DNA from: Streptomyces subrutilus
Lineage (GTDB): Bacteria > Actinomycetota > Actinomycetes > Streptomycetales > Streptomycetaceae
Length of the DNA stretch: 64,000 bases
Direction of reading: 5' to 3'
NCBI RefSeq assembly: GCF_008704535.1
Contig: NZ_CP023701.1
Location: forward strand, 1,612,001-1,676,000
Within the stretch, counting starts at the first letter, position 1; every line of letters begins with the position of its first letter. The notes under the pieces are model-generated. The model had not been told where the DNA came from. It did no database searches and was given only the letters and a program-made list of their open reading frames with translations. A program made the position numbers and the translations under genes. Of this stretch, positions 1 to 64,000 are shown piece after piece.

Positions 1-386
1 TTGACGTAGGCCGGGTCGCTGACCCACACCGTGGCGCCCGGGCGGGTGCGGGCGACGAGGTCGGCCAGCAGCCGCAGCGCGCCCGACCCGGCGACGGTCT
101 GTACGGCCACGGCCCGGTCGGCCGGCGCCGCGGAGCCCAGGACCAGCTCGGGCAGGAGGCGGTTGAAGGCGGCGTTCCCGGACAGGCCGCGGTACTCCTT
201 GGACGCGGAGCGCTCGGCCAGCCGGATCTCGGCCTCGCGCACGGCGGCCATCACGGGCGTACGGCCGGAGGAGTCGCGGTAGACGCCGAGGACGAGGTCG
301 AGCCGCTCGGGCCGCTCGTCGGCGGCGAACGCGGCGGTCAGCTCCCACAGCGGGTCGGAGGGCGGCGGGGGCAGGAGCTCAAGCAT
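1..386 (-). CDS. Class I (aspartate/aromatic) aminotransferase, N-terminal part only
   Basis: The visible 128 codons encode the N-terminus of a PLP-dependent class I aminotransferase; the rest lies beyond the left edge of the window. The reading begins MLELLPPPPSDPLWELT and contains DLVLGVYRDSSG, SKEYRGLSG and the P-loop-like stretch TVAGSGALRLLADL, which match the opening of the AspC/TyrB group. The PLP lysine lies outside the window, so substrate preference cannot be read. The ATG lies inside the last codons of the upstream exporter gene (8-base overlap), so the two are very likely translationally coupled. With the divergent Lrp-type regulator this suggests amino acid interconversion plus export. 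Confidence 0.85.
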   Translation of the reverse strand, partial: MLELLPPPPSDPLWELTAAFAADERPERLDLVLGVYRDSSGRTPVMAAVREAEIRLAERSASKEYRGLSGNAAFNRLLPELVLGSAAPADRAVAVQTVAGSGALRLLADLVARTRPGATVWVSDPAYV

Positions 387-1395
387 GTGCGGAGACCTCG
401 GGGGCGGGAGAGGGAGCGGGGTCGGGGGCCGGGGGGCGGCCGCCCGCGCGGCGGTGGGCGAGGACGACGCCCGCGGTGATCAGCGGGACCCCGGCGAGCA
501 CGGCCGGGGTGGGCGCCTCCCCGAGCAGCGGTACGGCGAGCAGGACCACCAGCACGGGGCTGAGGCTGCCGACGGCGGCGCTGCGCTCGGCGCCCAGCCG
601 GCGGATGGCGACGGCGTACAGCAGGCCGGCGCACAGGCCGACGCCGAGGCCCTGCACGACCAGGAACAGGGCGATGTCGGAGCCCGCCGCGTGGGCGAGG
701 CCGGTGGGCAGCAGGCCGGTCAGGACCAGCAGGCCGATCACGGCGAAGGACGGCAGGCAGAGCAGTCCGATGGACCCGACGGGGTCGAGGTCCGCCTCCC
801 GCAGCCCGACCGTGTAGAGGGCCCACAGCCCGCTGGCCGCCAGGAGGGTGCCCGTACCCGCGAGGACATCGGTGTCCACCGGGACGAGGTGGCGCCAGAC
901 GAGGGCGGTCACCCCGGCCGCGATCAGGGCGAGCCCGGCGCGCTGCGTCCCGCGGGGCAGGCCGTGCCCGCGGGCGGCCATCAGCGCGGAGACGAACAGC
1001 GGGACCATCCCGGGCACGATCGAGCCGACGAAGGCGGCGGAGGTCAGGGCGCCGCCGTGCATCGCGGCGAGGAAGAACGGCACGCCCGCCCCGCAGACGA
1101 TCTTCACCGCGGGTCCGGGCCGGACCGACGCGATGCGCTGACGGCGGCGCCACAGCGCGGGGAGCAGGACCAGCAGCGGGACGCCGAAGCGCAGCAGGGC
1201 CGCGTCGGCGGGCAGCAGGGTGGAGGCGCTCAGGGCCCGGGCGCTGAGCGCGAAGGCGGCCCAGATCGACACGGTCACGAGCAGGGCGAGCAGGCCCTCG
1301 GTGTGCGGGGAGGGGCGGCGCCGGCCGGGGTCACCGGCCGGCGGGCCCGGCGCGTCGGGAGGCGCGGTCGCGCCGTCGGGGTGCGTAGCGACCAC
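379..1395 (-). CDS. EamA/DMT-family exporter
   Basis: This 338-residue integral membrane protein of the drug/metabolite transporter superfamily has about ten hydrophobic segments arranged as two EamA repeats, with a hydrophilic Pro-rich N-terminus of about 30 residues and a Pro/Ala-rich tail. Family members usually export amino acids or other small metabolites. I chose the GTG at 1395 (protein starting VVATHPDG) because upstream in-frame codons run through the divergent regulator gene. The gene faces an Lrp/AsnC regulator across 132 bp and overlaps the aminotransferase gene by 8 bases, so regulator, exporter and aminotransferase form a natural unit. The substrate is not readable from sequence. 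Confidence 0.85.
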   Translation of the reverse strand: MVATHPDGATAPPDAPGPPAGDPGRRRPSPHTEGLLALLVTVSIWAAFALSARALSASTLLPADAALLRFGVPLLVLLPALWRRRQRIASVRPGPAVKIVCGAGVPFFLAAMHGGALTSAAFVGSIVPGMVPLFVSALMAARGHGLPRGTQRAGLALIAAGVTALVWRHLVPVDTDVLAGTGTLLAASGLWALYTVGLREADLDPVGSIGLLCLPSFAVIGLLVLTGLLPTGLAHAAGSDIALFLVVQGLGVGLCAGLLYAVAIRRLGAERSAAVGSLSPVLVVLLAVPLLGEAPTPAVLAGVPLITAGVVLAHRRAGGRPPAPDPAPSPAPEVSAHA

Positions 1396-1527
1396 GGAGA
1401 GTGCTCCAGCCTCGGGGAGGGACCGGTCCGGTCCGTTCCCGGCAACGCTAGGGCCTGGGCCGGGGCAGCCGATTGCCAGTTCTGCCGCTCGCACGTACGT
1501 TTGGGGCAGGATCTGCCAAGGAGGACC

Positions 1528-2025
1528 GTGGACGCAGTCGATCTGCAGATCGTCCGGGAGTTGCAGGCGGACGGCCGCCTCACCAACCAGGAGCTGGCCG
1601 ACCGCGTCCGCCTGTCCCCCTCCCCCTGTCTGCGCCGGGTCCGGCGGTTGGAGGAGGCGGGCCTGATCCGCGGCTACACCGCCATGGTCGACCAGGTCGC
1701 CTTCGGCCTCCCGGTCACCGTGTTCGTCCGGATCCGGCTGGAGCGCCACACGGCGGAGGCGGTCGCGCTGTTCGAGGAGCACGTCGCGGTCATCGGGCAC
1801 ATCCAGGACTGCTACCTGATGGCGGGCAGCAGCGACTACCTGCTGCGGGTGGTCATCGAGGACCTGGAGGCGTACGAGGCCCTGGTCCGCCACCGCATCC
1901 ACGCCATCCCCGGCATCGCCGCGATCGAGTCGAGCTTCGCCTACGGCAGCGTGAAGCAGACCCGCGTGTACCCGGCCCCGCGCACCCCGGCCCGGGCCCG
2001 GCACGATCCGAAGGGCACGGTCTAG
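1528..2025 (+). CDS. Lrp/AsnC-family transcriptional regulator
   Basis: This 165-residue protein has the standard Lrp/AsnC layout: an N-terminal winged helix-turn-helix (about residues 1-55, with LQADGRLTNQELADRVRLS and CLRRVRRLEEAGLIRGY) followed by a RAM/AsnC ligand-binding domain ending near residue 150. The GTG start at 1528 is supported by the ribosome-binding site AAGGAGGA just upstream, and the protein then opens with DAVDLQIVREL as is usual for the family. Members sense amino acids and commonly control adjacent export or catabolic genes; the divergent EamA exporter is the obvious target. Its stop overlaps the convergent macro-domain gene by four bases through a shared CTAG. Confidence 0.92.
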   Translation: MDAVDLQIVRELQADGRLTNQELADRVRLSPSPCLRRVRRLEEAGLIRGYTAMVDQVAFGLPVTVFVRIRLERHTAEAVALFEEHVAVIGHIQDCYLMAGSSDYLLRVVIEDLEAYEALVRHRIHAIPGIAAIESSFAYGSVKQTRVYPAPRTPARARHDPKGTV

Positions 2026-2552
2026 GCCGAGCCGTCCGGCCCCTGCGCGACCGCCGCCGCGAAGGCCGCGTGGGCCCGCTCGTCGAAGAGGACGAAGCGG
2101 ACCTCCTCCACCGCCGTGCGGGTCGCCCGTACGGTCTCCACCGCGATCCGGGCGCCGTCGTCCAGCGGCCAGCCGTAGACGCCGGTCGAGACGGCCGGAA
2201 AGGCGACCGTGCGGGCCCCCAGTCCGTCCGCGATCCGCAGGGACTCGCGGTAGCAGGAGGCGAGCAGCCGCGACCGGTCCTCCTCGCGGGACCAGACCGG
2301 CCCGACCGTGTGCACCACGTGCCCGGCCTGGAGCCGGCCTGCGGTGGTGGCCACCGCCCCGCCCGTCGCCAGGCCCTTGCCGTGGTGCGAGCGGCGCAGG
2401 TCCTCGCAGGCCGCCAGGATCTCCGGCCCGCCGCGCCGGTGGATGGCCCCGTCGACCCCGCCCCCGCCGAGCAGCGAGGAGTTGGCGGCGTTGACGATCA
2501 CGTCGGCCCGCTCCGCCGTGATGTCGCCGAGGACCAGGGTGATGCGCGTCAT
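2022..2552 (-). CDS. Macro domain protein (YmdB-like ADP-ribose binding or deacetylase)
   Basis: This 176-residue protein is essentially one macro domain. It shows the family signatures LGDIT near residue 8, [18 protein letters not shown] (about 21-38), and [13 protein letters not shown] around residue 117-128. Macro domains of the YmdB/AF1521 type bind ADP-ribose and often hydrolyse O-acetyl-ADP-ribose or remove ADP-ribose from proteins; the Asn and Asp of the NAAN...GGVDGA segment are present. The ATG overlaps the stop of the upstream FAD oxidoreductase gene by four bases (ATGA), so the two are co-translated. What the partnership means is not clear. Confidence 0.92.
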
Positions 2553-3970
2553 CGCGGGGCCTTCCGAAGGTGGCGCCAGACCGCCTTGGCCGCGTTGTGC
2601 CCGGACATGCCGTGCACGCCGGGGCCGGGCGGGGTGGCCGAGGAGCAGAGGAACACCGCGGGGTGCGCGGTGGCGTACGGAAAGAGGCTGACCTTCGGGC
2701 GCAGCAGCAGCTGGAGCCCCGAGGCGGCCCCGCAGGCGATGTCCCCGCCGACGTAGTTGGGGTTGCGGGCGGCCAGTTGTGGCGGTCCGGCGGTGGCGCG
2801 GGCCAGTACGAGGTCGCGGAAGCCGGGGGCGAAGCGCTCCAGTTGGCGCTCGACCGCGTCGGTGAGGTCGCCGTCCCAGCCGGCCGGCACGTGCCCGTAC
2901 GCCCAGAACACGTGCCGGCCCGCGGGCGCCCGGCCGGGGTCGACCAGGCTGGGCTGCGCGGTGATCAGGAAGGGGTAGCGCGGGGCCCGGCCGGTGGAGG
3001 CCAGGTGCAGGGAGGCGTCGATGTCGCGGGTGCGCGGGCCGATCTGCACGGTGCCGGCCCGGCGCGGCTCCTCGGCCGTCCACGGGACCGGGCCGTCCAG
3101 CGCGTAGTCGAGCTTGAAGACGGAGGCCCCGTACCGGTAGCCGTCGTAGGCCCGTCCGAGGCCGGCGATGCGGGCGAGGGCGGTGGGCGAGGTGTCGAAG
3201 ACGTACGCGCGGGCCGGCGGGAGGTCGTCGAGCCGCTTGACCTCGAAGTCGGTGTGGACACTCCCGCCGAGGTCGCGCAGGTACCCGGCGAGGGCGTCGG
3301 AGATCGACTGCGAGCCGCCGCGCGGCAGGGGCCAGCCGTTCGCGTGGGCGGCGAGCGCGAACACCAGGCCGACGGCGCCGGTGCCGATGCCGCCGAGCGG
3401 GGCGATGACGTGGGCGACGAGCCCGGCGAACAGCGCCCGCGCCCGCTCGTCGCGGAAGCGGCGCAGCAGCCAGGTGGAGGGCGGCAGTCCGGCGAGGCCG
3501 AAGCGGGCGAGGGTGAGGGGGTCGCGGGGCAGCGCGGTGCTCGGCAGCGACATGAAGTCCCGGGCCAGGGTCGGCCACTTGCCGAGGAACGGATCGACGA
3601 GGCGGCGGTAGGCGCCCGCGTCGCGGGGGCCGAAGGAGGCGGCCGTCTCGGCGACGGAACGGGACAGGACGGCGGCCGTGCCGTCGTCGAAGGGATGGGC
3701 CATGGGCAGCGCCGGGTGCAGCCACTCCAGCCCGTACCGGTCGAGCGGCATGGTGGAGAAGACGGGCGAGCCGACACCGAGGGGGTGCACGGCCGAGCAG
3801 GGGTCGTGCCGGAAGCCGGGGAGGGTGAGCTCCTCGGTGCGCGCTCCCCCGCCGATCGACCCCGCGGCCTCGAAGACGGCCACGGAGAGGCCGCGCCGGG
3901 CGAGTTCGACGGCGGCGGTGAGCCCGTTGGGCCCCGCCCCCACCACGACCGCATCGAGGATCGACGGCAC
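2549..3970 (-). CDS. NAD(P)/FAD-dependent oxidoreductase, phytoene-desaturase-like
   Basis: This 473-residue flavoprotein opens with an FAD-binding Rossmann motif, [20 protein letters not shown], followed by the acidic end of strand 2 (VAVFEA) and the GG doublet region [10 protein letters not shown]. The C-terminus carries [19 protein letters not shown], typical of the amine-oxidase/phytoene-desaturase class in which the end of the chain closes over FAD. The family includes carotenoid desaturases and many uncharacterised oxidoreductases. No carotenoid genes are nearby, so a pigment role is not supported. It is the first gene of a two-gene unit with the macro-domain gene. Confidence 0.85.
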
Positions 3971-4072
3971 TTGCTCCTCCTTCGTCCGGCGGCGCCTGTG
4001 CCCCCAGGATATGGCGCCCGCCCGGGCGGACGGGCCCGCCGGGCCCGCCCCCGCGCCGCGGCCGGAGTCCCG

Positions 4073-4930
4073 CTACCGGGCCCGGCGCTCCCGTGCGGCC
4101 CCGTCCGGGTCCCCGCGCAGCAGCTCGCGGACGCGGAGCGCGGTGGCCTCGTCTCGGCCGACGGCGAAGGGCAGCGCGTTGTCCCGGTCCACCCGGAAGG
4201 GGACGCCGGCGACCGTGCTCTGGTGGCCGCCGGCCTCGGCGACGAGCAGCAGCCCGGCCGCGTGGTCCCAGGCCGAGGGCCAGGTGAAGGCCAGGGCGTC
4301 CATCTCGCCGCGGGCGACGCGCAGGTACTCCAGGCCGGCGGACCCGCACGGGCGGGCCGCGACCCCGGGCACGTCCAGCCGTGCCAGGGCCCGCTTGTCC
4401 TCCTCGGAGGTGTAGAACGGGTGGGCCATCGCGACCCGCAGCTCGGCTCGGGGCTCGGGCGAACCGCTGCGTATGCGCGCGCCGTTGACGTACGCGCCCT
4501 GGCCGCGGACGGCGGTGGACAGTTCCTCCAGCGCCGGGGCGTAGGTCCAGGAGGCGAGGAGCTCGCCGCGGTGGGCGAGCGCGACCAGCGTGCAGAAGGC
4601 CGGATCACCGGAGACGAACTGGCGGGTGCCGTCGACCGGGTCGACGATCCACACCGGCGCGTCCTCGCGCAGCGCCCCGTAGGCGGCCGGGTCGGCGTGG
4701 ACGGCCTCCTCGCCCACCACGGCGGAGCCGGGCAGCAGCCGCTTCAGGGCGGCGGTGAGGTACTCCTCGGCCTGCCGGTCCGCGACGGTCACCAGGTCGT
4801 GGGGGCCGCTCTTCTGGTCGACCTCGTGCTCGGCGAGCTGCCGGAACCGGGGCATGATCTCGATCGCCGCCGCCTTGCGGACGGCCTCTTCCACGTCGGA
4901 CAGGCCATGGGCCAGAAAATCATCGATCAT
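4073..4930 (-). CDS. Inositol monophosphatase-family phosphatase
   Basis: This 285-residue enzyme belongs to the Mg-dependent, Li-sensitive phosphatase family. It shows the metal-binding motifs VVGEEAVH (residues 71-78), DPVDGTRQF (97-105) and AWDHAAG (220-226) in the correct order. Members dephosphorylate inositol phosphates, histidinol phosphate, or 3'-phosphoadenosine 5'-phosphate; the sequence alone does not settle which. I chose the ATG at 4930 because GCTGGAGGC lies directly upstream, while the longer reading adds an unconserved Arg/Ala/Gly stretch. It appears to be a single-gene unit. Confidence 0.88.
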   Translation of the reverse strand: MIDDFLAHGLSDVEEAVRKAAAIEIMPRFRQLAEHEVDQKSGPHDLVTVADRQAEEYLTAALKRLLPGSAVVGEEAVHADPAAYGALREDAPVWIVDPVDGTRQFVSGDPAFCTLVALAHRGELLASWTYAPALEELSTAVRGQGAYVNGARIRSGSPEPRAELRVAMAHPFYTSEEDKRALARLDVPGVAARPCGSAGLEYLRVARGEMDALAFTWPSAWDHAAGLLLVAEAGGHQSTVAGVPFRVDRDNALPFAVGRDEATALRVRELLRGDPDGAARERRAR

Positions 4931-5016
4931 GCCTCCAGCAAAGCACGCCCGGCCGACAAACCCCACTGCCCCGGCCCGCGCCCGCACGGCCGCCGCGTGA
5001 GCGGCGGGTGAACCGG

Positions 5017-5037
5017 CCGGGGCCGCGGCGGCCCCGG
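5017..5037. terminator. GC-rich hairpin downstream of the pyrimidine operon
   Basis: A perfect palindromic stem, CCGGGGCC / GGCCCCGG with a five-base GCGGC loop, sits 15 bp beyond the stop of the LLM oxidoreductase gene. It fits a Streptomyces terminator, which often lacks a U-tract, for the leftward operon 5052-9619. Confidence 0.5.
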
Positions 5038-5051
5038 CGGCCGGGCGGGCG

Positions 5052-6053
5052 TCAGCCGCCGAGGGCCGGGATGACGTGGCTGCCGTAGGTGTCGATCACG
5101 GCCTCGCGCGCGTCGTGCATGGCGTACACGGCGAACTGGTCGACGCCCAGGTCGCGCAGGGTCCGCAACTTCTCGACGTGGGCTTCGGCCGGTCCCAGCA
5201 GGCAGAACCGGTCGACGATCTCGTCGGGGACGAAGTCGGCCGACGGGTTCCCGGCGCGGCCGTGGTGGCTGTAGTCGTAGCCCTGGCGGGCCTTGACGTA
5301 CGCGGTGAGCTCGTCGGGGACCATCGAGGAGTGCTCGCCGTAGCGGCCGACGAGGTCCGCGACGTGGTTGCCGACCATGCCTCCGAACCACCGGCACTGG
5401 TCGCGGGCGTGCCCGAGGTCCTCGCCCACGTAGGCCGGGGCGGCGACGCAGATGGTGATGGCGGCCGGGTCGCGGCCGGCGGCCGCGGCCGCCTCGCGCA
5501 CCGACGTGACCATCCACTCGGTGAGGTAGGGGTCGGCGAGCTGGAGGATGAACCCGTCCGCCTTCCGTCCGGCCAGGGCCAGCGCCTTCGGCCCGTACGC
5601 CGCCATCCACACCGGCAGCCTCCCGTCGCGGATCCACGGGATGCGCAGCGCCGTGCCGTCGACCACCGCCTCACGGCCCTCGGCGAGGTCGCGGATGGCG
5701 TCGATGGCCTCGCCGAGCCGGGCGAGGGTGTTGGGGGCGCGGCCCGCGACCCGCATCGCCGAGTCCCCGCGCCCGATGCCGCACACCGTGCGGTTGCCGA
5801 ACATGTCGTTGAGGGTGGCGAAGGCGGAGGCCGTCACCTCCCAGGTGCGGGTGCCCGGGTTGGTCACCATCGGTCCGACGCGCAGCGTGCGGGTGTGCTC
5901 CAGGATCTGGCTGTAGACGACGAAGGGCTCCTGCCACAGCACGGCGGAGTCGAAGGTCCAGCCGTAGCGGAAGCCGTTGCGCTCGGCGCGGCGCATCAGG
6001 CTGACCACCTGGGAGGCGGGCGGGTCGGTTTGCAGGACGAGGCCGAAGTCCAT
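5052..6053 (-). CDS. LLM-class (probably F420-dependent) oxidoreductase
   Basis: This 333-residue protein has the luciferase-like TIM-barrel layout: it starts MDFGLVLQTDPP, has GFRYGWTFDS, LRVGPMVTNPGTRTWEV, GIGRGDSAMRVAG and PVWMAAYGPKALALAG, motifs typical of actinobacterial F420-dependent flavin-superfamily enzymes. The family transfers hydride between F420 (or FMN) and varied substrates. It is the last gene of a four-gene unit, 21 bp after the dihydropyrimidinase gene, so its substrate is probably linked to pyrimidines, hydantoins or a product of their breakdown. F420 rather than FMN is inferred from family resemblance, not from a decisive residue. Confidence 0.85.
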   Translation of the reverse strand: MDFGLVLQTDPPASQVVSLMRRAERNGFRYGWTFDSAVLWQEPFVVYSQILEHTRTLRVGPMVTNPGTRTWEVTASAFATLNDMFGNRTVCGIGRGDSAMRVAGRAPNTLARLGEAIDAIRDLAEGREAVVDGTALRIPWIRDGRLPVWMAAYGPKALALAGRKADGFILQLADPYLTEWMVTSVREAAAAAGRDPAAITICVAAPAYVGEDLGHARDQCRWFGGMVGNHVADLVGRYGEHSSMVPDELTAYVKARQGYDYSHHGRAGNPSADFVPDEIVDRFCLLGPAEAHVEKLRTLRDLGVDQFAVYAMHDAREAVIDTYGSHVIPALGG

Positions 6054-6074
6054 CGGGCGGCTCCTTACACGTGC

Positions 6075-7475
6075 TTACAGGTACTGGCAGGTGGAGCGGG
6101 GGACGAAGGCCCCGTGGCCGGCCCGGCCGGTGTACTCGCGCCGGTCGATGACGAGTTCGCCGCGCGAGAGCACGGTGTCGACGCGTCCGGTGATCCGCCT
6201 GCCCTCGTACGCCGAGTAGTCCACGTTCATGTGGTGGGTCTCGGCGGAGATGACCTGCTCGGCGTGCGGATCGTAGAGGACGATGTCGGCGTCGGAACCG
6301 GGCGCGATGGTGCCCTTCCGGGGGTAGAGGCCGAACATGCGGGCCGGGGTCGCGCAGGCGATCTCGATCCAGCGCCGTCGGCTGATGTGCCCGTCCAGGA
6401 CGGCCTGGTGCAGGAGGTCCATGCGGTTCTCCACGCCCGGCAGCCCGTTGGGGATCTTGGAGAAGTCGCCGCGGCCCAGCTCCTTCTGGCCGCGGAAGCA
6501 GAACGGGCAGTGGTCGGTGGAGACGACCTGGAGGTCGTTGGTCCGCAGGCCCCGCCAGAGCGCCGCCTGGTGCTCGCGGGGGCGCAGCGGCGTGGAGCAG
6601 ACGTACTTGGCGCCCTGGAAGTCGGGCTCTTCGAGGTTGTCGGTGGACAGGAAGAGGTACTGGGGACAGGTCTCGCCGAAGACGGGCAGTCCCTTGTCGC
6701 GGGCGGCGGCCAGCTCGGCCAGCGCCTCCTCCGCCGAGACGTGCACCACGTACAGCGGGGAGCCGGCGACCCGGGCCAGCTGGATCGCGCGGTGGGTTGC
6801 CTCGGCTTCGAGGAGCACCCTGCGGACCTCGCCGTGGTGGCGGGGGTCGGTCTCGCCGCGGGCGAGGGCCTGCTCGACGAGGACGTCGATGGCGATGCCG
6901 TTCTCGGCGTGCATCATGATCAGCCCGCCGTTGGCGGCGCCGCGCTGCATGGCGCGCAGGATCTGTCCGTCGTCGCTGTAGAAGACGCCGGGGTAGGCCA
7001 TGAACAGCTTGAAGGAGGTGACGCCCTCGCCGACGAGGTGGTCCATCTCCTTGAGGGTGCTCTCGTTGACGTCCGAGAGGATCATGTGGAAGGCGTAGTC
7101 GACGGAGCAGGTGCCGTCCGCCTTCGCGTACCAGGTGTCGAGGCCCTCGCGCAGGGCGCGGCCCGGGCTCTGCACGGCGAAGTCCACGATGGTGGTGGTG
7201 CCGCCCCAGGCCGCGGCCCGGGTGCCGGTCTCGAAGGTGTCCGAGGCGGCGGTGCCGCCGAAGGGCAGCTCCATGTGGGTGTGGGCGTCGACGCCGCCCG
7301 GGATGACGTACTTCCCGGTCGCGTCGAGCGTGCGGTCGGCGGTCCAGGCCGCGGCGGCCGCCGAGCCGTGCGCGGCCAGGGCCGCCACCCGGCCGTCCTC
7401 GATGAGGACGTCGGCGTGGAGTTCGTCGGCGGCCGTGACGACCAGGCCGCCGTGGATCAGGGTGCGGGTGCTCAT
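6075..7475 (-). CDS. hydA: Dihydropyrimidinase / D-hydantoinase
   Basis: This 466-residue amidohydrolase opens the ring of 5,6-dihydrouracil or dihydrothymine (and 5-substituted hydantoins) to N-carbamoyl-beta-amino acids. All di-zinc ligands are visible: DAHTHM (residues 63-68), the carbamylated lysine in TSFKLFMAY (K156), MMHAENG (H189), VVHVSAEE (H245) and STDHCPF (D321). Length matches the family. It lies 9 bp downstream of the aminotransferase gene inside an operon that also encodes the next enzyme, a beta-ureidopropionase-like nitrilase, which favours dihydropyrimidinase over a stand-alone hydantoinase. Confidence 0.93.
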   Translation of the reverse strand: MSTRTLIHGGLVVTAADELHADVLIEDGRVAALAAHGSAAAAAWTADRTLDATGKYVIPGGVDAHTHMELPFGGTAASDTFETGTRAAAWGGTTTIVDFAVQSPGRALREGLDTWYAKADGTCSVDYAFHMILSDVNESTLKEMDHLVGEGVTSFKLFMAYPGVFYSDDGQILRAMQRGAANGGLIMMHAENGIAIDVLVEQALARGETDPRHHGEVRRVLLEAEATHRAIQLARVAGSPLYVVHVSAEEALAELAAARDKGLPVFGETCPQYLFLSTDNLEEPDFQGAKYVCSTPLRPREHQAALWRGLRTNDLQVVSTDHCPFCFRGQKELGRGDFSKIPNGLPGVENRMDLLHQAVLDGHISRRRWIEIACATPARMFGLYPRKGTIAPGSDADIVLYDPHAEQVISAETHHMNVDYSAYEGRRITGRVDTVLSRGELVIDRREYTGRAGHGAFVPRSTCQYL

Positions 7476-7484
7476 CGGGTCCCC

Positions 7485-8780
7485 CTACGGGATGCTGCGC
7501 AAGGCCTGTTCGAGGATCTCGGCGCCCTCTTCCGCCTCGGCGACGGTGAGGGAGAGCGGCGGGGCGATGCGCAGCACGCTCGTGTCGTGCCCGCCGCCCC
7601 TGCCGAGGAGCAGGCCGCCTTCGCGGGCGGCTTCCAGGACGGCCGCGGCCGCGGCCGGGTGGGCCCGGTCGGTGCCCGGTTCGGTCAGCTCCAGCCCGGC
7701 CATCAGGCCGCGGCCGCGGACCTCCCGTACGGCGGGGACTCCGGCGCAGACGGCCCGCAGGCGGTTGAGCAGCAGGCCGCCGACGCGGCGGGCGTTGCCC
7801 TGGAGGTCGTGTTCCTGGAGGTACGCGAGGTTGGCGACGCCCGCCGCCATGGTGACCGGGGAGCCGCCGAAGGTGGAGATGGAGCTGGCGTCGAGGCAGT
7901 TCATCACCTCGGAGCGGGCCACGACCCCGCCGATGGACATGCCGTTGCCGATGCCCTTGGCGAAGGTGAGGATGTCGGGCGGGCCGTTCTGGGCGTGGGC
8001 CTGCCAGCCCCAGAAGTGGTCGCCGGTGCGCCCCCAGCCGGTCTGCACCTCGTCGCTGATCCACAGGATGCCGTGCCGGTCGAGCACCTCGCGGAAGGCC
8101 CCGTACAGGCCGTCGGGGGGTGCGGTGAACCCGCCGACTCCCTGGACCGGTTCGGCGATGAGGGCGGCCACTCCCCCGCGCGCCTGGCCGAGGACGTCTT
8201 CGAGGTCGGCGACGGCGGCGGCGGTGAACTCGGCGTCGGGCAGGGCGGCGAAGGGGCCGCGGGTGCGGACCGCGCCGTGGACGTAGTAGGTCTGGAGGGG
8301 CGAGAGGCTGGTGGTGGACCAGCCGCGGTTGCCGGTCACCGAGACGGTGGAGAAGGACCGCCCGTGGTAGCTGTTGCGCATCGCCAGGATCTGGTTCGAG
8401 CGGCGGTACGTGGTCGCGAGCAGCAGGGCGGTGTCGTTGGCCTCGGTGCCGGAGGTGGTGAAGAAGACCCGGGCGTCGGGGATGCCGGAGAGCGCGGCGA
8501 CGCGTTCGGCGAGCTCGATCATCGGGCGGTTGAGGTAGAGGGTGGAGGAGTGGATGATCCGCCCGGCCTGGTCGGCGACGGCCTTGGTGACCTCGGGCAG
8601 GGCGTGGGCGGTCATCGTGGTGAGGATGCCCCCGAAGAAGTCGAGGTACCGGTTGCCGTCGGCGTCCCAGACGTGGCGGCCCTCGCCGTGGGTGAGCTCG
8701 ATGGGGCGGTCGTAGTAGAGCGCGAGCCAGTCGGGCATGACGGTCCGGTGGCGGCTGTGCAGCGGGATCGGGTTGGTCAC
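7485..8780 (-). CDS. Class III aminotransferase (beta-alanine / beta-aminoisobutyrate type)
   Basis: This 431-residue PLP enzyme of the class III (ornithine/omega) aminotransferase family resembles the AGXT2 / 3-amino-2-methylpropionate-pyruvate group. The cofactor motifs are clear: TTSGTEAND (109-116), ISDEVQTGWGRTG (241-253) and the PLP lysine in TFAKGIGNG (K275). The GTG start at 8780 overlaps the nitrilase stop (GTGA), and the encoded VTNPIPLHSRHRTV opening reads as a real N-terminus. In the pathway it would transaminate beta-alanine or beta-aminoisobutyrate, the products of the neighbouring hydrolases, to semialdehydes. Confidence 0.9.
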   Translation of the reverse strand: MTNPIPLHSRHRTVMPDWLALYYDRPIELTHGEGRHVWDADGNRYLDFFGGILTTMTAHALPEVTKAVADQAGRIIHSSTLYLNRPMIELAERVAALSGIPDARVFFTTSGTEANDTALLLATTYRRSNQILAMRNSYHGRSFSTVSVTGNRGWSTTSLSPLQTYYVHGAVRTRGPFAALPDAEFTAAAVADLEDVLGQARGGVAALIAEPVQGVGGFTAPPDGLYGAFREVLDRHGILWISDEVQTGWGRTGDHFWGWQAHAQNGPPDILTFAKGIGNGMSIGGVVARSEVMNCLDASSISTFGGSPVTMAAGVANLAYLQEHDLQGNARRVGGLLLNRLRAVCAGVPAVREVRGRGLMAGLELTEPGTDRAHPAAAAAVLEAAREGGLLLGRGGGHDTSVLRIAPPLSLTVAEAEEGAEILEQALRSIP

Positions 8781-9619
8781 GGCTGTACGAGCCCTCCGTA
8801 GGCGTCGGGACGGCGGTCGCGGTAGAAGGCCCACTGGTCGCGGACCTCCTTGATCAGGTCGAAGTCGAGGTCCCGGACGAGGAGTTCCTCCTCCTTGTCG
8901 GAGGCCACCTCGCCGACGAACTGCCCGCGGGGGTCGACGAAGTAGCTGGTGCCGTAGAAGTCGTCGTCGCCGTACTCCTCCCGCCCGACGCGGTTGATCG
9001 CGGCGACGAAGTACTCGTTGGCGACGGCGGAGGCGGGCTGTTCGAGCTGCCACAGGTGGGCCGACAGGCCGCGGGAGGTCGCGGAGGGGTTGAAGACCAG
9101 CTGGGCTCCGGCCAGGCCCAGTTGGCGCCAGCCCTCGGGGAAGTGGCGGTCGTAGCAGATGGTGACGCCGATCCGGCCGACCGCGGTGTCGAACACGGGC
9201 CAGCCGAGGTTGCCCGGACGGAAGTAGTACTTCTCCCAGAACCCCTTGACCTGCGGGATGTGGTGCTTGCGGTACTTGCCGAGGTAGCTTCCGTCGGCGT
9301 CGATGACGGCGGCGGTGTTGTAGTAGAAGCCCTCGGACTCCTGCTCGAAGACGGGGACCACGATCACCATGCCGGTCTCGCGGGCGAGGTCCTGCATGCG
9401 GCGGACGGTGGGGCCGTCGGGGACCGCCTCGGCCCACCGGTAGTGCTCCGGTTCCTGGACCTGGCAGAAGTAGGGGGCGTTGAAGACCTCCTGGAAGCCG
9501 ATGACCTTCGCACCCTCGGCGGCGGCCCGGCGGGCGTGCGCCTCGTGCTTGGCGATCATCGATTCGGTGTCTCCGGTCCAGGTGGCCTGGACCAGCGCGG
9601 CGCGGACGACTTGGGCCAT
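8777..9619 (-). CDS. Nitrilase-superfamily amidohydrolase, probable beta-ureidopropionase
   Basis: This 280-residue protein is a carbon-nitrogen hydrolase with the Glu-Lys-Cys triad in place: Glu44 in FQEVFNAPY, Lys118 in KYRKHHIP, and Cys155 in TICYDRHFPE. KYRKHHIPQVKGFWEKYYF is characteristic of the beta-ureidopropionase / N-carbamoyl amino acid amidohydrolase branch, which releases CO2 and ammonia from N-carbamoyl-beta-alanine. I chose the ATG at 9619, with GAGGAGC upstream, over a longer reading that runs into the promoter region and its inverted repeat. It is the first gene of the four-gene operon and overlaps the aminotransferase gene by four bases. Confidence 0.9.
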   Translation of the reverse strand: MAQVVRAALVQATWTGDTESMIAKHEAHARRAAAEGAKVIGFQEVFNAPYFCQVQEPEHYRWAEAVPDGPTVRRMQDLARETGMVIVVPVFEQESEGFYYNTAAVIDADGSYLGKYRKHHIPQVKGFWEKYYFRPGNLGWPVFDTAVGRIGVTICYDRHFPEGWRQLGLAGAQLVFNPSATSRGLSAHLWQLEQPASAVANEYFVAAINRVGREEYGDDDFYGTSYFVDPRGQFVGEVASDKEEELLVRDLDFDLIKEVRDQWAFYRDRRPDAYGGLVQP

Positions 9620-9660
9620 GAGCTGCTCCTCGCGACGGAGAACGTCGACTTTCCACGGCT

Positions 9661-9685
9661 CTACGCACGTAGACGGAGTGCGTAG
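9661..9685. promoter_or_regulatory. Inverted repeat upstream of the pyrimidine operon
   Basis: A perfect 8-bp inverted repeat, CTACGCAC-N9-GTGCGTAG, lies 42-66 bp upstream of the nitrilase start. A further CTAC/GTAG-containing stretch (ACGTAG) follows at about 9694-9699. Position and symmetry fit an operator for the operon 5052-9619. No regulator gene is adjacent. Confidence 0.5.
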
Positions 9686-9797
9686 GGAGTAGAACGTAGG
9701 CCGCGTCACAGCCTGGGGCAAGACCGCCGTGCGCGGTTGGAGTAGTCGATCATGTTAGGTCGATTCACGGTCGTTTGTGATCACCCGGTGGGTTGTT

Positions 9798-11150
9798 TCA
9801 GGCCGTTTGGGCAGTACTGATACCGGCCACGCGGAGGGCGTGGACCAGGTCGCGGCTGTGGCTCGCGGACAGCGCGGCGGCGGCCCGGAGCAGCTGGGGC
9901 GCGAACCACTGCGGGGCCCGCCGGGCCAGCGCGGCGGACTCCTCGGCGGTGCGCACCCGGACGAACGCGTCGAGCAGGGCCCCGGCCTCGCGGGTGCGGC
10001 CGGCCGCGCCGAGGGCGAGGGCCGCGTCGGCGATCTCGCCGGTGGGCCGGGCCACCCCCTGGCGCAGCAGCCGGTCGCAGTCGGCGGCCCGCCCGGCCTC
10101 GCCGAGCGCCCCGGCCGCCGCGGCCAGTCGCTCGGGCGGCAGCGAGGCCGCCTCCCACAGCAGGGTCTCCCAGTCCGCCGCGAGCCCCGCCCGGCCCAGC
10201 TCGGCGGCGAGTACGGGCAGGCGCTCGGCGGGCCAGGCCGCGGCCTCGCACAACAGCGCGTGCGCCTCACCGGTCCGCCCCTGGCCGCGCAGCGCGAGCA
10301 GTTCCCCGACGAACGCCCCCAGGGTGCGCACCCGCGCGGTGGCAGCGGGGCCGGCGGGACGGCCGGGCCCGTCCGCGGACGGGCCGTCGGCTCCGCCGGC
10401 CGCGTCGGCAGGGGGGCCGGGGCGGCCGAAGCGCGCCCCGCGCGGCGCGGGCAGCCCGCCCTCGGGGGCGGGGCCGGCCGCCGGGGCGGGGGCGTCCGGG
10501 TGGCCCGGCGGCGCGGTGACGGCGGTACGCGGCTCCGCCGGGCCCGCGTACCGGGCCCCGCCGGACCGGCGAGGGGCGCCGCGCAGCCAGCGCCCCTCGG
10601 CCCTGCCGACCGGTTCGGCGACGGCCGCCGACGCGTGCGGCGCGGGCCCGGCGGGCAGTGCGCCCAGGCGGGCCACCAGGTCCTCGTGCCGGGAGGAGGC
10701 GCGGGCCGCGTCGTCGCGGGTCCACGAGAGCTCCCGGGCCAGCGCGTCGGCCTCCGCGGGGTCGGTGGCGCCGCCGAGCCGGGCGGTCAGCTCCCGCAAC
10801 GCCGCCTGGGCATGGCCGCGTTGCTCGTCCGAGGCCGCGAGCAGGGCGCGCAGCTCCTCGGCCCCGCCGGGCATCCGGTCCCAGGCCGCGACGGCCGCGG
10901 CCCGCAGCCCGCCCGCGTACGCGGCCTCCCGCTGCGCGACCTCCGGGCCGAGCACCCCGGCGAGGTCCCGGAGCAGCGACTCCACCACGTCCCAGGGCGG
11001 GATGGCGGCCCCGTCCAGGCAGGCCCGCACCCCGTCGGGATCGCGCCGCAGGAACTCCCCGTACCAGCCGGTCCGGGCGTCCAGCCTCTGTGTCAACTCA
11101 CGCATGTACCCGGTGAGTCGACCGATCGCCAGCGAGGATGCGGTCTCCAT
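9798..11150 (-). CDS. Large Ala/Pro-rich protein of unknown function
   Basis: I do not recognise the function of this 450-residue protein. It has a folded-looking helical N-terminal part (residues 1-150, including RDPDGVRACLDGAAIPPWDV, reminiscent of the small helical domain that precedes many Streptomyces helix-turn-helix proteins), a central low-complexity Pro/Ala/Gly linker (about 170-270), and a C-terminal region of repeated helical units (WPAERLPVLAAELGRAG, LPPERLAAAAGALGEAG, GEIADAALALGAAGR) that look like degenerate TPR-like repeats. I chose the ATG at 11150; a GTG at 11168 is an alternative. No signal peptide is apparent. It stands alone between the pyrimidine operon promoter and an F420 PPOX gene. 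Confidence 0.75.
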   Translation of the reverse strand: METASSLAIGRLTGYMRELTQRLDARTGWYGEFLRRDPDGVRACLDGAAIPPWDVVESLLRDLAGVLGPEVAQREAAYAGGLRAAAVAAWDRMPGGAEELRALLAASDEQRGHAQAALRELTARLGGATDPAEADALARELSWTRDDAARASSRHEDLVARLGALPAGPAPHASAAVAEPVGRAEGRWLRGAPRRSGGARYAGPAEPRTAVTAPPGHPDAPAPAAGPAPEGGLPAPRGARFGRPGPPADAAGGADGPSADGPGRPAGPAATARVRTLGAFVGELLALRGQGRTGEAHALLCEAAAWPAERLPVLAAELGRAGLAADWETLLWEAASLPPERLAAAAGALGEAGRAADCDRLLRQGVARPTGEIADAALALGAAGRTREAGALLDAFVRVRTAEESAALARRAPQWFAPQLLRAAAALSASHSRDLVHALRVAGISTAQTA

Positions 11151-11195
11151 GGCCGCATTGCACCCCACCCGTGTTACGGGCGGGCTACGGGCGCC

Positions 11196-11576
11196 TCAAA
11201 GCTTGACCGCGATCGCGGTGTGCGGCCGCTTCCCGCGCCGCCACAGCGTGGCGGGCACGTCCACCACCCAGTACTGCCAGGTGTACTTGCGCGACATCAG
11301 CCTGCGCACCCGGTTCAGCCCCGCCTCGTCGAGCAGCCGGGCCTCGCCGTCCAGGACCGCGGCCCCGTCCTCGATGCGTCCGCGCACGTCGCACGCGGCG
11401 ACCCGGACGCGACCGTCGTTGCGGATCCGCTTGACCTTCCAGGTCTCGGTGCGCGTCCACACGTACAGCTCGCCGCCGTCGGCCACCGCCCACACGGGGG
11501 TGGCGACGGGGGTGCCGTCCTTGCGGAACGTGGTGAGGCTGATGTAGCGGGCCCGGCCGAGCTCGTCGAGATTCAT
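11196..11576 (-). CDS. PPOX-class, probably F420-dependent, oxidoreductase (Rv2061 type)
   Basis: This 126-residue split-barrel protein of the pyridoxamine-phosphate-oxidase-like superfamily opens LGRARYISLTTFRKDGTPVA and continues with PVWAVADGGELYVWT and TWKVKRIRNDGRV, the pattern of the small actinobacterial F420-binding (Rv2061-like) group. Members reduce varied substrates with F420H2 or bind the cofactor. The gene is monocistronic or the first of a pair with a small lipoprotein-like reading frame upstream. Cofactor assignment is by family resemblance. Confidence 0.85.
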   Translation of the reverse strand: MNLDELGRARYISLTTFRKDGTPVATPVWAVADGGELYVWTRTETWKVKRIRNDGRVRVAACDVRGRIEDGAAVLDGEARLLDEAGLNRVRRLMSRKYTWQYWVVDVPATLWRRGKRPHTAIAVKL

Positions 11577-11585
11577 ACCGAGACC

Positions 11586-11843
11586 TTAGGCCGCCCGCGG
11601 TGCCCGCGCCCCGGTCGGGATCTTTCCGTGACCCGCCGCCTCCCGGCCCGCGGGCCGCCGCGGGGGCCCGGGCTCCCGGGCGCACGGGAGTTCCGCGGCG
11701 GGGCAGGGCGGCGCCGTCCCACCCGGGTCCTGGGCGCGCGAGGGGCCCTCGGGCGCGGCGCAGGCGGCGACCAGCAGGCCGCCCGCGAGCACCGCCCCGA
11801 GGAGTCCGAAGCCGAGCCGCTTGGGTGCGTTGAGGTCCGACAC
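11586..11843 (-). CDS. Small putative lipoprotein
   Basis: This short reading frame (85 residues, GTG start) encodes a basic N-terminus, a hydrophobic stretch and a lipobox (LGAVLAGGLLVAAC), followed by a Pro/Arg-rich tail without a recognisable domain. The architecture fits a small lipoprotein with Cys near residue 26. Support for the start is weak because the purine-rich stretch abuts the GTG. It lies 9 bp upstream of the PPOX gene on the same strand and could be co-transcribed. It may instead be a decayed or spurious frame. Confidence 0.45.
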   Translation of the reverse strand: MSDLNAPKRLGFGLLGAVLAGGLLVAACAAPEGPSRAQDPGGTAPPCPAAELPCAREPGPPRRPAGREAAGHGKIPTGARAPRAA

Positions 11844-12048
11844 CCCTTGACGTTGCCCCGCACCGCGGCGCCCCCACCTCCGATTGGGCCGTTCGGCGGC
11901 CGTCCCCGCCCGAACGGCAGGGCCGGCGGCCCGGGCGGCGGGGCCCGCCGGATGTGACACACCTCGCATTCGACCGGCGGGACCGTTTGCAGCCGCCATG
12001 ATCGCGCAGACGCCTTCCCTGGAGCACCCACCGAGGAAAGGACCGGCC

Positions 12049-13545
12049 ATGGCCGCCCCCGACCCCCAGCAGGTGGCCGATCCGGAAGCGGTGAAGCGCC
12101 ACCCCGTACTCTTCCGCGCCATCAGGCAGCGCCGGAATCCGAGACTGCGCAGGACCGACATCACGGTCACCGACGACCGGGCGGTCCGGCGCGCGGTCAA
12201 GGCGGCGTCGCTCGGCAACGCCATGGAGTGGTTCGACTTCGGCATCTACTCCTACTTGGCCGTCACCCTCGGGCGCGTCTTCTTCCCGACCGGGAACGAC
12301 ACCACGCAGTTGCTGTCCTCGTTCGCCACCTTCGCGGTGGCCTTCCTGGTCAGGCCGCTGGGCGGGATGTTCTTCGGCCCGATGGGCGACCGGCTGGGGC
12401 GCAAGAAGGTCCTGGCGCTCACCATGATCATGATGGCGGTCGGCACCTTCGCCATCGGGCTGATCCCCTCGCACGGCACGATCGGCCTGTGGGCCCCCGC
12501 GCTGCTGATCTTCTTCCGGATGCTCCAGGGCTTCTCGACCGGCGGCGAGTACGGCGGCGCGTCCACCTTCATCGCCGAGTACGCCCCCGACAAGCGCCGC
12601 GGCTTCTTCGGCAGCTTCCTCGAATTCGGCACCCTGGCCGGATACGTCGGCGCGGCCGGGCTGGTCACCGCGCTGTACGCCCTGCTCGACGGCGCCCAGA
12701 TGGAGGCGTGGGGCTGGCGCATCCCGTTCCTGGTCGCCGGGCCCCTCGGCCTCGTCGGCCTCTACCTGCGGATGCGCCTGGACGAAACCCCGGCCTTCCA
12801 GAAGCTGGAGGGCGGCAGGGCCCGCGCCACCGAGGCCGCCGACGGCGCGGAGACGACGTCCAAGGGCGACCTGGCCACGATCTTCCGCGACCACTGGCCG
12901 ACGCTGATCCTCTGCGTCTGCCTGGTCGGCGCGTACAACATCACCGACTACATGCTGCTGTCGTACATGCCGACCTACCTGTCGGACGAGCTCGGCTACA
13001 GCGAGACGCACGGCCTGCTGATCCTGCTCGCCGTGATGGTCTTCCTGATGCTCCTCATCAGCCGGGTCGGCGCGCTCTCCGACCGCTACGGCCGCAAGCC
13101 GCTGCTGATGGCCGGCATGGGGGGATTCCTCGCGCTCTCGCTCCCCGCGTTCCTGCTGATCGGGCAGGGGGGCGTCCTCGCCGTCACGGCCGGCATGCTG
13201 ATGCTGGGCCTCTCGCTCGTGTGCATGCTGGGCACGATGTCCGCCGCCCTTCCGGCCCTCTTCCCGACGCGGGTGCGCTACGGCTCGCTGTCCGTCGGGT
13301 ACAACCTGTCGGCGTCGGTCTTCGGCGGGACGACCCCGCTGGTGATCACGGCCCTGATCGGCTGGACCGGCTCCGAGCTGATGCCGGCCTACTACGCGAT
13401 GGCGGCGGCCCTGGTCGGCATCATCGCCGTGGCCTGTATGAAGGAGACCGCGCGGCAGCCGCTGGCCGGGTCCCCGCCCTCCGTCGAGACGCACGAGGAG
13501 GCCGCGGAGCTGTGCGCGGCCCGGTCGCCCGAGCCCCGTTTCTGA
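12049..13545 (+). CDS. MFS transporter of the MHS (proline/betaine ProP-like) group
   Basis: This 498-residue major facilitator protein has about twelve membrane segments and the MHS group signatures: GNAMEWFDFGIYSYLA in TM1, GDRLGRKKVL in the loop after TM2, RMLQGFSTGGEYGGA in TM4-5, and SDRYGRKPLL between TM8 and 9. The group carries proline, glycine betaine, citrate, shikimate or alpha-ketoglutarate by proton symport. A long cytoplasmic N-terminus of about 60 residues and a charged tail are present. The ATG at 12049 has GAGGAAAGG upstream. It stands alone, convergent with an XRE gene, so the substrate remains open. Confidence 0.9.
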   Translation: MAAPDPQQVADPEAVKRHPVLFRAIRQRRNPRLRRTDITVTDDRAVRRAVKAASLGNAMEWFDFGIYSYLAVTLGRVFFPTGNDTTQLLSSFATFAVAFLVRPLGGMFFGPMGDRLGRKKVLALTMIMMAVGTFAIGLIPSHGTIGLWAPALLIFFRMLQGFSTGGEYGGASTFIAEYAPDKRRGFFGSFLEFGTLAGYVGAAGLVTALYALLDGAQMEAWGWRIPFLVAGPLGLVGLYLRMRLDETPAFQKLEGGRARATEAADGAETTSKGDLATIFRDHWPTLILCVCLVGAYNITDYMLLSYMPTYLSDELGYSETHGLLILLAVMVFLMLLISRVGALSDRYGRKPLLMAGMGGFLALSLPAFLLIGQGGVLAVTAGMLMLGLSLVCMLGTMSAALPALFPTRVRYGSLSVGYNLSASVFGGTTPLVITALIGWTGSELMPAYYAMAAALVGIIAVACMKETARQPLAGSPPSVETHEEAAELCAARSPEPRF

Positions 13546-13556
13546 ACCGCGCGGCC

Positions 13557-13586
13557 CCGCGCACCGGGACCGGGTCCGGGCGCGGG
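13557..13586. terminator. Possible terminator between convergent transporter and XRE genes
   Basis: The 43-bp gap between the two convergent stop codons can form an interrupted GC-rich hairpin, with CCCGCGC and GCGCGGG arms outside CCGG / CCGG inner pairs. It is bulged rather than perfect, so the call is modest. Confidence 0.35.
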
Positions 13587-13588
13587 AA

Positions 13589-13840
13589 TCAGACGGGCAC
13601 GAGGGCGCAGCGGCGCACGACCTCGTCGAGGGAGAGGCCGAGGACGGAGGCGAGCGCGGCGACCGTGAAGAAGGCGGGGGTCGGGGCGCGGCCGGTCTCG
13701 ATCTTGCGGAGCGTCTCGGACGAGAGTCCGGCGCCGGCCGCGATCTCGACCATGCTGCGCGCGCCGCGCGCCTCGCGCAGCAGCGTGCCGAGGCGCTCGC
13801 CTCGCTCGCGCTCTTCCGGGGTGAGGGGGGTGCGGACCAT
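13589..13840 (-). CDS. Small XRE-family helix-turn-helix regulator
   Basis: This 83-residue protein is little more than one helix-turn-helix domain of the Cro/CI type: RLGTLLREARGARSMVEIAAGAGLSSETLRKIETGRAPTPAFFTVAALASVLGLSLDEVV. Proteins of this size act as compact repressors. It is divergent from the methionine aminopeptidase gene across 64 bp that contains a 12-bp perfect palindrome, which makes it the likely regulator of that gene and of itself. A TAGGAT hexamer seven bases upstream of its ATG could be a -10 element that yields an almost leaderless transcript. Confidence 0.88.
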   Translation of the reverse strand: MVRTPLTPEERERGERLGTLLREARGARSMVEIAAGAGLSSETLRKIETGRAPTPAFFTVAALASVLGLSLDEVVRRCALVPV

Positions 13841-13873
13841 GGGCCCATCCTACCCGGCCACCCCATAATCATC

Positions 13874-13900
13874 CCGGTACAGTTATACCGGTATAGTTAT
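13874..13900. promoter_or_regulatory. Palindromic operator-like region between XRE and map genes
   Basis: The centre is a perfect 12-bp palindrome TATACCGGTATA (13884-13895), embedded in a direct repeat of CCGGTAYAGTTAT (13875-13886 and 13889-13900). AT-rich sequence is rare here, which makes it stand out. TATAGT at 13892-13897 is a good -10 element only about seven bases from the map ATG, so binding at the palindrome would block that promoter and the transcript would be leaderless or nearly so. Confidence 0.6.
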
Positions 13901-13904
13901 TGGC

Positions 13905-14672
13905 ATGGTGGAACTGAAGACAGACCGATCGATCGACAAGATGCGCGCGGCGGGCCGCGTCGTCGCCCACGCCCTCGCGGCCGCACGGGAGACGGCGCGG
14001 GTCGGCGTCAGCCTGCGGGAGCTGGACGCGGTGGCCCGTGAGGTGCTCCGCGAGGCGGGGGCGGACTCGCCCTTCCTCGGCTACCGCCCGCACTTCGCGC
14101 CCGTCCCCTTCCCCGGGGTGATCTGCGCCTCCGTCAACGACGCGATCGTGCACGGCATCCCCGGCGACTACCGGCTGCGGGACGGGGACCTGGTCAGCGT
14201 CGACTGCGGCGCCCGGCTCGACGGCTGGACGGGCGACGCGGCGGTCAGCTTCACCGTGGGCCGACCCCGCCCGGCCGACCTGCGGCTGATCGCGACCGCC
14301 GAGGAGGCGCTCGCCGCGGGCATCGCCGCGGCCGTACCGGGCAACCGGATCGGCGACATCGCCCATGCGGTGGGCACCGTCTGCCGCGCCGCCGGGTACG
14401 GCGTCCCGGACGGCTTCGGCGGCCACGGCATCGGCCGCAGCATGCACGAGGACCCGGGCGTGCCCAACGAGGGCCCGCCGGGACGCGGCATGAAGCTGCG
14501 CCCCGGCCTGGTGATCGCCATCGAGCCGATGCTGACCGCGGGCGGCACGGACGACTACACCTGCGACGGCGACGGCTGGACCCTGCGGACCGTCGACGGC
14601 AGCCGCGCCGCGCACGCGGAGCACACGGTGGCCGTCACCGCCGACGGCCCGCGCATCCTCACGGCCCTGTAG
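13905..14672 (+). CDS. map: Type I methionine aminopeptidase
   Basis: This 255-residue metalloprotease removes the initiator methionine from nascent proteins. All five metal ligands are visible: D100 in SVDCGARLDGW, D111 in TGDAAVSF, H174 in GGHGIGRSMHEDP, E207 in AIEPML, and E239 in AEHTVAV. Length matches the bacterial type I enzyme without an N-terminal extension. There is no Shine-Dalgarno sequence, and the -10-like TATAGT lies directly upstream, so the mRNA is probably leaderless. It is not in a ribosomal protein operon, so it is most likely a second, specially regulated copy under the divergent XRE protein. Confidence 0.93.
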   Translation: MVELKTDRSIDKMRAAGRVVAHALAAARETARVGVSLRELDAVAREVLREAGADSPFLGYRPHFAPVPFPGVICASVNDAIVHGIPGDYRLRDGDLVSVDCGARLDGWTGDAAVSFTVGRPRPADLRLIATAEEALAAGIAAAVPGNRIGDIAHAVGTVCRAAGYGVPDGFGGHGIGRSMHEDPGVPNEGPPGRGMKLRPGLVIAIEPMLTAGGTDDYTCDGDGWTLRTVDGSRAAHAEHTVAVTADGPRILTAL

Positions 14673-14691
14673 CGGGGCGCGGCCGGGGCCG

Positions 14692-14721
14692 CCGTATCCG
14701 CTACGGCCGTATCCGCTACGG
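14692..14721. repeat. Perfect 15-bp tandem duplication over the ggt stop codon
   Basis: CCGTATCCGCTACGG occurs twice in direct succession (14692-14706 and 14707-14721). The second copy contains the TAG stop codon of the gamma-glutamyltransferase gene (14716-14718, read on the minus strand), so the duplication copied the end of that gene into the intergenic space without changing the protein. Confidence 0.8.
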
Positions 14722-16521
14722 CCTGCCGTACGGGTGGACCACCATCGCCGAGCCCCCGCCCCGGCGGACCGGCTCCGCGGCCGCCAGCCAGCGCCCGTCG
14801 GGCAGCCGCTGCACACCGGTCGCCGCGCCGATCTCCGGGTTCGGCCGGAACCCCTGGCCGATCGCCTCCAGTTCGGCGCGGACCGGACTGTCCCACAGGG
14901 CCGGCTCGACCTCGGTCGTGGCCTGGTTGCGCTGGCTGGCCCGCGGCGCCGCGATGGCGTCGACCAGCGGCAGCCCGCGGTCCAGGTGGCCGAGCAGGAC
15001 CTGCAGCACGGTGGTGATGATGGTGGCGCCGCCCGGAGAGCCCACCGCGAGCACCGGACGTCCGTCCTCCAGCACGATGGTGGGGGCCATGGACGAGCGC
15101 GGCCGCTTGCCCGGGCCGGGCAGGTTCGGGTCCGGGACGCCGGGGGCGGCCGGGGCGAAGGAGAAGTCGGTCAGCTCGTTGTTCAACAGGAAGCCGCGGC
15201 CCGGGACGGTGATGGCGCTGCCGCCCGTGGACTCGATGGTCAGGGTGTAGGACACCACGTTGCCCCAGCGGTCGGCGACCGTCAGGTGCGTGGTGTTCTC
15301 CCCCTCGTAGGTGGTGGGGGCGGCCTGTCCGGCGCCGCCGCAGGCCGCCGGGTTGCGCGGGTCCCCGGGGGCGAGCGGGCTGGTCAGGGTCCGGTCGGAC
15401 CGGATCAGGCAGCCGCGCGAGTCGGCGAACCGCTGGCCCAGGAGCTGACGGGTGGGCACGTCCACGGCGGCCGGGTCGCCGACCCAGCGCCCGCGGTCGG
15501 CGAAGGAGATCCGCGAGGCCTCGATGAAGCGGTGCAGGTACTGGGCCGGCGGGAGCGCGGACAGGTCGGTCCGCTCCAGGATGTTCAGCGCCTCGCCGAC
15601 CGTGGTCCCGCCGGACGAGGAGGGAGCCATGCTGTACACGTCCAGGCCGCGGTAGCTCACCTGGGTGGGGGCCTGGCGCTTCGTCTCGTACGCCCGCAGG
15701 TCGCGGCCGGTCAGGTCGCCGGGGCGCACCGTGCGGGTGGCGGCCGGGTCCACGGGGGGTGTCCGTACGGCCCGGACGATGTCGTCGGCGATCGGGCCCC
15801 GGTAGACCGCGCCGGTGCCCTTGCGGCCGAGTTCTGCGTAGGTGGCCGCGAGGTCCGGGTTCTTGAAGGAGGAGCCGACGACGGGCAGGGCGCCGCCCGG
15901 CAGGAAGAGCTTCGCGGTGGCCGGGAAGTCCTTGAAGCGGTCCTGGTTGGCCTCGGTCTGGGAGCGGAAGGTGGCGTCCACGGTGAAGCCGTCGCGGGCC
16001 AGTTTCTCGGCCGGCCGCAGCAGTTCGCGCAGCGGGCGGGTGCCCCAGGCGTCGAGGGCGCTCTTCCAGGTCGCGGGCGTGCCGGGGACGCCGACGCCCA
16101 GGCCGCTGGTCTGGCCCTCGGCGAAGGGGATGGGGACGCCGTTCTCCTGGAACAGCGTCGCGGTGGCCGTCGCCGGGGCGGTCTCGCGGCCGTCGACGGT
16201 CTGTACGCGGCGGGTCTTGGCGTCGTAGTACACGAAGTAGCCGCCGCCGCCGATCCCCGCCGAGTAGGGCTCGGTGACGCCGAGGGCGGCTGCGGTGGCG
16301 ACCGCCGCGTCCACGGCGTTGCCGCCGGAGCGCAGCACGGCGATGCCCGCGGCCGAGGCGTCGGCGTCGACGCTGGCGACGGCGCCGCCGTAGCCGGCCG
16401 CCACGGGGGTCTTGGCCGGGCTCCCGCCGGGCGGGGCGGACGGCGGGGCTGCGGCCCCGGTGGAGACCAGTGCCCCGGCGAGGGCGACGAGCGCTAGGTG
16501 GCGTGCGGCGGGACGACGCAT
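14716..16521 (-). CDS. ggt: Gamma-glutamyltransferase, secreted
   Basis: This 601-residue N-terminal nucleophile hydrolase cleaves gamma-glutamyl bonds of glutathione and related compounds. The autoprocessing site and catalytic threonine are in GENTTHLTVAD (T410), separating a large subunit from a small subunit of about 190 residues. Other hallmarks are GGNAVDAAVA (67-76), GIGGGGYFVYYD (89-100), RSSMAPTIV and GSPGGATI. The N-terminus RRPAARHLALVALAGALVS is a signal peptide, so the enzyme acts outside the cytoplasmic membrane. GGAGGAAACGG precedes the ATG. It is monocistronic and convergent with map. Confidence 0.95.
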   Translation of the reverse strand: MRRPAARHLALVALAGALVSTGAAAPPSAPPGGSPAKTPVAAGYGGAVASVDADASAAGIAVLRSGGNAVDAAVATAAALGVTEPYSAGIGGGGYFVYYDAKTRRVQTVDGRETAPATATATLFQENGVPIPFAEGQTSGLGVGVPGTPATWKSALDAWGTRPLRELLRPAEKLARDGFTVDATFRSQTEANQDRFKDFPATAKLFLPGGALPVVGSSFKNPDLAATYAELGRKGTGAVYRGPIADDIVRAVRTPPVDPAATRTVRPGDLTGRDLRAYETKRQAPTQVSYRGLDVYSMAPSSSGGTTVGEALNILERTDLSALPPAQYLHRFIEASRISFADRGRWVGDPAAVDVPTRQLLGQRFADSRGCLIRSDRTLTSPLAPGDPRNPAACGGAGQAAPTTYEGENTTHLTVADRWGNVVSYTLTIESTGGSAITVPGRGFLLNNELTDFSFAPAAPGVPDPNLPGPGKRPRSSMAPTIVLEDGRPVLAVGSPGGATIITTVLQVLLGHLDRGLPLVDAIAAPRASQRNQATTEVEPALWDSPVRAELEAIGQGFRPNPEIGAATGVQRLPDGRWLAAAEPVRRGGGSAMVVHPYGRP

Positions 16522-16622
16522 CCGTTTCCTCCAGTCGACGGCCGTTCAGAACCGGCTGCGGCACTGTAACTTCGGCGCACCCCCCACGTCAGGAGGACCT
16601 CCCGGCCGCTACCATCCGCCGC

Positions 16623-17348
16623 ATGAACGACGACGTGCGCAACATCGTGCTCGGGGTGATAGCCACGGCCGTCAGCGGCGGGTTCGGCTGGTTCTCCCGG
16701 ACCTACCTGTGGCGCCGCGCCCTGCGCCGCAAACAGGCCTTCTTCGGCCTGCCGACCGGTTCGGACTGCCTGTTCGTGGTCAACCGCCAGATGGGCGGCA
16801 CCGATTCGTCCCTGCACCGCAGCGACGCGTTCGCGCTGCTGGAGATCTCGGCCCTGATCAAGGACTGCGGGGCGAACGTGCAGATCGTCACCCACGACGA
16901 GTCCCGGCAGGGCTTCGGCGAGCGGGCCGAGTTCTGCGTGGGCGGGCCCGTCTCGAACGTCCGCACCGCGGCGCACCTGATGTCCATGCTGCCGGGGGTG
17001 CGGGTGGACCTCACCAGTGCGCGGGGCCCGGAGCGGGGTTCGATCAGCGTCGGCGGGGAGGCGTACCTCTGGGACAAGGGCCTGGTCGAGCACGTCCTGC
17101 TGGCACGCCTGACGAACGGTCGGGGCGCCCGCCCGGTCTTCCTGCTGTCCGGTCAGACCGCCAACAGCAACCAGGCCGCCGCCCGCTACCTGGCCCGGCA
17201 CCACCAGCGGCTCGCCCGCACCTACGGCGCGGACTCCTTCTGCCTGCTGCTGAAGGTCGTCAACTCGGACGCCTACGGTCCGGACGTGACGGAGCTGGTC
17301 GCGGACGTCACCGCGCCGGCCCGGACACCCGCAGCGGCAGCCGCGTGA
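16623..17348 (+). CDS. Membrane-anchored protein of unknown function
   Basis: I do not recognise this 241-residue protein. Residues about 7-25 (VRNIVLGVIATAVSGGFGW) form a single membrane segment followed by a basic stretch RRALRRK, which predicts an N-out, cytoplasmic-body topology. The body alternates short hydrophobic strands and helices (CLFVVNRQMGG, ANVQIVTHDES, GERAEFCVGGPVSN, ARPVFLLSGQTANSNQAAARYL, CLLLKVV), resembling a Rossmann-like ligand- or nucleotide-binding domain. It is monocistronic and its last 41 bases overlap the convergent P450 gene. It is clearly a gene by codon pattern and complete architecture; the function is open. Confidence 0.8.
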   Translation: MNDDVRNIVLGVIATAVSGGFGWFSRTYLWRRALRRKQAFFGLPTGSDCLFVVNRQMGGTDSSLHRSDAFALLEISALIKDCGANVQIVTHDESRQGFGERAEFCVGGPVSNVRTAAHLMSMLPGVRVDLTSARGPERGSISVGGEAYLWDKGLVEHVLLARLTNGRGARPVFLLSGQTANSNQAAARYLARHHQRLARTYGADSFCLLLKVVNSDAYGPDVTELVADVTAPARTPAAAAA

Positions 17349-18570
17349 TCCCGTTGATGAAGTTGGAGACCAGCCGGCGCGGCCGGCCGGCCTGTTCGGG
17401 CGCGGGCATGGCGGCGCACCACTCCTCGTACAGGACGCGCAACTGGAGCCGGGCGAAGTGCGCGCCGAGGCAGACGTGCGGACCGTCCCCGAAGGAGACG
17501 TGCGGGTTGGACGGGCGGCCGAGGTCGAGGCGGTCGGGGGCGGTGAACACCCGCTCGTCGTGGTTGGCGGAGGCGTGGAAGACGACCACCTTGTCCCCGG
17601 CCCGGATCGGCTGCCCGGCCAGTTCGGTGTCGGCGGCGGCCGTGCGGCGGAAGCTGAGCACGGGCGGGTGGACGCGCAGGAGCTCCTCGACGGCCCGCTC
17701 CACCGCGACCTCGCCGGCCGCGAGCCGCCGGTAGGCGTCGGGATCGCGGGCCAGGGCGAGCAGGCCGCCGGGGGCGGCGGCGCGCACGGTGTCGTTGCCG
17801 GCGACGGTGAGCAGGAAGAAGAACATCTCCAGCTCGGCGTCGTCGAGCCCGGCCTGGGCGAGCGAGGTCAGCACGTCGTCGCCCGGGTGGCGGCGCTTGT
17901 GGGCGGCCAGTTCGCGGGCGTACGCGAACATCTCGCCGAGCAGCGCCGGGGAGCGCGGGTCGAGCGGCCGGCCGTCCGGGCCGAGCCGGGGTGCGGGCGC
18001 GTCCTCGGGGTCCTGGTAGCCGATGATCCGTACGGTCCAGTCCAGGAGCAGCGCCCGGTCGCCGGCCGGGACGCCCAGCAGGTCGGTGAGGTTGAGCAGC
18101 GCGTACTCGTCGGTGACGGTGCGCACCACGTCGGCGGCCCCGCCCTCGGCCCGCTCCCGGGCGCCGGCCAGCAGCCCGCGGGCGCGCTCGCGCACCCGGC
18201 CGGCGAAGGCGTCGACGCGGGCGGGCGTGAAGGCCCGGGACACCACCCGGCGCAGCCGGCCGTGGTCGCCGCCGGGGTCCTGGTTGAGCATGGTGCGGCG
18301 CAGGAACGGCAGGTCGGCCGGGTCCGGGTCGCGGATCTGGGTGGCCCCCAGCCAGGAGGAGTACGTGCGGTGGTCGCGCAGCACCGCCACGACGTCGGCG
18401 TGCCGGGTGACGGCCCAGAAGCCCGGGCCGGCGGGCCAGCCCAGCACCTCCGGCTCGGCCTGCCGGGCGACCGGTCGGGCGTCGCGCAGCAGCCGGTAGC
18501 GGTCGAGGGGGACGGCCTCGGCGTACAGGCGCGGGTCGAAGACGTCGGGGGCGTCCGCGGCGTGGTCCAT
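17308..18570 (-). CDS. Cytochrome P450
   Basis: This 420-residue soluble bacterial P450 has the heme-binding motif FGDGPHVCLG (C367), the I-helix oxygen-activation motif TVAGNDT (255-261), the ExxR motif EELLR (E296-R299) and the heme-propionate histidine region near NQDPGGDHGRLRR. Its substrate cannot be read; no ferredoxin or reductase gene is adjacent and there is no biosynthetic cluster around it. SSWLGATQIRDPDPADL resembles P450s acting on terpenes or steroids, but this is weak. Its 3' end overlaps the convergent unknown gene by 41 bp. Confidence 0.93.
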   Translation of the reverse strand: MDHAADAPDVFDPRLYAEAVPLDRYRLLRDARPVARQAEPEVLGWPAGPGFWAVTRHADVVAVLRDHRTYSSWLGATQIRDPDPADLPFLRRTMLNQDPGGDHGRLRRVVSRAFTPARVDAFAGRVRERARGLLAGARERAEGGAADVVRTVTDEYALLNLTDLLGVPAGDRALLLDWTVRIIGYQDPEDAPAPRLGPDGRPLDPRSPALLGEMFAYARELAAHKRRHPGDDVLTSLAQAGLDDAELEMFFFLLTVAGNDTVRAAAPGGLLALARDPDAYRRLAAGEVAVERAVEELLRVHPPVLSFRRTAAADTELAGQPIRAGDKVVVFHASANHDERVFTAPDRLDLGRPSNPHVSFGDGPHVCLGAHFARLQLRVLYEEWCAAMPAPEQAGRPRRLVSNFINGITRLPLRVSGPAR

Positions 18571-18627
18571 GGGGCCACCGTGGCAAGGGCCGTCGGCGCC
18601 CGCAAGAGCGCGGCCGGCCCGGCCGCG

Positions 18628-19149
18628 TCAGCGCCGGAGGTCGCAGCGGTCGGCGGGCAGGGCGGTGTCGGTACCGATCAGGGCGACCCGGCTGAGGGTG
18701 TCCGGCTCACCGGCGAAGGCGAGCGTGCACACCAGCTGGCCGCGGCCCAGCGCGGAGAGGCCGCCCACCGCGATGGGCAGCCGGGCCGTGACCGTGGGCA
18801 CCCCGTCGGGCGCCGCCCACGACACCGCCGTCGCGTCGAGCGCTTTGATCTGCATCCGGGGCAGCTCCGTGCCGAGGTCCGACGACCGCCCCGAGCTCCC
18901 CGGCCCGGCGAGCAGTTGCGCGACCAGGCCTCCCGGCGGGAGCCGGTAGCCGTCCGCCATCAGCGGGTACGGGACCAGCCGGTCGCCCTCCGGCGCGATG
19001 AAGTAGAGGACCGGACCGGCGGAGCCGGGGACCACCACCCGGGCGGCGCTGCCGGCCTCGATCACACCGGTGGGTGCGATGCCGCAGCCGGCGAGCAGCA
19101 GCGTGCCCAGCGCTCCCGCCGCGGCGGCGAGCGCCCTGGTGCCGTTCAC
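18628..19149 (-). CDS. Lipoprotein co-transcribed with a sensor kinase
   Basis: This 173-residue lipoprotein has the lipobox LLLAGC (Cys22) after a hydrophobic leader. The mature part contains PVLYFIAPEGDRLVPYPLM and GGLVAQLLAGPGSSG, reminiscent of the GerMN/LpqB-like sensor lipoproteins that sit beside actinobacterial two-component systems. The GTG start overlaps the kinase stop (GTGA), so translation is coupled. By analogy with CseA and LpqB it may modulate the kinase on the outer face of the membrane; that is inference. Confidence 0.85.
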   Translation of the reverse strand: MNGTRALAAAAGALGTLLLAGCGIAPTGVIEAGSAARVVVPGSAGPVLYFIAPEGDRLVPYPLMADGYRLPPGGLVAQLLAGPGSSGRSSDLGTELPRMQIKALDATAVSWAAPDGVPTVTARLPIAVGGLSALGRGQLVCTLAFAGEPDTLSRVALIGTDTALPADRCDLRR

Positions 19150-20588
19150 GCGTGGGCCTCCAGGGGCATGTCGAGGGTGAACACGGCTCCTCCGAAGGGT
19201 CCGTTGGCGGCCCGGAGCGTGCCGCCGTGCAGGCGTACGTTCTCCAGGGTGATGGCCAGGCCCAGGCCGCTGCCGGCGGAGCGGGTGCGGGCCGCGTCGG
19301 CCTTGAAGAAGCGGTCGAAGATGTGCGGCAGCACCTCGGGGGCGATCCCCGGTCCGCTGTCGGCGACCTCGACGAGCAGCCGTTCGCCGTCCTCCCCCGG
19401 CCCGGTCCGCACGGTGATCAGCACCGGGGCGCCGCCGTGCCGCAGGGCGTTGCCGACGAGGTTGGCGAGGACCACGTCGAAGCGGCGCGGGTCCAGCCGG
19501 GCCCGGACGCCGGGCGGCAGGTCGGTGCGGACCCGGCCGTCGTCCCAGTGGCGGCGCTCCAGGGTCTTGCCCACCGCCACGGCGAGGTCCACGTCGTCCA
19601 GGTTGAGCTCGGCGGCGCGGGCGTCGAAGCGGGAGATCTCCATGAGGTCCTCGACCAGGACGGCGAGCTTCCCGGTCTCGGCGCTGACCAGCCGCAGCGC
19701 CTTGGCGGTGTCCGGGTCGAGCTGCTCGGCGTCCTCGTCGAGCACCTCGGTGACGGCCAGCATCCCGGCGAGCGGGGTGCGCAGTTCGTGCGAGACGTCG
19801 GAGGCGAAGCGCCGGGCCCGGACCTCGGCCTCCCGCAGCTCGGCCACCGAGTGCTCCAGGGCGCGGGCGGTCTCGTTGAAGGTGCGGGCGAGGCCGGCGA
19901 GTTCGTCGGCGCCGCGCACCTCGATCCGGGTGTCGAGGCGGCCGAGACCCAGCCGCTGGGCGGCCCGGCGCATGTCGCGGACGGGCCGCAGCACGCTGCG
20001 GGCGGCCAGCAGGGCGGGGATGACGGCGAGGGCGATGGCCGGGACGGCGCCCTGCTTGGCTGCGTCGACCATCGCCTGGACGGTCCGGCTCTCGTCGGTC
20101 AGGGGCACGCTGGCGAAGTAGACGGCGCCGGTGGGCTCGGCGACCCCGCCGTGCGGGAAGACCGCTGCGATGCCGATGGTGAGGTAGGGATCGCCGGAGC
20201 CGTTCTCGACCCGCTGGAAGGCTCCGTACCGGTTCTCCCGGACCTTCCGGCGCAGGGTGTCGGTGACCGGGCCGAAGGGGGCCGCGGAGGAACTGGATGC
20301 GCGCAGGGACCCGTACTCGCCGAAGACCGTCCAGGGGTGCGGCTTGCCGCGCTTGCCGAGTTCGGTGACGACCGCCTGGAGCTGGTCCTGGGTCATCGGA
20401 AGCCTCGTCGTCTGCTGCTCGATCTGCTCCCGCAGGCTGCTCACGGCCGTGTCCTGGGTCTGCTTGAGGATCGCGTTGCGCGCCTTCTGGTAGGTGAGGG
20501 CGGCGGTGGTCACCGCGCAGATCGCGGCGACCAGCAGGAAGGCCGCGATCAGCCGGGTGCGCAGGCCCAGCGGGGCGATGCGTCGCAC
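19146..20588 (-). CDS. Sensor histidine kinase
   Basis: This 480-residue membrane kinase has TM1 at about residues 12-32, an extracytoplasmic sensor of about 145 residues, TM2 at about 180-200, a HAMP linker (RPVRDMRRAAQRLGLGRLDTR), the phosphoacceptor H267 in FASDVSHELRTP, and N/G boxes in LVGNALRHGG, VEVADSGPGI and GSGLGLAI. It is the fourth gene of an operon starting with the femX-like gene and murJ, nine bases after its response regulator. The cell-wall neighbours suggest it monitors the envelope; the ligand is unknown. Confidence 0.93.
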   Translation of the reverse strand: MRRIAPLGLRTRLIAAFLLVAAICAVTTAALTYQKARNAILKQTQDTAVSSLREQIEQQTTRLPMTQDQLQAVVTELGKRGKPHPWTVFGEYGSLRASSSSAAPFGPVTDTLRRKVRENRYGAFQRVENGSGDPYLTIGIAAVFPHGGVAEPTGAVYFASVPLTDESRTVQAMVDAAKQGAVPAIALAVIPALLAARSVLRPVRDMRRAAQRLGLGRLDTRIEVRGADELAGLARTFNETARALEHSVAELREAEVRARRFASDVSHELRTPLAGMLAVTEVLDEDAEQLDPDTAKALRLVSAETGKLAVLVEDLMEISRFDARAAELNLDDVDLAVAVGKTLERRHWDDGRVRTDLPPGVRARLDPRRFDVVLANLVGNALRHGGAPVLITVRTGPGEDGERLLVEVADSGPGIAPEVLPHIFDRFFKADAARTRSAGSGLGLAITLENVRLHGGTLRAANGPFGGAVFTLDMPLEAHA

Positions 20589-20597
20589 GGCGCCGTC

Positions 20598-21281
20598 CTA
20601 CAGCGGACCGAAGCGGTAGCCGAAGCCGCGCACGGTCTGGATGTAGCGGGGGCTGCGGTCGGGGTCCTCGATCTTGTGGCGCAGGCGGCGGACACAGGCG
20701 TCCACCAGACGGGCGTCGGCGTGGTAGCTGTGGTCCCACACGTATTCCAGGAGCTGCTGGCGGGAGAAGACCTGCTCGGGCGAGGCCGACAGGTGCAGCA
20801 GGAGCTTGAGCTCGCTGGGGGCGAGGGCGAGCCGCTCGCCGTTCTTGGCGACGGTCAGTCCGGAGCGGTCGATGGCCAGTTCGCCGTGGTGGGCCACCTC
20901 GGGGCGGCCGCCCGCGGGGTCGCTGAGCCGGCGCAGCACGGCCTTGATGCGGGCCTCGATGACCTCGGTGCGGGCGGGTTTGACGATGTAGTCGTCGGCG
21001 CCGGCCTCCAGGCCGACGACTATGTCGAAGTCGTCCCCGCGCGCGGTCAGCATGATGATCGGGACCTCGCTGGTGTCCCGTATGCGGCGGCACACCTGGA
21101 CGCCGTTGATCCCCGGCAGCATGAGGTCGAGCAGGACGAGCTCGGGGCGGAAGGACCGCATCAGGGCGAGTCCCGCCTCTCCGGTCTCGGCGGCGCTCAC
21201 CTCGTGGCCGCGGCGGCGCAGGCCGAGGCCCACGCCCTCCCGTACGGACGGGTCGTCCTCGATCAGCAGTACGCGTGGCAT
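20598..21281 (-). CDS. OmpR/PhoB-family response regulator
   Basis: This 227-residue protein has a receiver domain with the acidic pocket EDD (8-10) and phosphoacceptor D52 in LVLLDLMLPG, the conserved lysine in YIVKPAR, and a C-terminal winged helix (SELKLLLHLSASPEQVFSR, DACVRRLRHKIEDPD, YIQTVRGFGYRFGPL). It resembles AfsQ1/CseB-type regulators, but it is not next to a sigma factor. Only four bases separate it from the murJ stop, so it is expressed with the wall genes. Confidence 0.93.
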   Translation of the reverse strand: MPRVLLIEDDPSVREGVGLGLRRRGHEVSAAETGEAGLALMRSFRPELVLLDLMLPGINGVQVCRRIRDTSEVPIIMLTARGDDFDIVVGLEAGADDYIVKPARTEVIEARIKAVLRRLSDPAGGRPEVAHHGELAIDRSGLTVAKNGERLALAPSELKLLLHLSASPEQVFSRQQLLEYVWDHSYHADARLVDACVRRLRHKIEDPDRSPRYIQTVRGFGYRFGPL

Positions 21282-21285
21282 CCGC

Positions 21286-23049
21286 TCAGTATCCCCGGCC
21301 GGTCCGGTGCTCTTCCTCCTGCTTACGGCCGGTCTTGCGCCGCAGGGAGTGCAGGAGGTCGGTGATCTCGGTCAGCCGCAGCGGCCCGGCGAGGAGGACG
21401 ACGACGAGCGCGAGCGCGACGGTTCCCGTGCCGGCCGCGGCGAGGTTGCCCAGGGGGTCCGCGGCGCGGGCTGCCGCGTACCCGGCGGCGCCCGCCGGTA
21501 CGCAGGCGGCCAGCATCCGCAGGTGGGTCCGCAGGGCGCTCTCCCGGCGCCCGGTGCGGGGGCCGGTGCGCGGGCCGAGCCTGCGGGCGAGGGTGCGTGC
21601 GGTCACGGCGGCGCCCGCGACGAAGGCGGCGGAGGAGGCGGCGGCCATGCCGGTGACGGCCCAGCGCGGGGGCAGCAGGACGTAGGCGGCCGCGGAGAGG
21701 GCCGCGTTCGAGGCCGCGATCACCAGGTTGAGGAAGAAGGGGGTGCGGGTGTCGGAGAGCGCGTAGAAGCCGCGGGAGAGCACGTACTGCGCGGAGAACG
21801 CGATCAGGCCGGGGGCGAAGGCGGCGAGGATGCCCGCCATGACCTCGATGTCGGCGGGGCCGGTGCGGCCGTACTCGAAGACGCTGCCGATCACCCAGGG
21901 GGCGAGGGCGGCGAAGAGGGCGGCCGCGGGCACGACGAGGGCGGCACTGGAGCGCAGCGCGTACGAGACGTCCCGGCGGACGGCGGCCAGGTCGCCGTCG
22001 GAGGCGGCGGAGCTCATCCGGGGCATCAGGGCGGTGACGAGGGAGACGGTGACGATGCCCTGGGGGACGATCCACAGCTGGTAGGCGTTGCTGTAGGCGG
22101 TGTACCCGGCGCCGCCGGCCAGCCCGGCGTCGACGGCGTGCTGTCCGGTGGCGGTGGAGAGCCGGGTGACGACCCAGTACGCGAGCTGGTTGGTCAGGAC
22201 GAGCAGGACCAGCCAGCCCGCGTTGCGCAGCGGCCGGCCGAGGCCGCTGCCGCGCCAGTCGAAGCGGGGGCGCCAGCGGAAACGGGCGGCGCGCAGGGAG
22301 GGGGCCAGGGCGAGCGCCTGCACCACGATGCCGGCGGTGGTGCCCAGGCCCAGCAGCCGGGTGTCGGCCGCGGTGAGGCCGTCCGCGGAGTCGTGGGAGA
22401 GGAACAGGAAGAGCCCGAAGACGCCGATGATCACCAGGTTGTTGAGGACGGGGGCCCACATCATCGCGCCGAACCGGCCGCGGGCGTTGAGCACCTGGCC
22501 GAGCAGGGTGAACAGTCCGTAGAAGAGGATCTGCGGCAGGCAGTAGCGGGCGAGCGCCACCGTGGTGCTCTCCTGGGCGCCGCTGTAGCCGGTGTAGACG
22601 GAGACGATCAGCGGGGCGGCGAGGACGGCCGCGGCGGTGAGCAGCACGAGGGCCGCGGTGCAGGCGGTCAGCAGCCGGTCGGTGTAGGCGGCGCCTCCGT
22701 CGCGGTGCTCCTTGGCGGCGCGGACCAGTTCGGGGACGAAGACGGCGTTCAGGGCGCCGCCGACCAGCAGGATGTAGAGGATGTTCGGGACGGTGTTGGC
22801 GACGGCGTAGCCGTCGCCGAGCAGTCCGGTGCCCAGGGCCGCCACGACGACCGCGGAGCGGACGAAGCCGGTGGCGCGGGAGACCAGGGACCCGGCCGCC
22901 ATCAGGGCGCCGCTGCGCAGCACCGATCCCCGGGCCGGCGCGGCGGCGGTCGGCTGCGCGGCCGCGTCCCGGGCGACGGCGCGGGCCGCGGCGGAGGGGG
23001 GCGGGGCCGGTGCGGGCGGGGCCGCGGGGGTGTGGGAACCGTGGTTCAC
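21286..23049 (-). CDS. murJ: MurJ-family lipid II flippase
   Basis: This 587-residue polytopic protein with about fourteen membrane segments belongs to the MurJ/MviN branch of the MOP superfamily, which moves lipid II across the membrane. Characteristic stretches are SLVSRATGFVRSAVVVAALG, ANTVPNILYILLVGGALNAVFVPEL, AYQLWIVPQGIVTVSLVTALMPRMS and SAQYVLSRGFYALSDTRTPF. I chose the GTG at 23049, which overlaps the upstream femX-like stop (GTGA). The Streptomyces housekeeping murJ is known to lie near the parAB region, which is absent here, so this is probably an additional paralogue tied to the two-component system. Confidence 0.92.
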   Translation of the reverse strand: MNHGSHTPAAPPAPAPPPSAAARAVARDAAAQPTAAAPARGSVLRSGALMAAGSLVSRATGFVRSAVVVAALGTGLLGDGYAVANTVPNILYILLVGGALNAVFVPELVRAAKEHRDGGAAYTDRLLTACTAALVLLTAAAVLAAPLIVSVYTGYSGAQESTTVALARYCLPQILFYGLFTLLGQVLNARGRFGAMMWAPVLNNLVIIGVFGLFLFLSHDSADGLTAADTRLLGLGTTAGIVVQALALAPSLRAARFRWRPRFDWRGSGLGRPLRNAGWLVLLVLTNQLAYWVVTRLSTATGQHAVDAGLAGGAGYTAYSNAYQLWIVPQGIVTVSLVTALMPRMSSAASDGDLAAVRRDVSYALRSSAALVVPAAALFAALAPWVIGSVFEYGRTGPADIEVMAGILAAFAPGLIAFSAQYVLSRGFYALSDTRTPFFLNLVIAASNAALSAAAYVLLPPRWAVTGMAAASSAAFVAGAAVTARTLARRLGPRTGPRTGRRESALRTHLRMLAACVPAGAAGYAAARAADPLGNLAAAGTGTVALALVVVLLAGPLRLTEITDLLHSLRRKTGRKQEEEHRTGRGY

Positions 23050-24257
23050 CGGCGGGCCAGGTACGCCTGGAAGGCCTTGTAGAGGGCCGTGTTGGCGTAT
23101 CCGTCCATCGGGGTCTCCCATTCGCCGAGCGTCTCGACGACCTGCCCGCCGGTGCCGAGCTTCCAGCGCAGCAGCCCGAACGCGCGTTCGTCGGGGTCAA
23201 GGGTGGAGGGTACCCCGCGCATGTCGTACTCGTCCGCGCCCAGGGCATGGGCGTCGCACAGCATCCGCCACTGCAGGGCGTTGCTGGGGCGGACCTCGCG
23301 GCGGTGGTCGGCGGAGGCGCCGGTCTGGTACCAGACCCGGCCGCCGGCGACGACCATGGTGTGGGCGGCGAGCACCTCGCCCCGGTGGACGCCCAGGTAG
23401 AGCCGCATCCGGCCGGGCTCCTCCGCGTTGAGGGCCGCGTACTGCCGCTCGTAGTACGCGAGGGAGCGGCCGAGCCGGAAGCCGTCGCGCTCCTCGGTGA
23501 CGCACAGCAGCCGGTAGAACTCGGGCAGGTCGGCGGCCGTGCCCAGGAAGGTCCGCACCCCGGCCTTCTCGGCCTTGCGGACGTTGCGCCGCCACTCCTG
23601 GTTCAGGCCGGCCCACAGGTCGTCGGCGGACCGGCCGGCGAGCGGGACCCGGAAGACGTGGCGGGGCTGGGCGTCGCCGTCGTCCTCGCCGCCGCAGCGC
23701 TTCCAGCCGCGGGTGCGCAGCCGGTCGGCGAGGGCGGCGCCGACCGCGTCCACCTCCGTGGCGAGCACGTCGGAGATCTGCCGGCCGGGGCCGGTCGCGG
23801 ACTTGACGGTGGCCGCGTCCCAGCGCCGGTAGGCGGGGGTGGGGCCGATCCGGACGGCGAAGGCGCCCGCGGAGCGCAGGTGCCGCAGGAGCGGGGTCAG
23901 CCAGCGGTCGACGTGCGGGTCGGACCAGTCGGCGACGGGGCCTTCGGGAAGGTAGGCGAAGTATTTGCGGGTACCGGGCAATTGGCGATAGAGAACGAGC
24001 CCGGCGCCCGTGGTGACCCCGTCGCCGTCGTGCCATCCGAGGGTCTCCGCGCGCCACAGGTCCTTCACCCGCGCCCACGACGGGTACTGCAGGAAGCTGG
24101 CCCCGCGGTGGCGGGAGAGGAACGCCCGGTACTCGGGGGCGGACAGCGGCCGGACCACGGACTCGCGCTCCCGGCGCCCGTCCCGGCCGTGCTCGCCGGA
24201 TGGGGTGCGGTGCTGTTCCTGGGCCTGCTGGGCGGGGTTCACGAGCAGTGCGCACAC
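23046..24257 (-). CDS. FemX/FemABX-family peptidyltransferase
   Basis: This 403-residue protein has a GNAT-like double fold typical of Fem transferases, which add amino acids from aminoacyl-tRNA to the lipid II or peptidoglycan side chain. Recognisable pieces are SFLQYPSWARVKDLW, WAGLNQEWRRNVRKAEKAGV, EERDGFRLGRSLAYYERQY, GEVLAAHTMVVAGGRVWYQTGASAD and RPSNALQWRMLCDAHALGADEYDMRG. GGAAGG lies nine bases before the GTG. It heads the leftward operon femX-murJ-regulator-kinase-lipoprotein, so wall cross-bridge editing and lipid II export are co-expressed with a sensory system. Confidence 0.88.
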   Translation of the reverse strand: MCALLVNPAQQAQEQHRTPSGEHGRDGRRERESVVRPLSAPEYRAFLSRHRGASFLQYPSWARVKDLWRAETLGWHDGDGVTTGAGLVLYRQLPGTRKYFAYLPEGPVADWSDPHVDRWLTPLLRHLRSAGAFAVRIGPTPAYRRWDAATVKSATGPGRQISDVLATEVDAVGAALADRLRTRGWKRCGGEDDGDAQPRHVFRVPLAGRSADDLWAGLNQEWRRNVRKAEKAGVRTFLGTAADLPEFYRLLCVTEERDGFRLGRSLAYYERQYAALNAEEPGRMRLYLGVHRGEVLAAHTMVVAGGRVWYQTGASADHRREVRPSNALQWRMLCDAHALGADEYDMRGVPSTLDPDERAFGLLRWKLGTGGQVVETLGEWETPMDGYANTALYKAFQAYLARR

Positions 24258-24377
24258 GACTGTCGGCCTTCCGTTGCGTCCGGGTGGTGTCGCAGAGGAC
24301 TCTCACAGCGGACCGTGACCGCGGCGCGCGGCGATTGTGACCGGACGATGACCGTTTCGCTGCGGTCGACGTCACAC

Positions 24378-24398
24378 CGGAAAAGGGGACCTTTTCCG
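24378..24398. promoter_or_regulatory. Perfect inverted repeat between femX-like and L,D-transpeptidase genes
   Basis: CGGAAAAGG-GGA-CCTTTTCCG is a 9-bp perfect inverted repeat in the 213-bp divergent intergenic region. It may be an operator shared by both envelope transcription units, or a hairpin in the transpeptidase leader. Around 24314-24355 there are also three TGACCG repeats. Confidence 0.5.
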
Positions 24399-24470
24399 CC
24401 GAATGCGCAACCTAAAGTCGTCGTGCTCGCTCTCTATTTGCGAACGATCATTACTTCGGAGGGGTTTTCG

Positions 24471-25691
24471 TTGAGCCGCAGCAGCCGTACCGCCCTGTCC
24501 CGTCGACGGGTCCGCCACGCCGCCCTCGCGGGGACCGCGCTCCTCGCCGCCACCCTGACCGCGTGCGGGGGCGGTTCGGGAGCCGCCGGCGCGGGCGGCG
24601 CGGCGGAGATGAAGAAGAAGCCGGACATGGCGGTTTCGGTGAACCTCACGGGTGACCGGGTGAAGGCCGGCGAGCCGGTCACGGTGACCCTCGCCGAGGG
24701 GAAGCTGGCGCTGGTGAAGGTGACCGACGCCAAGGGCGGGGAGCTGCCGGGGAAGATATCCGACGACGCCCGCACCTGGACCTCCGAGCGCAATGCCGCT
24801 CCCGGCACCGACTACGCGGTCGAGGCGCAGAACACCGACAGCCAGAGCGCCTCGACCCGGTTCGCCACCTCGGCCGCCGACAAGGTGAACAAGCTCAAGA
24901 TCAACGTACCCAAGGGCAGCACGGTGGGCGTGGGCATGCCGGTCTCCGTCGTCTTCGACAACCCGGTGGCGAACAAGGCCGAGGTGGAGAAGGCCCTGAA
25001 GGTCACCACCTCGAACGGCACCGAGGGCTCCTGGGGCTGGTTCAAGGACTACTCGGGCAGCGACCGGATCGACTGGCGGCCCAAGGAGTACTGGAAGTCC
25101 GGCACCGACGTGAAGGTGGACATGAACCTGAACGGGGTGGACTCCGGGAAGGGCGGCGGCCTCTTCGCCCGCGACTACACCACCGAGTTCAAGGTGGGCA
25201 AGGACCGCCGGATGGAGGTCAGCCTGGACACCCGGAAGATGAAGGTGACCGAGGACGGCCAGGTGGTCGAGACGATCCCCGTGTCGGCCGGCACCCCGGG
25301 CGGCCAGAAGGCCTCGTGGTCCGGGAAGATGGTGCTGATGTCGAAGGAGGGCACCATCCGGATGGACTCGCAGACCGTGGGTCTGGGCGACTCCTACGAC
25401 AAGATGGTCGACTACTCGATGCGGCTGACCTGGTCGGGCATGTACGTGCACGCCGCGCCGTGGAACACCGCCAACTTCGGGCGCGCCAACACCAGTTCCG
25501 GCTGTGTGGGCATGAGCACCTCCGACGCCGCCGACTTCTACGCGAAGGTCCAGGTCGGCGACCCCTTCGAGGTGGTCGGTTCGGGATCCAAGGGCAACGC
25601 GCCGCTGGGCAACGGCTACGGCGAGTGGAACCTCTCGTGGGACGAGTGGAAGACCAAGAGCGCACTGGCCGCGGGCGCGCAGAACGGCTGA
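24471..25691 (+). CDS. L,D-transpeptidase lipoprotein with Ig-like domains
   Basis: This 406-residue exported enzyme forms 3-3 peptidoglycan cross-links. The YkuD catalytic motif is complete: H327 in YVHAAPWN and C345 in NTSSGCVGMS. Before it lie two Ig-like domains (about residues 50-250), as in LdtMt2-type proteins, and a conserved C-terminal tail GYGEWNLSWDEWK. The leader ends in a lipobox LLAATLTAC (Cys32). The TTG start at 24471 is supported by GGAGGGG upstream; no better ATG or GTG follows before the leader. It is divergent from femX/murJ, which reinforces the envelope theme. Confidence 0.93.
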   Translation: MSRSSRTALSRRRVRHAALAGTALLAATLTACGGGSGAAGAGGAAEMKKKPDMAVSVNLTGDRVKAGEPVTVTLAEGKLALVKVTDAKGGELPGKISDDARTWTSERNAAPGTDYAVEAQNTDSQSASTRFATSAADKVNKLKINVPKGSTVGVGMPVSVVFDNPVANKAEVEKALKVTTSNGTEGSWGWFKDYSGSDRIDWRPKEYWKSGTDVKVDMNLNGVDSGKGGGLFARDYTTEFKVGKDRRMEVSLDTRKMKVTEDGQVVETIPVSAGTPGGQKASWSGKMVLMSKEGTIRMDSQTVGLGDSYDKMVDYSMRLTWSGMYVHAAPWNTANFGRANTSSGCVGMSTSDAADFYAKVQVGDPFEVVGSGSKGNAPLGNGYGEWNLSWDEWKTKSALAAGAQNG

Positions 25692-25749
25692 CCGGCCGGC
25701 GCGGCGGTCGGCCGGATCGCGCCGCCCGGCCCGGCGGCCGGCGCGACGC

Positions 25750-25791
25750 GACCGGCCGGGCACCGCACGCCCGCGCGGTGCCCGGCCGGTC
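25750..25791. terminator. Strong hairpin terminator between convergent genes
   Basis: A perfect 17-bp stem (25750-25766 with 25775-25791, eight-base loop) lies between the L,D-transpeptidase stop and the convergent NTF2-like gene, eight bases before the latter's stop. It can terminate both transcripts. Confidence 0.75.
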
Positions 25792-25798
25792 CGGGCCG

Positions 25799-26146
25799 TC
25801 AGGCGGGGAGGAAGAAGCCGGTCACGTCGGCGAGGAGGCCGTCGCGGTGCACCGCGCTGCTCACGCCCGTCATGAAGGGCTCGCCGTCCGGGCCGACCTG
25901 CGTCCAGCGGGCCAGTGACCGGTCGTGGTGGTCGAGCACCTCGTCGATCCGGAACCGGTGCCCGGGGAACGCGCCGGCGAAGCCGCTCATGTACGCGTCC
26001 AGTTCCGCCCGGCTGCCGACTTCGGTCCCCGGGTCCCGGTAGGCCACGTCGTCGACCGCGACCGCGCCGAGCGCGGTGGGCCGTATCGAGGGATCGGCCG
26101 ACCAGCACGCGGCGTAGTCGTCCCAGAGTTTCCGTCGTTCGCTCAT
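25799..26146 (-). CDS. SnoaL/NTF2-like small protein
   Basis: This 115-residue protein has the NTF2/SnoaL fold signature: an N-terminal helix (LWDDYAACWSAD), the strand DDVAYRDPGTEVGSRAELDAYM, and a barrel ending DGLLADVTGFFLPA. Such proteins are small-molecule isomerases, hydrolases or binding proteins. The ATG overlaps the stop of the upstream TetR gene (ATGA), so it is the second cistron of a regulator-enzyme pair. No substrate is indicated. Confidence 0.82.
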   Translation of the reverse strand: MSERRKLWDDYAACWSADPSIRPTALGAVAVDDVAYRDPGTEVGSRAELDAYMSGFAGAFPGHRFRIDEVLDHHDRSLARWTQVGPDGEPFMTGVSSAVHRDGLLADVTGFFLPA

Positions 26147-26781
26147 CGCTGTTCCTTCTCTTCGGATTGCCCGGTGGTGACCGACCGTCGCGCCGGCGCG
26201 GCACCGATCGATGTCAGCGCCCCGTCGGTGACGGCGTGCAGTTTGGCGGTGCCCGTACCGGAGCGGACGAGCACCAGCAGGCCCTGGTAGAGCGCGAGGA
26301 GCCGGACGGCCGACTCCTCGACGTCGAGTTCGGCGGGCAGGAGCCGCCGGGCACGGGCGCGCGTCAGCGCGTCGGCGAAGCCGTGCTCGATCGCCTCCAG
26401 CCCCCGGCGCACGCCCGGCGCCGCCTGCGGAACCGTGAAGGACTCCACCGCGCTGTTGGTGAGCAGGCACCCGGGGTCCGGTTCGGGCCCCGCGGCGCCC
26501 TCGAAGGCCGAGGTGAAGAACGAGCGGATCCCGGCCACGGGGTCCGGCGCGTCCCGCAGGTGGACGCGGACCCTGCTCTCCACCACCCGCTCGTTGTAGG
26601 CGTCCAGCGCGGCGCTGAACAGCCCCTCCTTGCTGTGGAACGCCCGGTACAGGCTGCCCGGGTGCATTCCGGTCGCCTCTTCGAGGTCGCGGAGCGAGGC
26701 GCCGAGGTACCCGCGGCGCCGGAACAGCCCCATGGCGGAGGCCAGCACCTCGTCCTGGTCCCAGACCTGTCTGCGCCCCAT
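26143..26781 (-). CDS. TetR/AcrR-family transcriptional regulator
   Basis: This 212-residue regulator has an N-terminal TetR helix-turn-helix (VLASAMGLFRRRGYLGASLRDLEEATGMHPGSLYRAFHSKEGLF) and a C-terminal helical ligand domain with the TetR_C-like PGCLLTNSAVE stretch seen in the QacR/YxaF-like subgroup. It precedes and overlaps a SnoaL-like gene. A near-palindromic site built on ACGATCG lies 10-33 bp upstream of its start, which fits autoregulation. Confidence 0.9.
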   Translation of the reverse strand: MGRRQVWDQDEVLASAMGLFRRRGYLGASLRDLEEATGMHPGSLYRAFHSKEGLFSAALDAYNERVVESRVRVHLRDAPDPVAGIRSFFTSAFEGAAGPEPDPGCLLTNSAVESFTVPQAAPGVRRGLEAIEHGFADALTRARARRLLPAELDVEESAVRLLALYQGLLVLVRSGTGTAKLHAVTDGALTSIGAAPARRSVTTGQSEEKEQR

Positions 26782-26790
26782 CGCGGCTCC

Positions 26791-26814
26791 TTGTAGTTGA
26801 ACGATCGCTCACAA
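26791..26814. promoter_or_regulatory. Probable TetR operator
   Basis: TTGTAGTTGAACGATCGCTCACAA is an imperfect palindrome with TTGT/ACAA ends and TGA-ACGATCGC-TCA in the centre, directly upstream of the TetR gene. Symmetry and position fit the autoregulatory operator of that protein. Confidence 0.6.
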
Positions 26815-26925
26815 ACTAGCACGCGCGACGGCCCGCCACGCACCAACCGCCTGCGGAAACGGCCCACATGACCCGCCCACCGGCCGACCCGGGCCCCTGC
26901 GCACCCGACTGACTCTCGTTCAACT

Positions 26926-26979
26926 GTTACCACCACGTAACTTACCGACGGGTTACTTCCAGTAACCCGCTCCCGTTAC
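26926..26979. promoter_or_regulatory. Array of GTTAC/GTAAC half-sites upstream of a secreted hydrolase
   Basis: Five GTTAC or GTAAC half-sites start at 26926, 26937, 26952, 26962 and 26975. They form at least two inverted pairs, the best being CGGGTTAC-N5-GTAACCCG (26949-26969, 8-bp perfect arms). The array ends about 44 bp before the hydrolase ATG and looks like a multi-site operator. Confidence 0.6.
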
Positions 26980-27022
26980 CTTCGGGTCACTTCGACACCC
27001 CGGCGTACGCGAGGAGCGATCG

Positions 27023-28627
27023 ATGCAACGCACCACCACCGCCGCGGCGGTGGCCGCCCTGCTGGCGGCAGCCGCCCTGGGCCTGGCCCCCCACCAGGCC
27101 CAGGCGGCCCCCGCGGCCGCGGCCGCACCCGCCCCGGCCCCGGCGAACGCTCACGCCGCCTCGCCGGAGCTGCGGTTCCACGACATCCCCGGCTCCGGCG
27201 GCATCACCCTGAAGGGCAACGTCTTCACCCCGGCCGGCGCCGAACCCGGCCGGACCTACCCCCTGATCGTGCTGCCGACCAGCTGGGGCCTGCCGCAGAT
27301 CGAATACGTCGTCCAGGCCAGGAAGCTCGCCGACGCCGGCTACGTCGTGGTCAGCTACACCTCCCGCGGCTTCTGGCTCTCGGGCGGACAGATCGAGGTG
27401 GCCGGGCCGCCGGACGTCGCCGACGTGTCCGCCGTCATCGACTGGGCCCTCGCCCACACCCCCGCCGACCCCGGACGCATCGGCCTCGGCGGGGTCTCGT
27501 ACGGCGCGGGCATCAGCCTGATGGCCTCCGCCCACGACAGCCGGATCAAGGCCGTGGTCGCGATGAGCGGCTGGGCCGACCTGATCGAGTCCATCTACTC
27601 GGGCCGCACCCAGCACCTCCAGGCCGCGGGAATGCTCGGCGCCGCCGGCTACCTCACCGGCCGCCCCGGAACCGAACTCCAGCGGATCCTCGGCGACTTC
27701 CTCGGTTCGAAGCTGGAGAACGAGCAGGCGATGATCGACTGGGGACGTACGCGCTCCCCGGCCGCCCAGCTGGACCGGATCAACGCCAACGGCGCCGCCG
27801 TCTTCCTCGGCAACGCGTGGGGCGACACCATCTTCCCGCCCAACCAGTACGCGAAGTTCTACGAGGGGCTGACCGGTCCCAAGCGCCTGGAGTTCCGCCC
27901 CGGCGACCACGCGACCGCCGAGGGCACCGGCCTGCTCGGCCTGCCCAACGACACCTGGACGAGCGCCCACCGCTGGTTCGACCGCTACCTCAAGGGCGAG
28001 CGCAACGGCATCGACACCGAGGCCCCGGTACAGATCAAGTCGCGCAGCGACGCCGGGTACGAGGGCTACGCCGACTGGCGGGCGGTGGGCGCCGGCGGCT
28101 CCGAGCGGCTCGCCCTGGCCGACAGCCAGCGCGTGTACGCCAACGTCGACTCGGGTGCCAACGGCGGGATCCTGCTGCTCACCAACCTCCTCGACCAGTT
28201 CCTGAAGACGCCCCCGGCCGTCTCCGTCCCCCTCCTCCCCCGCGCCTTCGCCGCCGTCTGGCAGTCAGAGCGCCACACCGAGGCCCGCCGCGTCCGCGGC
28301 ACGGTCCGGCTGCACACCACCGTGACTCCGACCAAGGGGGACGGCACCTTCGTCGCCTACCTGTACGACGTGGGCCCGCTCGGTGTCGGCAAGCTCGTCA
28401 GCAACGCCCCGTACACCTTCCACGGCAAGACCCCGAACCAGTCCTTCGGAGTGGACCTGGAGCTCTTCTCCACCGCCTACGACGTACCCGCCGGCCACCG
28501 GCTCGCCCTCGTCGTCGACACCGTCGACCCGCTCTACATCGAGCACAACCCCTCCGGCGCGCAGCTGACCTTCTCCTCGCCGCGCACCGATCCGTCGTAC
28601 GTCTCGGTACCGCTGCGCGAGCAGTGA
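27023..28627 (+). CDS. Secreted CocE/X-Pro-peptidase-like alpha/beta hydrolase
   Basis: This 534-residue protein starts with a signal peptide (cleavage likely after AQA near residue 29) and an Ala/Pro-rich spacer. The alpha/beta hydrolase core shows the nucleophile elbow GGVSYGAG, an acid candidate in GNAWGDTIFPP and a histidine in RPGDHATAEG. The C-terminal 170 residues form a jelly-roll-like domain (VRGTVRLHTTVTPTKGDGTF, GHRLALVVDTVDPLY) as in CocE/NonD and S15 family hydrolases. It is an extracellular esterase or peptidase of unknown substrate. GAGGAGCGATCG precedes the ATG, and an array of GTTAC sites controls its promoter. Confidence 0.88.
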   Translation: MQRTTTAAAVAALLAAAALGLAPHQAQAAPAAAAAPAPAPANAHAASPELRFHDIPGSGGITLKGNVFTPAGAEPGRTYPLIVLPTSWGLPQIEYVVQARKLADAGYVVVSYTSRGFWLSGGQIEVAGPPDVADVSAVIDWALAHTPADPGRIGLGGVSYGAGISLMASAHDSRIKAVVAMSGWADLIESIYSGRTQHLQAAGMLGAAGYLTGRPGTELQRILGDFLGSKLENEQAMIDWGRTRSPAAQLDRINANGAAVFLGNAWGDTIFPPNQYAKFYEGLTGPKRLEFRPGDHATAEGTGLLGLPNDTWTSAHRWFDRYLKGERNGIDTEAPVQIKSRSDAGYEGYADWRAVGAGGSERLALADSQRVYANVDSGANGGILLLTNLLDQFLKTPPAVSVPLLPRAFAAVWQSERHTEARRVRGTVRLHTTVTPTKGDGTFVAYLYDVGPLGVGKLVSNAPYTFHGKTPNQSFGVDLELFSTAYDVPAGHRLALVVDTVDPLYIEHNPSGAQLTFSSPRTDPSYVSVPLREQ

Positions 28628-28668
28628 TCCACGGCTGCCGCCGGGCGGGGTGGCGGGCTCCTGGGAGC

Positions 28669-29550
28669 CTAGATCTCGCCCGGCAGCAGCGCCGCCGGAT
28701 CGGCGGGCACCGCCGCGGCGCCCTCGACCTTGGGGTTGCGGCGCTGGCGGCGCGCCACCCAGGTGGCGAACCAGGACAGCAGCATGCACATGCCGATGTA
28801 CACGGGCGAGATGATCATCACGACCGGGATGAAGGGCAGGTCGTAGTCGAGGTTCGAGGCGATCAGCTTGCCCGCGTGCAGGAACTCCTCGTAGGTGATC
28901 AGGTAGCCGAGCGAGGTGTCCTTCAGGGCGACGACCAGCTGGCTGATGATGGTGGGCAGCATGGCCCGGACCGCCTGCGGGGCGAGGACGTGGGTCATCA
29001 CCTGGGTCTTGCGCATGCCCAGCGCGTACGCCGCCTCGCGCTGGCCCCGCTCCACGGAGTTGACGCCCGTGCGGAACACCTCGGCGAGCACCGAGCCGTT
29101 GTAGAGCGTCAGTCCGGCCACCAGGGCGGGCAGCGGCTGGACCTTCAGCGCCACGAAGATGAAGAAGATCATCACCAGCACCGGCATCGCGCGGAAGAAC
29201 TCCACGCACAGGGTGGCCAGCCAGCGCACCGGCCGGTGGACCGACAGCCGCCCGGTGGCGAGCACCGCGCCCAGCAGGAGCGAGAGCACCGAGGCGTAGG
29301 CGAAGGCCTTGAGGGTGTTGCCCAGGCCCTTGAGCAGCAGCTCCTGGATGCCCTTGTACGTGAAGGGGCTCCATTTGGCGGCGGTGAACTGGTCGGTGTC
29401 GAAGAGCAGGTAGAGCAGCCAGCCGAGCAGGGCGAGGATCAGCACCGTGGAGGCGATCCCGTACAGCAGGTGCCGGCGGCGGGCCTGCGGGCCGGGGATG
29501 TCGTAGAGGGCGGTGGACTCCATGTCACCGTGCAGCGCGTGCGCGGTCAT
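28669..29550 (-). CDS. Polar amino acid ABC transporter permease (GluD-like)
   Basis: This 293-residue permease of the HisMQ/GlnP type has an N-terminal cytoplasmic extension, a membrane segment near residues 30-50, and the transporter core with the EAA-like loop RTGVNSVERGQREAAYALGM. It contributes half of the membrane pore for glutamate or another polar amino acid. It is the last of four genes ordered ATPase, binding protein, permease, permease, matching gluABCD of corynebacteria and streptomycetes. The ATG overlaps the preceding permease stop. Confidence 0.9.
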   Translation of the reverse strand: MTAHALHGDMESTALYDIPGPQARRRHLLYGIASTVLILALLGWLLYLLFDTDQFTAAKWSPFTYKGIQELLLKGLGNTLKAFAYASVLSLLLGAVLATGRLSVHRPVRWLATLCVEFFRAMPVLVMIFFIFVALKVQPLPALVAGLTLYNGSVLAEVFRTGVNSVERGQREAAYALGMRKTQVMTHVLAPQAVRAMLPTIISQLVVALKDTSLGYLITYEEFLHAGKLIASNLDYDLPFIPVVMIISPVYIGMCMLLSWFATWVARRQRRNPKVEGAAAVPADPAALLPGEI

Positions 29551-30191
29551 CGGGCGACTCCGAAGCGCTTCTCCAGCACGTGGAAGAGCAGGCTGATGGA
29601 CAGGGTGATGATCAGGTAGCCCACGGCGATCCAGACGAAGGTCCAGATGATGCTGTAACCCAGCTCGTTGAGGGTCTTGTACGTGCCGAGCAGCTCGGTG
29701 ACGCTGAACGCGCCGGCGATGGCGGAGTTCTTGGCGAGCGCGATCAGCGTGGAGCCGACGGGCGGGATGACGGAGCGGAAGGCCTGCGGGAGCACGACGG
29801 TGCCCAGCGTCTGGCCGAAGGACATGCCCAGCGAGCGGGCCGCCTCGCCCTGGCCCTTGGGCACGGTGTTGATGCCCGAGCGCAGCACCTCGCAGATGAA
29901 GGCGGAGGTGTAGCAGCCGAGCGCGAGGACGGCGAAGAGCTGGAACGGCAGGACGAGCCCGAAGCGGGGCAGGCCCAGCAGCACGGCGAAGAAGAGCAGG
30001 GTCAGGGGGGTGTTGCGCAGCACGGTGACCCACACGGTGCCCAGGACCCGGAGGGAGCCGATGGGCGCGACCCGGAAGGAGGCCATCACGAAGCCGAGGA
30101 CCAGGGCGAGCAGGGAGGCGTAGACGGTCAGTTGGACCGTGCCGAGGAAGCCCTTGCCGTAGAGGGCGAAGTTGTCGGTCAGTACGTCCAT
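29547..30191 (-). CDS. Polar amino acid ABC transporter permease (GluC-like)
   Basis: This 214-residue compact permease has five predicted membrane segments and the EAA loop RSGINTVPKGQGEAARSLGM. TVWVTVLRNTPLTLLFFAVLLGLP is the typical polar amino acid permease signature. It pairs with the GluD-like permease, which its stop codon overlaps by four bases, and follows the binding protein by 16 bp. Substrate is inferred from gene order and the partner proteins. Confidence 0.92.
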   Translation of the reverse strand: MDVLTDNFALYGKGFLGTVQLTVYASLLALVLGFVMASFRVAPIGSLRVLGTVWVTVLRNTPLTLLFFAVLLGLPRFGLVLPFQLFAVLALGCYTSAFICEVLRSGINTVPKGQGEAARSLGMSFGQTLGTVVLPQAFRSVIPPVGSTLIALAKNSAIAGAFSVTELLGTYKTLNELGYSIIWTFVWIAVGYLIITLSISLLFHVLEKRFGVAR

Positions 30192-30207
30192 GGCGGTGCC
30201 CTCTCCC

Positions 30208-31116
30208 TCAGCTCGCCGGGTAGCGGTCGATGGCGGGGGGCGTGGGAGCGCTCTGGCCGGACAGGCCGAGCGTGGCCTCGTAGGCCTTCTTCCAGTTGCC
30301 GTTCTTCTCCTGCGCCGCCAGGGCGTCGTCGAGGGCGAAGCGCAGCGCGTTGTCGCCGCGCGGGACGCCGATGCCGTAGGGCTCCTTCGAGAAGGGCCTG
30401 CCGACGACCTTGAGCTCGTCGGGGACCTTGGCGGCGTAGCCGAGGAGGATGGAGTCGTCGGTGGAGACGGCGTCGACCTGGTAGGTGAGCAGGTTGTCCA
30501 CGCAGACGGAGTAGGTGTCGTAGGCGACGAGGACCGCCTCGGGGAAGTCCTTCTGGAGCCGCTGGTAGGGGGTGGAGCCGGCGGCCGAGCAGACCTTCTT
30601 GCCCGCGAGGTCGCCGGGGCCGTCGATGCCCTTCTCGTCCTTGCGGACCAGCAGGGACTGGCCGGCCATGTAGTAGGGCCCGGCGAAGCCGACCTGCTTC
30701 TTGCGGTTGTCGTTGATGGTGTAGGTGCCCACGTAGTAGTCGATCTGCCCGTTCTGCAGGGCCGTCTCGCGGTTGGCGGAGGCGATGGTCTTGAACTCGA
30801 TGGTCTTGGGGTCGAAGCCCAGGGAGGCCGACATCATCTTGGCGATCTCGATGTCGAAGCCGGAGTAGCGGCCGCTGGCGGGGTCCTTCTCCCCCATGTA
30901 CGGCTGGTCCTCCTTGGCCCCGACCACCAGGTGGCCGCGGCGCCTGGCCCGCTCCCAGGTCGGTGAGTCGGGGAGCCGGAAGGCGGTGTCGACCCGGTAC
31001 ACGGGGAGGTCCTCGGGCTGGGGGCCCTTGACCGGGGGGCTGCCGGAGCGGCCGCAGCCGAAGAGGGCCGCCGCGAGCAGCAGCAGCGCGAGCGCCAGGG
31101 TGCGGGGGTTTCGCAT
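30208..31116 (-). CDS. Glutamate-type amino acid-binding lipoprotein (GluB-like)
   Basis: This 302-residue protein has a lipoprotein leader (lipobox LFGC, about Cys21) and the bacterial SBP family 3 fold: [67 protein letters not shown] and [14 protein letters not shown]. It captures amino acids outside the membrane for the adjacent permeases. The linker [16 protein letters not shown] after the lipidated cysteine is as expected for a tethered binding protein. It lies ten bases downstream of the ATPase gene. Confidence 0.93.
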
Positions 31117-31126
31117 CGGTCCGCCC

Positions 31127-31870
<744 letters not shown>

Positions 31871-32233
31871 GCGCTGCCCTGCCCACTTGTCGGTGTCGAG
31901 GTCAGCGCAAACTATCCAGCCGGGCAAGGGCACTTCACCTCGACACGCCTAAAGAGGGCATAAACCCCATCGGGTCCGGTGGGCCCGGCTCCGGCCGCAT
32001 GCCACGGACGGTTCACGGGATGAAACGATCGTTTCGGGCCCCGCGCGGCCCGGCCCCGGTCCGCTGCCCCGCCAGCGGCGCCCCCGACGGCCTCCGGACC
32101 CCGCTCCACGAACGTTTCGGTTGTGGAATCGATCGCCGGTCTGGTCTAGTGGCCGTACCGGCGGCGCACGCGCCGGCCGCCGCACCCCGCGCCGCACCCG
32201 CCGCCCAACCCCGCCAACCCGCCAGGAGAGTCC
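31871..32233. other. Divergent intergenic region with a 14-bp perfect palindrome
   Basis: No convincing gene is present in these 363 bases. The notable element is GAAACGATCGTTTC (32022-32035), a perfect palindrome, followed about 75 bp later by ACGTTTCGG and ATCGATCG. The region must hold the promoters of the leftward amino acid transporter and the rightward XRE gene. The palindrome could serve either. Confidence 0.55.
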
Positions 32234-32812
32234 GTGACCGGCGAGGTCGATCCCCACCTCAAGAGCTTGGCCCTCCTTGAAGAGTTGATCGAGGAAGCGG
32301 AGCTCGACTGGGACGAGGTCCTCGATCCCGGCGCGCTCTCCTTCAGCACCGGCCTGGCGGTCGCCGCCGTCCGCGCCGGGCTGAGCCGCCGGGAGCTTCC
32401 GCAGACGGGTTTCCAGCAGCAGGTCGCCCAGCGGCTGGAGTTCCTCCGCGCCACCCGTCCGGGCCCGGACGGAGCGCGCCGCACCAAGGCCGAGATCGCC
32501 GAGGGGACGGGCGTGACGCCCCAGTGGGTCGGCGAGCTCCTCAAGGGGCGCAAGGTGCCGAAGCTGGAGCACGCGGCCCGCATCGAGGACCTGTTCGGGG
32601 TGCCGCGCGGCTTCCTGACGGCCACCCCGTCCCAGGCCCTGGACCGCGCCCTGCGGGAACGGCTGGAGGGCGAACAGGCCAGGCAGCTGGCCGGGCTGCG
32701 GGAGCTGAAGGAGAAGCACCGGCTCCGGCGGGTCGCCTTTCGCGGGGCGCCCGAGACGCTGGCCAACATGCAGGCCCTGATGGACGTCATCCTGGACGAG
32801 CACCGGCCGTGA
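32234..32812 (+). CDS. Helix-turn-helix (XRE-like) regulator
   Basis: This 192-residue protein carries an XRE-like DNA-binding domain in its middle: KAEIAEGTGVTPQWVGELLKGRKVPKLEHAARIEDLFGVP (about residues 80-122). The N-terminal 70 residues contain an acidic stretch and a helical pair, and the C-terminus is a charged helix ending in DVILDEHRP. The GTG start follows AGGAGAG. It lies 34 bp upstream of a gene for a multi-pass membrane protein of the MAB_1171c-like type; such regulator-membrane pairs recur in Streptomyces genomes, but their role is not established. Confidence 0.85.
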   Translation: MTGEVDPHLKSLALLEELIEEAELDWDEVLDPGALSFSTGLAVAAVRAGLSRRELPQTGFQQQVAQRLEFLRATRPGPDGARRTKAEIAEGTGVTPQWVGELLKGRKVPKLEHAARIEDLFGVPRGFLTATPSQALDRALRERLEGEQARQLAGLRELKEKHRLRRVAFRGAPETLANMQALMDVILDEHRP

Positions 32813-32846
32813 TCCCGACCCCCCGCCCGGCCCCGCGGGCCGCCCC

Positions 32847-34154
32847 GTGAACGATCCCAACGGCGTCGGCTTCTACGTCCCCGGCGCCCTCCTGCTGCTG
32901 GCCGGCTGCCTGAAGCTGCCGGCCCTGCGCCGCAACCCCGGCGACGAACTGCTGCGCTCCGTGTGCGTCCTGCTCTTCGTGGCCGCCGCGGTCTTCGCCG
33001 TGGCCGCGGTCCCCTCGATCGCCGCCGTCAACCGCGTCACGGGCGTCGCGAACGCGGCCGCACCGGTCGTGTACACCGTGCTGACCGCCTTCTCCGGCGC
33101 CAATCTGGTCCTCGTGATCCGCTGGAGCAGCGGTCCCGACGACGCGCGTCGGGCGGCGCGCTGGTCCCGGCGCTGCCACGCCGCCACCGTCGCGGTGATC
33201 GTCGCGATCAACGCCCTGTTCGTCCTGGGGGACGCTCCGGTGGAGCGGCTGACCGACCTGGACACCTACTACGCGTCCACCCCGTACATCCGCGAGATGA
33301 TCGTCCTCTACCTGGCGGCGCACACCACGACCGCCCTGCTGATGACCTTCCTCTGCACGCGCTGGGCGCGGCTGGTGCGCGGACCGCTGCGCGCCGGGCT
33401 CGTCCTCATCGTCATCGGCTACCTGCTCAACCTGGTCTACGACGCCCTGAAGTTCACGGCGGTGGGCGCCCGCTGGGCCGGTCGCGACCTGGACCACCTG
33501 AGCTGGCCGATCGCACCACCGGTCGCGGCCGTGTCCGCGCTGCTGATCGGCCTCGGCCTGGTCCTGCCGCTGCTGTCCCAGCGGCTGACCGACCACCTGG
33601 GCCTGTGGCGGCGCTACCACCGGCTCCAGCCGGCCTGGCGGGAGCTGCGCGCGGCGACCGGACGCGGCATCGGCCCGGCCGGCGGCCGCTGGACGCCGAT
33701 CGAAGTCCGCGTCATCCAGACGGAATCGGAGATCCACGACGGCATCCTCGCCGTCAACCCGTACCTCGACCCGGGGCTCCGGGAGGCCGCGCTGCACGAG
33801 GCGCTCAAGACCGCGCCCTCGGCCGACGAGGCCGCGGCCGTCGCCGATGCCGCCGCCCTGGCGCACGCCGTGGTCGTGTGGGCCGGGGACGCGGGCGGCC
33901 GCGCGCCGACGGCCGCGGAGCACCCGGCGGGCCGGGCCCTGCTCGCCTCCCCCCGCACCAGCGCGGGTCTCGTCCGCATGTCGCGGGCGCTGTCCGGATC
34001 GGAGGTGGTCCGGGCGGTGCGCGAGGCGGCGCTGCGGGAGGCGGCGCTGCGGGAGGCGGCGCTGCGGGAGGACGGGGGGCGGCCGCGGTCCGGCGGGCCC
34101 GGCGACGCACCCGGTGCGGAGGCCGGGGCTCAGCCCTCGGAGGCCTCGGCGTAG
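32847..34154 (+). CDS. MAB_1171c-like multi-pass membrane protein
   Basis: This 435-residue protein has about seven hydrophobic segments between residues 8 and 240 and a cytoplasmic C-terminal half beginning around LTDHLGLWRRYHRLQPAWREL. The second half includes RWTPIEVRVIQTESEIHDGI, which is characteristic of the MAB_1171c family of putative transporters, and a repetitive Glu-Ala-Ala-Leu-Arg tail. The family function is unknown. It follows an XRE gene by 34 bp and overlaps the 3' end of a convergent gene by 25 bp. Confidence 0.82.
   Translation: MNDPNGVGFYVPGALLLLAGCLKLPALRRNPGDELLRSVCVLLFVAAAVFAVAAVPSIAAVNRVTGVANAAAPVVYTVLTAFSGANLVLVIRWSSGPDDARRAARWSRRCHAATVAVIVAINALFVLGDAPVERLTDLDTYYASTPYIREMIVLYLAAHTTTALLMTFLCTRWARLVRGPLRAGLVLIVIGYLLNLVYDALKFTAVGARWAGRDLDHLSWPIAPPVAAVSALLIGLGLVLPLLSQRLTDHLGLWRRYHRLQPAWRELRAATGRGIGPAGGRWTPIEVRVIQTESEIHDGILAVNPYLDPGLREAALHEALKTAPSADEAAAVADAAALAHAVVVWAGDAGGRAPTAAEHPAGRALLASPRTSAGLVRMSRALSGSEVVRAVREAALREAALREAALREDGGRPRSGGPGDAPGAEAGAQPSEASA
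34023..34067. repeat. Three perfect 15-bp tandem repeats inside the membrane protein gene
   Basis: GAGGCGGCGCTGCGG is repeated three times head to tail, encoding EAALR three times in the cytoplasmic tail. Because the unit is a multiple of three, copy-number change would lengthen or shorten the helix without a frameshift. Confidence 0.85.
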
Positions 34155-34570
34155 GCCTGGCTGAGCTCGGGTGAGCCCGTCATCGCCCAGGAGACCCCGG
34201 ACTCGATCACGTTCAGTTCGCGGCCCGAGGCCAGCCGGATCACCGGCTGGCCGTTCGGCCAGACCTGCCAGCCGGCGCCCGGGACGGTACGGACGATCAC
34301 CGTACCGAGGTAGAAGCCCGCGTCGTTGCCGAGCCACGGCACGATCTCGGGGTCCCGGCGCCAGCGCGGCATCAGCTGGTCGAGGGCCTCCAACGAGGCC
34401 CGGCTCCCGTCGAGTTCGAGCCCGTCCGACCTCGCCTGGACGCGCAGCATCTCGCACTCGGAGAACAGCTCGGCGATGCCCTCGGGGTCGTCCGCGAGGG
34501 CGGCGGCGAGCCCCGCGCCCTGTTCCGTTTCGTGTCGGTTCAGCCAGTGGCCCAGGAAGGGGATGTTCAT
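34130..34570 (-). CDS. Uncharacterised DUF6278-like protein
   Basis: This 146-residue protein of a Streptomyces-restricted family has no assigned function. It starts MNIPFLGHWLNRHE, contains ASLEALDQLMPRWRRDPEIVPWLGNDAGFYLGTVIVRTVPGAGW and ends in GRELNVIESGVSWAMTGSPELSQAYAEAS. The latter half resembles immunity-type or SUKH-like alpha/beta proteins that read as cytosolic binding domains, but this is only an impression. Naming as DUF6278 rests on memory of that family. It ends inside the convergent membrane protein gene. Confidence 0.75.
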   Translation of the reverse strand: MNIPFLGHWLNRHETEQGAGLAAALADDPEGIAELFSECEMLRVQARSDGLELDGSRASLEALDQLMPRWRRDPEIVPWLGNDAGFYLGTVIVRTVPGAGWQVWPNGQPVIRLASGRELNVIESGVSWAMTGSPELSQAYAEASEG

Positions 34571-34659
34571 ACCGTCCAGACTCGCACCAGGAACCGTCGC
34601 TGACCACAGGGCGCGCCTGACCGGTCGGCCCGGATCGGTCCGCGCCCCCGGGGCCGCCG

Positions 34660-35445
34660 CTACCGGTCGAGGTCGAGGTCCACCACGACCGGTGCGTGGT
34701 CGGACGCGCCCTTGCCCTTGCGCTCCTCGCGGTCCACGTAGGCGTCGGTGACGGCCTTGGTGAAGGGCTCGTTCCCGTAGACCAGGTCGATGCGCATGCC
34801 CCGGTTCTTCGGGAAGGCGAGCATGCGGTAGTCCCAGAAGGTGTACGGGCGGTCGTACTTGAGGGCGCGGGGGAACACGTCGGAGAGGCCCGCGGCCCGC
34901 AGCTCCTCCAGGGCCGCGCGCTCGGCGGGGGTCACGTGGGTGGCGCCGGCGAAGACGGCCGGGTCGTAGACGTCCTCGTCGGTCGGGGCCACGTTGAAGT
35001 CGCCGAGGACCGCGAAGGGGCGCGGACCGGCCGCGTCCTCGGCCACGGCGGCGGCCAGGGCGCGGAACCAGCCCAGCTTGTAGCCGTAGTGGTCGTGCTC
35101 CACCTCGCGGCCGTTGGGCACGTACACCGACCAGACGCGGACCCCGCCGCAGGTCGCGGAGATCGCGCGGGGCTCCTGGACGCCCTCGTAGTCGGGCCCG
35201 CCCGGCAGACCGGTGACCACGTCCTCCAGGCCGACCTTGGAGAGAAGGGCGACGCCGTTCCACCGGCCGGTGGCGTTGACGGCCGACTCGTAGCCGAGCT
35301 CGCGCAGCTCGTCGTGGGGGAACTGCTCCGCGGAGCACTTGGTCTCCTGGACGCACAGGACGTCCGTGCCGGAGCTCTCCAGCCAGGCGAGCAGGCGCGG
35401 CAGCCGGGCCGTGATCGAGTTGACGTTGTACGTGGCGATACGCAT
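34660..35445 (-). CDS. xth: Exodeoxyribonuclease III
   Basis: This 261-residue member of the exonuclease/endonuclease/phosphatase superfamily acts as an AP endonuclease and 3'-5' exonuclease in base excision repair. The motif order is complete: RIATYNVNSITARLPRLLAW, CVQETKC (metal-binding Glu), VYVPNGREVEHDHYGYK, VLGDFNVAPTDEDVYDP, YTFWDYR, MRIDLVYGN and the catalytic ASDHAPVVVDLD at the C-terminus. The ATG at 35445 is preferred to a longer in-frame reading. It is followed upstream by an MBL-fold gene on the same strand. Confidence 0.95.
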   Translation of the reverse strand: MRIATYNVNSITARLPRLLAWLESSGTDVLCVQETKCSAEQFPHDELRELGYESAVNATGRWNGVALLSKVGLEDVVTGLPGGPDYEGVQEPRAISATCGGVRVWSVYVPNGREVEHDHYGYKLGWFRALAAAVAEDAAGPRPFAVLGDFNVAPTDEDVYDPAVFAGATHVTPAERAALEELRAAGLSDVFPRALKYDRPYTFWDYRMLAFPKNRGMRIDLVYGNEPFTKAVTDAYVDREERKGKGASDHAPVVVDLDLDR

Positions 35446-35475
35446 GGGTGCCAACCTATCGCCTGGCACCGACAG

Positions 35476-36108
35476 TCACAGTTCGGTGCTGGCGCCGGCG
35501 GTGAGTCGGGCGTGGTCGGCGCCGCCGAGGCTCTCCAGCGCCCGGTCGTAGATCGGCCGGGCGAGGTCGGCGAGGTAGGCGTCGTGGATGTCGACGGCCC
35601 GGCGCGGGGCGACCTCGCGGACGTAGTCGATCACCTCGGCGATCTTGTTCCAGGGGGCGTGCACCGGGAGCATCAGGGTGTCCACGGGCACCCCGGGCAC
35701 GGTGAGCGCGTCTCCGGGGTGGAAGACCGAGCCGTCCACGAGGTAGCCGACGTTCGTGACCCGCGGCATGTCCGGGTGGATGACCGCGTGCAGCTCGCCG
35801 TGGACCGCGACCTCGAAGCCGGCCGCGGTGAAGGCGTCCCCGTGGCCCACGGTGTGGACCCGGCCCGGGTAGGCGGGGGCGAGCAGCCGGGCGACGCTGT
35901 CCAGGGTCCACAGCCCGGCGGCCGGGTTCGCGTCGAGGGCGGCCCGCAGCCGGCCCTCCTCGAAGTGGTCGGGGTGTTCGTGCGTGACCAGCAGGACGTC
36001 CGCCCCGAGCCCCGCGTCCGGTTCGCTGAAGGCGCCCGGGTCGATGACGAGCGTGCGCCCGTCCTTCTCCAGTTGGACGCAGGAGTGCAGCCGCTTGGTG
36101 AGCTTCAT
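35476..36108 (-). CDS. MBL-fold metal-dependent hydrolase
   Basis: This 210-residue protein of the UlaG-like metallo-beta-lactamase class starts MKLTKRLHSCVQLEKDGRTLVIDPG and carries VLLVTHEHPDHFEEGRL, the metal-binding HxHxDH motif, followed by GYLVDGSVFHPGDALT and VDIHDAYLADL. UlaG-like proteins hydrolyse lactones or phosphodiesters or are of unknown role. It lies 30 bp upstream of xth in the same direction, so they may share a transcript. Confidence 0.9.
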   Translation of the reverse strand: MKLTKRLHSCVQLEKDGRTLVIDPGAFSEPDAGLGADVLLVTHEHPDHFEEGRLRAALDANPAAGLWTLDSVARLLAPAYPGRVHTVGHGDAFTAAGFEVAVHGELHAVIHPDMPRVTNVGYLVDGSVFHPGDALTVPGVPVDTLMLPVHAPWNKIAEVIDYVREVAPRRAVDIHDAYLADLARPIYDRALESLGGADHARLTAGASTEL

Positions 36109-36177
36109 GATCCAAGGCTAGCGCCGGCCGGCCCGGCCGCGCGGGTCCGCTCCCCCGGGTCCGCCGGCCGGTCGCGC

Positions 36178-36774
36178 CTACGGCGTGGTCGTGGACACCA
36201 CGTAGACGCGGGCGATCCGCGGTTCCGTGAGGTCGACGGTGATGTCCCGGGTCGGGCGCGGGCCCTGCTGCTCCAGCGTCGTGCCGTACCAGCGGGACCG
36301 GGGTTTCCACTTCCACCCGGCGACCTCGGTGTCGTGCGCGGAGATGGAGACGCCGGGGGTCAGCCCGGCCCGGTCGACGCCGACGGAGGACAGGAACACG
36401 TCCAGCTGGTCGGGGGTGACGGCGAACTGGATGTACAGCCGGCTGGTGCGCCAGTTGTTGGTCTCCAGGAATCCCACCCGCCAGGCCTCCGGCGGGATGG
36501 GCACCTCGTAGATGCTGCGCTGCACCTTGGAGGGCCAGCCGGGGCGCACCTCGGTCGCGCCGACCTTGGCCGCCTTGTCCCGGCCGCTCTGGCGGCTCTG
36601 CTGGGCGGAGACGGCCAGGTAGCCGGCGGGGACGCCGACCAGCAGCAGGATGATGATCGCGGTGACCCAGCGGCGCCGGACCACGTGCCTGCGGTCCTCG
36701 GCCGGGGGTCCGGGCGCCCTGCCCCCGTCGTCGGGGGCGGGGGCCTGGTGGGGCAGGGTGGGGGGCGGTGTCAC
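36178..36774 (-). CDS. Membrane-anchored protein of unknown function
   Basis: This 198-residue protein has a Pro-rich cytoplasmic N-terminus, a basic patch RRHVVRRR, one membrane segment (WVTAIIILLLVGVPAGYLAV, about residues 40-59) and an extracytoplasmic domain of about 135 residues (WRTSRLYIQFAVTPDQLDVFLSSVGVD, WKPRSRWYGTTLEQQG). I do not recognise the domain; similar small anchored proteins are common and uncharacterised in Streptomyces. Its GTG overlaps the ROK kinase stop (GTGA), so it is the last cistron of the sugar-kinase operon. Confidence 0.8.
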   Translation of the reverse strand: MTPPPTLPHQAPAPDDGGRAPGPPAEDRRHVVRRRWVTAIIILLLVGVPAGYLAVSAQQSRQSGRDKAAKVGATEVRPGWPSKVQRSIYEVPIPPEAWRVGFLETNNWRTSRLYIQFAVTPDQLDVFLSSVGVDRAGLTPGVSISAHDTEVAGWKWKPRSRWYGTTLEQQGPRPTRDITVDLTEPRIARVYVVSTTTP

Positions 36775-37931
36775 TGCTGGTCCCGGTCCTCGGGGCCGGC
36801 GGCGTCGCGCCGGCCCAGCTGTGCGTAGCGTTCGTACCGCTCGACGCGCCGGCGGGTGGCGCGGCGGAAGCGGCGGGCGACGAGCCGGGAGAGGTCGGCG
36901 GCGCCGACCATGCCGGCCTCGGGGCCGAGCTGGGCCTTGGCGATGCGGGCCTCGGGGCGGTAGCCGCGGCCGGTCAGGTGGCGGCGGAAGGCGTCGCGGG
37001 CCGGGCCGATCAGCAGGTCGTCGGCGGCGCTGACGCCGCCGCCGATGACGAAGCAGGAGGGGTCGAGGGCGGCGGCGAGGTTGGCGATGCCGACGCCGAG
37101 CCACTGGCCGATGTCCTGGAGCAGTTCGACGCACATGGCGTCGCCCTCGCGGGCCAGCTCGGTGATGAGCGGCCCGGTGATCTCCTGCACGTTCCCGCCG
37201 ACCTTGGCGATGATGTCGTGCGCGACCGGGGAGTCGGCGGCCGCGAGCTCGCGGGCCTCGCGGACCAGGGCGTTGCCGGAGCTGTACTGCTCCCAGCAGC
37301 CGCGGTTGCCGCAGGGGCAGCGGTGCCCGCCGGGGACGACCTGCATGTGGCCGAACTCGCCGGCGACCCCGTAGCGGCCGCGCTTGACCTGGCCGCCCTC
37401 CAGGATGGCCCCGCCGATGCCGGTGCCGAGCGTGATCATGACGAGGTGGTCCTCGCCGCGCCCGGCGCCGAAGCGCCACTCGGCCCAGGCGGCCGTGTTG
37501 GCATCGTTGTCCACCATGACGGGGACCGCGAGCCGGGACTGGAGCGCGTCGCGCAGCGGCTCGTCGCGCCAGGCCAGGTGCGGTGCGAAGAGGACCCGGG
37601 AGCGGTCGGCGTCGACCCAGCCGGCCGCCCCGATGCCGACCGCGTGCACGTCGTGCCGGTCGGACAGGTCCAGCACCAGCTCGACGATGGTGTCCTCGAC
37701 GACCTTCGGGCTCTTGGACTTGTCGGGCGTCTCGGTGCGGATCTTCTCCAGGATGATCCCGTCGGCGTCGACGACGCCCGCCATCACCTTGGTGCCGCCG
37801 ATGTCGATGCCGACGGTCGGGACGCGCGGTGCGGTCAGGTGCGACCGGCGCTCACGGGTCCCGATGGTCCGCAGGACGGTGCCCCGCGCCGCCCCCCGGT
37901 GGGCGAGCGTGAAGTCCCGGTACGTGCTCAT
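36771..37931 (-). CDS. ROK-family sugar kinase (glucokinase-like)
   Basis: This 386-residue cytosolic kinase carries the ROK hallmarks: the phosphate motif GIDIGGTKVMAGVVD, VPVMVDNDANTAAWAEWRFGAG, LGTGIGGAI, the catalytic-site/Zn motif HRCPCGNRGCWEQYSSG and FVIGGGVSAADDL. There are unusual extensions: about 38 basic residues at the N-terminus and an Arg-rich C-terminal tail of about 45 residues beyond the usual 310-320 residue enzyme. It sits beside a sugar ABC importer and so probably phosphorylates the imported hexose or pentose. It lacks the DNA-binding domain of ROK repressors. Confidence 0.9.
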   Translation of the reverse strand: MSTYRDFTLAHRGAARGTVLRTIGTRERRSHLTAPRVPTVGIDIGGTKVMAGVVDADGIILEKIRTETPDKSKSPKVVEDTIVELVLDLSDRHDVHAVGIGAAGWVDADRSRVLFAPHLAWRDEPLRDALQSRLAVPVMVDNDANTAAWAEWRFGAGRGEDHLVMITLGTGIGGAILEGGQVKRGRYGVAGEFGHMQVVPGGHRCPCGNRGCWEQYSSGNALVREARELAAADSPVAHDIIAKVGGNVQEITGPLITELAREGDAMCVELLQDIGQWLGVGIANLAAALDPSCFVIGGGVSAADDLLIGPARDAFRRHLTGRGYRPEARIAKAQLGPEAGMVGAADLSRLVARRFRRATRRRVERYERYAQLGRRDAAGPEDRDQQ

Positions 37932-37947
37932 CGAGAGGTGCCGTCCC

Positions 37948-38817
<870 letters not shown>

Positions 38818-38819
38818 CG

Positions 38820-39851
38820 TCACTTCGCCTCCGCCCGCTTGCGGACCCATGCGTTGAGCAGCGTCGCGAGCAGCAGCATCGCGCCGAGGAAGAACTTGAA
38901 CCAGTCCGGGTTCCACTGGGCGTAGACGATGCCGTTGCTGGTCATGCCGAAGATGAAGGCGCCCACGGCCGAGCCGATGGCGGAGCCGTAGCCGCCGGTC
39001 ATCAGGCAGCCGCCGATGACGGCCGCGATGATGTACAGGAACTCGTTGCCGACGCCCTCGCCCGACTGGACGACGTCGAACGAGAAGAGGATGTGCTGTC
39101 CGGAGATCCACGCGCACAGGGCGACACCCATGTAGAGCCCGATGCGCGTCTTCACCACGGGGACGCCGGTCGCGCGGGCCGCGTCGGCCCCGCCGCCGAC
39201 GGCGAAGATCCAGTTGCCGGCACGGGTGCGCAGCAGGATCCAGGTGGCCACCGCGACCAGGGCGAACCACCACAGGATGGTGACCTTCAGGGTGACCGAC
39301 CCGATGTTCCACTGCGAGGCGAAGAGGGCCCGCGCGGAGGAGAAGCCCTCCATGTCGGCGATGGACCTGGTGGAGACCGAGCCGCTGATCAGCTTGGTGA
39401 AGCCCAGGTTCAGGCCGGTCAGCATGAGGAAGGTGCCGAGCGTGATGATGAAGCTCGGGAGTTTCGTCCGGGTCAGCAGGAAGCCGTTGAAGAAGCCCAC
39501 GGCGAGCGTGACCAGCAGGGACACCAGGACGCCGACCCACACGTTGGCGGTCATCTGGTAGCTGAACATCGAGCTCAGCAGCGCCGAGGTGGTGACCATG
39601 ACGCCGGCGGACAGGTCGAACTCGCCGCCGATCATCAGCAGGGCCACGGGGACGGCCATGATCCCGATGGTGGAGGCCGAGTACAGGACGGTGCTGAGGC
39701 TGGAGGCCCGCAGGAAGCTGTCGGCAGCGAAGGAGAAGAAGACGAAGACGGCGGCCGCACCGACCACCGCGCCCAGCTCGGGCCGGCCGAGCAGCCTGCG
39801 GACGAGCGAGGTGGGTGCGAGCCGTTCGTCCGCGGGGGCGGCGGCGCTCAT
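38820..39851 (-). CDS. Sugar ABC transporter permease (ribose/xylose type)
   Basis: This 343-residue permease of the RbsC/XylH class has about nine to ten membrane segments, with [18 protein letters not shown] and [24 protein letters not shown] as clear family signatures. It forms the membrane pore for a monosaccharide. The ATG overlaps the binding-protein stop by four bases, and the ATPase gene follows after two bases. It carries no unusual insertion. Confidence 0.93.
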
Positions 39852-40858
39852 CGGCTGCCCCGCTTGATGTACTCCTCCAGCTTGGCCGCTTCGGCGCCGG
39901 TGACGATCTGCGGTCCGGTCAGGACCGGACGGCCGCCGCCGAGCACGTCGGCGTTGTAGCGGTAGAGCCAGAGCAGGTCGATCGCCTCGTAGCCCTGGAG
40001 GTAGGGCTGCTGGTCGACGGCGAAGCCGAGGGCGCCGGACCTGAGGTCGCGGGCGACCGCCTCGTTGAGGTCGAAGGTGTCCACCTCGGCCTTGCTGCCC
40101 GCCACCTCCTTGGCCTTGATCGCGGTGGGGGCGAAGGGCGCGCCGAGGGTGAGGACCGCGTCGATGGAGGGGTCCGCCTGGAGCTTGGCCTGGAGGGCCG
40201 CCTGGACGGAGGGCATGTTGGTGCCCTCGACGTACAGGTTCTCCAGCGTTCCGCCGAAGGTCTTCCTGGCTCCGGCGCAGCGCTGCTCGTGCCCCACGTT
40301 GCCCTGCTCGTGCAGGACGCAGACGGCCTTCTTGCGGCCGCGCTTGGTCAGCTCGGTGCCGACCGCCTCGCCGGCGACCTCCTCGTCCTGCCCGATGTGG
40401 GTCAGGGCGCCGTAGGCGGCGGACTCGGCGGAGCCGGAGTTCACGGTGACCACCGGGATGCCGGCCTTGACGGCCTTGGCGAGGACGTCCTTGAGGGCCT
40501 CGGGCTTGGCCAGGCTCACCACGATCCCGTCGACCTTCTGGTCGATGGCGTTCTGGACGAACTGCGCCTGCTGCTGGGCCTGGTCGTCGTGGGCGTAGAC
40601 GAAGTTGATGTTGTCCTTCGCCGCGGCCTCCTTGGCACCCTTCTGGACGATGTCCCAGAAGGTGTCCCCGTCGCCCGCGTGCGTGACCATCGCGAAGGTC
40701 CAGCGCGGGGTGGAGACGGCCGGCCGGCCCGCCTCGGCGGCCTTCGCCCGCTCCTCGGCGCGCTTGCCGCCCGTACTGCTGCATCCCGCGAGCGAGGCTC
40801 CCAGCACCGCCGCGAGCACGGCGCCCACGACGCGTACCCCTGTCCGAACCCTAGCCAC
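39848..40858 (-). CDS. Sugar-binding lipoprotein of the RbsB type
   Basis: This 336-residue periplasmic-binding-protein-like lipoprotein has the leader [19 protein letters not shown] (lipobox LAGC) and a pentose/hexose-binding fold: [53 protein letters not shown] and [23 protein letters not shown]. The residue pattern is of the inositol/ribose/fructose branch (DxxxGDxFW). It is the first gene of the operon binding protein, permease, ATPase, ROK kinase, membrane protein. It is divergent from a Gfo/Idh dehydrogenase, which could act on the imported sugar or cyclitol. Confidence 0.92.
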
Positions 40859-41009
40859 GTCGCCGTGCCCTTCCCTCGTCCGTCTCGTCCGTCATCATTC
40901 GGTCATTCCGGTTCCAGCCGCCCAGTATCCGCCACAGTGGACCATGCGGGGTCATCGGGGCGGGGCCGCGCAGATTGACAGGTCCCCCGTACGGGGTCAC
41001 GTTGAGTGC

Positions 41010-42014
41010 ATGCGCATCGGGCTCATCGGAACGGGCCGGATCGGGTCCTTCCACGCGGCGGCGCTCTCCCGCCACCCGCAGGCGGGCTCGCTCCTGCTGG
41101 CCGACGCCGACCCCGCGCGGGCGGCCCGGCTGGCCGACCGGCTCGGGGCCACCGCCGCGCCCTCGGTGGAGCAGGTCTTCACCTGGGGCGTGGACGCGGT
41201 GGTGGTGGCCTGCGCCACCGAGGGCCACGCGGAACTGGTCGTGCGGGCGGTGCGCGGCGGCCTGCCGGTGTTCTGCGAGAAGCCGGTGGCCCCGGACCTG
41301 GCCCGCACCCTGGCGGTGCTGCGCGAGGTGGAGGCGCTGGGCGGCGTGCTCCAGCTGGGCTTCATGCGGCGCTTCGACGCGGGTTACGGGAGGGCGCGGG
41401 AGCTGGTCAGCGCGGGCGCGCTGGGCCGGCTGCACACCGTACGGACCACCACGTCCGACGCCGAGCCGCCGCAGGCCGCGTACCTGGCCACGTCGGGCGG
41501 GCTGTACCGGGACTGCCTGGTGCACGACTTCGACGTGGTGCGCTGGGTGACCGGGCACGAGGTGGCGGAGGTGTACGCGGCCGGTTCGGACGCGGGTCCG
41601 GCGCGGTTCCGGGAGACGGGTGACGTGGACACGGCGGCGGCCGTGCTGGCCCTGGACGACGGCACGCTGGTCACCGCGACCGGCACCCGGTGCAACGGCG
41701 CCGGGTACGACGTGCGCATGGAGCTGGCCGGCGAGCGGGACCAGGTCTGCGTGGGGCTGGACGACCGTACGCCGATCGCGTCGACCGAACCGCAGGGGCC
41801 GCCGGCCGCGAGCAAGCCGTGGACCGGTTTCCTGGAGCGGTTCGGCCCGGCCTACGAGGCCGAGCTGGCCGCCTTCGTCCGGCTGGTGCGCGGCGAGGGC
41901 CCGAACCCGTGCGGGGGCCGGGAGGCGCTGGCCGCGTTCCGGGTGGCCGAGGCGTGCGAGCTCTCGCGCCGGGAGCGGCGCCGGGTGCGGCTGGAGGAGC
42001 TCCCGGACCTGTGA
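41010..42014 (+). CDS. Gfo/Idh/MocA-family dehydrogenase
   Basis: This 334-residue NAD(P)-dependent oxidoreductase starts MRIGLIGTGRIGSFHAAAL with a Rossmann GxGxxG, and carries the family lysine in VFCEKPVAPD, the histidine region GLYRDCLVHDFDVVRW and a C-terminal alpha/beta dimerisation domain. Many close relatives are inositol 2-dehydrogenases. It is divergent from a sugar ABC/ROK operon across 151 bp, so an inositol or sugar oxidation step is a reasonable inference. The ATG at 41010 lies close to a plausible promoter (TTGACA at 40975-40980). Confidence 0.9.
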   Translation: MRIGLIGTGRIGSFHAAALSRHPQAGSLLLADADPARAARLADRLGATAAPSVEQVFTWGVDAVVVACATEGHAELVVRAVRGGLPVFCEKPVAPDLARTLAVLREVEALGGVLQLGFMRRFDAGYGRARELVSAGALGRLHTVRTTTSDAEPPQAAYLATSGGLYRDCLVHDFDVVRWVTGHEVAEVYAAGSDAGPARFRETGDVDTAAAVLALDDGTLVTATGTRCNGAGYDVRMELAGERDQVCVGLDDRTPIASTEPQGPPAASKPWTGFLERFGPAYEAELAAFVRLVRGEGPNPCGGREALAAFRVAEACELSRRERRRVRLEELPDL

Positions 42015-42104
42015 GCACGGTGGTCCCTGTGGTCCCGGCGGCGGCATGGGGGTCAGCGTACGGTCCGCTCCCGCGCCCGGACGGGACGCGAACCGGCCAT
42101 TCGC

Positions 42105-43052
42105 TCACCCGGCGGCGCGGCGCCCCCAGGCGGTGCCGGCCAGGACCAGGACGGCTCCGGCCAGCCCGACGGGGCCGAGGTGCTCGCCACCCAGGGCGAT
42201 GCCGGCGGCGGCCGCCCAGAGGGGTTCGGTGCCGAGCAGCAGGCTGACCCGGGAGGGGGAGGTGCGGCGCACGGCCCAGGTCTGCACGAAGAAGGCGAAG
42301 AGGGTGCAGAAGACGGCGAGGAAGGCGAGGCCGGCCCACTGGGCGGGGCCGAATGCGGCGGCGGCCGCCCAGGGGCTGTCCCCGGTGCCGGGCAGGGCGG
42401 CGAGCAGCACGAAGACGAGGACGGCGCCGCCGAGCTGGACGGTGGTCAGGGAGAGCGCGTCGGCGTCCCGCAGGGCCCGCATGCGGGCCGTGAGCAGGAC
42501 GTTGGCGGTGCGGGCGAGGGCGGCGCCGAGGATCAGCAGGTCGCCGGGGCCGGGGGCGGTGAACCCGCCGCTCTGGGTGAGGAGCACGACTCCGGCGACG
42601 GACACGGCGGCGGCGCCGAGGAAGGCCGCGGGGGGCCGGACCCGGCGCACGGCGGCTTCGGCGAGGGGGGTGAAGACCATGGTCAGGCTGATGATGAGCC
42701 CGGCGTTGGTGGCGGAGGTGTGGACGACGCCGTAGGTCTCCAGGAGGAAGATCCCGCCGAGCACGAGGCCCAGCAGGCCGCCCCCGCGCAGGTGTGCGGG
42801 GGTCAGGGCGCGCAGTCGGCGCCATCCGGCGACGACCAGGACGGGCAGCACGAGCGCGAAGCGGAGCACCAGCACGGCGATCACGGTGTGCGGGGTGGTG
42901 ACGCCCTTGGCGGCGAGGTAGCTGCCGCCCCAGACGACGGCGACGGCCAGGACGGGCAGGTCGGCCAGCCAGGTCCGCGCGGGAGCGCTCCGTACGGGGA
43001 CGGCGGCGGGTACGGGCGCGGCGGGGGGCGCGGCGGCGGGCTCCACGGTCAC
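42105..43052 (-). CDS. EamA/DMT-family transporter
   Basis: This 315-residue membrane protein has about ten membrane segments in two EamA repeats: LAVAVVWGGSYLAAKGVTTP, ETYGVVHTSATNAGLIISLT and SRVSLLLGTEPLWAAAAGI. The N-terminus is Ala/Pro-rich. Homologues export metabolites or amino acids. It is convergent with the Gfo/Idh gene and is a single-gene unit. It is only distantly similar to the EamA protein at 379-1395. Confidence 0.9.
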   Translation of the reverse strand: MTVEPAAAPPAAPVPAAVPVRSAPARTWLADLPVLAVAVVWGGSYLAAKGVTTPHTVIAVLVLRFALVLPVLVVAGWRRLRALTPAHLRGGGLLGLVLGGIFLLETYGVVHTSATNAGLIISLTMVFTPLAEAAVRRVRPPAAFLGAAAVSVAGVVLLTQSGGFTAPGPGDLLILGAALARTANVLLTARMRALRDADALSLTTVQLGGAVLVFVLLAALPGTGDSPWAAAAAFGPAQWAGLAFLAVFCTLFAFFVQTWAVRRTSPSRVSLLLGTEPLWAAAAGIALGGEHLGPVGLAGAVLVLAGTAWGRRAAG

Positions 43053-43225
43053 GGGTGTGCCTCCAACGGCGTGGTGCGGGTGGAGGCTTCGGCGGCTCGC
43101 ACGGGTGCGGGGTCACCGTACCGGAGCCGGTCACGGGGGGCGATCCGCTTTTTTGGGGGCCGCCCCCGCGGCCCGCGGGTGTCGGCGCGGCCGGGGGCGG
43201 AGCGGCGGGATCCGTAAGGGCCGGG

Positions 43226-43840
43226 CTAGTCGAACGTGCCGAACGAGGCCCGGCCCGCCGGGCGGTAGGTGTGGACGGACACGCCGCTGGACGTGGTGCG
43301 GGAGGCGGTCACCTCGTAGGCCGTCGGCAGGCCCCCGGTCGGGAAGAGCCTGCGCCCGGCGCCCAGGAACACCGGGTGGACCAGCAGGTTCAGCTCGTCC
43401 ACCAGGTCTCGGACCAGCAGCCACTGCGCGAGCGTGCCGCTGCCCCACACCTGCACCTCCCCCTCGGTCGCGTCCTTGATCCGGACGATCTCTCCCGGGA
43501 GGTGCTCCCCGTCGATCACGGTGGTCCCGGACCAGGCCGGATCCTCCAGGGTGGTCGAGGCGACGTACTTGGGCAGGGTGTTGAGCGCGGTCGCGACCGG
43601 GTCGGCGGGGTCGGTGCGCTGCGGCCAGTACCCCGCGAAGATCTCGTACGTGCGGCGCCCGAGCAGGAAGGCACCGGCCCGGGTGAAGACGTCCAGGATG
43701 GCCTCCTGCATGCCGTCGTCGCCGAACGGCACCTGCCAGCCGCCGTAGTCGAACCCGCCGCTGGGGTCCTCCTCCCGGCCGCCGGGCGCCTGCATCACGC
43801 CGTCGAGGGTCAGGAAGGTGGTCAGGCTCAGCTTGCCCAT
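43226..43840 (-). CDS. Dihydrofolate reductase-like (RibD C-terminal) protein
   Basis: This 204-residue protein belongs to the RibD C-terminal / DHFR-like superfamily. It opens MGKLSLTTFLTLDGVMQAPGG, and has AGAFLLGRRTYEIFAGYWP, KYVASTTLEDPAWSGTTVI, VWGSGTLAQWLLVRDLVDEL and HPVFLGAGRRLFP. These proteins bind NADPH, but most small stand-alone members have no demonstrated substrate; they are not the housekeeping dihydrofolate reductase. It is monocistronic. Confidence 0.88.
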   Translation of the reverse strand: MGKLSLTTFLTLDGVMQAPGGREEDPSGGFDYGGWQVPFGDDGMQEAILDVFTRAGAFLLGRRTYEIFAGYWPQRTDPADPVATALNTLPKYVASTTLEDPAWSGTTVIDGEHLPGEIVRIKDATEGEVQVWGSGTLAQWLLVRDLVDELNLLVHPVFLGAGRRLFPTGGLPTAYEVTASRTTSSGVSVHTYRPAGRASFGTFD

Positions 43841-44023
43841 GGCTCTGCGCTCCTTGCTCGGTCGTACCCGGTGGTCCCGGTCCGCGTGCTGGTTCAGACT
43901 CCCCGGCCGCCCCGGACTCATCGGTGCGGCGCGCGAGGGATCCGCGGAAGGCGAGGTCCGATTCCCACCGGCGGCCGGAGCCGGCCGCCGGCCCCGCCCC
44001 GTGCCCGGTGCCCCGTGCGCACG

Positions 44024-44060
44024 CCGGAGGGGCGCGCCGCCGAGCGGTGCGCCCCTCCGG
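44024..44060. terminator. Hairpin terminator downstream of allantoicase
   Basis: A 17-bp stem (44024-44040 with 44044-44060) contains one G-T wobble and closes over a three-base CGA loop. It lies about 75 bp past the allantoicase stop and fits termination of the leftward allantoinase-allantoicase unit. Confidence 0.65.
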
Positions 44061-44133
44061 GTCGTGTGCGCCCCGGGGGTGTCGGCCCCCGGTGCGGTTC
44101 GTGTCCCCGGGCCGCCGGCCCGGGCCGCGGGTG

Positions 44134-45246
44134 TCAGCCGCCGAGCTCCTGGTGACGGGCGGCGTGCGCGGCCGCGCCGCCCTCCGTCAGCGCGCCGTAC
44201 AGGCGCAGGCGGGAGAAGCCGCCGTCCGGGAAGATGTCGATGCGGACGTGGGTGCCCACCGCGGGGGCGTCCAGCACGAAACGGTGGTTGGTGTCGGGCT
44301 GCAGGCGGGTGCGCGGCAGGAACTCGGTCCACTCGCCGCCCTCGCCCGTCTTCACGGACAGCGAGGCCCAGCCGGCCGAGTTGCCCTTGAGGTAGGCGGT
44401 GTCGATCTCGACGGCGCGGATCTCGGACTCGGCGACGAGCTGGTAGCGGATCCAGTCGTTGCCGTTGTCGCGGCGGCGGGCGGTCTCCCAGCCGTCGTCC
44501 ATCTTGCGGGAGCGGCCCGGGTTGATGGTGTTGGTCGGCGGGGAGTAGAAGCGGTTGGACGCGTCCTCCACCGAGCCGCCGTTCTCCAGCGCGACCACGT
44601 CGAAGGTGCCGAGCGCGGCCAGCCACTTCGGGTCGGTGCGGACCTCGCCGTAGACGCGCAGGCGGGCGATGCCGCCGTCGGGGTGCTGGTTGACGCGCAG
44701 GTGCGTGAAGCGCTGCTCGACGCTCACCTCGAAGCCGTTGGCCGCGTGGCCGCCGACCGGGGTGCGCTCGACGAGGGTCGTCCACTTGACGTCGTCGGCG
44801 AGGAGCTCCTCGGGGGTCGGGGAGCCCTCGACCGAGGCGCCCTGCACCGATACGGCCTGCGGCATGTTGCCGCGGAAGTGGGCGGTGTCGACGACGATGC
44901 CGCGGATGACGCCGGGGGCGCCCAGGCGCACCAGCGCCCAGTCGTGGTCCTCGGCGGTCGGCCAGGGCTGCGTGGCCGAGACGCCGCGGCGCCGGCGGGT
45001 CTCCCAGCCGTCCATGACCTTGCCCTTGTGGCCGAAGTCCTCGGGGTCGAAGTGGGCGGCCTCGGAGATCAGCAGGTTCTCGCGCTGGGCGAAGAACTCG
45101 TCGTTGGCGTCGATGACACCGGCGCCCAGCTCACGGGCGGCGAGGTTCGCGTACTGGGTGAAGGGGAAGTCCGCGGTGCGGTAGTCCGCGTACGGGTCGC
45201 CGCCTCCGTACGGGTTCGCGTTGCCGGTGAACGAGGGAATCGACAC
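44134..45246 (-). CDS. alc: Allantoicase
   Basis: This 370-residue protein hydrolyses allantoate to ureidoglycolate and urea. It has the characteristic duplicated jelly-roll, with the repeat KVMDGWETRRRR and KMDDGWETARRRDNGNDW, and paired FRGNMPQAVSVQG / LKGNSAGWASLSVK and HPDGGIARLRVYGE / FPDGGFSRLRLYG elements. The GTG start encodes VSIPSFTGNANPYGG and follows the allantoinase stop by two bases, so both are expressed together. It supplies glyoxylate through ureidoglycolate; a ureidoglycolate lyase gene is not in the window. Confidence 0.95.
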   Translation of the reverse strand: MSIPSFTGNANPYGGGDPYADYRTADFPFTQYANLAARELGAGVIDANDEFFAQRENLLISEAAHFDPEDFGHKGKVMDGWETRRRRGVSATQPWPTAEDHDWALVRLGAPGVIRGIVVDTAHFRGNMPQAVSVQGASVEGSPTPEELLADDVKWTTLVERTPVGGHAANGFEVSVEQRFTHLRVNQHPDGGIARLRVYGEVRTDPKWLAALGTFDVVALENGGSVEDASNRFYSPPTNTINPGRSRKMDDGWETARRRDNGNDWIRYQLVAESEIRAVEIDTAYLKGNSAGWASLSVKTGEGGEWTEFLPRTRLQPDTNHRFVLDAPAVGTHVRIDIFPDGGFSRLRLYGALTEGGAAAHAARHQELGG

Positions 45247-45248
45247 TG

Positions 45249-46592
45249 TCAGTTCTGCCTTTCGAGGAGGAGGCCCGTGGGCTCGGTCGGGGTGCCGTGG
45301 TCGGCGATCTGGGTGCCGCGCAGCCAGGTGGACTTCACGACGCCGTGCAGGGTCTTGCCCGCGTACGCCGTGATCCGGTTGCGGTGCTGCAGTTCCGCGG
45401 GGTCCACGGTGAAGGTCTCTTCGGGTGCCAGGACGGCGAAGTCGGCGTCGCGGCCGGCTTCGATCGCGCCCTTGCGCGCCAGCCCGGCGAGGGCGGCCGG
45501 GGCGGCGGACATCCAGCGGACGACGTCCTCCAGGGAGTGTCCGCGGCGGCGGGCCTCGGTCCAGATCGCCGGCAGGCCCAGTTGGAGGGAGGAGATGCCG
45601 CCCCACGCGGTCGCGAAGTCGCCGGTCTTCAGGTCGGCCGTGGAGGGCGAGTGGTCGGAGACGATGCAGTCGATGGTGCCGTCGGCGAGCGCGTCCCACA
45701 GGAGGTCCTGGTTGGCGGCCTCGCGGATGGGCGGGCAGCACTTGAACTCCGTGGCGCCGTCCGGGACTTCCTCGGCGGTGAGGGTGAGGAAGTGCGGGCA
45801 GGACTCGACGGTGATCCGGACGCCCTCGGCCTTGGCGGCGGCGATCAGCGGCAGCGCGTCGCTGGACGACAGGTGCAGGACGTGCACGCGGGCGTCGAGC
45901 CGCCTGGCCTGGCCGATCAGGTTCTGGATGGCGGTGTTCTCGGCGTCCTTGGGGCGGGAGGCGAGGAAGTCCGCGTACTTGGGGCCCGGGTGCTGCGGGG
46001 CCGACTCCAGGTGGTGCGGGTCCTCGGCGTGCACGATCAGCAGGCCGCCGAAGCCGGTGATCTCGGCGAGGGAGGTGGCCAGCTGCTCCTGGTCGAGTTC
46101 GGGGAACTCCTCCACGCCCGAGGGCGACAGGAAGCACTTGAAGCCGAAGACGCCCGCGTCGTGCAGGGGGCGCAGGTCCTTGACGTTGGAGGGCAGGGCG
46201 CCGCCCCAGAAGCCGACGTCCACGTGCGCCTTGGTCCGGGCGACCTCCTGCTTGACGCGGAGGTGGTCCACCGTGGTGGTGGGCGGCAGGGAGTTCAGCG
46301 GCATGTCGAGGATCGTGGTGATGCCGCCGGCCGCGGCGGCGCGGGTGGCCGTCCAGAAGCCCTCCCACTCGGTGCGGCCCGGGTCGTTCACGTGGACGTG
46401 GGTGTCGACCAGGCCGGGGAGCAGGACGTCGTCGCCGAAGTCCTCCAGCCGGGCTCCGGCCGGTACCTCGGCCTCGTACGCCAGCACGGCCGTGATCTTC
46501 CCGCCGGCGACGGCCACCGAGGCGGCGCGCGTCCCCTCGGGGGTGATGACGCGCGTCGAGCGCACTACCAGTTCCACAGCCGCGTCGGCCAC
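45249..46592 (-). CDS. allB: Allantoinase
   Basis: This 447-residue cyclic amidohydrolase converts allantoin to allantoate. The dinuclear metal site is visible: DTHVHVND (H65, H67), the carbamylated lysine in [11 protein letters not shown] (K152), [23 protein letters not shown] and [29 protein letters not shown] is typical of allantoinase rather than dihydropyrimidinase. I chose the GTG at 46592 ([15 protein letters not shown]) because GGGGAGG lies just upstream. It is the first gene of a two-gene unit, divergent from the AllR-like regulator across 327 bp that contains both recurrent palindromes. Confidence 0.95.
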
Positions 46593-46919
46593 CGGAACCT
46601 CCCCATCTACTTCCACAGAGCGAAATTCAACGTTCTGTTGACGGAGTCTTCCCGGCGATCCCGAGCCAGTCAAGAGCACCCGGAGGGCCGATCCGCCCAC
46701 CGACACCGCAATTGGATGTTTCCACAGGATGGAATTAAGATTTCGGCATACAGAATGTAGCTACCGCCACCGAAGGGACCGGAGGTACCTTCCGAAGGAC
46801 GTCCGCCACCCGGACAAACCGTCTCTGACCGGCGGGGACGGGATCGCCCCTGCTCTAGGGCCGACGCCGACCGACCGGTAGGCTGCTTGCTTGCCTGCCA
46901 GTACCGAAAGGACCGCGCC
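46593..46919. promoter_or_regulatory. Divergent allB/allR control region
   Basis: This 327-bp gap holds TTCAACGTTCTGTTGAC at 46626-46642 (34 bp before the allB start), an imperfect TTCCA-N5-CGAAA at 46611-46625, and TTCCACAGGATGGAA at 46720-46734. The first matches the 17-mer class also present upstream of aceB and uraD, the last the 15-mer class also present upstream of aceB, hyi and the permease gene. AT content is locally raised around 46711-46757. No gene is apparent. Confidence 0.7.
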
Positions 46920-47726
46920 GTGCCGACGTCCAGCGCCAGCACCACCGACGCTTCCGCCAAGCCCACCGCCGCCAGCGGTGGCGTCCAGTCCCTTGAGCGC
47001 GCCTTCGATCTGCTCGAACGCATGGCCGACGCCGGGGGTGAGGTCGGCCTCAGCGAGCTCTCCGCGGCCAGCGGTCTGCCCCTGCCCACCATCCACCGGC
47101 TGATGCGCACCCTCGTGGCGTGCGGCTACGTCCGCCAGCAGACCAACCGGCGCTACTCCCTCGGCCCCCGGCTGATCCGCCTCGGCGAGTCCGCCTCGCG
47201 GCTGCTGGGCACCTGGGCCCGGCCCTACCTCGCCCGCCTGGTCGAGGAGACCGGCGAGACGGCGAACATGGCTCTCCTCGACGGCGACGAGATCGTCTAC
47301 GTCGCCCAGGTGCCGTCCAAGCACTCCATGCGGATGTTCACCGAGGTCGGGCGCCGGGTCCTGCCGCACTCCACCGGCGTGGGCAAGGCCCTGCTGGCCT
47401 ACACCCCCGCCGACGAGGTCAGGGCCCTCCTGGCGCGCACCGGGATGCCGGCCGCGACCGAGAGGACCATCACCACGCCCGAGGGCTTCCTGGAGGCGCT
47501 GGAGCAGGTCCGCGCGGTGGGCTACGCGGTGGACGACAACGAACAGGAAATAGGAGTCCGCTGCCTCGCCGTCTCGGTGCCGAACTCGCCGACGGCCGCC
47601 GCGATCTCCATCTCCGGCCCGGCCGGCCGGGTGACCGAGGCGCTCACCGACTCGATCGTGCCGATCCTGCAGGGCGTGGCGGCCGAGCTCTCGGTGGCCC
47701 TCTCCAGCCAGAACCCGACGGCCTGA
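46920..47726 (+). CDS. allR: IclR-family regulator (AllR-like)
   Basis: This 268-residue regulator has an N-terminal IclR winged helix (GGVQSLERAFDLLERMADAGGEVGLSELSAASGLPLPTIHRLMRTLVACGYV) and the C-terminal GAF-like effector domain (NMALLDGDEIVYVAQVPS, HSTGVGKALLAY, GYAVDDNEQEIGVRCLAVSV, AISISGPAGRV). In S. coelicolor the IclR protein AllR next to allantoinase and allantoicase controls allantoin catabolism and glyoxylate assimilation genes; identical local order here supports the same role. The GTG at 46920 has GAAAGGA upstream. Confidence 0.9.
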   Translation: MPTSSASTTDASAKPTAASGGVQSLERAFDLLERMADAGGEVGLSELSAASGLPLPTIHRLMRTLVACGYVRQQTNRRYSLGPRLIRLGESASRLLGTWARPYLARLVEETGETANMALLDGDEIVYVAQVPSKHSMRMFTEVGRRVLPHSTGVGKALLAYTPADEVRALLARTGMPAATERTITTPEGFLEALEQVRAVGYAVDDNEQEIGVRCLAVSVPNSPTAAAISISGPAGRVTEALTDSIVPILQGVAAELSVALSSQNPTA

Positions 47727-47740
47727 GCGCGGCGACGGAC

Positions 47741-47794
47741 GGGTACGTGTGCGGCCCCGGCCCCCACTCGGGGGCCGGGGCCGCACACGTACCC
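47741..47794. terminator. Very strong bidirectional terminator
   Basis: Arms 47741-47765 and 47770-47794 are perfectly complementary over 25 bp around a four-base ACTC loop. It separates the convergent allR and ABC ATPase genes, ending five bases before the stop of the latter. Confidence 0.9.
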
Positions 47795-47798
47795 GGGA

Positions 47799-48491
47799 TC
47801 AGACGGCCGGGACCGGGTCCGGCCGGTGCGTCAGCCGGCCGTCGGCCATCGTCGCCGTACGGTCCATCCGGTCCAGGTGCGCGTGGTCGTGGGTCACCAG
47901 CACCGTGGCGGTGGACCGCTCGCGGGTCAGGGTGACCAGCAGGTCGAGCACGGCAGCGCCGCGCTCGTGGTCGAGGGCGCTGGTGGGTTCGTCGACCAGC
48001 AGCACCGCGGGCTCGTTCATCAGGGCGCGGGCGATGTTGATCCGCTGGCGCTGGCCGCCGGAGAGCTGGTGGGGCCGCTTGTCGGCCTTGTCGGCCAGGC
48101 CCACCGCGTCCAGCAGCTCCAGCGCGCGCCGGCGCATCGCCCCGGAGGGCCGGCCGGAGAGGTGTGCCATGACCTGGAGCTGCTCGGCCGCGGTGAGCGA
48201 GGCCAGCAGGTTCGGCTGCTGGAAGACGATGCCGATCTCCTCCCGGCGCAGGGCGGACTTCCCGGCGGCGCTCAGCTCGGCGGTGTCCCGGCCGCCCACC
48301 ACCACCGTCCCGGAGTCCGGGGTGACCAGCGTGGCGGCGACGGCCAGCAGGCTGGACTTGCCCGAGCCCGAGGGGCCGATGACCGCCGTCAGGGTGCCCG
48401 CGGGCACCTCCAGGGTGACCCGGTCCAGGGCGGTGAGCCGGCCGTCGCCGTCGGGGTAGGTGAGCGTGACGTCGTTCACGAACAGGGTCAT
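47799..48491 (-). CDS. ABC transporter ATPase (MacB/LolD-like)
   Basis: This 230-residue ABC ATPase has Walker [11 protein letters not shown]-loop VFQQPNLLASLT, signature LSGGQRQRINIARAL, Walker [15 protein letters not shown] and switch VLVTHDHAHLDR. It is of the LolD/MacB/FtsE type that powers FtsX-fold permeases by mechanotransmission rather than import. The ATG overlaps the stop of the FtsX-like permease by four bases. A NarL-type two-component system is divergent from the pair and may control it. Confidence 0.92.
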   Translation of the reverse strand: MTLFVNDVTLTYPDGDGRLTALDRVTLEVPAGTLTAVIGPSGSGKSSLLAVAATLVTPDSGTVVVGGRDTAELSAAGKSALRREEIGIVFQQPNLLASLTAAEQLQVMAHLSGRPSGAMRRRALELLDAVGLADKADKRPHQLSGGQRQRINIARALMNEPAVLLVDEPTSALDHERGAAVLDLLVTLTRERSTATVLVTHDHAHLDRMDRTATMADGRLTHRPDPVPAV

Positions 48492-49573
48492 CGGGCGCTC
48501 CCGAGGGCGGTCAGCGGGTCGACGGCGGTGATCCGCCGGATGGACAGGGCGGCGCCCAGCGCACCGAGCAGGATCATGATCGCGGCGGGCAGCAGCACGG
48601 TGGCCGCGTCGAGCACGAAGGGCACGTCCCCGCCGCTGATCAGCGCGCCGAACCCGGCGGCCAGCGCGGTGCCGAGCCCGGTGCCGACGGCGAGCATGAC
48701 CACGGCCTGGCCGAGGGCGTCCTTGAGGAGGTAGGGGGTCGAGGCACCCAGTGCCTTCAGCACGGCGACGTCGCCGCTGCGCTGGATGGTCCACACGGTG
48801 AAGAAGGCCCCTATCACCAGGGCCGAGATGGCGAAGAGGAAGCCGCGCATCAGCTGGAGCGAGCCGTTCTCCGCCTGGTACGAGCCTATGGCGCCCAGGG
48901 CCTCGTCGACGGTCTGCGCCCGGGTGCCGGCGGCCCGGTCGGCGGCGGCCAGGTCCGCTCCGGCGCCGGAGACGGCGATCACGGTGGCGAGGGTGTCGAG
49001 GGAGGTTCCGGGGTTGCCGATGCGCTGCCAGTCGTCGAGGTCCATCCAGACGACCGGGGTGTGGCTGTAGGAGGCGGTGCCGGAGACGGAGGCCACGGAC
49101 AGTTCGAGCGGACCGACCTTGAGCCGGGCCCCGGCGGCGAGTCCGCCGAGCTCACGGGCGGCCTTCTCGGTGAGGACCACCTGCCCCTGGGTGAGGCCGC
49201 TCCCGCGGGGGGCGAGCGTACCGGCCGGGTCGGCGCCGAAGACGGACACGGCGGCGGTGCGCTCGCCCGAGACGGCGTTGGTGGTGCGGATGCCGAGCGG
49301 CTGGGCCGAGGTGACCCCGGCCCGGGCGCGCCAGGTCAGCCAGGCCTTCTCGGGTACCTGCGAGTTGGTGAAGGACACCTTCTGATCACCCGGGGGCGCG
49401 GCGAAGACGAGGTGGGTGGCGGGCAGGCCGGTGATGCCCGAGACGTTTTCCCGGGCCAGACCGGAGGTGAGCCCGGACAACAGGCCGACCAGCAGTGTGA
49501 TCAGTAGGACGACCGAGCCCATGAGGGCGAACCGGCCCTTGGCGAACCGTAGATCTCTCCATGCGACGAACAT
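48488..49573 (-). CDS. FtsX/MacB-type ABC permease
   Basis: This 361-residue permease has one membrane segment near residue 20-40, a large extracytoplasmic domain of about 200 residues and three C-terminal membrane segments (LMRGFLFAISALVIGAFFTVW, AVVMLAVGTGLGTALAAGFG, TVLLPAAIMILLGALGAALS), the MacB/FtsX topology. RSGDVAVLKALGASTPYLLKDAL is the conserved coupling loop. Such systems act in antimicrobial peptide resistance, lipid handling or sensing. I chose the ATG at 49573 (MFVAWRDLRFAKGRF). Confidence 0.9.
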   Translation of the reverse strand: MFVAWRDLRFAKGRFALMGSVVLLITLLVGLLSGLTSGLARENVSGITGLPATHLVFAAPPGDQKVSFTNSQVPEKAWLTWRARAGVTSAQPLGIRTTNAVSGERTAAVSVFGADPAGTLAPRGSGLTQGQVVLTEKAARELGGLAAGARLKVGPLELSVASVSGTASYSHTPVVWMDLDDWQRIGNPGTSLDTLATVIAVSGAGADLAAADRAAGTRAQTVDEALGAIGSYQAENGSLQLMRGFLFAISALVIGAFFTVWTIQRSGDVAVLKALGASTPYLLKDALGQAVVMLAVGTGLGTALAAGFGALISGGDVPFVLDAATVLLPAAIMILLGALGAALSIRRITAVDPLTALGSAR

Positions 49574-49707
49574 GATCCCCACCCTGGTCTTCCGCGTGGA
49601 CACACGGCATCGCGCCACAGTAGGGATCCTCGTATCGAAGGGCGGTCCGTGACATCGAACTTTTGGTTGACCGGCGCCGCCCGCGGTCGACTTACGCTGG
49701 TCTGGCC

Positions 49708-50928
49708 ATGGAATCGCCCCCCTCCCGCCCCTCCCCGCCCGCCCGCGCCCTCACCCCGGTCTCCAAGGTGCTGCGGCTGTGCCTGCACGCGCTGCTCTTC
49801 GGGCTGCTCGCGCTGGCCGCCGGTCGCGCCCTGGCGGGCCCGGCACCCGGCACGGGCCGGGTGGTCGCCGCCTGCGCCCTGTTCGCCGCCGTGTACGCGT
49901 CCGGCGTGCGGATCCCGGCCGTGCACCGCTCGCCGCGCGCCGGCGCACTGTGGCTGGCCGGGCTCGGCGCGGCCTGGGTGGCGCTGCTGGCGGTCTCCCC
50001 CGACGGGCTGTGGATCGCCTTCCCGCTCTACTTCCTGGAGCTGCACCTGCTGCGGCTGCGCTGGGGCGTCACGGCCGTCGCGGTGACCGCCGTCGCGGCG
50101 ATCGGCGGCTTCCTCGCGCACAGCGCCGCCGCGACCCCGGGGGCCTTCCTCGGGCCGCTGCTCGGCGGGGCCGTGGCGGTGGCGACCGTACTGGGCTACC
50201 AGGCGCTGTACCGCGAGAGCGAGCGCCGCCGCCAGCTGATCGAGGAGCTCATCACGACCCGCGCCGAGCTGGCCGCGGCCGAACGGGGCGCCGGGATCCT
50301 GGCCGAGCGGGAGCGGCTGGCCCGCGAGATCCACGACACCCTGGCCCAGGGGCTGTCCTCGATCCAGCTGCTGCTGCGGGCGGCCGAACGGGTGCTGGAG
50401 CCGGGGGCGCCGGCGCGCGAGCACATCGCGCGGGCCCGGGAGGCCGCCCAGGACAACCTCGCCGAGGCCCGCCGCTTCGTCCGGGCGCTGACCCCGCCGG
50501 ACCTGGAGCACGGCTCGCTGGCCGCGGCGCTGGAGCGGCTGTGCTCCGGGGTGCCGGGGCCGCGGGTGCGGTTCTCGCTCAGCGGCGCGCCGCGGGTGCT
50601 GCCCACCCCGTACGAAGTGGCCCTGCTGCGGATCGCCCAGTCGGCGCTGGCCAACGTGGTGCGGCACGCCGGGGCCGGGCGCGCCGAGATCACCCTGACC
50701 TTCATGGAGGCCTCGGTCACCCTGGACGTGGTGGACGACGGGCGCGGCTTCGCCCCCGCGTCGGCGGCGCCGGGCGGCGGCGCGGCCCCGGGGGACGGGG
50801 GCTTCGGGCTGCCGGCGATGCGGTCGCGGGCCGAGACCCTGGGCGGCCTGTTCACCGTGGAGTCCGAGCCGGGCCAGGGCACCGCCGTGGCCGTCACCCT
50901 GCCCCTGCCCGCGGAGGTCCTGCGATGA
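49708..50928 (+). CDS. NarL-type sensor histidine kinase
   Basis: This 406-residue kinase has about five to six N-terminal membrane segments (residues 20-185), a short coiled-coil, the HisKA_3 phosphoacceptor in LAREIHDTLAQGLSSIQLLL and an HATPase domain with NVVRHAGAGRAEI, DVVDDGRGF and GDGGFGLPAMRSRAETLGG. The large membrane part and absence of an extracytoplasmic domain suggest intramembrane sensing. The ATG at 49708 is chosen; TTGACC at 49668-49673 is a candidate -35 element. It overlaps its response regulator gene by four bases and is divergent from an FtsX-type ABC pair. Confidence 0.92.
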   Translation: MESPPSRPSPPARALTPVSKVLRLCLHALLFGLLALAAGRALAGPAPGTGRVVAACALFAAVYASGVRIPAVHRSPRAGALWLAGLGAAWVALLAVSPDGLWIAFPLYFLELHLLRLRWGVTAVAVTAVAAIGGFLAHSAAATPGAFLGPLLGGAVAVATVLGYQALYRESERRRQLIEELITTRAELAAAERGAGILAERERLAREIHDTLAQGLSSIQLLLRAAERVLEPGAPAREHIARAREAAQDNLAEARRFVRALTPPDLEHGSLAAALERLCSGVPGPRVRFSLSGAPRVLPTPYEVALLRIAQSALANVVRHAGAGRAEITLTFMEASVTLDVVDDGRGFAPASAAPGGGAAPGDGGFGLPAMRSRAETLGGLFTVESEPGQGTAVAVTLPLPAEVLR

Positions 50929-51554
50929 CGATCCGGCTGCTGCTGGCCGACGACCACCCGGTGGTGCGGGCCGGGCTGCGCGCGGTGCTGGACACCGAAC
51001 CGGGCTTCACGGTGGTCGCGGAGGCGGCGACCGCCGAGCGGGCGGTGGAGCTGGCGGCCGCCGAGCCGGTGGACGTGGTGCTGATGGACCTCCAGTTCGG
51101 GGCCGGGATGCACGGCTCCGAGGCGACGGCGCTGATCACGGCCCGGCCGGGCGCCCCGCGGGTGCTGGTGCTGACCACGTACGACACCGATGCGGACATC
51201 CTGGCGGCGGTGGAGGCGGGTGCCTCCGGATACCTGCTCAAGGACGCCCCGCCGGAGGAGCTGGCGGCGGCGGTGCGCACGGCCGCCGCGGGCCAGTCGG
51301 CGCTCGCCCCGGCGGTGGCGCTGCGGCTGATGGACCGGATGAGGACGCCGGCCGAGGCCCTGACCAAGCGGGAGCTGGAGGTGCTGCAACTGGTCGCGGA
51401 CGGCCTGTCGAACCAGCAGATCTCCAAGAGGCTCTTCCTCAGCCAGGCCACGGTCAAGTCCCACCTGGTGCACATCTACGCGAAGCTCGGCGTCGACTCC
51501 CGCACCTCGGCGGTGGCCGCGGCGGGCAGCCGCCGACTGATCCGCACGCCGTAG
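50925..51554 (+). CDS. NarL/LuxR-family response regulator
   Basis: This 209-residue regulator has a receiver domain (LLADDHPVVRAGLRAVL, phosphoacceptor in VVLMDLQFGAGMHG, VLTTYDTDADI, GYLLKDAPPEEL) and a LuxR-type helix-turn-helix (LTKRELEVLQLVADGLSNQQISKRLFLSQATVKSHLVHIYAKLGV). Its ATG overlaps the kinase stop (ATGA). Because it faces an FtsX-type ABC system via the kinase gene, it probably controls that transporter, as in other Streptomyces systems of this design. Confidence 0.93.
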   Translation: MTIRLLLADDHPVVRAGLRAVLDTEPGFTVVAEAATAERAVELAAAEPVDVVLMDLQFGAGMHGSEATALITARPGAPRVLVLTTYDTDADILAAVEAGASGYLLKDAPPEELAAAVRTAAAGQSALAPAVALRLMDRMRTPAEALTKRELEVLQLVADGLSNQQISKRLFLSQATVKSHLVHIYAKLGVDSRTSAVAAAGSRRLIRTP

Positions 51555-51588
51555 CCCCTCCCCCGCGCCCGGTTCGGGGGCGGTCCCG

Positions 51589-53076
51589 TCAGGCCACCCA
51601 GTGCGGCCGGTCCACCGCCGGGGTCAGCGGGACGCCCTCGTGGAAGGCCTGGGCGAGGCGGCGCACTCCCTCGTCCAGCTCCTCGGGCGGCAGCGTGTAC
51701 GGGAGGCGCAGCCGGTGCTCGAAGGTGCCCGGGTCCACGCCGAAGCGGGCCCCGCGGCCGATGTGCACGCCGGCCGCGGCCGCCCGCTCGGTCAGGGCGG
51801 AGCTGACCGGCTCGCCGAGGTCGACCCAGAGCGAGAGGCCGCCGGGCGGCAGCCGCCAGGACCACTCGGGGGTGTGCCGTTCCAGCGACCGGACCAGGGC
51901 CGCGCGCCGGTCCCGGAGCTGGGCGAGTCGGGCGGGCAGGGAGCGGTCCAGGTCCGCCAGCAGCGGGAGCGCGACGAGCTGGTCGAGGACCGAGCCGCTC
52001 ATGTCGGCGCAGACCCGCACCCCGGTCAGCTCGGTGATCAGCTTCGCGGTGGCCCGTACCCAGCCCACCCGCAGCCCGCCCCAGTGGGTCTTGCTGAGCG
52101 AGCCGATGGTGATCACGTGGTCGGCGCCGCCGCGCGGGGCGAGCGAGGCGAGGGGCGGCGGGGGCGGCACGTCGAGCGCGATGTCGGCGATGGTCTCGTC
52201 GACGACCAGCCAGGTGCCGGTCCGCCGGGTGGCCGCGAGCAGCCGCAGCCGCTGCTCCTCGGGCATCAGGGCGCCGGTCGGGTTCTGGAAGTCGGGGATC
52301 GTGTACGCCAGCCGCGGCACGGTCTGGCGCAGGGTGGACTCGGCGATCTCCATGTCCCAGCCGGCGTCGGAGACGGCGATGGAGCCGGTGCGCAGCCCGG
52401 CGCGGCGCAGGGCGTCGAGGGCGTTGGCGTAGGTGGGGTTCTCGGTGACGACCCGGTCGCCGGCCCGGCACAGCAGGCCGACGACCAGGGCGAGGGCCTG
52501 CTGGGCGCCGGCCGTGACGAGGATCTGTTCGGGGCGGGTGGGCAGGCCGCGCCGGGTGAACCGCTCGGCCACGGCCGTCCGCAGGTCCGGGAGGCCGTAG
52601 GGGTGGTAGCCGGGGCTGCGGGCGTAGCCGGGCAGCCGGGGCGCGGCCCAGGCGAGGGCGTCGGCGAGGGAGCCGTCCGGGGCGCCCATGGCGGCGATGG
52701 CGAGGTCGATGCCGGGGTCGGTGTCCGCGCGGTGGCCGCCCGCGCCGACCAGGGTGTGGGCGCCGACCGGGCCGTGGCCCTCGGGCAGCTCGGTCCAGGT
52801 GCCCGAGCCGCGCCGGCTGCGGACGTAACCGCTCTCGCGCAGCAGGTCGTAGGCGCCGGTGACGGTGGCCCGGCTGGCGCCGACCGCTTCGGCGAGCTCG
52901 CGCTCGGCGGGCAGCCGCACGTGCAGGGCGATCCGGCCGTCGAGGATCAGGGTGCGGACGGCGTCGGCGAGCGCCCGGTAGCCGGGGCGGGCCCGGACCT
53001 CGGCGGGCAGCAGGGCCGCCAGCTGACGGCTGCCGAGGGTTCTGTCCGCCGTCTGGACCACACGTGCGCCTGCCAT
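51589..53076 (-). CDS. MocR/PdxR-type GntR regulator with aminotransferase domain
   Basis: This 495-residue chimeric regulator fuses an N-terminal GntR winged helix (GYRALADAVRTLILDGRIALHVRLPAERELAEAVGASRATVTGAYDLLRESGYV, about residues 33-88) to a class I aminotransferase-like domain that contains the PLP lysine in TIGSLSKTHWGGLRVGW. Such proteins bind PLP as an effector and often control pyridoxal, GABA, taurine or membrane transport genes. AAGGAGGT precedes the ATG. Four ATTGGC/GCCAAT elements lie in the 88-bp divergent gap, as is typical for MocR operators. Confidence 0.93.
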   Translation of the reverse strand: MAGARVVQTADRTLGSRQLAALLPAEVRARPGYRALADAVRTLILDGRIALHVRLPAERELAEAVGASRATVTGAYDLLRESGYVRSRRGSGTWTELPEGHGPVGAHTLVGAGGHRADTDPGIDLAIAAMGAPDGSLADALAWAAPRLPGYARSPGYHPYGLPDLRTAVAERFTRRGLPTRPEQILVTAGAQQALALVVGLLCRAGDRVVTENPTYANALDALRRAGLRTGSIAVSDAGWDMEIAESTLRQTVPRLAYTIPDFQNPTGALMPEEQRLRLLAATRRTGTWLVVDETIADIALDVPPPPPLASLAPRGGADHVITIGSLSKTHWGGLRVGWVRATAKLITELTGVRVCADMSGSVLDQLVALPLLADLDRSLPARLAQLRDRRAALVRSLERHTPEWSWRLPPGGLSLWVDLGEPVSSALTERAAAAGVHIGRGARFGVDPGTFEHRLRLPYTLPPEELDEGVRRLAQAFHEGVPLTPAVDRPHWVA

Positions 53077-53090
53077 GCCAACCTCCTTCG

Positions 53091-53150
53091 ATTGGCTCTG
53101 CCGACCAGGCCAATCCGGGACCAGACTTCCCTCATTGGCCCCCGATTGGC
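53091..53150. promoter_or_regulatory. MocR-type operator with four ATTGGC elements
   Basis: ATTGGC occurs at 53091-53096, 53134-53139 and 53145-53150, and its complement GCCAAT at 53109-53114. The last two are direct repeats spaced 11 bp, one helical turn. The arrangement lies between the MocR gene and a divergent start, as expected for a regulator that binds spaced ATTGG-like half-sites. Confidence 0.7.
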
Positions 53151-53164
53151 AAGGAGACGCCGCC

Positions 53165-53482
53165 ATGTTGACCGATCGCGACGAACGCGCCCTGCTCGCT
53201 TCCGCCGAGAACCGGATCGCGGCGCCGCTGCGCGTCGGCGTGGCACTGGCCGCCGTGCGGCGCGCCCTGACGCGGCTGCGGCCGGCCGGCGGGGAGGCGC
53301 GAGAATCGGTGTCATGTCATCCCAGCAACCCGCCCGCCCCGGCCCGGCCGACGCCCCGGGCGACTCCGCGGCCCACGCCCCTGCCGTCGCCCCGGTCCGC
53401 GGTGCCTCCCGCACCCCGTCCGTCGCCGACGCCTCACCCGGCGCCGCCGACGCCCGGCAGGGCCGCCCCGGCCCGCCGGTGA
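53165..53482 (+). CDS. Possible small gene divergent from the MocR regulator
   Basis: A frame of 105 codons opens MLTDRDERALLASAENRIAA, with AAGGAG nine bases before the ATG. The first 50 residues look protein-like, while the rest is Pro-rich and runs in a different frame over the nucleotidyltransferase gene (169-base overlap). It may be a truncated gene that has lost its 3' part; the ribosome-binding site and position at the MocR-controlled promoter are the main support. Confidence 0.35.
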   Translation: MLTDRDERALLASAENRIAAPLRVGVALAAVRRALTRLRPAGGEARESVSCHPSNPPAPARPTPRATPRPTPLPSPRSAVPPAPRPSPTPHPAPPTPGRAAPARR

Positions 53483-54060
53483 TCGCGGGGCTGCTGCTGG
53501 CCGCCGGCGGCGGGCGGCGGCTCGGCGGACGACCGAAGGCCCTGCTCGCCTACCGCGGCCGGCCGCTCGTCGAGAACGCCGTACGGGTGCTGCGCGAGGC
53601 GGGCTGCGGTCCGGTGCACGTGGTGCTCGGGGCCTCGGCGGCCGAGGTCCGCGAGCGGGCGGACCTGACCGGGTGCACGGTCGTGGACAACCCGGACTGG
53701 GCGGAGGGCATGGGCTCCTCGCTCCGCGTCGGCCTGGCCTCCCTGGCCGGTACGGGCGCCGCGGCGGCCCTGGTCTCGCTGGTCGACCAGCCGGGGATCG
53801 GCCCGGCGGCCGTGGCCCGGGTGCGGGAGGCCTACCGGTCCCCGGCGAGCCTGGTGGCGGCCGCGTACGACGGGGAGCGCGGCCATCCCGTGCTGTTCGG
53901 CGCGGAGCGCTGGGCCGACATCGCGGCGACCGCGACGGGCGACAAGGGCGCGCGGGTGCATCTTGTGCGGCACGCCGGGGAACTGGTGCTGGTGGAATGC
54001 TCGGACGTGGCGGAGGCCTTCGACATCGACACGCCGCCCGACCTGGCACGTCTGCTCTGA
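53314..54060 (+). CDS. MobA-like nucleotidyltransferase (molybdenum cofactor cytidylyltransferase-like)
   Basis: This 248-residue protein has a disordered Pro/Ala-rich N-terminus of about 50 residues and an NTP-transferase domain: AGLLLAAGGGRRLGGRPKALLAYRG, VDNPDWAEGMGSSLRVGL, LVSLVDQPGIGP, GHPVLFGAERW and a C-terminal FDIDTPPDL. This is the MobA/MocA (CTP:molybdopterin cytidylyltransferase) pattern. In a purine-catabolic neighbourhood it would make molybdopterin cytosine dinucleotide for a xanthine dehydrogenase, which is not in the window. The ATG at 53314 is tentative because of the long disordered N-terminus. Confidence 0.85.
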   Translation: MSSQQPARPGPADAPGDSAAHAPAVAPVRGASRTPSVADASPGAADARQGRPGPPVIAGLLLAAGGGRRLGGRPKALLAYRGRPLVENAVRVLREAGCGPVHVVLGASAAEVRERADLTGCTVVDNPDWAEGMGSSLRVGLASLAGTGAAAALVSLVDQPGIGPAAVARVREAYRSPASLVAAAYDGERGHPVLFGAERWADIAATATGDKGARVHLVRHAGELVLVECSDVAEAFDIDTPPDLARLL

Positions 54061-54312
54061 GCGCGCTGTGACCGCGGTGGCACTGAGGGCCACCATCGGG
54101 GGGAATCTGTCGACTCAGAGAATCTCGACATCAACAAACCATTGAACTTCCACCATGAGGAAATTATTATCCACTGGTCAGAAGCGCCCTGAACCCCCAG
54201 ACGGCGCCCGCGACCGTACTCCGGAACTCTCCACACCCGACGGCACTCCGTGCCGTCTCGCGCGAGCATTCCCCCGCGGCCGCCAGGCACCGCCGCTGAA
54301 GGAGTGACAGTT
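54061..54312. promoter_or_regulatory. aceB control region with two palindromes
   Basis: Two adjacent palindromes occur in this 252-bp gap: ATCAACAAACCATTGAA (54130-54146; its complement TTCAATGGTTTGTTGAT matches the 17-mer class) and TTCCACCATGAGGAA (54148-54162; 15-mer class, one arm mismatch). Both lie about 150-185 bp upstream of the malate synthase ATG and match the sites near allB, hyi, uraD and the permease gene. Confidence 0.65.
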
Positions 54313-55932
<1,620 letters not shown>

Positions 55933-55975
55933 CACCCCGGATTCGGCTGAATCGCACAGCAGCCGGACCCGGCGC

Positions 55976-56015
55976 ACCGCGCCCCCGTCGCCCTCACCGG
56001 CGCCGGGGGCGCGGT
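55976..56015. terminator. Hairpin downstream of aceB
   Basis: A perfect 12-bp stem (ACCGCGCCCCCG at 55976-55987 with CGGGGGCGCGGT at 56004-56015) lies 44 bp after the aceB stop. It fits a factor-independent terminator. Confidence 0.65.
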
Positions 56016-56050
56016 CGTGCGCGGAGGGGGGCCGGAGGGACCCGGAGCGG

Positions 56051-56070
56051 GACCGAACGACCGTTCGGTC
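56051..56070. promoter_or_regulatory. Orphan TetR-type palindrome
   Basis: GACCGAACGACCGTTCGGTC has 9-bp perfect arms around a central AC. Its form (ACCGAACG-N2-CGTTCGGT) is typical of operators bound by TetR-family proteins. No TetR gene lies within 29 kb in this window; the nearest gene start is the weak reading frame at 56103. Confidence 0.6.
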
Positions 56071-56102
56071 GTTGTCCCGTCGCAACCTGCGCCTACGACG
56101 TC

Positions 56103-56515
56103 GTGCCGTGGGGCTCGTACTGCCACGACGACCAGCAGTACGACGTGGACCGGCGGATCGACGGGGTGATGGCGGACGTGGGCGGGTCCGTGGACGAGGT
56201 GCGGGCGGTGATGCGGGCCGCCGGGCACGCCGACGCCTCGTACCGCATCGTGCTCCCGTCCTCCCCCTCCCCCGTCCCGCGCGGCGCCGAGAACCGCCAC
56301 CCGCAGAGCGGTTGGAGCCGGCTGGACACCGGCGGCCGCCCGTTCTGGAACCGGGACTCGGACTGGGCGCGCGACGCGCTGGCGCCGCGGCTCGCGAACC
56401 GGCCGGGGGCGGTGGCCGCGGCCAGGCCCCCACCGCCGCCGTCCGCTGCCGCAACACCCCGGGCACGGACCGGACGGGGTGTTGCCCGCGCCGGCTGCGG
56501 CTCCCGCACCCTGAA
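56103..56515 (+). other. Possible remnant of a coding region
   Basis: A rightward frame reads VPWGSYCHDDQQYDVDRRIDGVMADVGG... through SGWSRLDTGGRPFWNRDSDWARDALAPRLANRPG with protein-like composition, but it has no stop before the hairpin at 56516 and would run 157 bases into the convergent permease gene. I think it is a decayed or truncated gene, or a chance frame. The rest of the 667-bp gap contains a terminator after aceB, the TetR-type palindrome and the permease terminator. Confidence 0.3.
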
Positions 56516-56564
56516 ACGGCGGTGCGCACGCCACACCCGCAGTGGGTGGCGTGCGCACCGCCGT
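56516..56564. terminator. Strong hairpin terminator of the permease gene
   Basis: A 19-bp perfect stem (56516-56534 with 56546-56564, 11-base loop) lies 36 bp beyond the leftward permease stop. It could also stop any rightward transcript from the 56051 region. Confidence 0.85.
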
Positions 56565-56599
56565 GTCGGTCGGGCGGGGGCCTGCGGCCGGACCGCCCG

Positions 56600-57991
56600 T
56601 CAGTGCACCGGCACCGGTTCGGGCGCGGTGAGCTCGGCCGGGTCCTTCTTGGTGCCGAGGTGGTTGAAGGCCAGGTTCAGCAGGATGGCGACCACGCAGC
56701 CGGTGCTGATGCCGGAGTCGAGGACGACCAGGAGGTCCTTCGGGAAGGCGTGGTAGAAGCCCGGCGCGGCGATCGGGATCAGGCCGATGCCGACGGAGGC
56801 GGCGACGATCAGGGCGTTCTCGCCCTTCTCCATGGCCGCGCCCGCCAGGGTCTGGATGCCGCTGGCCGCGACCGACCCGAAGAGGACGATGCCCGCGCCG
56901 CCGAGGACCGGCAGCGGCACCAGGGCGATGACCGAGGCGGCCATCGGACACAGTCCGAGCAGGATCAGGATGCCGCCGCCCGCGGCGACGACGAACCGGC
57001 TGCGGACCTTGGTCATGGCGACCAGTCCGATGTTCTGGGCGAAGGCGCTGCACATGAAGCCGTTGAACAGCGGGCTCAGCGCACTGCCGAGGGTGTCGGC
57101 GCGCAGGCCGCCCTCGATGGTCTTCGCGTCGGCCGGCCGGCCCACGATCTTGCCCAGGGCCAGGATGTCGGCGGTGGACTCGGTCATGCAGACCAGCATC
57201 ACGATGCACATCGAGATGATGGCGGCGACCTGGAACTGCGGGGCCCCGAAGTGGAAGGGGGTCGGGAAGCCCACCACGGAGGCGTTCTTGATGGTGTCGA
57301 AGCTGGTCATGCCGAGCGGCATCGCGATCAGCGTGCCCACGACCAGGCCCAGCAGGATGGCGATCTGCTGGAGGAAGCCGCGCAGGAACTTGCGCATCAG
57401 CAGGACGATCACCAGGGTGACGGCGGCCATGCCTATGTTCTGCATCGAGCCGTAGTCGGTGGCGGTCTTGTTCCCGCCCTGCGACCAGTTGAAGGCCACC
57501 GGCAGGAGCGAGACGCCGATCAGCGTGATGACCGTTCCCGTCACGACCGGCGGGAAGAAGCGGACGAGTTTGCCGAAGTAGGGGGCGGCGAAGAAGCCGA
57601 CCACGCCGGCGACGATGATCGCGCCGAAGATGACGGGGATGGCGTTGTCCCCCTCACCCTTGCCGATGGCGATCATCGGGGTGACGCCGGCGAAGGAGAC
57701 GCCGTTGACGAAGGGGAGCTTGGCCCCGATCTTCCAGAACCCGAGGGTCTGGAGGAGGGTGGCGAGGCCCGCGGTGAAGAGGGAGGCCCCCATCAGGAAG
57801 GCCGTCTCGGTGGCGGAGAGACCGACGGCCGGACCGACGATCATGGGCGGTGCTACGACACCTGCGTACATGGCGGCGACGTGCTGGAGACCGCTCGTGA
57901 ACATTTTCAGCGGAGGCAGGGTCTCATCGACCGGGTGCTTCTCCTCCGGTGTTGCGACTGCGTCTTTGCGAAACCTGGGCGTTGAGGCCAC
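56600..57991 (-). CDS. NCS2-family xanthine/urate permease
   Basis: This 463-residue permease of the nucleobase:cation symporter-2 family has about fourteen membrane segments. LKMFTSGLQHVAAMYAGVVAPPMIVG, LPFVNGVSFAGVTPMIAIG, VCMTESTADILALGKIVGR and SAFAQNIGLVAMTKVRSR are family signatures; the last, with QN in the SQ[N]xG position, belongs to the xanthine/uric acid branch. GGAGGAAGCC precedes the GTG. It imports substrates for the uricase pathway encoded to its right and left. A TTCCR-N5-YGGAA palindrome lies about 240 bp upstream. Confidence 0.93.
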   Translation of the reverse strand: MASTPRFRKDAVATPEEKHPVDETLPPLKMFTSGLQHVAAMYAGVVAPPMIVGPAVGLSATETAFLMGASLFTAGLATLLQTLGFWKIGAKLPFVNGVSFAGVTPMIAIGKGEGDNAIPVIFGAIIVAGVVGFFAAPYFGKLVRFFPPVVTGTVITLIGVSLLPVAFNWSQGGNKTATDYGSMQNIGMAAVTLVIVLLMRKFLRGFLQQIAILLGLVVGTLIAMPLGMTSFDTIKNASVVGFPTPFHFGAPQFQVAAIISMCIVMLVCMTESTADILALGKIVGRPADAKTIEGGLRADTLGSALSPLFNGFMCSAFAQNIGLVAMTKVRSRFVVAAGGGILILLGLCPMAASVIALVPLPVLGGAGIVLFGSVAASGIQTLAGAAMEKGENALIVAASVGIGLIPIAAPGFYHAFPKDLLVVLDSGISTGCVVAILLNLAFNHLGTKKDPAELTAPEPVPVH

Positions 57992-58465
57992 GGCTTCCTC
58001 CGGTCGGGTAACACGTCGGCAGGGACGTGGGTGTCTTGGAGGTGGTGCGAAAGCGGTGCGAGTCGAGCGGTATTCGGTTGTGGGTGGCGCGACTGGAGCG
58101 CTGCGGGTGCTCCAGGGCGCCGCGGGCGACCGCGGGGTGCTGCGGGATCGCGGGTGCTGCGGGTGTTCCGGGTGGCGTGCGGTGCTCCGGGCGGTGCCGG
58201 AGGTTTCCGGGACATCGGGAACGCGCTGGTTTCCGGGGTACGGAAACGTTTCGCCTCACATCGGGCGCACCGGGTGTCCGTGCGCGGAAGCTGGAGGTGC
58301 CGTGGCAGTGGCGCGGTGCGGGTGTACGCGCGCGTGGCACGCTTCACCGCACCCGGGGGCGCCTTCGGATGTCCTCAGGCGCTGCCCCGGGAGCGGCTGC
58401 CGCGGACCCCGCTCGGGTCCGCGGCCGCCGGCCGGGGGCCGTCCCCCCCGGCCGGATTCCGGGGA
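57992..58465. other. Intergenic region with terminators and a recurrent palindrome
   Basis: No gene is evident in this 474-bp stretch. At 58231-58245 lies TTCCGGGGTACGGAA, a perfect member of the 15-mer class seen at allB, aceB and hyi; at 58205-58221 a looser TTCC-N9-GGAA. The right part holds the terminator of the deaminase gene. The region from 58085 to 58200 is repetitive, with many GCGGGTGCT-like words, without a clear function. Confidence 0.6.
58399..58455. terminator. Tandem hairpins downstream of the deaminase gene
   Basis: Two perfect stems follow each other: GCCGCGGACCC / GGGTCCGCGGC (58399-58409 with 58415-58425) and CCGGCCGGGGG / CCCCCGGCCGG (58428-58438 with 58445-58455). They lie just past the leftward deaminase stop at 58466. 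Confidence 0.75.
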
Positions 58466-59869
58466 TCAGGCCTGCGCGGAGATGCGCGCGAGGCGCTGGG
58501 CCTCTTCCCGCGTGGACGCGGCGATGGCGTCCTCGTCGGCGAAGAGGAGTCGGTTGTCCTCGACGATCTGCTTGCCGTTGACCAGCGAGAGGGTGACGGG
58601 AGCGGCGGCACCGAAGACGAGCGCGGTGACCGGGTCGGCGATGGAGGAGTGGGCCAGGGTGCTCAGGTTCCACATGACCAGGTCGGCGCACTTGCCGACC
58701 TCCAGCGAGCCGATGTTGTCGGCGCGGCCGAGGACCTGGGCGCCACCGTACGTACCGAGGCGCAGGGCCTGGCGCGCGTTCAGGGCGCGCTCGCGGTGGA
58801 CCGGGTTCAGGCGGTTGATCAGGAGCGCGTTGCGCAGCTCGGTGTGCAGCTCGCCGGACTCGTTGGAGGCGGTGCCGTCCACGCCGAGGCCCACCGGGAC
58901 GCCGGCGGCCAGCATGTCCGGCACCCGGGCGATGCCGGCGGCCAGTCGGGCGTTGGACGACGGGCAGTGCGCCACGCCGGTCTTGGTGCGGGCGAACGCG
59001 GCGATGTCGGAGTCGTTCATGTGGACGCTGTGCGCCATCCACACGTCCTCGCCGAGCCAGCCGGTCGACTCGAAGTAGTCGGTGGGGCCCATGCCGAACA
59101 GTTCCTTGCAGAACTGCTCCTCTTCGACGGTCTCGCTGCCGTGCGTGTGCATCCGCACACCGAGGCGGCGGGCCAGTTCGGCGCCCTGCTTGAGCAGCTC
59201 GGTGGAGACCGAGAAGGGGGAGCACGGGGCGACGGCGACCTGGGTCATCGCGTCGAAGGAGTAGTCGTGGTGGCGCTTGACCGTCGCCTCGGTGTCGGCG
59301 AGCGCGCCTTCGAGGGTCTCGACGGCGTGGTCCGGGGGCAGGCCGCCGTCCTTCTCGCTGCGGTCCATCGAACCGCGGGCGAGGGTGAAGCGGACGCCCA
59401 TCTCGGACGCGGCGCGGATGATCGAGCCGGAGAGGTCGCCGGAGCCCTTGGGGAAGACGTAGTGGTGGTCCATGGCGGTGGTGACGCCGCCCTTGGCCAT
59501 CATCGCGAGGGAGCCCTGCGCGGCCGTGTACGTCATCTGCTCGTCGATGCGCGCCCACGTCGGGTACAGCGCGACGAGCCAGTTGAAGAGGTTGTGGTCG
59601 GTGGCCAGACCACGCGTGATCCACTGGTAGAAGTGGTGGTGGGTGTTGACCAGGCCCGGGGTGACGAGGTGACCCGTGCCGTCGATGCGGCGGACCACGT
59701 TGTCGAGGTTCTCGGGGGCCTTGCCCGCTCCGATCGACTCGATCTTGTTGCCGGCGACGACCACGTGGCCCGAGGCGTACTCGGTGTCGTTCGCGTCGAC
59801 GGTCGCAATCGCACAGTTCTCGATGACGATGCGCTCTACGGCGCCGTCAAGGGCTGACGATGCTGCCAT
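58466..59869 (-). CDS. 8-oxoguanine deaminase-like amidohydrolase
   Basis: This 467-residue amidohydrolase of the guanine deaminase/TrzN-like subgroup carries TPGLVNTHHHFYQWITRGLA, a feature of 8-oxoguanine deaminases, plus VRMHTHGSETVEEEQF, WMAHSVHMND and GLGVDGTASNESGEL with the single zinc site. It would convert 8-oxoguanine to urate (or guanine to xanthine), feeding directly into the neighbouring uricase operon. GAGGAAG precedes the ATG at 59869. It has its own terminator and is separated by 186 bp and a hairpin from the uricase gene. Confidence 0.88.
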   Translation of the reverse strand: MAASSALDGAVERIVIENCAIATVDANDTEYASGHVVVAGNKIESIGAGKAPENLDNVVRRIDGTGHLVTPGLVNTHHHFYQWITRGLATDHNLFNWLVALYPTWARIDEQMTYTAAQGSLAMMAKGGVTTAMDHHYVFPKGSGDLSGSIIRAASEMGVRFTLARGSMDRSEKDGGLPPDHAVETLEGALADTEATVKRHHDYSFDAMTQVAVAPCSPFSVSTELLKQGAELARRLGVRMHTHGSETVEEEQFCKELFGMGPTDYFESTGWLGEDVWMAHSVHMNDSDIAAFARTKTGVAHCPSSNARLAAGIARVPDMLAAGVPVGLGVDGTASNESGELHTELRNALLINRLNPVHRERALNARQALRLGTYGGAQVLGRADNIGSLEVGKCADLVMWNLSTLAHSSIADPVTALVFGAAAPVTLSLVNGKQIVEDNRLLFADEDAIAASTREEAQRLARISAQA

Positions 59870-60011
59870 GGGACTTCCTCGTGCTTTCAGTGGCGGTACG
59901 GGCACGGCAAAACCCTGGGGATTTGAGTGCCGGAGCCGGGGGCCTTGACAGCTGACAGTACTGCCGCCCCGTGTGTTGCGTCCGGGTGCCGATTCAGGAA
60001 GTGGCTGGTGT

Positions 60012-60046
60012 CGTGTCCCGGGGCCACTGCGGAGCCCCGGGACACG
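60012..60046. terminator. Hairpin terminator of the uricase operon
   Basis: A 13-bp perfect stem (60012-60024 with 60034-60046, nine-base loop) lies ten bases after the uricase stop. It marks the end of the leftward uraD-uraH-uricase unit, so the deaminase gene is transcribed separately. Confidence 0.85.
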
Positions 60047-60055
60047 TGTGCCGCA

Positions 60056-60979
60056 TCAGAGGTTGGTCATGTCCACGGGAATGCGTGCGTCGACGCCGTC
60101 CCGGAGCACGGTGGCCTCGATCAGACCGTAGGGGCGGTCCGCGGCGAAGTAGACCTCGTTGTCGTTCTTGAGCCCGAAGGGCTCCAGGTCCACGAGGAAG
60201 TGGTGCTTGTTCGGGAGCGAGAAGCGGACCTCGTCGATCTCCGAACGGTGGTTGATGATGCGCGAACCCATCTGGTACAGGGTCTGCTGCAGCGACAGGG
60301 AGTAGGTCTCCGCGAAGGCCTGCAGCATGTGCTTGCGGACCTCGGCGTAGGACTTCTCCCAGTTGGGCATCCGCTGCTCGTCATCGGACCAGTTGAAGCG
60401 CCAGCGGGCCGACACCTGGGTGGCCAGGATGCGGTCGTAGGCCTCCTTCAGCGTCGTGTACTTGTCCTTCACGTACCCCCAGAACTCGGAGTTCGTGGAG
60501 TTCATGACGACGAGGTCCTTGAGGCCGGAGATGACCTCCCAGTTCGTGCCGTCGTACGTGACCTGGGTGACCCGGGTCTCCATGCCCTGGCGGACGAAGG
60601 AGTGGTTCACCTCGTCGGAGCCGATGAACTTGGAGTTGGCGTCCGAGGTGGCGATCCGGTCCCAGGAGTACTCCTCGATCCGGATGCGCGCCCGCTGGAT
60701 CGGCTCCTGGCTGTTGACGAACCAGCGCGCCAGGTGGATGCCGAACTGCTCGGCGGACTCGATGCCGTGCTCCTTGGCGAACGCGTACACCGTGTTCTTG
60801 GTGGTGTCCGTCGGCAGCACGTTGGCGTTCGAGCCGGAGTAGTGGACGTCGTCCATGTCGCCGGAGAGGGCGACCGAGACGTTGAGGTCCTTGATGTGGT
60901 GGGTGTCGCCGTCCCGCGTGATCTTGACTACGCGGTTCTCTGCTTTCCCGTACTGATTCTGGCCGAGAATCGTGGGCAT
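60056..60979 (-). CDS. pucL: Urate oxidase (uricase)
   Basis: This 307-residue cofactor-free oxidase converts urate to 5-hydroxyisourate with O2. Active-site residues match the family: K12 in NQYGKAENRVVKI, T59 in VLPTDTTKNTVYAFAKEHGI, and the histidine of LPNKHHFLVDLEPFG; SEFWGYVKDKYTTL is another signature. It ends in PVDMTNL without a peroxisomal-like tail. It is the third gene of the uraD-uraH-uricase operon, five bases after the uraH stop. Confidence 0.96.
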   Translation of the reverse strand: MPTILGQNQYGKAENRVVKITRDGDTHHIKDLNVSVALSGDMDDVHYSGSNANVLPTDTTKNTVYAFAKEHGIESAEQFGIHLARWFVNSQEPIQRARIRIEEYSWDRIATSDANSKFIGSDEVNHSFVRQGMETRVTQVTYDGTNWEVISGLKDLVVMNSTNSEFWGYVKDKYTTLKEAYDRILATQVSARWRFNWSDDEQRMPNWEKSYAEVRKHMLQAFAETYSLSLQQTLYQMGSRIINHRSEIDEVRFSLPNKHHFLVDLEPFGLKNDNEVYFAADRPYGLIEATVLRDGVDARIPVDMTNL

Positions 60980-60984
60980 GTCTG

Positions 60985-61374
60985 CTAGCTCCCTCGGTAA
61001 ACGGAGTAGCCGAACGGGTTGAGCAGCAGCGGTACGTGGTAATGCTCGCCCGGGTTCACCGCGAAGGTGATGGTGACCTCGGGGAAGAACGCACCGCTGT
61101 CCCTTACGCGGGGGGCGTCCTGCTGCGCCTCGGCTTGCTTCTTGGAGAAGTACGTCTCGGTCTCGAAATCGAGACGCACGTGGGTGGTTCCCTCCGGCAG
61201 CGCCGGCAGGTCCTTGCAGCGCCCGTCCGCATCGGTGGCGGAACCGCCCAGGGCCGCCCACTCGCCGTCCAGGCCGGTACGGGCGGAGAGCGAGATGGCG
61301 ACGCCCTCGGCGGGCTTGCCGATGCTGGTGTCCAGGATGTGCGTGGACACCGACGCGGTGGTCTCGGTGCTCAT
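60985..61374 (-). CDS. uraH: 5-hydroxyisourate hydrolase (transthyretin-related)
   Basis: This 129-residue protein hydrolyses 5-hydroxyisourate to OHCU. It has the transthyretin-related hallmarks: VSTHILDTSIGKPAEGVAI with the active-site histidine, FPEVTITFAV, HYHVPLLLNPFGYSVYRGS at the C-terminus with the diagnostic YRGS tetrapeptide. It sits between uraD (two-base gap) and the uricase gene (five-base gap), matching the reaction order of the pathway. Confidence 0.96.
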   Translation of the reverse strand: MSTETTASVSTHILDTSIGKPAEGVAISLSARTGLDGEWAALGGSATDADGRCKDLPALPEGTTHVRLDFETETYFSKKQAEAQQDAPRVRDSGAFFPEVTITFAVNPGEHYHVPLLLNPFGYSVYRGS

Positions 61375-61376
61375 GC

Positions 61377-61886
61377 TCACGCTCCTTCTTCTACGAGGCG
61401 GGTCAGGCGGATCTTGTTGATCTTGACGAGCTCGCCGCGGGCGGTCTCCCGCTCCTGCTCCGGCGAGTTCTCGATCCGGACCTTCACCGCGTCCCGCATG
61501 AACGCACCGGTCGCACCGGTGGCACAGATGAGGAAGACGTGGCCGAACTTCTCCTGGTAGGCCAGGTTCAGTTCGAGGAGCTCGTTCTTGAGCTCCTCCG
61601 AGGCACCGGCCATGCCGCGCTGCTCGCGGGCGGACGTCGGGTCTCCGGGCTTCGGCCGGCCGATCGGCGCGTGGCCGCTCATCGCTTCGGCCAGGTCCTC
61701 CGCGGTGAGCTCCGCCATGGCGGACTCGTTGGCCGAGAACAGGGCGTCGGTGGTGGCGAAGGGGCGCTGGGCGAGGAGCTTGCCGCCCCAGGCCGAACTG
61801 GCGCAAACCTCGTGCAGTTCGGCCGTGGCCGCGCCGTCGTCCAGCGCGTTGAACCGGGTGAGACCCGGGGTCGGACTCGAAGTCAC
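61377..61886 (-). CDS. uraD: OHCU decarboxylase
   Basis: This 169-residue protein decarboxylates 2-oxo-4-hydroxy-4-carboxy-5-ureidoimidazoline to S-allantoin. The catalytic histidine lies in MSGHAPIGRPK; RFNALDDGAATAELHEVCASSAWGGKLLAQRPF and YQEKFGHVFLICATG are also typical. The GTG at 61886 is chosen because GGAGGCC precedes it; an upstream ATG would read through the operator region. It is the first gene of the urate operon. A 17-mer palindrome lies 67 bp upstream. Confidence 0.94.
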   Translation of the reverse strand: MTSSPTPGLTRFNALDDGAATAELHEVCASSAWGGKLLAQRPFATTDALFSANESAMAELTAEDLAEAMSGHAPIGRPKPGDPTSAREQRGMAGASEELKNELLELNLAYQEKFGHVFLICATGATGAFMRDAVKVRIENSPEQERETARGELVKINKIRLTRLVEEGA

Positions 61887-62039
61887 GGTAGGCCTCCGTG
61901 GCCTGTTGTTGCTTGACGGGCTGCGCATAGCTAACGCCTTCGACAACACGGCGTCAACACTTTGTTGAAACTTCGCGTACACAAAAGCCGCCGCCCGGAT
62001 GAATAGGGCGGCGGCTCGTCACCGTGTGTCAGGCGGCGT
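61887..62039. promoter_or_regulatory. uraD promoter region with a 17-mer palindrome
   Basis: GTCAACACTTTGTTGAA (61953-61969) reads TTCAACAAAGTGTTGAC on the other strand and is the same TTCAAY-N5-GTTGAY class as 46626-46642. CGACAACACGGCGTCAAC just to the left supplies extra CAAC half-sites. No 15-mer site was seen here. Confidence 0.65.
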
Positions 62040-62423
62040 TCACTGGCGGCTGTTCTTGTTGGGGTTTTCCCTGTTCAAGTAGTTGTAGACCGTGAAGCGG
62101 CTTACGCCCAGGGCCCCCGCGACCGTCTCCACACCGTGCCGCACGGAGAAGGCGCCCCGCGCCTCCAGCACCCGTACGACGTCCTGCTTCGCCTTCCGGT
62201 CCAGCTCCGACAACGGTACGCCGTGCCGGCGCTGGAGGGCGGCCAGGATGTGGTCCAGCGAGTCGGAGAGCTGGGGCAGGCGCACGGCCAACAGATCCTC
62301 CCCCTCCCAGGCGAGCACGACGTCGTCGGCCTGGGCCAGGGACGGCTCGATCAGCTCGCCGCCCATCGCGTCCACCAGCGGCTTGACGGCGGCGACGAAG
62401 GGATGGTCGCGGGGCTCGGTCAC
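62040..62423 (-). CDS. Small helix-turn-helix regulator
   Basis: This 127-residue protein ends in a Fis-like helix-turn-helix (FSVRHGVETVAGALGVSRFTVYNYLNREN) with an N-terminal domain (SLDHILAALQRRHGVPLSELDRKAKQDVVRVLEARG) related to the PAS-like DNA-binding proteins of the YheO/HTH_22 group. It lies immediately upstream of the urate operon, transcribed in the same direction, and its GTG overlaps the stop of a small gene (GTGA). It may be a pathway-specific regulator for urate catabolism in addition to AllR. Confidence 0.85.
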   Translation of the reverse strand: MTEPRDHPFVAAVKPLVDAMGGELIEPSLAQADDVVLAWEGEDLLAVRLPQLSDSLDHILAALQRRHGVPLSELDRKAKQDVVRVLEARGAFSVRHGVETVAGALGVSRFTVYNYLNRENPNKNSRQ

Positions 62424-62671
62424 TGCGCGCCCTCCCCGATGACGTTGACCTGGAGCGAGACGCGCGTGGCCCCGGCCTCCAGCGAGCCGCGCAGCAGCGC
62501 GGCCACCGCGTCGAGGACCTCGCGGGCCTCGCCCTCGGCGGTGTTGCCGAAGGGGCCGACGTCCACCGCGTCCAGCTCGGCCCGCTGGATGACCTCGCGC
62601 GCGGCCACGGCGTGGGCGGGGGCCTCTTCGAGGTCGAAGGGCTCGGTCGTGAACTCCACTCTCAATCGCAC
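62420..62671 (-). CDS. Small conserved-looking protein of unknown function
   Basis: This 83-residue protein (RVEFTTEPFDLEEAPAHAVAAREVI ... GATRVSLQVNVIGEGAQ) resembles small thiamine-binding-type ferredoxin-like domains (MTH1187/YkoF), with beta strands at both ends and two helices, but the match is only by appearance. It is translationally coupled to the helix-turn-helix gene and divergent from hyi, so it may supply a sensory or accessory function to that regulator. Confidence 0.7.
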   Translation of the reverse strand: MRLRVEFTTEPFDLEEAPAHAVAAREVIQRAELDAVDVGPFGNTAEGEAREVLDAVAALLRGSLEAGATRVSLQVNVIGEGAQ

Positions 62672-62715
62672 GCGGTCAAGCTACCCCGCGGTCGGGATTT
62701 TCCGTGAGCCCGCAC

Positions 62716-62780
62716 TTGACATCCACGGGGAGGCGCATGCAGTCTTCCATCAAGCAGAAACTAACTTCCGCAATACGGAA
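62716..62780 (+). promoter_or_regulatory. hyi promoter with TTCC-type operators
   Basis: TTGACA (62716-62721) is a consensus -35 element; a -10 element would fall around 62739-62745. Directly downstream lie TTCCATCAAGCAGAA (62745-62759, imperfect) and TTCCGCAATACGGAA (62766-62780, perfect 15-mer class). Binding there would block transcription of hyi. Confidence 0.65.
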
Positions 62781-62796
62781 GGAGCGCACACCCCTC

Positions 62797-63630
62797 ATGG
62801 GATACACGGACCAGCGCTTCGATGTGAACCTTTCGATCCTCTTCACGGAACTCCCGCTCCTGGAGCGTCCCGCGGCTGCCGCCGCGGCCGGCTTCACGGC
62901 GGTCGAGCTGTGGTGGCCCTGGATCGAGACCCCCACCCCCGCCCAGGCGGAGCTCGACGCCCTCAAGAAGGCTCTTGAGGACGCCGGCACCCAGCTGGTG
63001 GGGCTGAACTTCTACGCCGGACAGCTGCCGGGCCCCGACCGCGGTGCGGTATCGGTTCCCGGCGCGGAGTCGGACCGCTTCAACGCCAACATCAACGTGG
63101 CCGCCGACTTCGCGGCCTCGGTCGGCTGCAAGGCGCTGAACGCCCTCTACGGCAACCGCGTCGAAGGCGTGGACCCCGCCGCCCAGGACGAGCTCGCCCT
63201 GGAGAACCTGGTCGTGGCCGCCCGCGCCGCGGACCGCGTCGGCGCGATCCTCCTGATCGAGACCCTCAACAAGCCCGAGTCGCCGCTCTACCCCCTGGTG
63301 AGCGCCCCGGCCGGCATCGACGTGGTGGACAAGGTGAACGAGGCCACCGGCCTCGGCAACGCCAAGTTCCTGCTCGACCTGTACCACCTGGCGATGAACG
63401 ATGAGGACCTCTCCGAGGTCATCGAAAAGTACGCCGCCAAGACCGGGCACGTCCAGATCGCGGACAAGCCGGGACGCGGTGCCCCCGGCACCGGCGAGCT
63501 GCCGCTCGAAGAGCTGCTCGACCAGCTGAAGAAGGCCGGATACGAGGGCTGGGTGGGCCTGGAGTACAAGGCCGCCGACGCCGCCGCCTCCTTCGCGTGG
63601 CTGCCGGCCGAGGCCCGCGCCGCGCGCTAG
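62797..63630 (+). CDS. hyi: Hydroxypyruvate isomerase
   Basis: This 277-residue TIM-barrel enzyme of the Hyi/EboC family interconverts hydroxypyruvate and tartronate semialdehyde in the glycerate pathway from glyoxylate. It has FDVNLSILFTELPLLERPAAAAAAGFTAVELWWPW, ILLIETLNKPESPLYPL with a metal Glu, FLLDLYHLAMNDEDL, HVQIADKPGRGAPGTGEL and WVGLEYKA, the metal-ligand order of this family. AAGGAG is 13 bases from the ATG at 62797. It precedes a tartronate semialdehyde reductase gene by 74 bp. Confidence 0.94.
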   Translation: MGYTDQRFDVNLSILFTELPLLERPAAAAAAGFTAVELWWPWIETPTPAQAELDALKKALEDAGTQLVGLNFYAGQLPGPDRGAVSVPGAESDRFNANINVAADFAASVGCKALNALYGNRVEGVDPAAQDELALENLVVAARAADRVGAILLIETLNKPESPLYPLVSAPAGIDVVDKVNEATGLGNAKFLLDLYHLAMNDEDLSEVIEKYAAKTGHVQIADKPGRGAPGTGELPLEELLDQLKKAGYEGWVGLEYKAADAAASFAWLPAEARAAR

Positions 63631-63704
63631 CGGGCCCCGTCCGGACGATCCGCCGGACACGTCGTGAACTTTTCGTACGAAGCATTAAGAGAAGGACCCT
63701 CATC

Positions 63705-64000
63705 ATGAGCAACCTCCCCAAGATCGCCTGGATCGGTCTCGGAATCATGGGCTCGCCCATGGCCGAGAACCTCCTGAAGGCCGGCTACCAGGTCACCGGC
63801 TTCACGCTGGAGCAGGACAAGCTCGACCGGCTGGCCGCCGCCGGCGGCGCCGCCGCGGGCTCGATCGCCGAGGCCGTCGAGGACGCCGACGTCGTCATCA
63901 CGATGGTGCCCGCCTCCCCGCAGGTCGAGGCCATCGCGTACGGCGAGAACGGCATCCTGGAGAACGCGAAGTCCGGCGCGCTGATCGTCGACATGTCGTC
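63705..64000 (+). CDS. glxR: 2-hydroxy-3-oxopropionate (tartronate semialdehyde) reductase, N-terminal part
   Basis: The visible 98 codons encode the NAD-binding half of a beta-hydroxyacid dehydrogenase: KIAWIGLGIMGSPMAENLLKAGY with GxGxMG, then TGFTLEQDKLDRLAAAGG and DADVVITMVPASPQVEAIAYG. Position after hyi identifies it as the enzyme reducing tartronate semialdehyde to glycerate. GAAGGA precedes the ATG. The gene continues beyond the right edge, so the catalytic lysine and C-terminal domain are not visible. Glyoxylate carboligase may follow. Confidence 0.9.
   Translation, partial: MSNLPKIAWIGLGIMGSPMAENLLKAGYQVTGFTLEQDKLDRLAAAGGAAAGSIAEAVEDADVVITMVPASPQVEAIAYGENGILENAKSGALIVDMS

Follow-up and report, generated by a model that had tools for sequence, protein, structure and literature searches.

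A conserved femX-murJ cassette with a two-component system and a divergent L,D-transpeptidase gene in Streptomyces

Gene content of the locus

In the window analyzed here, a 64-kb stretch of Streptomyces subrutilus DNA, a five-gene operon lies opposite a single divergent gene:

23046 to 24257, minus strand: femX, second FemX-type (FemABX) aminoacyl transferase (PF02388, 132.6 bits)
21286 to 23049, minus strand: murJ, second MurJ-type lipid II flippase (TIGR01695 equivalog)
20598 to 21281, minus strand: response regulator of OmpR/PhoB type, AfsQ1/CseB-like (domain and NCBIfam profile scans)
19146 to 20588, minus strand: sensor histidine kinase (HAMP-HisKA-HATPase_c domains)
18628 to 19149, minus strand: lipoprotein of a single GerMN domain, closing the operon (lipobox LLLAGC; AlphaFold2 model)
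24471 to 25691, plus strand: ldt, LdtMt2-like L,D-transpeptidase lipoprotein (Big_10 and YkuD domains; motif TSSGC; we chose the TTG at 24471 as its start)
24258 to 24470, no strand: divergent ldt/femX promoter region separating the two start codons

The original prediction that the operon genes are joined by overlaps or by gaps of at most nine bases was correct: femX/murJ and kinase/lipoprotein each overlap by 4 bases, and the murJ/regulator and regulator/kinase gaps are 4 and 9 bases, respectively. Such tight packing is not universal, as the murJ-regulator gap elsewhere has a median of 23 and a maximum of 238 bases (13 of the 80 rows surveyed gave large negative values, which are frame or hit errors), and regulator-kinase gaps reach 257 bases. 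Scanning of the locus revealed no sigma-70 promoter and two terminator-like sites (mean of 1.0 in shuffles). Neighbours in the scanned part of the 64-kb window include a P450, a gamma-glutamyltranspeptidase, an S15 peptidase, a TetR regulator, an MFS transporter, an M24 peptidase, an amino-acid-type ABC transporter and two others. Membership in a biosynthetic cluster was rejected on the basis of these scanned neighbours, the nearest of which are not common to cassettes outside the virginiae-like group.

FemX is 49-52% identical to the housekeeping FemX of the same genome and matches the solved FemX/FemA structures 6snr, 1ne9 and 1lrz. MurJ scored 352 bits against a TIGR01695 cut-off of 235.55 and is 48% identical to the housekeeping MurJ, the best scorer in the genome. 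Judged by sequence, both are second copies. The first two helices of MurJ retain cavity Arg/Asp residues, aligned as sRatgfvR and gD, which we take to be R18, R24 and D39 of the E. coli protein. At the sites aligned with what we take to be Arg52 and Arg270 in E. coli numbering it carries Tyr and Gln, a point that counts against the explanation preferred below; however, none of 20 actinobacterial alignment rows, including the housekeeping MurJ of this genome, has Arg at either site, and thus these residues may not define the MurJ family in this group. A third MurJ-family protein of the genome (26% identical) is located near genes labelled, by sequence, glycosyltransferase-like and deacetylase-like.

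The divergent gene had been called an L,D-transpeptidase, which is borne out by its domains (YkuD PF03734, 62.2 bits, plus Big_10), with the catalytic His and Cys in HAAPW...TSSGC. It has S before GC where LdtMt2 has H. As the motif given in a review, (S/T)XGC, takes any residue at this position (PMC12729407), S is allowed, and we rejected the idea that SSGC marks an inactive enzyme. Of the 104 loci in which ldt was hit, some of them repeat views of one locus, 99 have S ahead of GC; among 78 distinct active-site strings, 73 have S and five have H.

The AlphaFold2 model of the lipoprotein (mean pLDDT 78.6) matched the GerMN domains of GerM with Z scores of 10.9 and 10.1 (next row, 6.1), and the best Foldseek E value was 0.014. 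No Pfam family was found at E 0.001 and no Pfam GerMN match, low-threshold Pfam searching was uninformative, and a paralogue (L046) matched Germane at 21.6 bits (cut-off 23). According to the model, the lipoprotein folds as a GerMN domain. A strict GerMN-type motif follows the kinase in 55 of 66 murJ-seeded and 7 of 12 femX-seeded loci, counting those with murJ and a long kinase hit; this superseded a loose lipobox pattern (76 of 79), which had picked up a false reading frame at one locus or more. The lipoprotein is kept less consistently than the other cassette genes.

Conservation and distribution of the cassette

All five scored genes, ldt opposite femX-murJ-regulator-kinase, were present in 59 of 80 murJ-seeded and 12 of 15 femX-seeded loci, on which basis we rejected chance neighbourhood. 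Checked across actinobacteria, the synteny was strong within Streptomyces but rare beyond the genus: in a class-wide sample of 296 genomes, a FemX match at E <= 1e-120 occurred in 13, 12 of which were Streptomyces (three of them only via a copy about 51% identical). The sole other genome, from another family, has femX-regulator-kinase without murJ, with operator-like sites ahead of femX and ahead of the regulator gene. The linkage is a Streptomyces trait, not an actinobacterial one. Among sampled genomes and plasmids, the femX clade of the window was present in 84 of 295 Streptomyces genomes, and about 20-25% of the sampled Streptomyces species carry the cassette, S. virginiae NRRL ISP-5094 and S. 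katrae NRRL B-16271 being two examples. Its flanks vary from lineage to lineage and one copy lies on a 970-kb plasmid, which, together with the patchy carriage, argues for a moveable cassette.

The genes are co-inherited: pairwise distances of the five proteins correlated at 0.905-0.963 over 69 cassettes and at 0.769-0.937 in the 45 outside the virginiae-like group (a few repeat views of one locus included). On the other hand, seven of the 80 murJ-seeded loci have ldt, murJ and the regulator with no scored femX, L066 has no murJ and L063 neither regulator nor kinase; such incomplete loci indicate that parts are not always kept, and count against our preferred explanation. An ECF sigma factor adjoins femX-murJ in five other loci. 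Six regions were selected for having a FemX that either resembled that of the window least or was a second copy, and so are not a fair sample. Lone murJ genes were seen on seven other plasmid records, all without the cassette, and their proteins formed a separate clade in a quick tree with long branches flagged, as with all our trees. No description of such a cassette was found in the literature searched, and none of six wall terms occurred in a paper on Streptomyces synteny (PMC13118837).

The divergent promoter region and its probable regulator

Three elements were recognized between ldt and femX:

24315 to 24321, plus strand: third RTGACCG repeat, 22 bp ahead of the operator core (conserved column block in the region alignment)
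24337 to 24352, plus strand: operator core GTGACCGGACGATGAC, a pair of repeats 11 bp apart (scores of 14-16 out of 16 in 73 of 73 distinct regions)
24413 to 24418, plus strand: -10-like box TAAAGT of ldt (T[A/G]NNNTC pattern)

The AfsQ1-type operator GTGACCGGAC[C/G]ATGAC, or a near copy, occurs in every one of the 73 distinct ldt-femX regions (from 76 loci with ldt, murJ and a femX hit of at least 250 aa, identical regions removed), and in 70 of them a -10-like box lies at a distance of 76-77 bp, measured from the start of the operator. In 3,650 shuffles the best operator scores were 9-14, with seven shuffles reaching 14. The sequence GTGACNGGANNATGAC has a single exact match in the 7.6-Mb genome, the operator core itself. 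Most regions show GTGAC-n6-ATGAC, as compared with the 16-bp AfsQ1-type site GTnAC-n6-GTnAC, and the regulator helices appear alike. The conserved operator speaks for a single regulated unit to which the L,D-transpeptidase gene also belongs, and co-regulation of the cassette is well supported. The original prediction of an inducible alternative wall-assembly pathway is partly supported, in that the linkage is conserved across Streptomyces and the unit is probably regulated jointly; induction by antibiotics, activity of FemX and MurJ and a rise in 3-3 cross-links would be further parts of it.

When the operator was sought in 2.3 kb of 13 partial or odd loci, it was found in six (14-16) and not found in seven (10-12), the opposite strand scoring 11-13 as a control. 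Five femX-less loci (L082, L085, L091, L110 and L119) have no operator; as exceptions, L142 keeps the operator with no femX hit and L071 keeps a femX remnant with no operator. The presence of the operator is not strictly tied to that of femX. The sites of L186 scored only 14 and 13 out of 16, with a best chance score of 12-13 in other 15-16-kb stretches. No second operator was seen in the murJ-regulator gap (26 gaps of more than 40 bases, best scores 7-12).

The regulator shares 59% identity with the AfsQ1-like regulator encoded elsewhere in this genome, and both have the helix pattern RLVDACVxRLR. The cassette resembles AfsQ1/AfsQ2/AfsQ3-SigQ in its regulator-kinase-lipoprotein order (PMC9739842), divergent target gene, GTnAC-n6-GTnAC-type site and similar DNA-binding helix, whereas its divergent gene encodes a wall enzyme instead of an ECF sigma factor and the genome's own AfsQ1-like locus sits elsewhere. 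That locus carries GTGACAGGCCTGTGAC, the motif published for AfsQ1 (PMC6988585), which together with the alike helices counts for our preferred explanation. AfsQ1/Q2 orthology was rejected, since the divergent gene is ldt and not sigQ, and it is in L047 that the AfsQ1-like pair stands opposite an ECF-like gene. AfsQ1 acts in glutamate-rich medium (PMC6988585) and, in the available parts of two papers, is tied to nutrient signals and not to the wall (PMC6988585, PMC9739842), which counts against a wall-stress explanation.

The best NCBIfam matches were CseB for the regulator (261 bits, cut-off 350) and MtrB for the kinase (277 bits, cut-off 450); CseC scored 92 (cut-off 700) and MtrA 243 (cut-off 300). 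With all four scores below equivalog cut-offs, both CseB/CseC and MtrA/MtrB identities were rejected, the former also for the lack of sigE in the locus. The cassette is like MtrAB-LpqB in having an OmpR-type pair with a GerMN lipoprotein gene after it (LpqB is a GerMN protein), but differs in these low scores and in a lipoprotein of one short GerMN domain; an MtrA-like regulator, so labelled by sequence, is present elsewhere in the genome (L051). With SigE-CseABC it shares a lipoprotein partner and the CseB match, but neither sigE nor a score above cut-off. The SigE regulon includes L,D-transpeptidases, and the words MurJ, FemX, flippase and mviN are absent from the main text of that report (PMC6767563).

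A possible back-up route for lipid II

Two accessory lipid II systems offer precedents. Like VanRS-VanJKHAX of S. coelicolor, an inducible lipid II reprogramming cluster thought to be acquired and containing VanK (PMC4790382), the cassette has a two-component system near a second FemX-type protein; unlike it, the cassette adds MurJ and an L,D-transpeptidase and has an AfsQ1-like regulator. Identity with VanK of a van cluster was rejected, as there is no vanHAX among the locus genes and a D-Ala-D-Ala-ligase-type search of the genome gave a single strong match (6e-67; the next of eight, 4e-19). MglA, an alternative MurG of Streptomycetaceae reported in 38% of strains, is likewise a second, accessory version of a lipid II enzyme, but the cassette concerns a different step and the available part of the report does not describe MglA within a regulated FemX-MurJ-Ldt unit (PMC8092295).

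The linkage, the distance correlation, the operator with its -10-like box, the similar sites in the genome of another family, the ECF-sigma loci and the VanK and MglA precedents all favor a self-contained, moveable and inducible back-up by which envelope-stressed cells would branch lipid II, export it and form 3-3 cross-links. We give this explanation about an even chance; by analogy, the best reading is that the cassette resembles VanRS-VanK without D-Ala-D-Lac. The kinase would sense an envelope signal and phosphorylate the regulator, the GerMN lipoprotein probably tuning the kinase. The regulator would bind the three RTGACCG repeats (11-bp phasing) and activate ldt on one side and femX-murJ-regulator-kinase-lipoprotein on the other, so that the switch would also raise itself. 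FemX would branch lipid II precursors poorly handled by the housekeeping FemX, the second MurJ would flip and export them, and the transpeptidase would close 3-3 links with no need for penicillin-binding proteins, the overall result being that the cell would tolerate an agent blocking the lipid II cycle. A related but unlikely possibility is an orthogonal channel, in which the differently branched lipid II made by FemX is preferred by its own MurJ as a second precursor stream; such a unit would move between chromosome and plasmid, and its FemX-MurJ core would have persisted as the switch, a two-component system or an ECF sigma factor, was exchanged.

We consider it rather improbable that the module builds spore wall or aerial hyphae and that its sensor responds to a signal of development or nutrition, in the manner of AfsQ1/Q2, instead of antibiotic damage. 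The AfsQ-like gene order (PMC9739842), AfsQ1 activity in glutamate-rich medium (PMC6988585) and the GerMN fold solved for the sporulation protein GerM would agree with such a role, but the patchy FemX clade, its shifting location and the plasmid copy differ from genus-wide development genes, and the ECF-sigma versions fit an envelope-stress theme. A defence by target duplication, with insensitive MurJ and FemX copies countering a single natural toxin directed at MurJ or lipid II and an L,D-transpeptidase that only repairs damage, seems similarly doubtful. Wall enzymes are indeed duplicated, mobile and patchy here, lone murJ genes occur on plasmids, and murJ is retained where femX is lost; however, the lone plasmid MurJ proteins fall in their separate clade, the transpeptidase and FemX are kept beside MurJ in most cassette loci, and we know of no inhibitor that would select such duplication. 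Least probable of all is that the second MurJ moves another lipid-linked wall polymer, FemX and the transpeptidase being bystanders or attaching that polymer to the wall. The MOP superfamily, of which MurJ is a member, includes carriers of varied polymers, and the third MurJ-family protein has its glycosyltransferase-like and deacetylase-like neighbours; against this stand the TIGR01695 score well above cut-off, the usual FemX-transpeptidase partnership and the lack of a glycosyltransferase among genes common to the cassettes.

In well-studied bacteria the flippase MurJ is essential, and it has recently become a drug target; to our knowledge no natural route around it has been described. What is new here is the conserved AfsQ1-type operator in all regions compared, with a -10-like box at fixed distance in nearly all. 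If our preferred explanation is true, the mobile second MurJ, together with a FemX, an L,D-transpeptidase and a sensor of its own, would offer a natural way past the final steps of wall synthesis in the cytoplasm and membrane, and the cassette operator would provide a ready reporter for finding compounds that hit the lipid II cycle.

The cassette as a second set of wall enzymes

The S. subrutilus genome is a single 7.6-Mb contig, of which the window covers positions 1,612,001-1,676,000. Gene calls and domain scans recovered every gene of the six-gene wall locus described in the original prediction, with the same tight packing: an L,D-transpeptidase gene (ldt) divergent from femX, murJ and the genes for a response regulator (RR), a histidine kinase (HK) and a lipoprotein. 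Since the genome encodes three MurJ-family matches (the best at 3,886,092, the window copy, and one at 4,419,984 with 26% identity over the aligned part) and two FemX genes, the cassette carries second copies of two wall enzymes, together with one of the six Big_10 proteins of the genome, the transpeptidase. The housekeeping FemX and MurJ lie approximately 14 kb from each other, close to the middle of the chromosome. Among the named loci, the most similar MurJ came from Streptomyces of the virginiae/goshikiensis/katrae kind.

The cassette FemX matched solved FemX and FemA structures. In 12 aligned rows, two features distinguished it from housekeeping copies, an extra residue (RDGFRLGRS versus RDKFR-PRP) and a short C-terminal insertion, and its substrate may therefore differ from theirs. 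The cassette MurJ retained the first-helix arginines and the aspartate, and none of 20 aligned rows had Arg at the positions of Arg52 and Arg270 of E. coli MurJ. The transpeptidase resembles LdtMt2 but has SSGC versus the SHGC of LdtMt2 and two other S. subrutilus proteins; a third such protein has SAGC and two were unmatched by the pattern. SSGC is compatible with the L,D-transpeptidase motif in the available text of a review (PMC12729407). In one cassette branch (L102, L106, L114 and L121), SHGC replaces SSGC at the active site. The structural model of the lipoprotein is that of a GerMN domain, with Z scores of 10.9 and 10.1 to GerM against 6.1 for the next row.

Distribution and joint travel of the cassette genes

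Using the window FemX as query (E <= 1e-135), we found the cassette FemX clade in 84 of 295 Streptomyces genomes, S. subrutilus counted (identity 66-100%); this count also takes in the form with an ECF sigma factor described below. In a first sample of 61 genomes, identity was 73-100% in 16 and then dropped clearly to 55% and less, the level of housekeeping and other copies. The class-wide search (E <= 1e-120) yielded 13 of 296 genomes: 12 Streptomyces, three of which matched only via a copy of about 51% identity, and one genome of another family (57%), the sole match outside the genus. The synteny check proposed in the original prediction supported linkage (12/15 femX-seeded and 59/80 murJ-seeded loci), but across the class the FemX was largely confined to Streptomyces.

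In the 12 femX-seeded loci, ldt lay opposite femX-murJ-RR-HK; the other three ended at a contig end (L058), lacked RR and HK (L063) or lacked murJ (L066). The 59 murJ-seeded loci had all five scored genes (ldt, femX, murJ, RR and HK), and the remainder lacked femX only (six), lacked RR and HK (two), had other gaps, some at contig ends (four), or scored murJ alone (nine). The murJ-alone loci were L137, L138, L140, L143, L144 and L146 outside Streptomycetaceae, L135 of Kitasatospora, L136 (with femX oppositely pointed) and L084. When only loci that had murJ and a long match to HK were counted, HK was followed by a lipoprotein bearing a strict GerMN-type motif in 55/66 murJ-seeded and 7/12 femX-seeded loci.

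A virginiae-like group of 28 among the 80 loci had the same P450 gene next to the cassette, whether whole or reduced, and accounted for 19 of the 59 complete cassettes. In the window, the cassette is flanked by P450, unknown, gamma-glutamyltranspeptidase and S15 peptidase genes (14716-18570 and 27023-28627); the P450 and gamma-glutamyltranspeptidase genes recurred in all 28 loci, the unknown gene in 27 and the S15 peptidase in 25. These shared flanks indicate that insertion at the S. subrutilus site is old. Outside this group, neighbors mostly differed per locus, a few being common to close relatives. One assembly, Streptomyces sp. H27-H5, contained both a complete cassette without virginiae-like neighbors (L067) and, at the site typical of the virginiae-like group, a reduced cassette (L085, no femX and only a short HK match). 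One copy was near a contig end (about 10 kb away, in a contig of 9.96 Mb), and a complete cassette was carried by a 970-kb plasmid of S. cadmiisoli, with primase genes of opposite orientation on either side. Sequence comparison indicates that the cassette genes have travelled together, because protein distances of femX, murJ, RR, HK and ldt were correlated (r 0.905-0.963, 69 cassettes; r 0.769-0.937 in 45 outside the virginiae-like group; 0/499 permutations of the full set as high in each of ten pairwise comparisons) and the same main groups appeared in quick murJ and femX trees compared by eye.

A conserved operator and its probable regulator

The sequence GTGACCGGAC[C/G]ATGAC or a near copy occurred in all 73 distinct ldt-femX regions (window 24258-24470 in S. 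subrutilus). Scored out of 16 with one position left free, it reached 16 in 52 regions, 15 in 19 and 14 in two; the best score was 9-11 on the other strand and 9-14 in 3,650 dinucleotide shuffles, seven of which reached 14. A third repeat, RTGACCG, lies 22 bp from the operator, so that all three repeats are in register at 11-bp phasing, the usual arrangement for OmpR-type regulators. In 70/73 regions, a -10-like box of ldt (TACAGT, TAGAGT, TAAAGT and variants) begins at a distance of 76-77 bp from the start of the operator. Exact GTGACNGGANNATGAC is single in the genome, at the cassette; with one mismatch, five further sites were found versus two for a reversed control pattern. Operator conservation is owed in part to common descent, but the window ldt shares only 51-60% identity with those of the other main group, whereas the operator columns are unchanged.

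According to the available text of PMC6988585, S. coelicolor AfsQ1 binds GTnAC-n6-GTnAC. The AfsQ1-like locus of S. subrutilus has GTGACAGGCCTGTGAC upstream of its divergent ECF-like gene. The helix that presumably reads the DNA is nearly the same in the cassette RR (RLVDACVRRLR) and the AfsQ1-like regulator (RLVDACVQRLR). Based on the conserved operator, the AfsQ1-like site and this helix, the cassette regulator likely controls ldt, femX-murJ and its own expression. The closest regulator paralogue (64%; L046, G000:C1:1086237-1086929) has its own HK and GerMN-type lipoprotein, and no NTNAC-n6-NTNAC repeat was present in 320 bases around its regulator start.

Damaged cassettes were also compared. 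The operator was gone along with femX in L082, L085, L091, L110 and L119; a single deletion of femX and the promoter region would account for all five, and this co-loss is therefore weak evidence on function. L142 kept the operator with no femX match, L071 had a femX remnant and no operator, and in L084 murJ was the only gene left. The operator was kept despite other or partial damage in L066, L069, L081, L083 and L097.

Proposed working and related forms

S. coelicolor needs VanK since its housekeeping FemX cannot branch D-Lac precursors, as stated in the available text of PMC4790382. By analogy, the presence of a second FemX with a dedicated sensor suggests a comparable need, namely for precursors that the housekeeping FemX handles badly. 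Only one strong D-Ala-D-Ala-ligase-type match was found in the S. subrutilus genome, which makes a D-Lac-ended form of this altered precursor unlikely. The 3-3 link of Streptomyces includes the glycine branch, and hence FemX and Ldt would be predicted to act in sequence on one substrate. The inducible wall-assembly pathway originally proposed, for example under antibiotic stress, is plausible and strengthened by the putative operator. The cassette can be read as a van-like inducible wall-reprogramming cassette, although the gene combination itself was not found in print: searches of open-access PMC papers, including the available text of PMC3123327, PMC6988585, PMC9739842, PMC12729407, PMC4790382, PMC8092295 and PMC6767563, gave no description of a cassette that combines femX and murJ with a dedicated regulator, and wall-term counts were all zero in the available text of a Streptomyces synteny paper (PMC13118837).

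Lone murJ genes on Streptomyces and Kitasatospora plasmids (L150-L156), about 48-56% identical to the window MurJ, branched as a MurJ clade of their own in a quick tree. Of the seven plasmid loci viewed, four had a transposase, integrase or plasmid primase within about 6 kb. In L152 (Streptomyces sp. KN37 plasmid), FxLD methyltransferase and lantibiotic dehydratase genes lie a few kb from murJ, and a link to a wall-acting peptide is possible. L169 (S. clavuligerus linear plasmid) has a FemX-type gene (49% identical), with no murJ or two-component system annotated within 5 kb.

Five loci had femX opposite murJ and an ECF sigma factor after murJ:
L148, linear plasmid pFRL4
L136, S. avicenniae
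L187
L189
L191

In three of the five, a related protein followed the sigma factor. L188 has femX and an ECF sigma factor, murJ being absent; L189 and L190 represent one genome with both the ECF-sigma and two-component forms. Plasmid p3211-1 carries a sigma factor, a small protein, murJ and an Ig-like/YkuD transpeptidase. L186, from another family, has femX-RR-HK, murJ being absent, with operator-like sites before RR (14/16) and femX (13/16; chance maximum 12-13 in other 15-16-kb stretches), and may represent an earlier version of the unit. Common to these forms is the pairing of spare lipid II enzymes with an adjacent stress-type switch, and it is the switch itself that varies.
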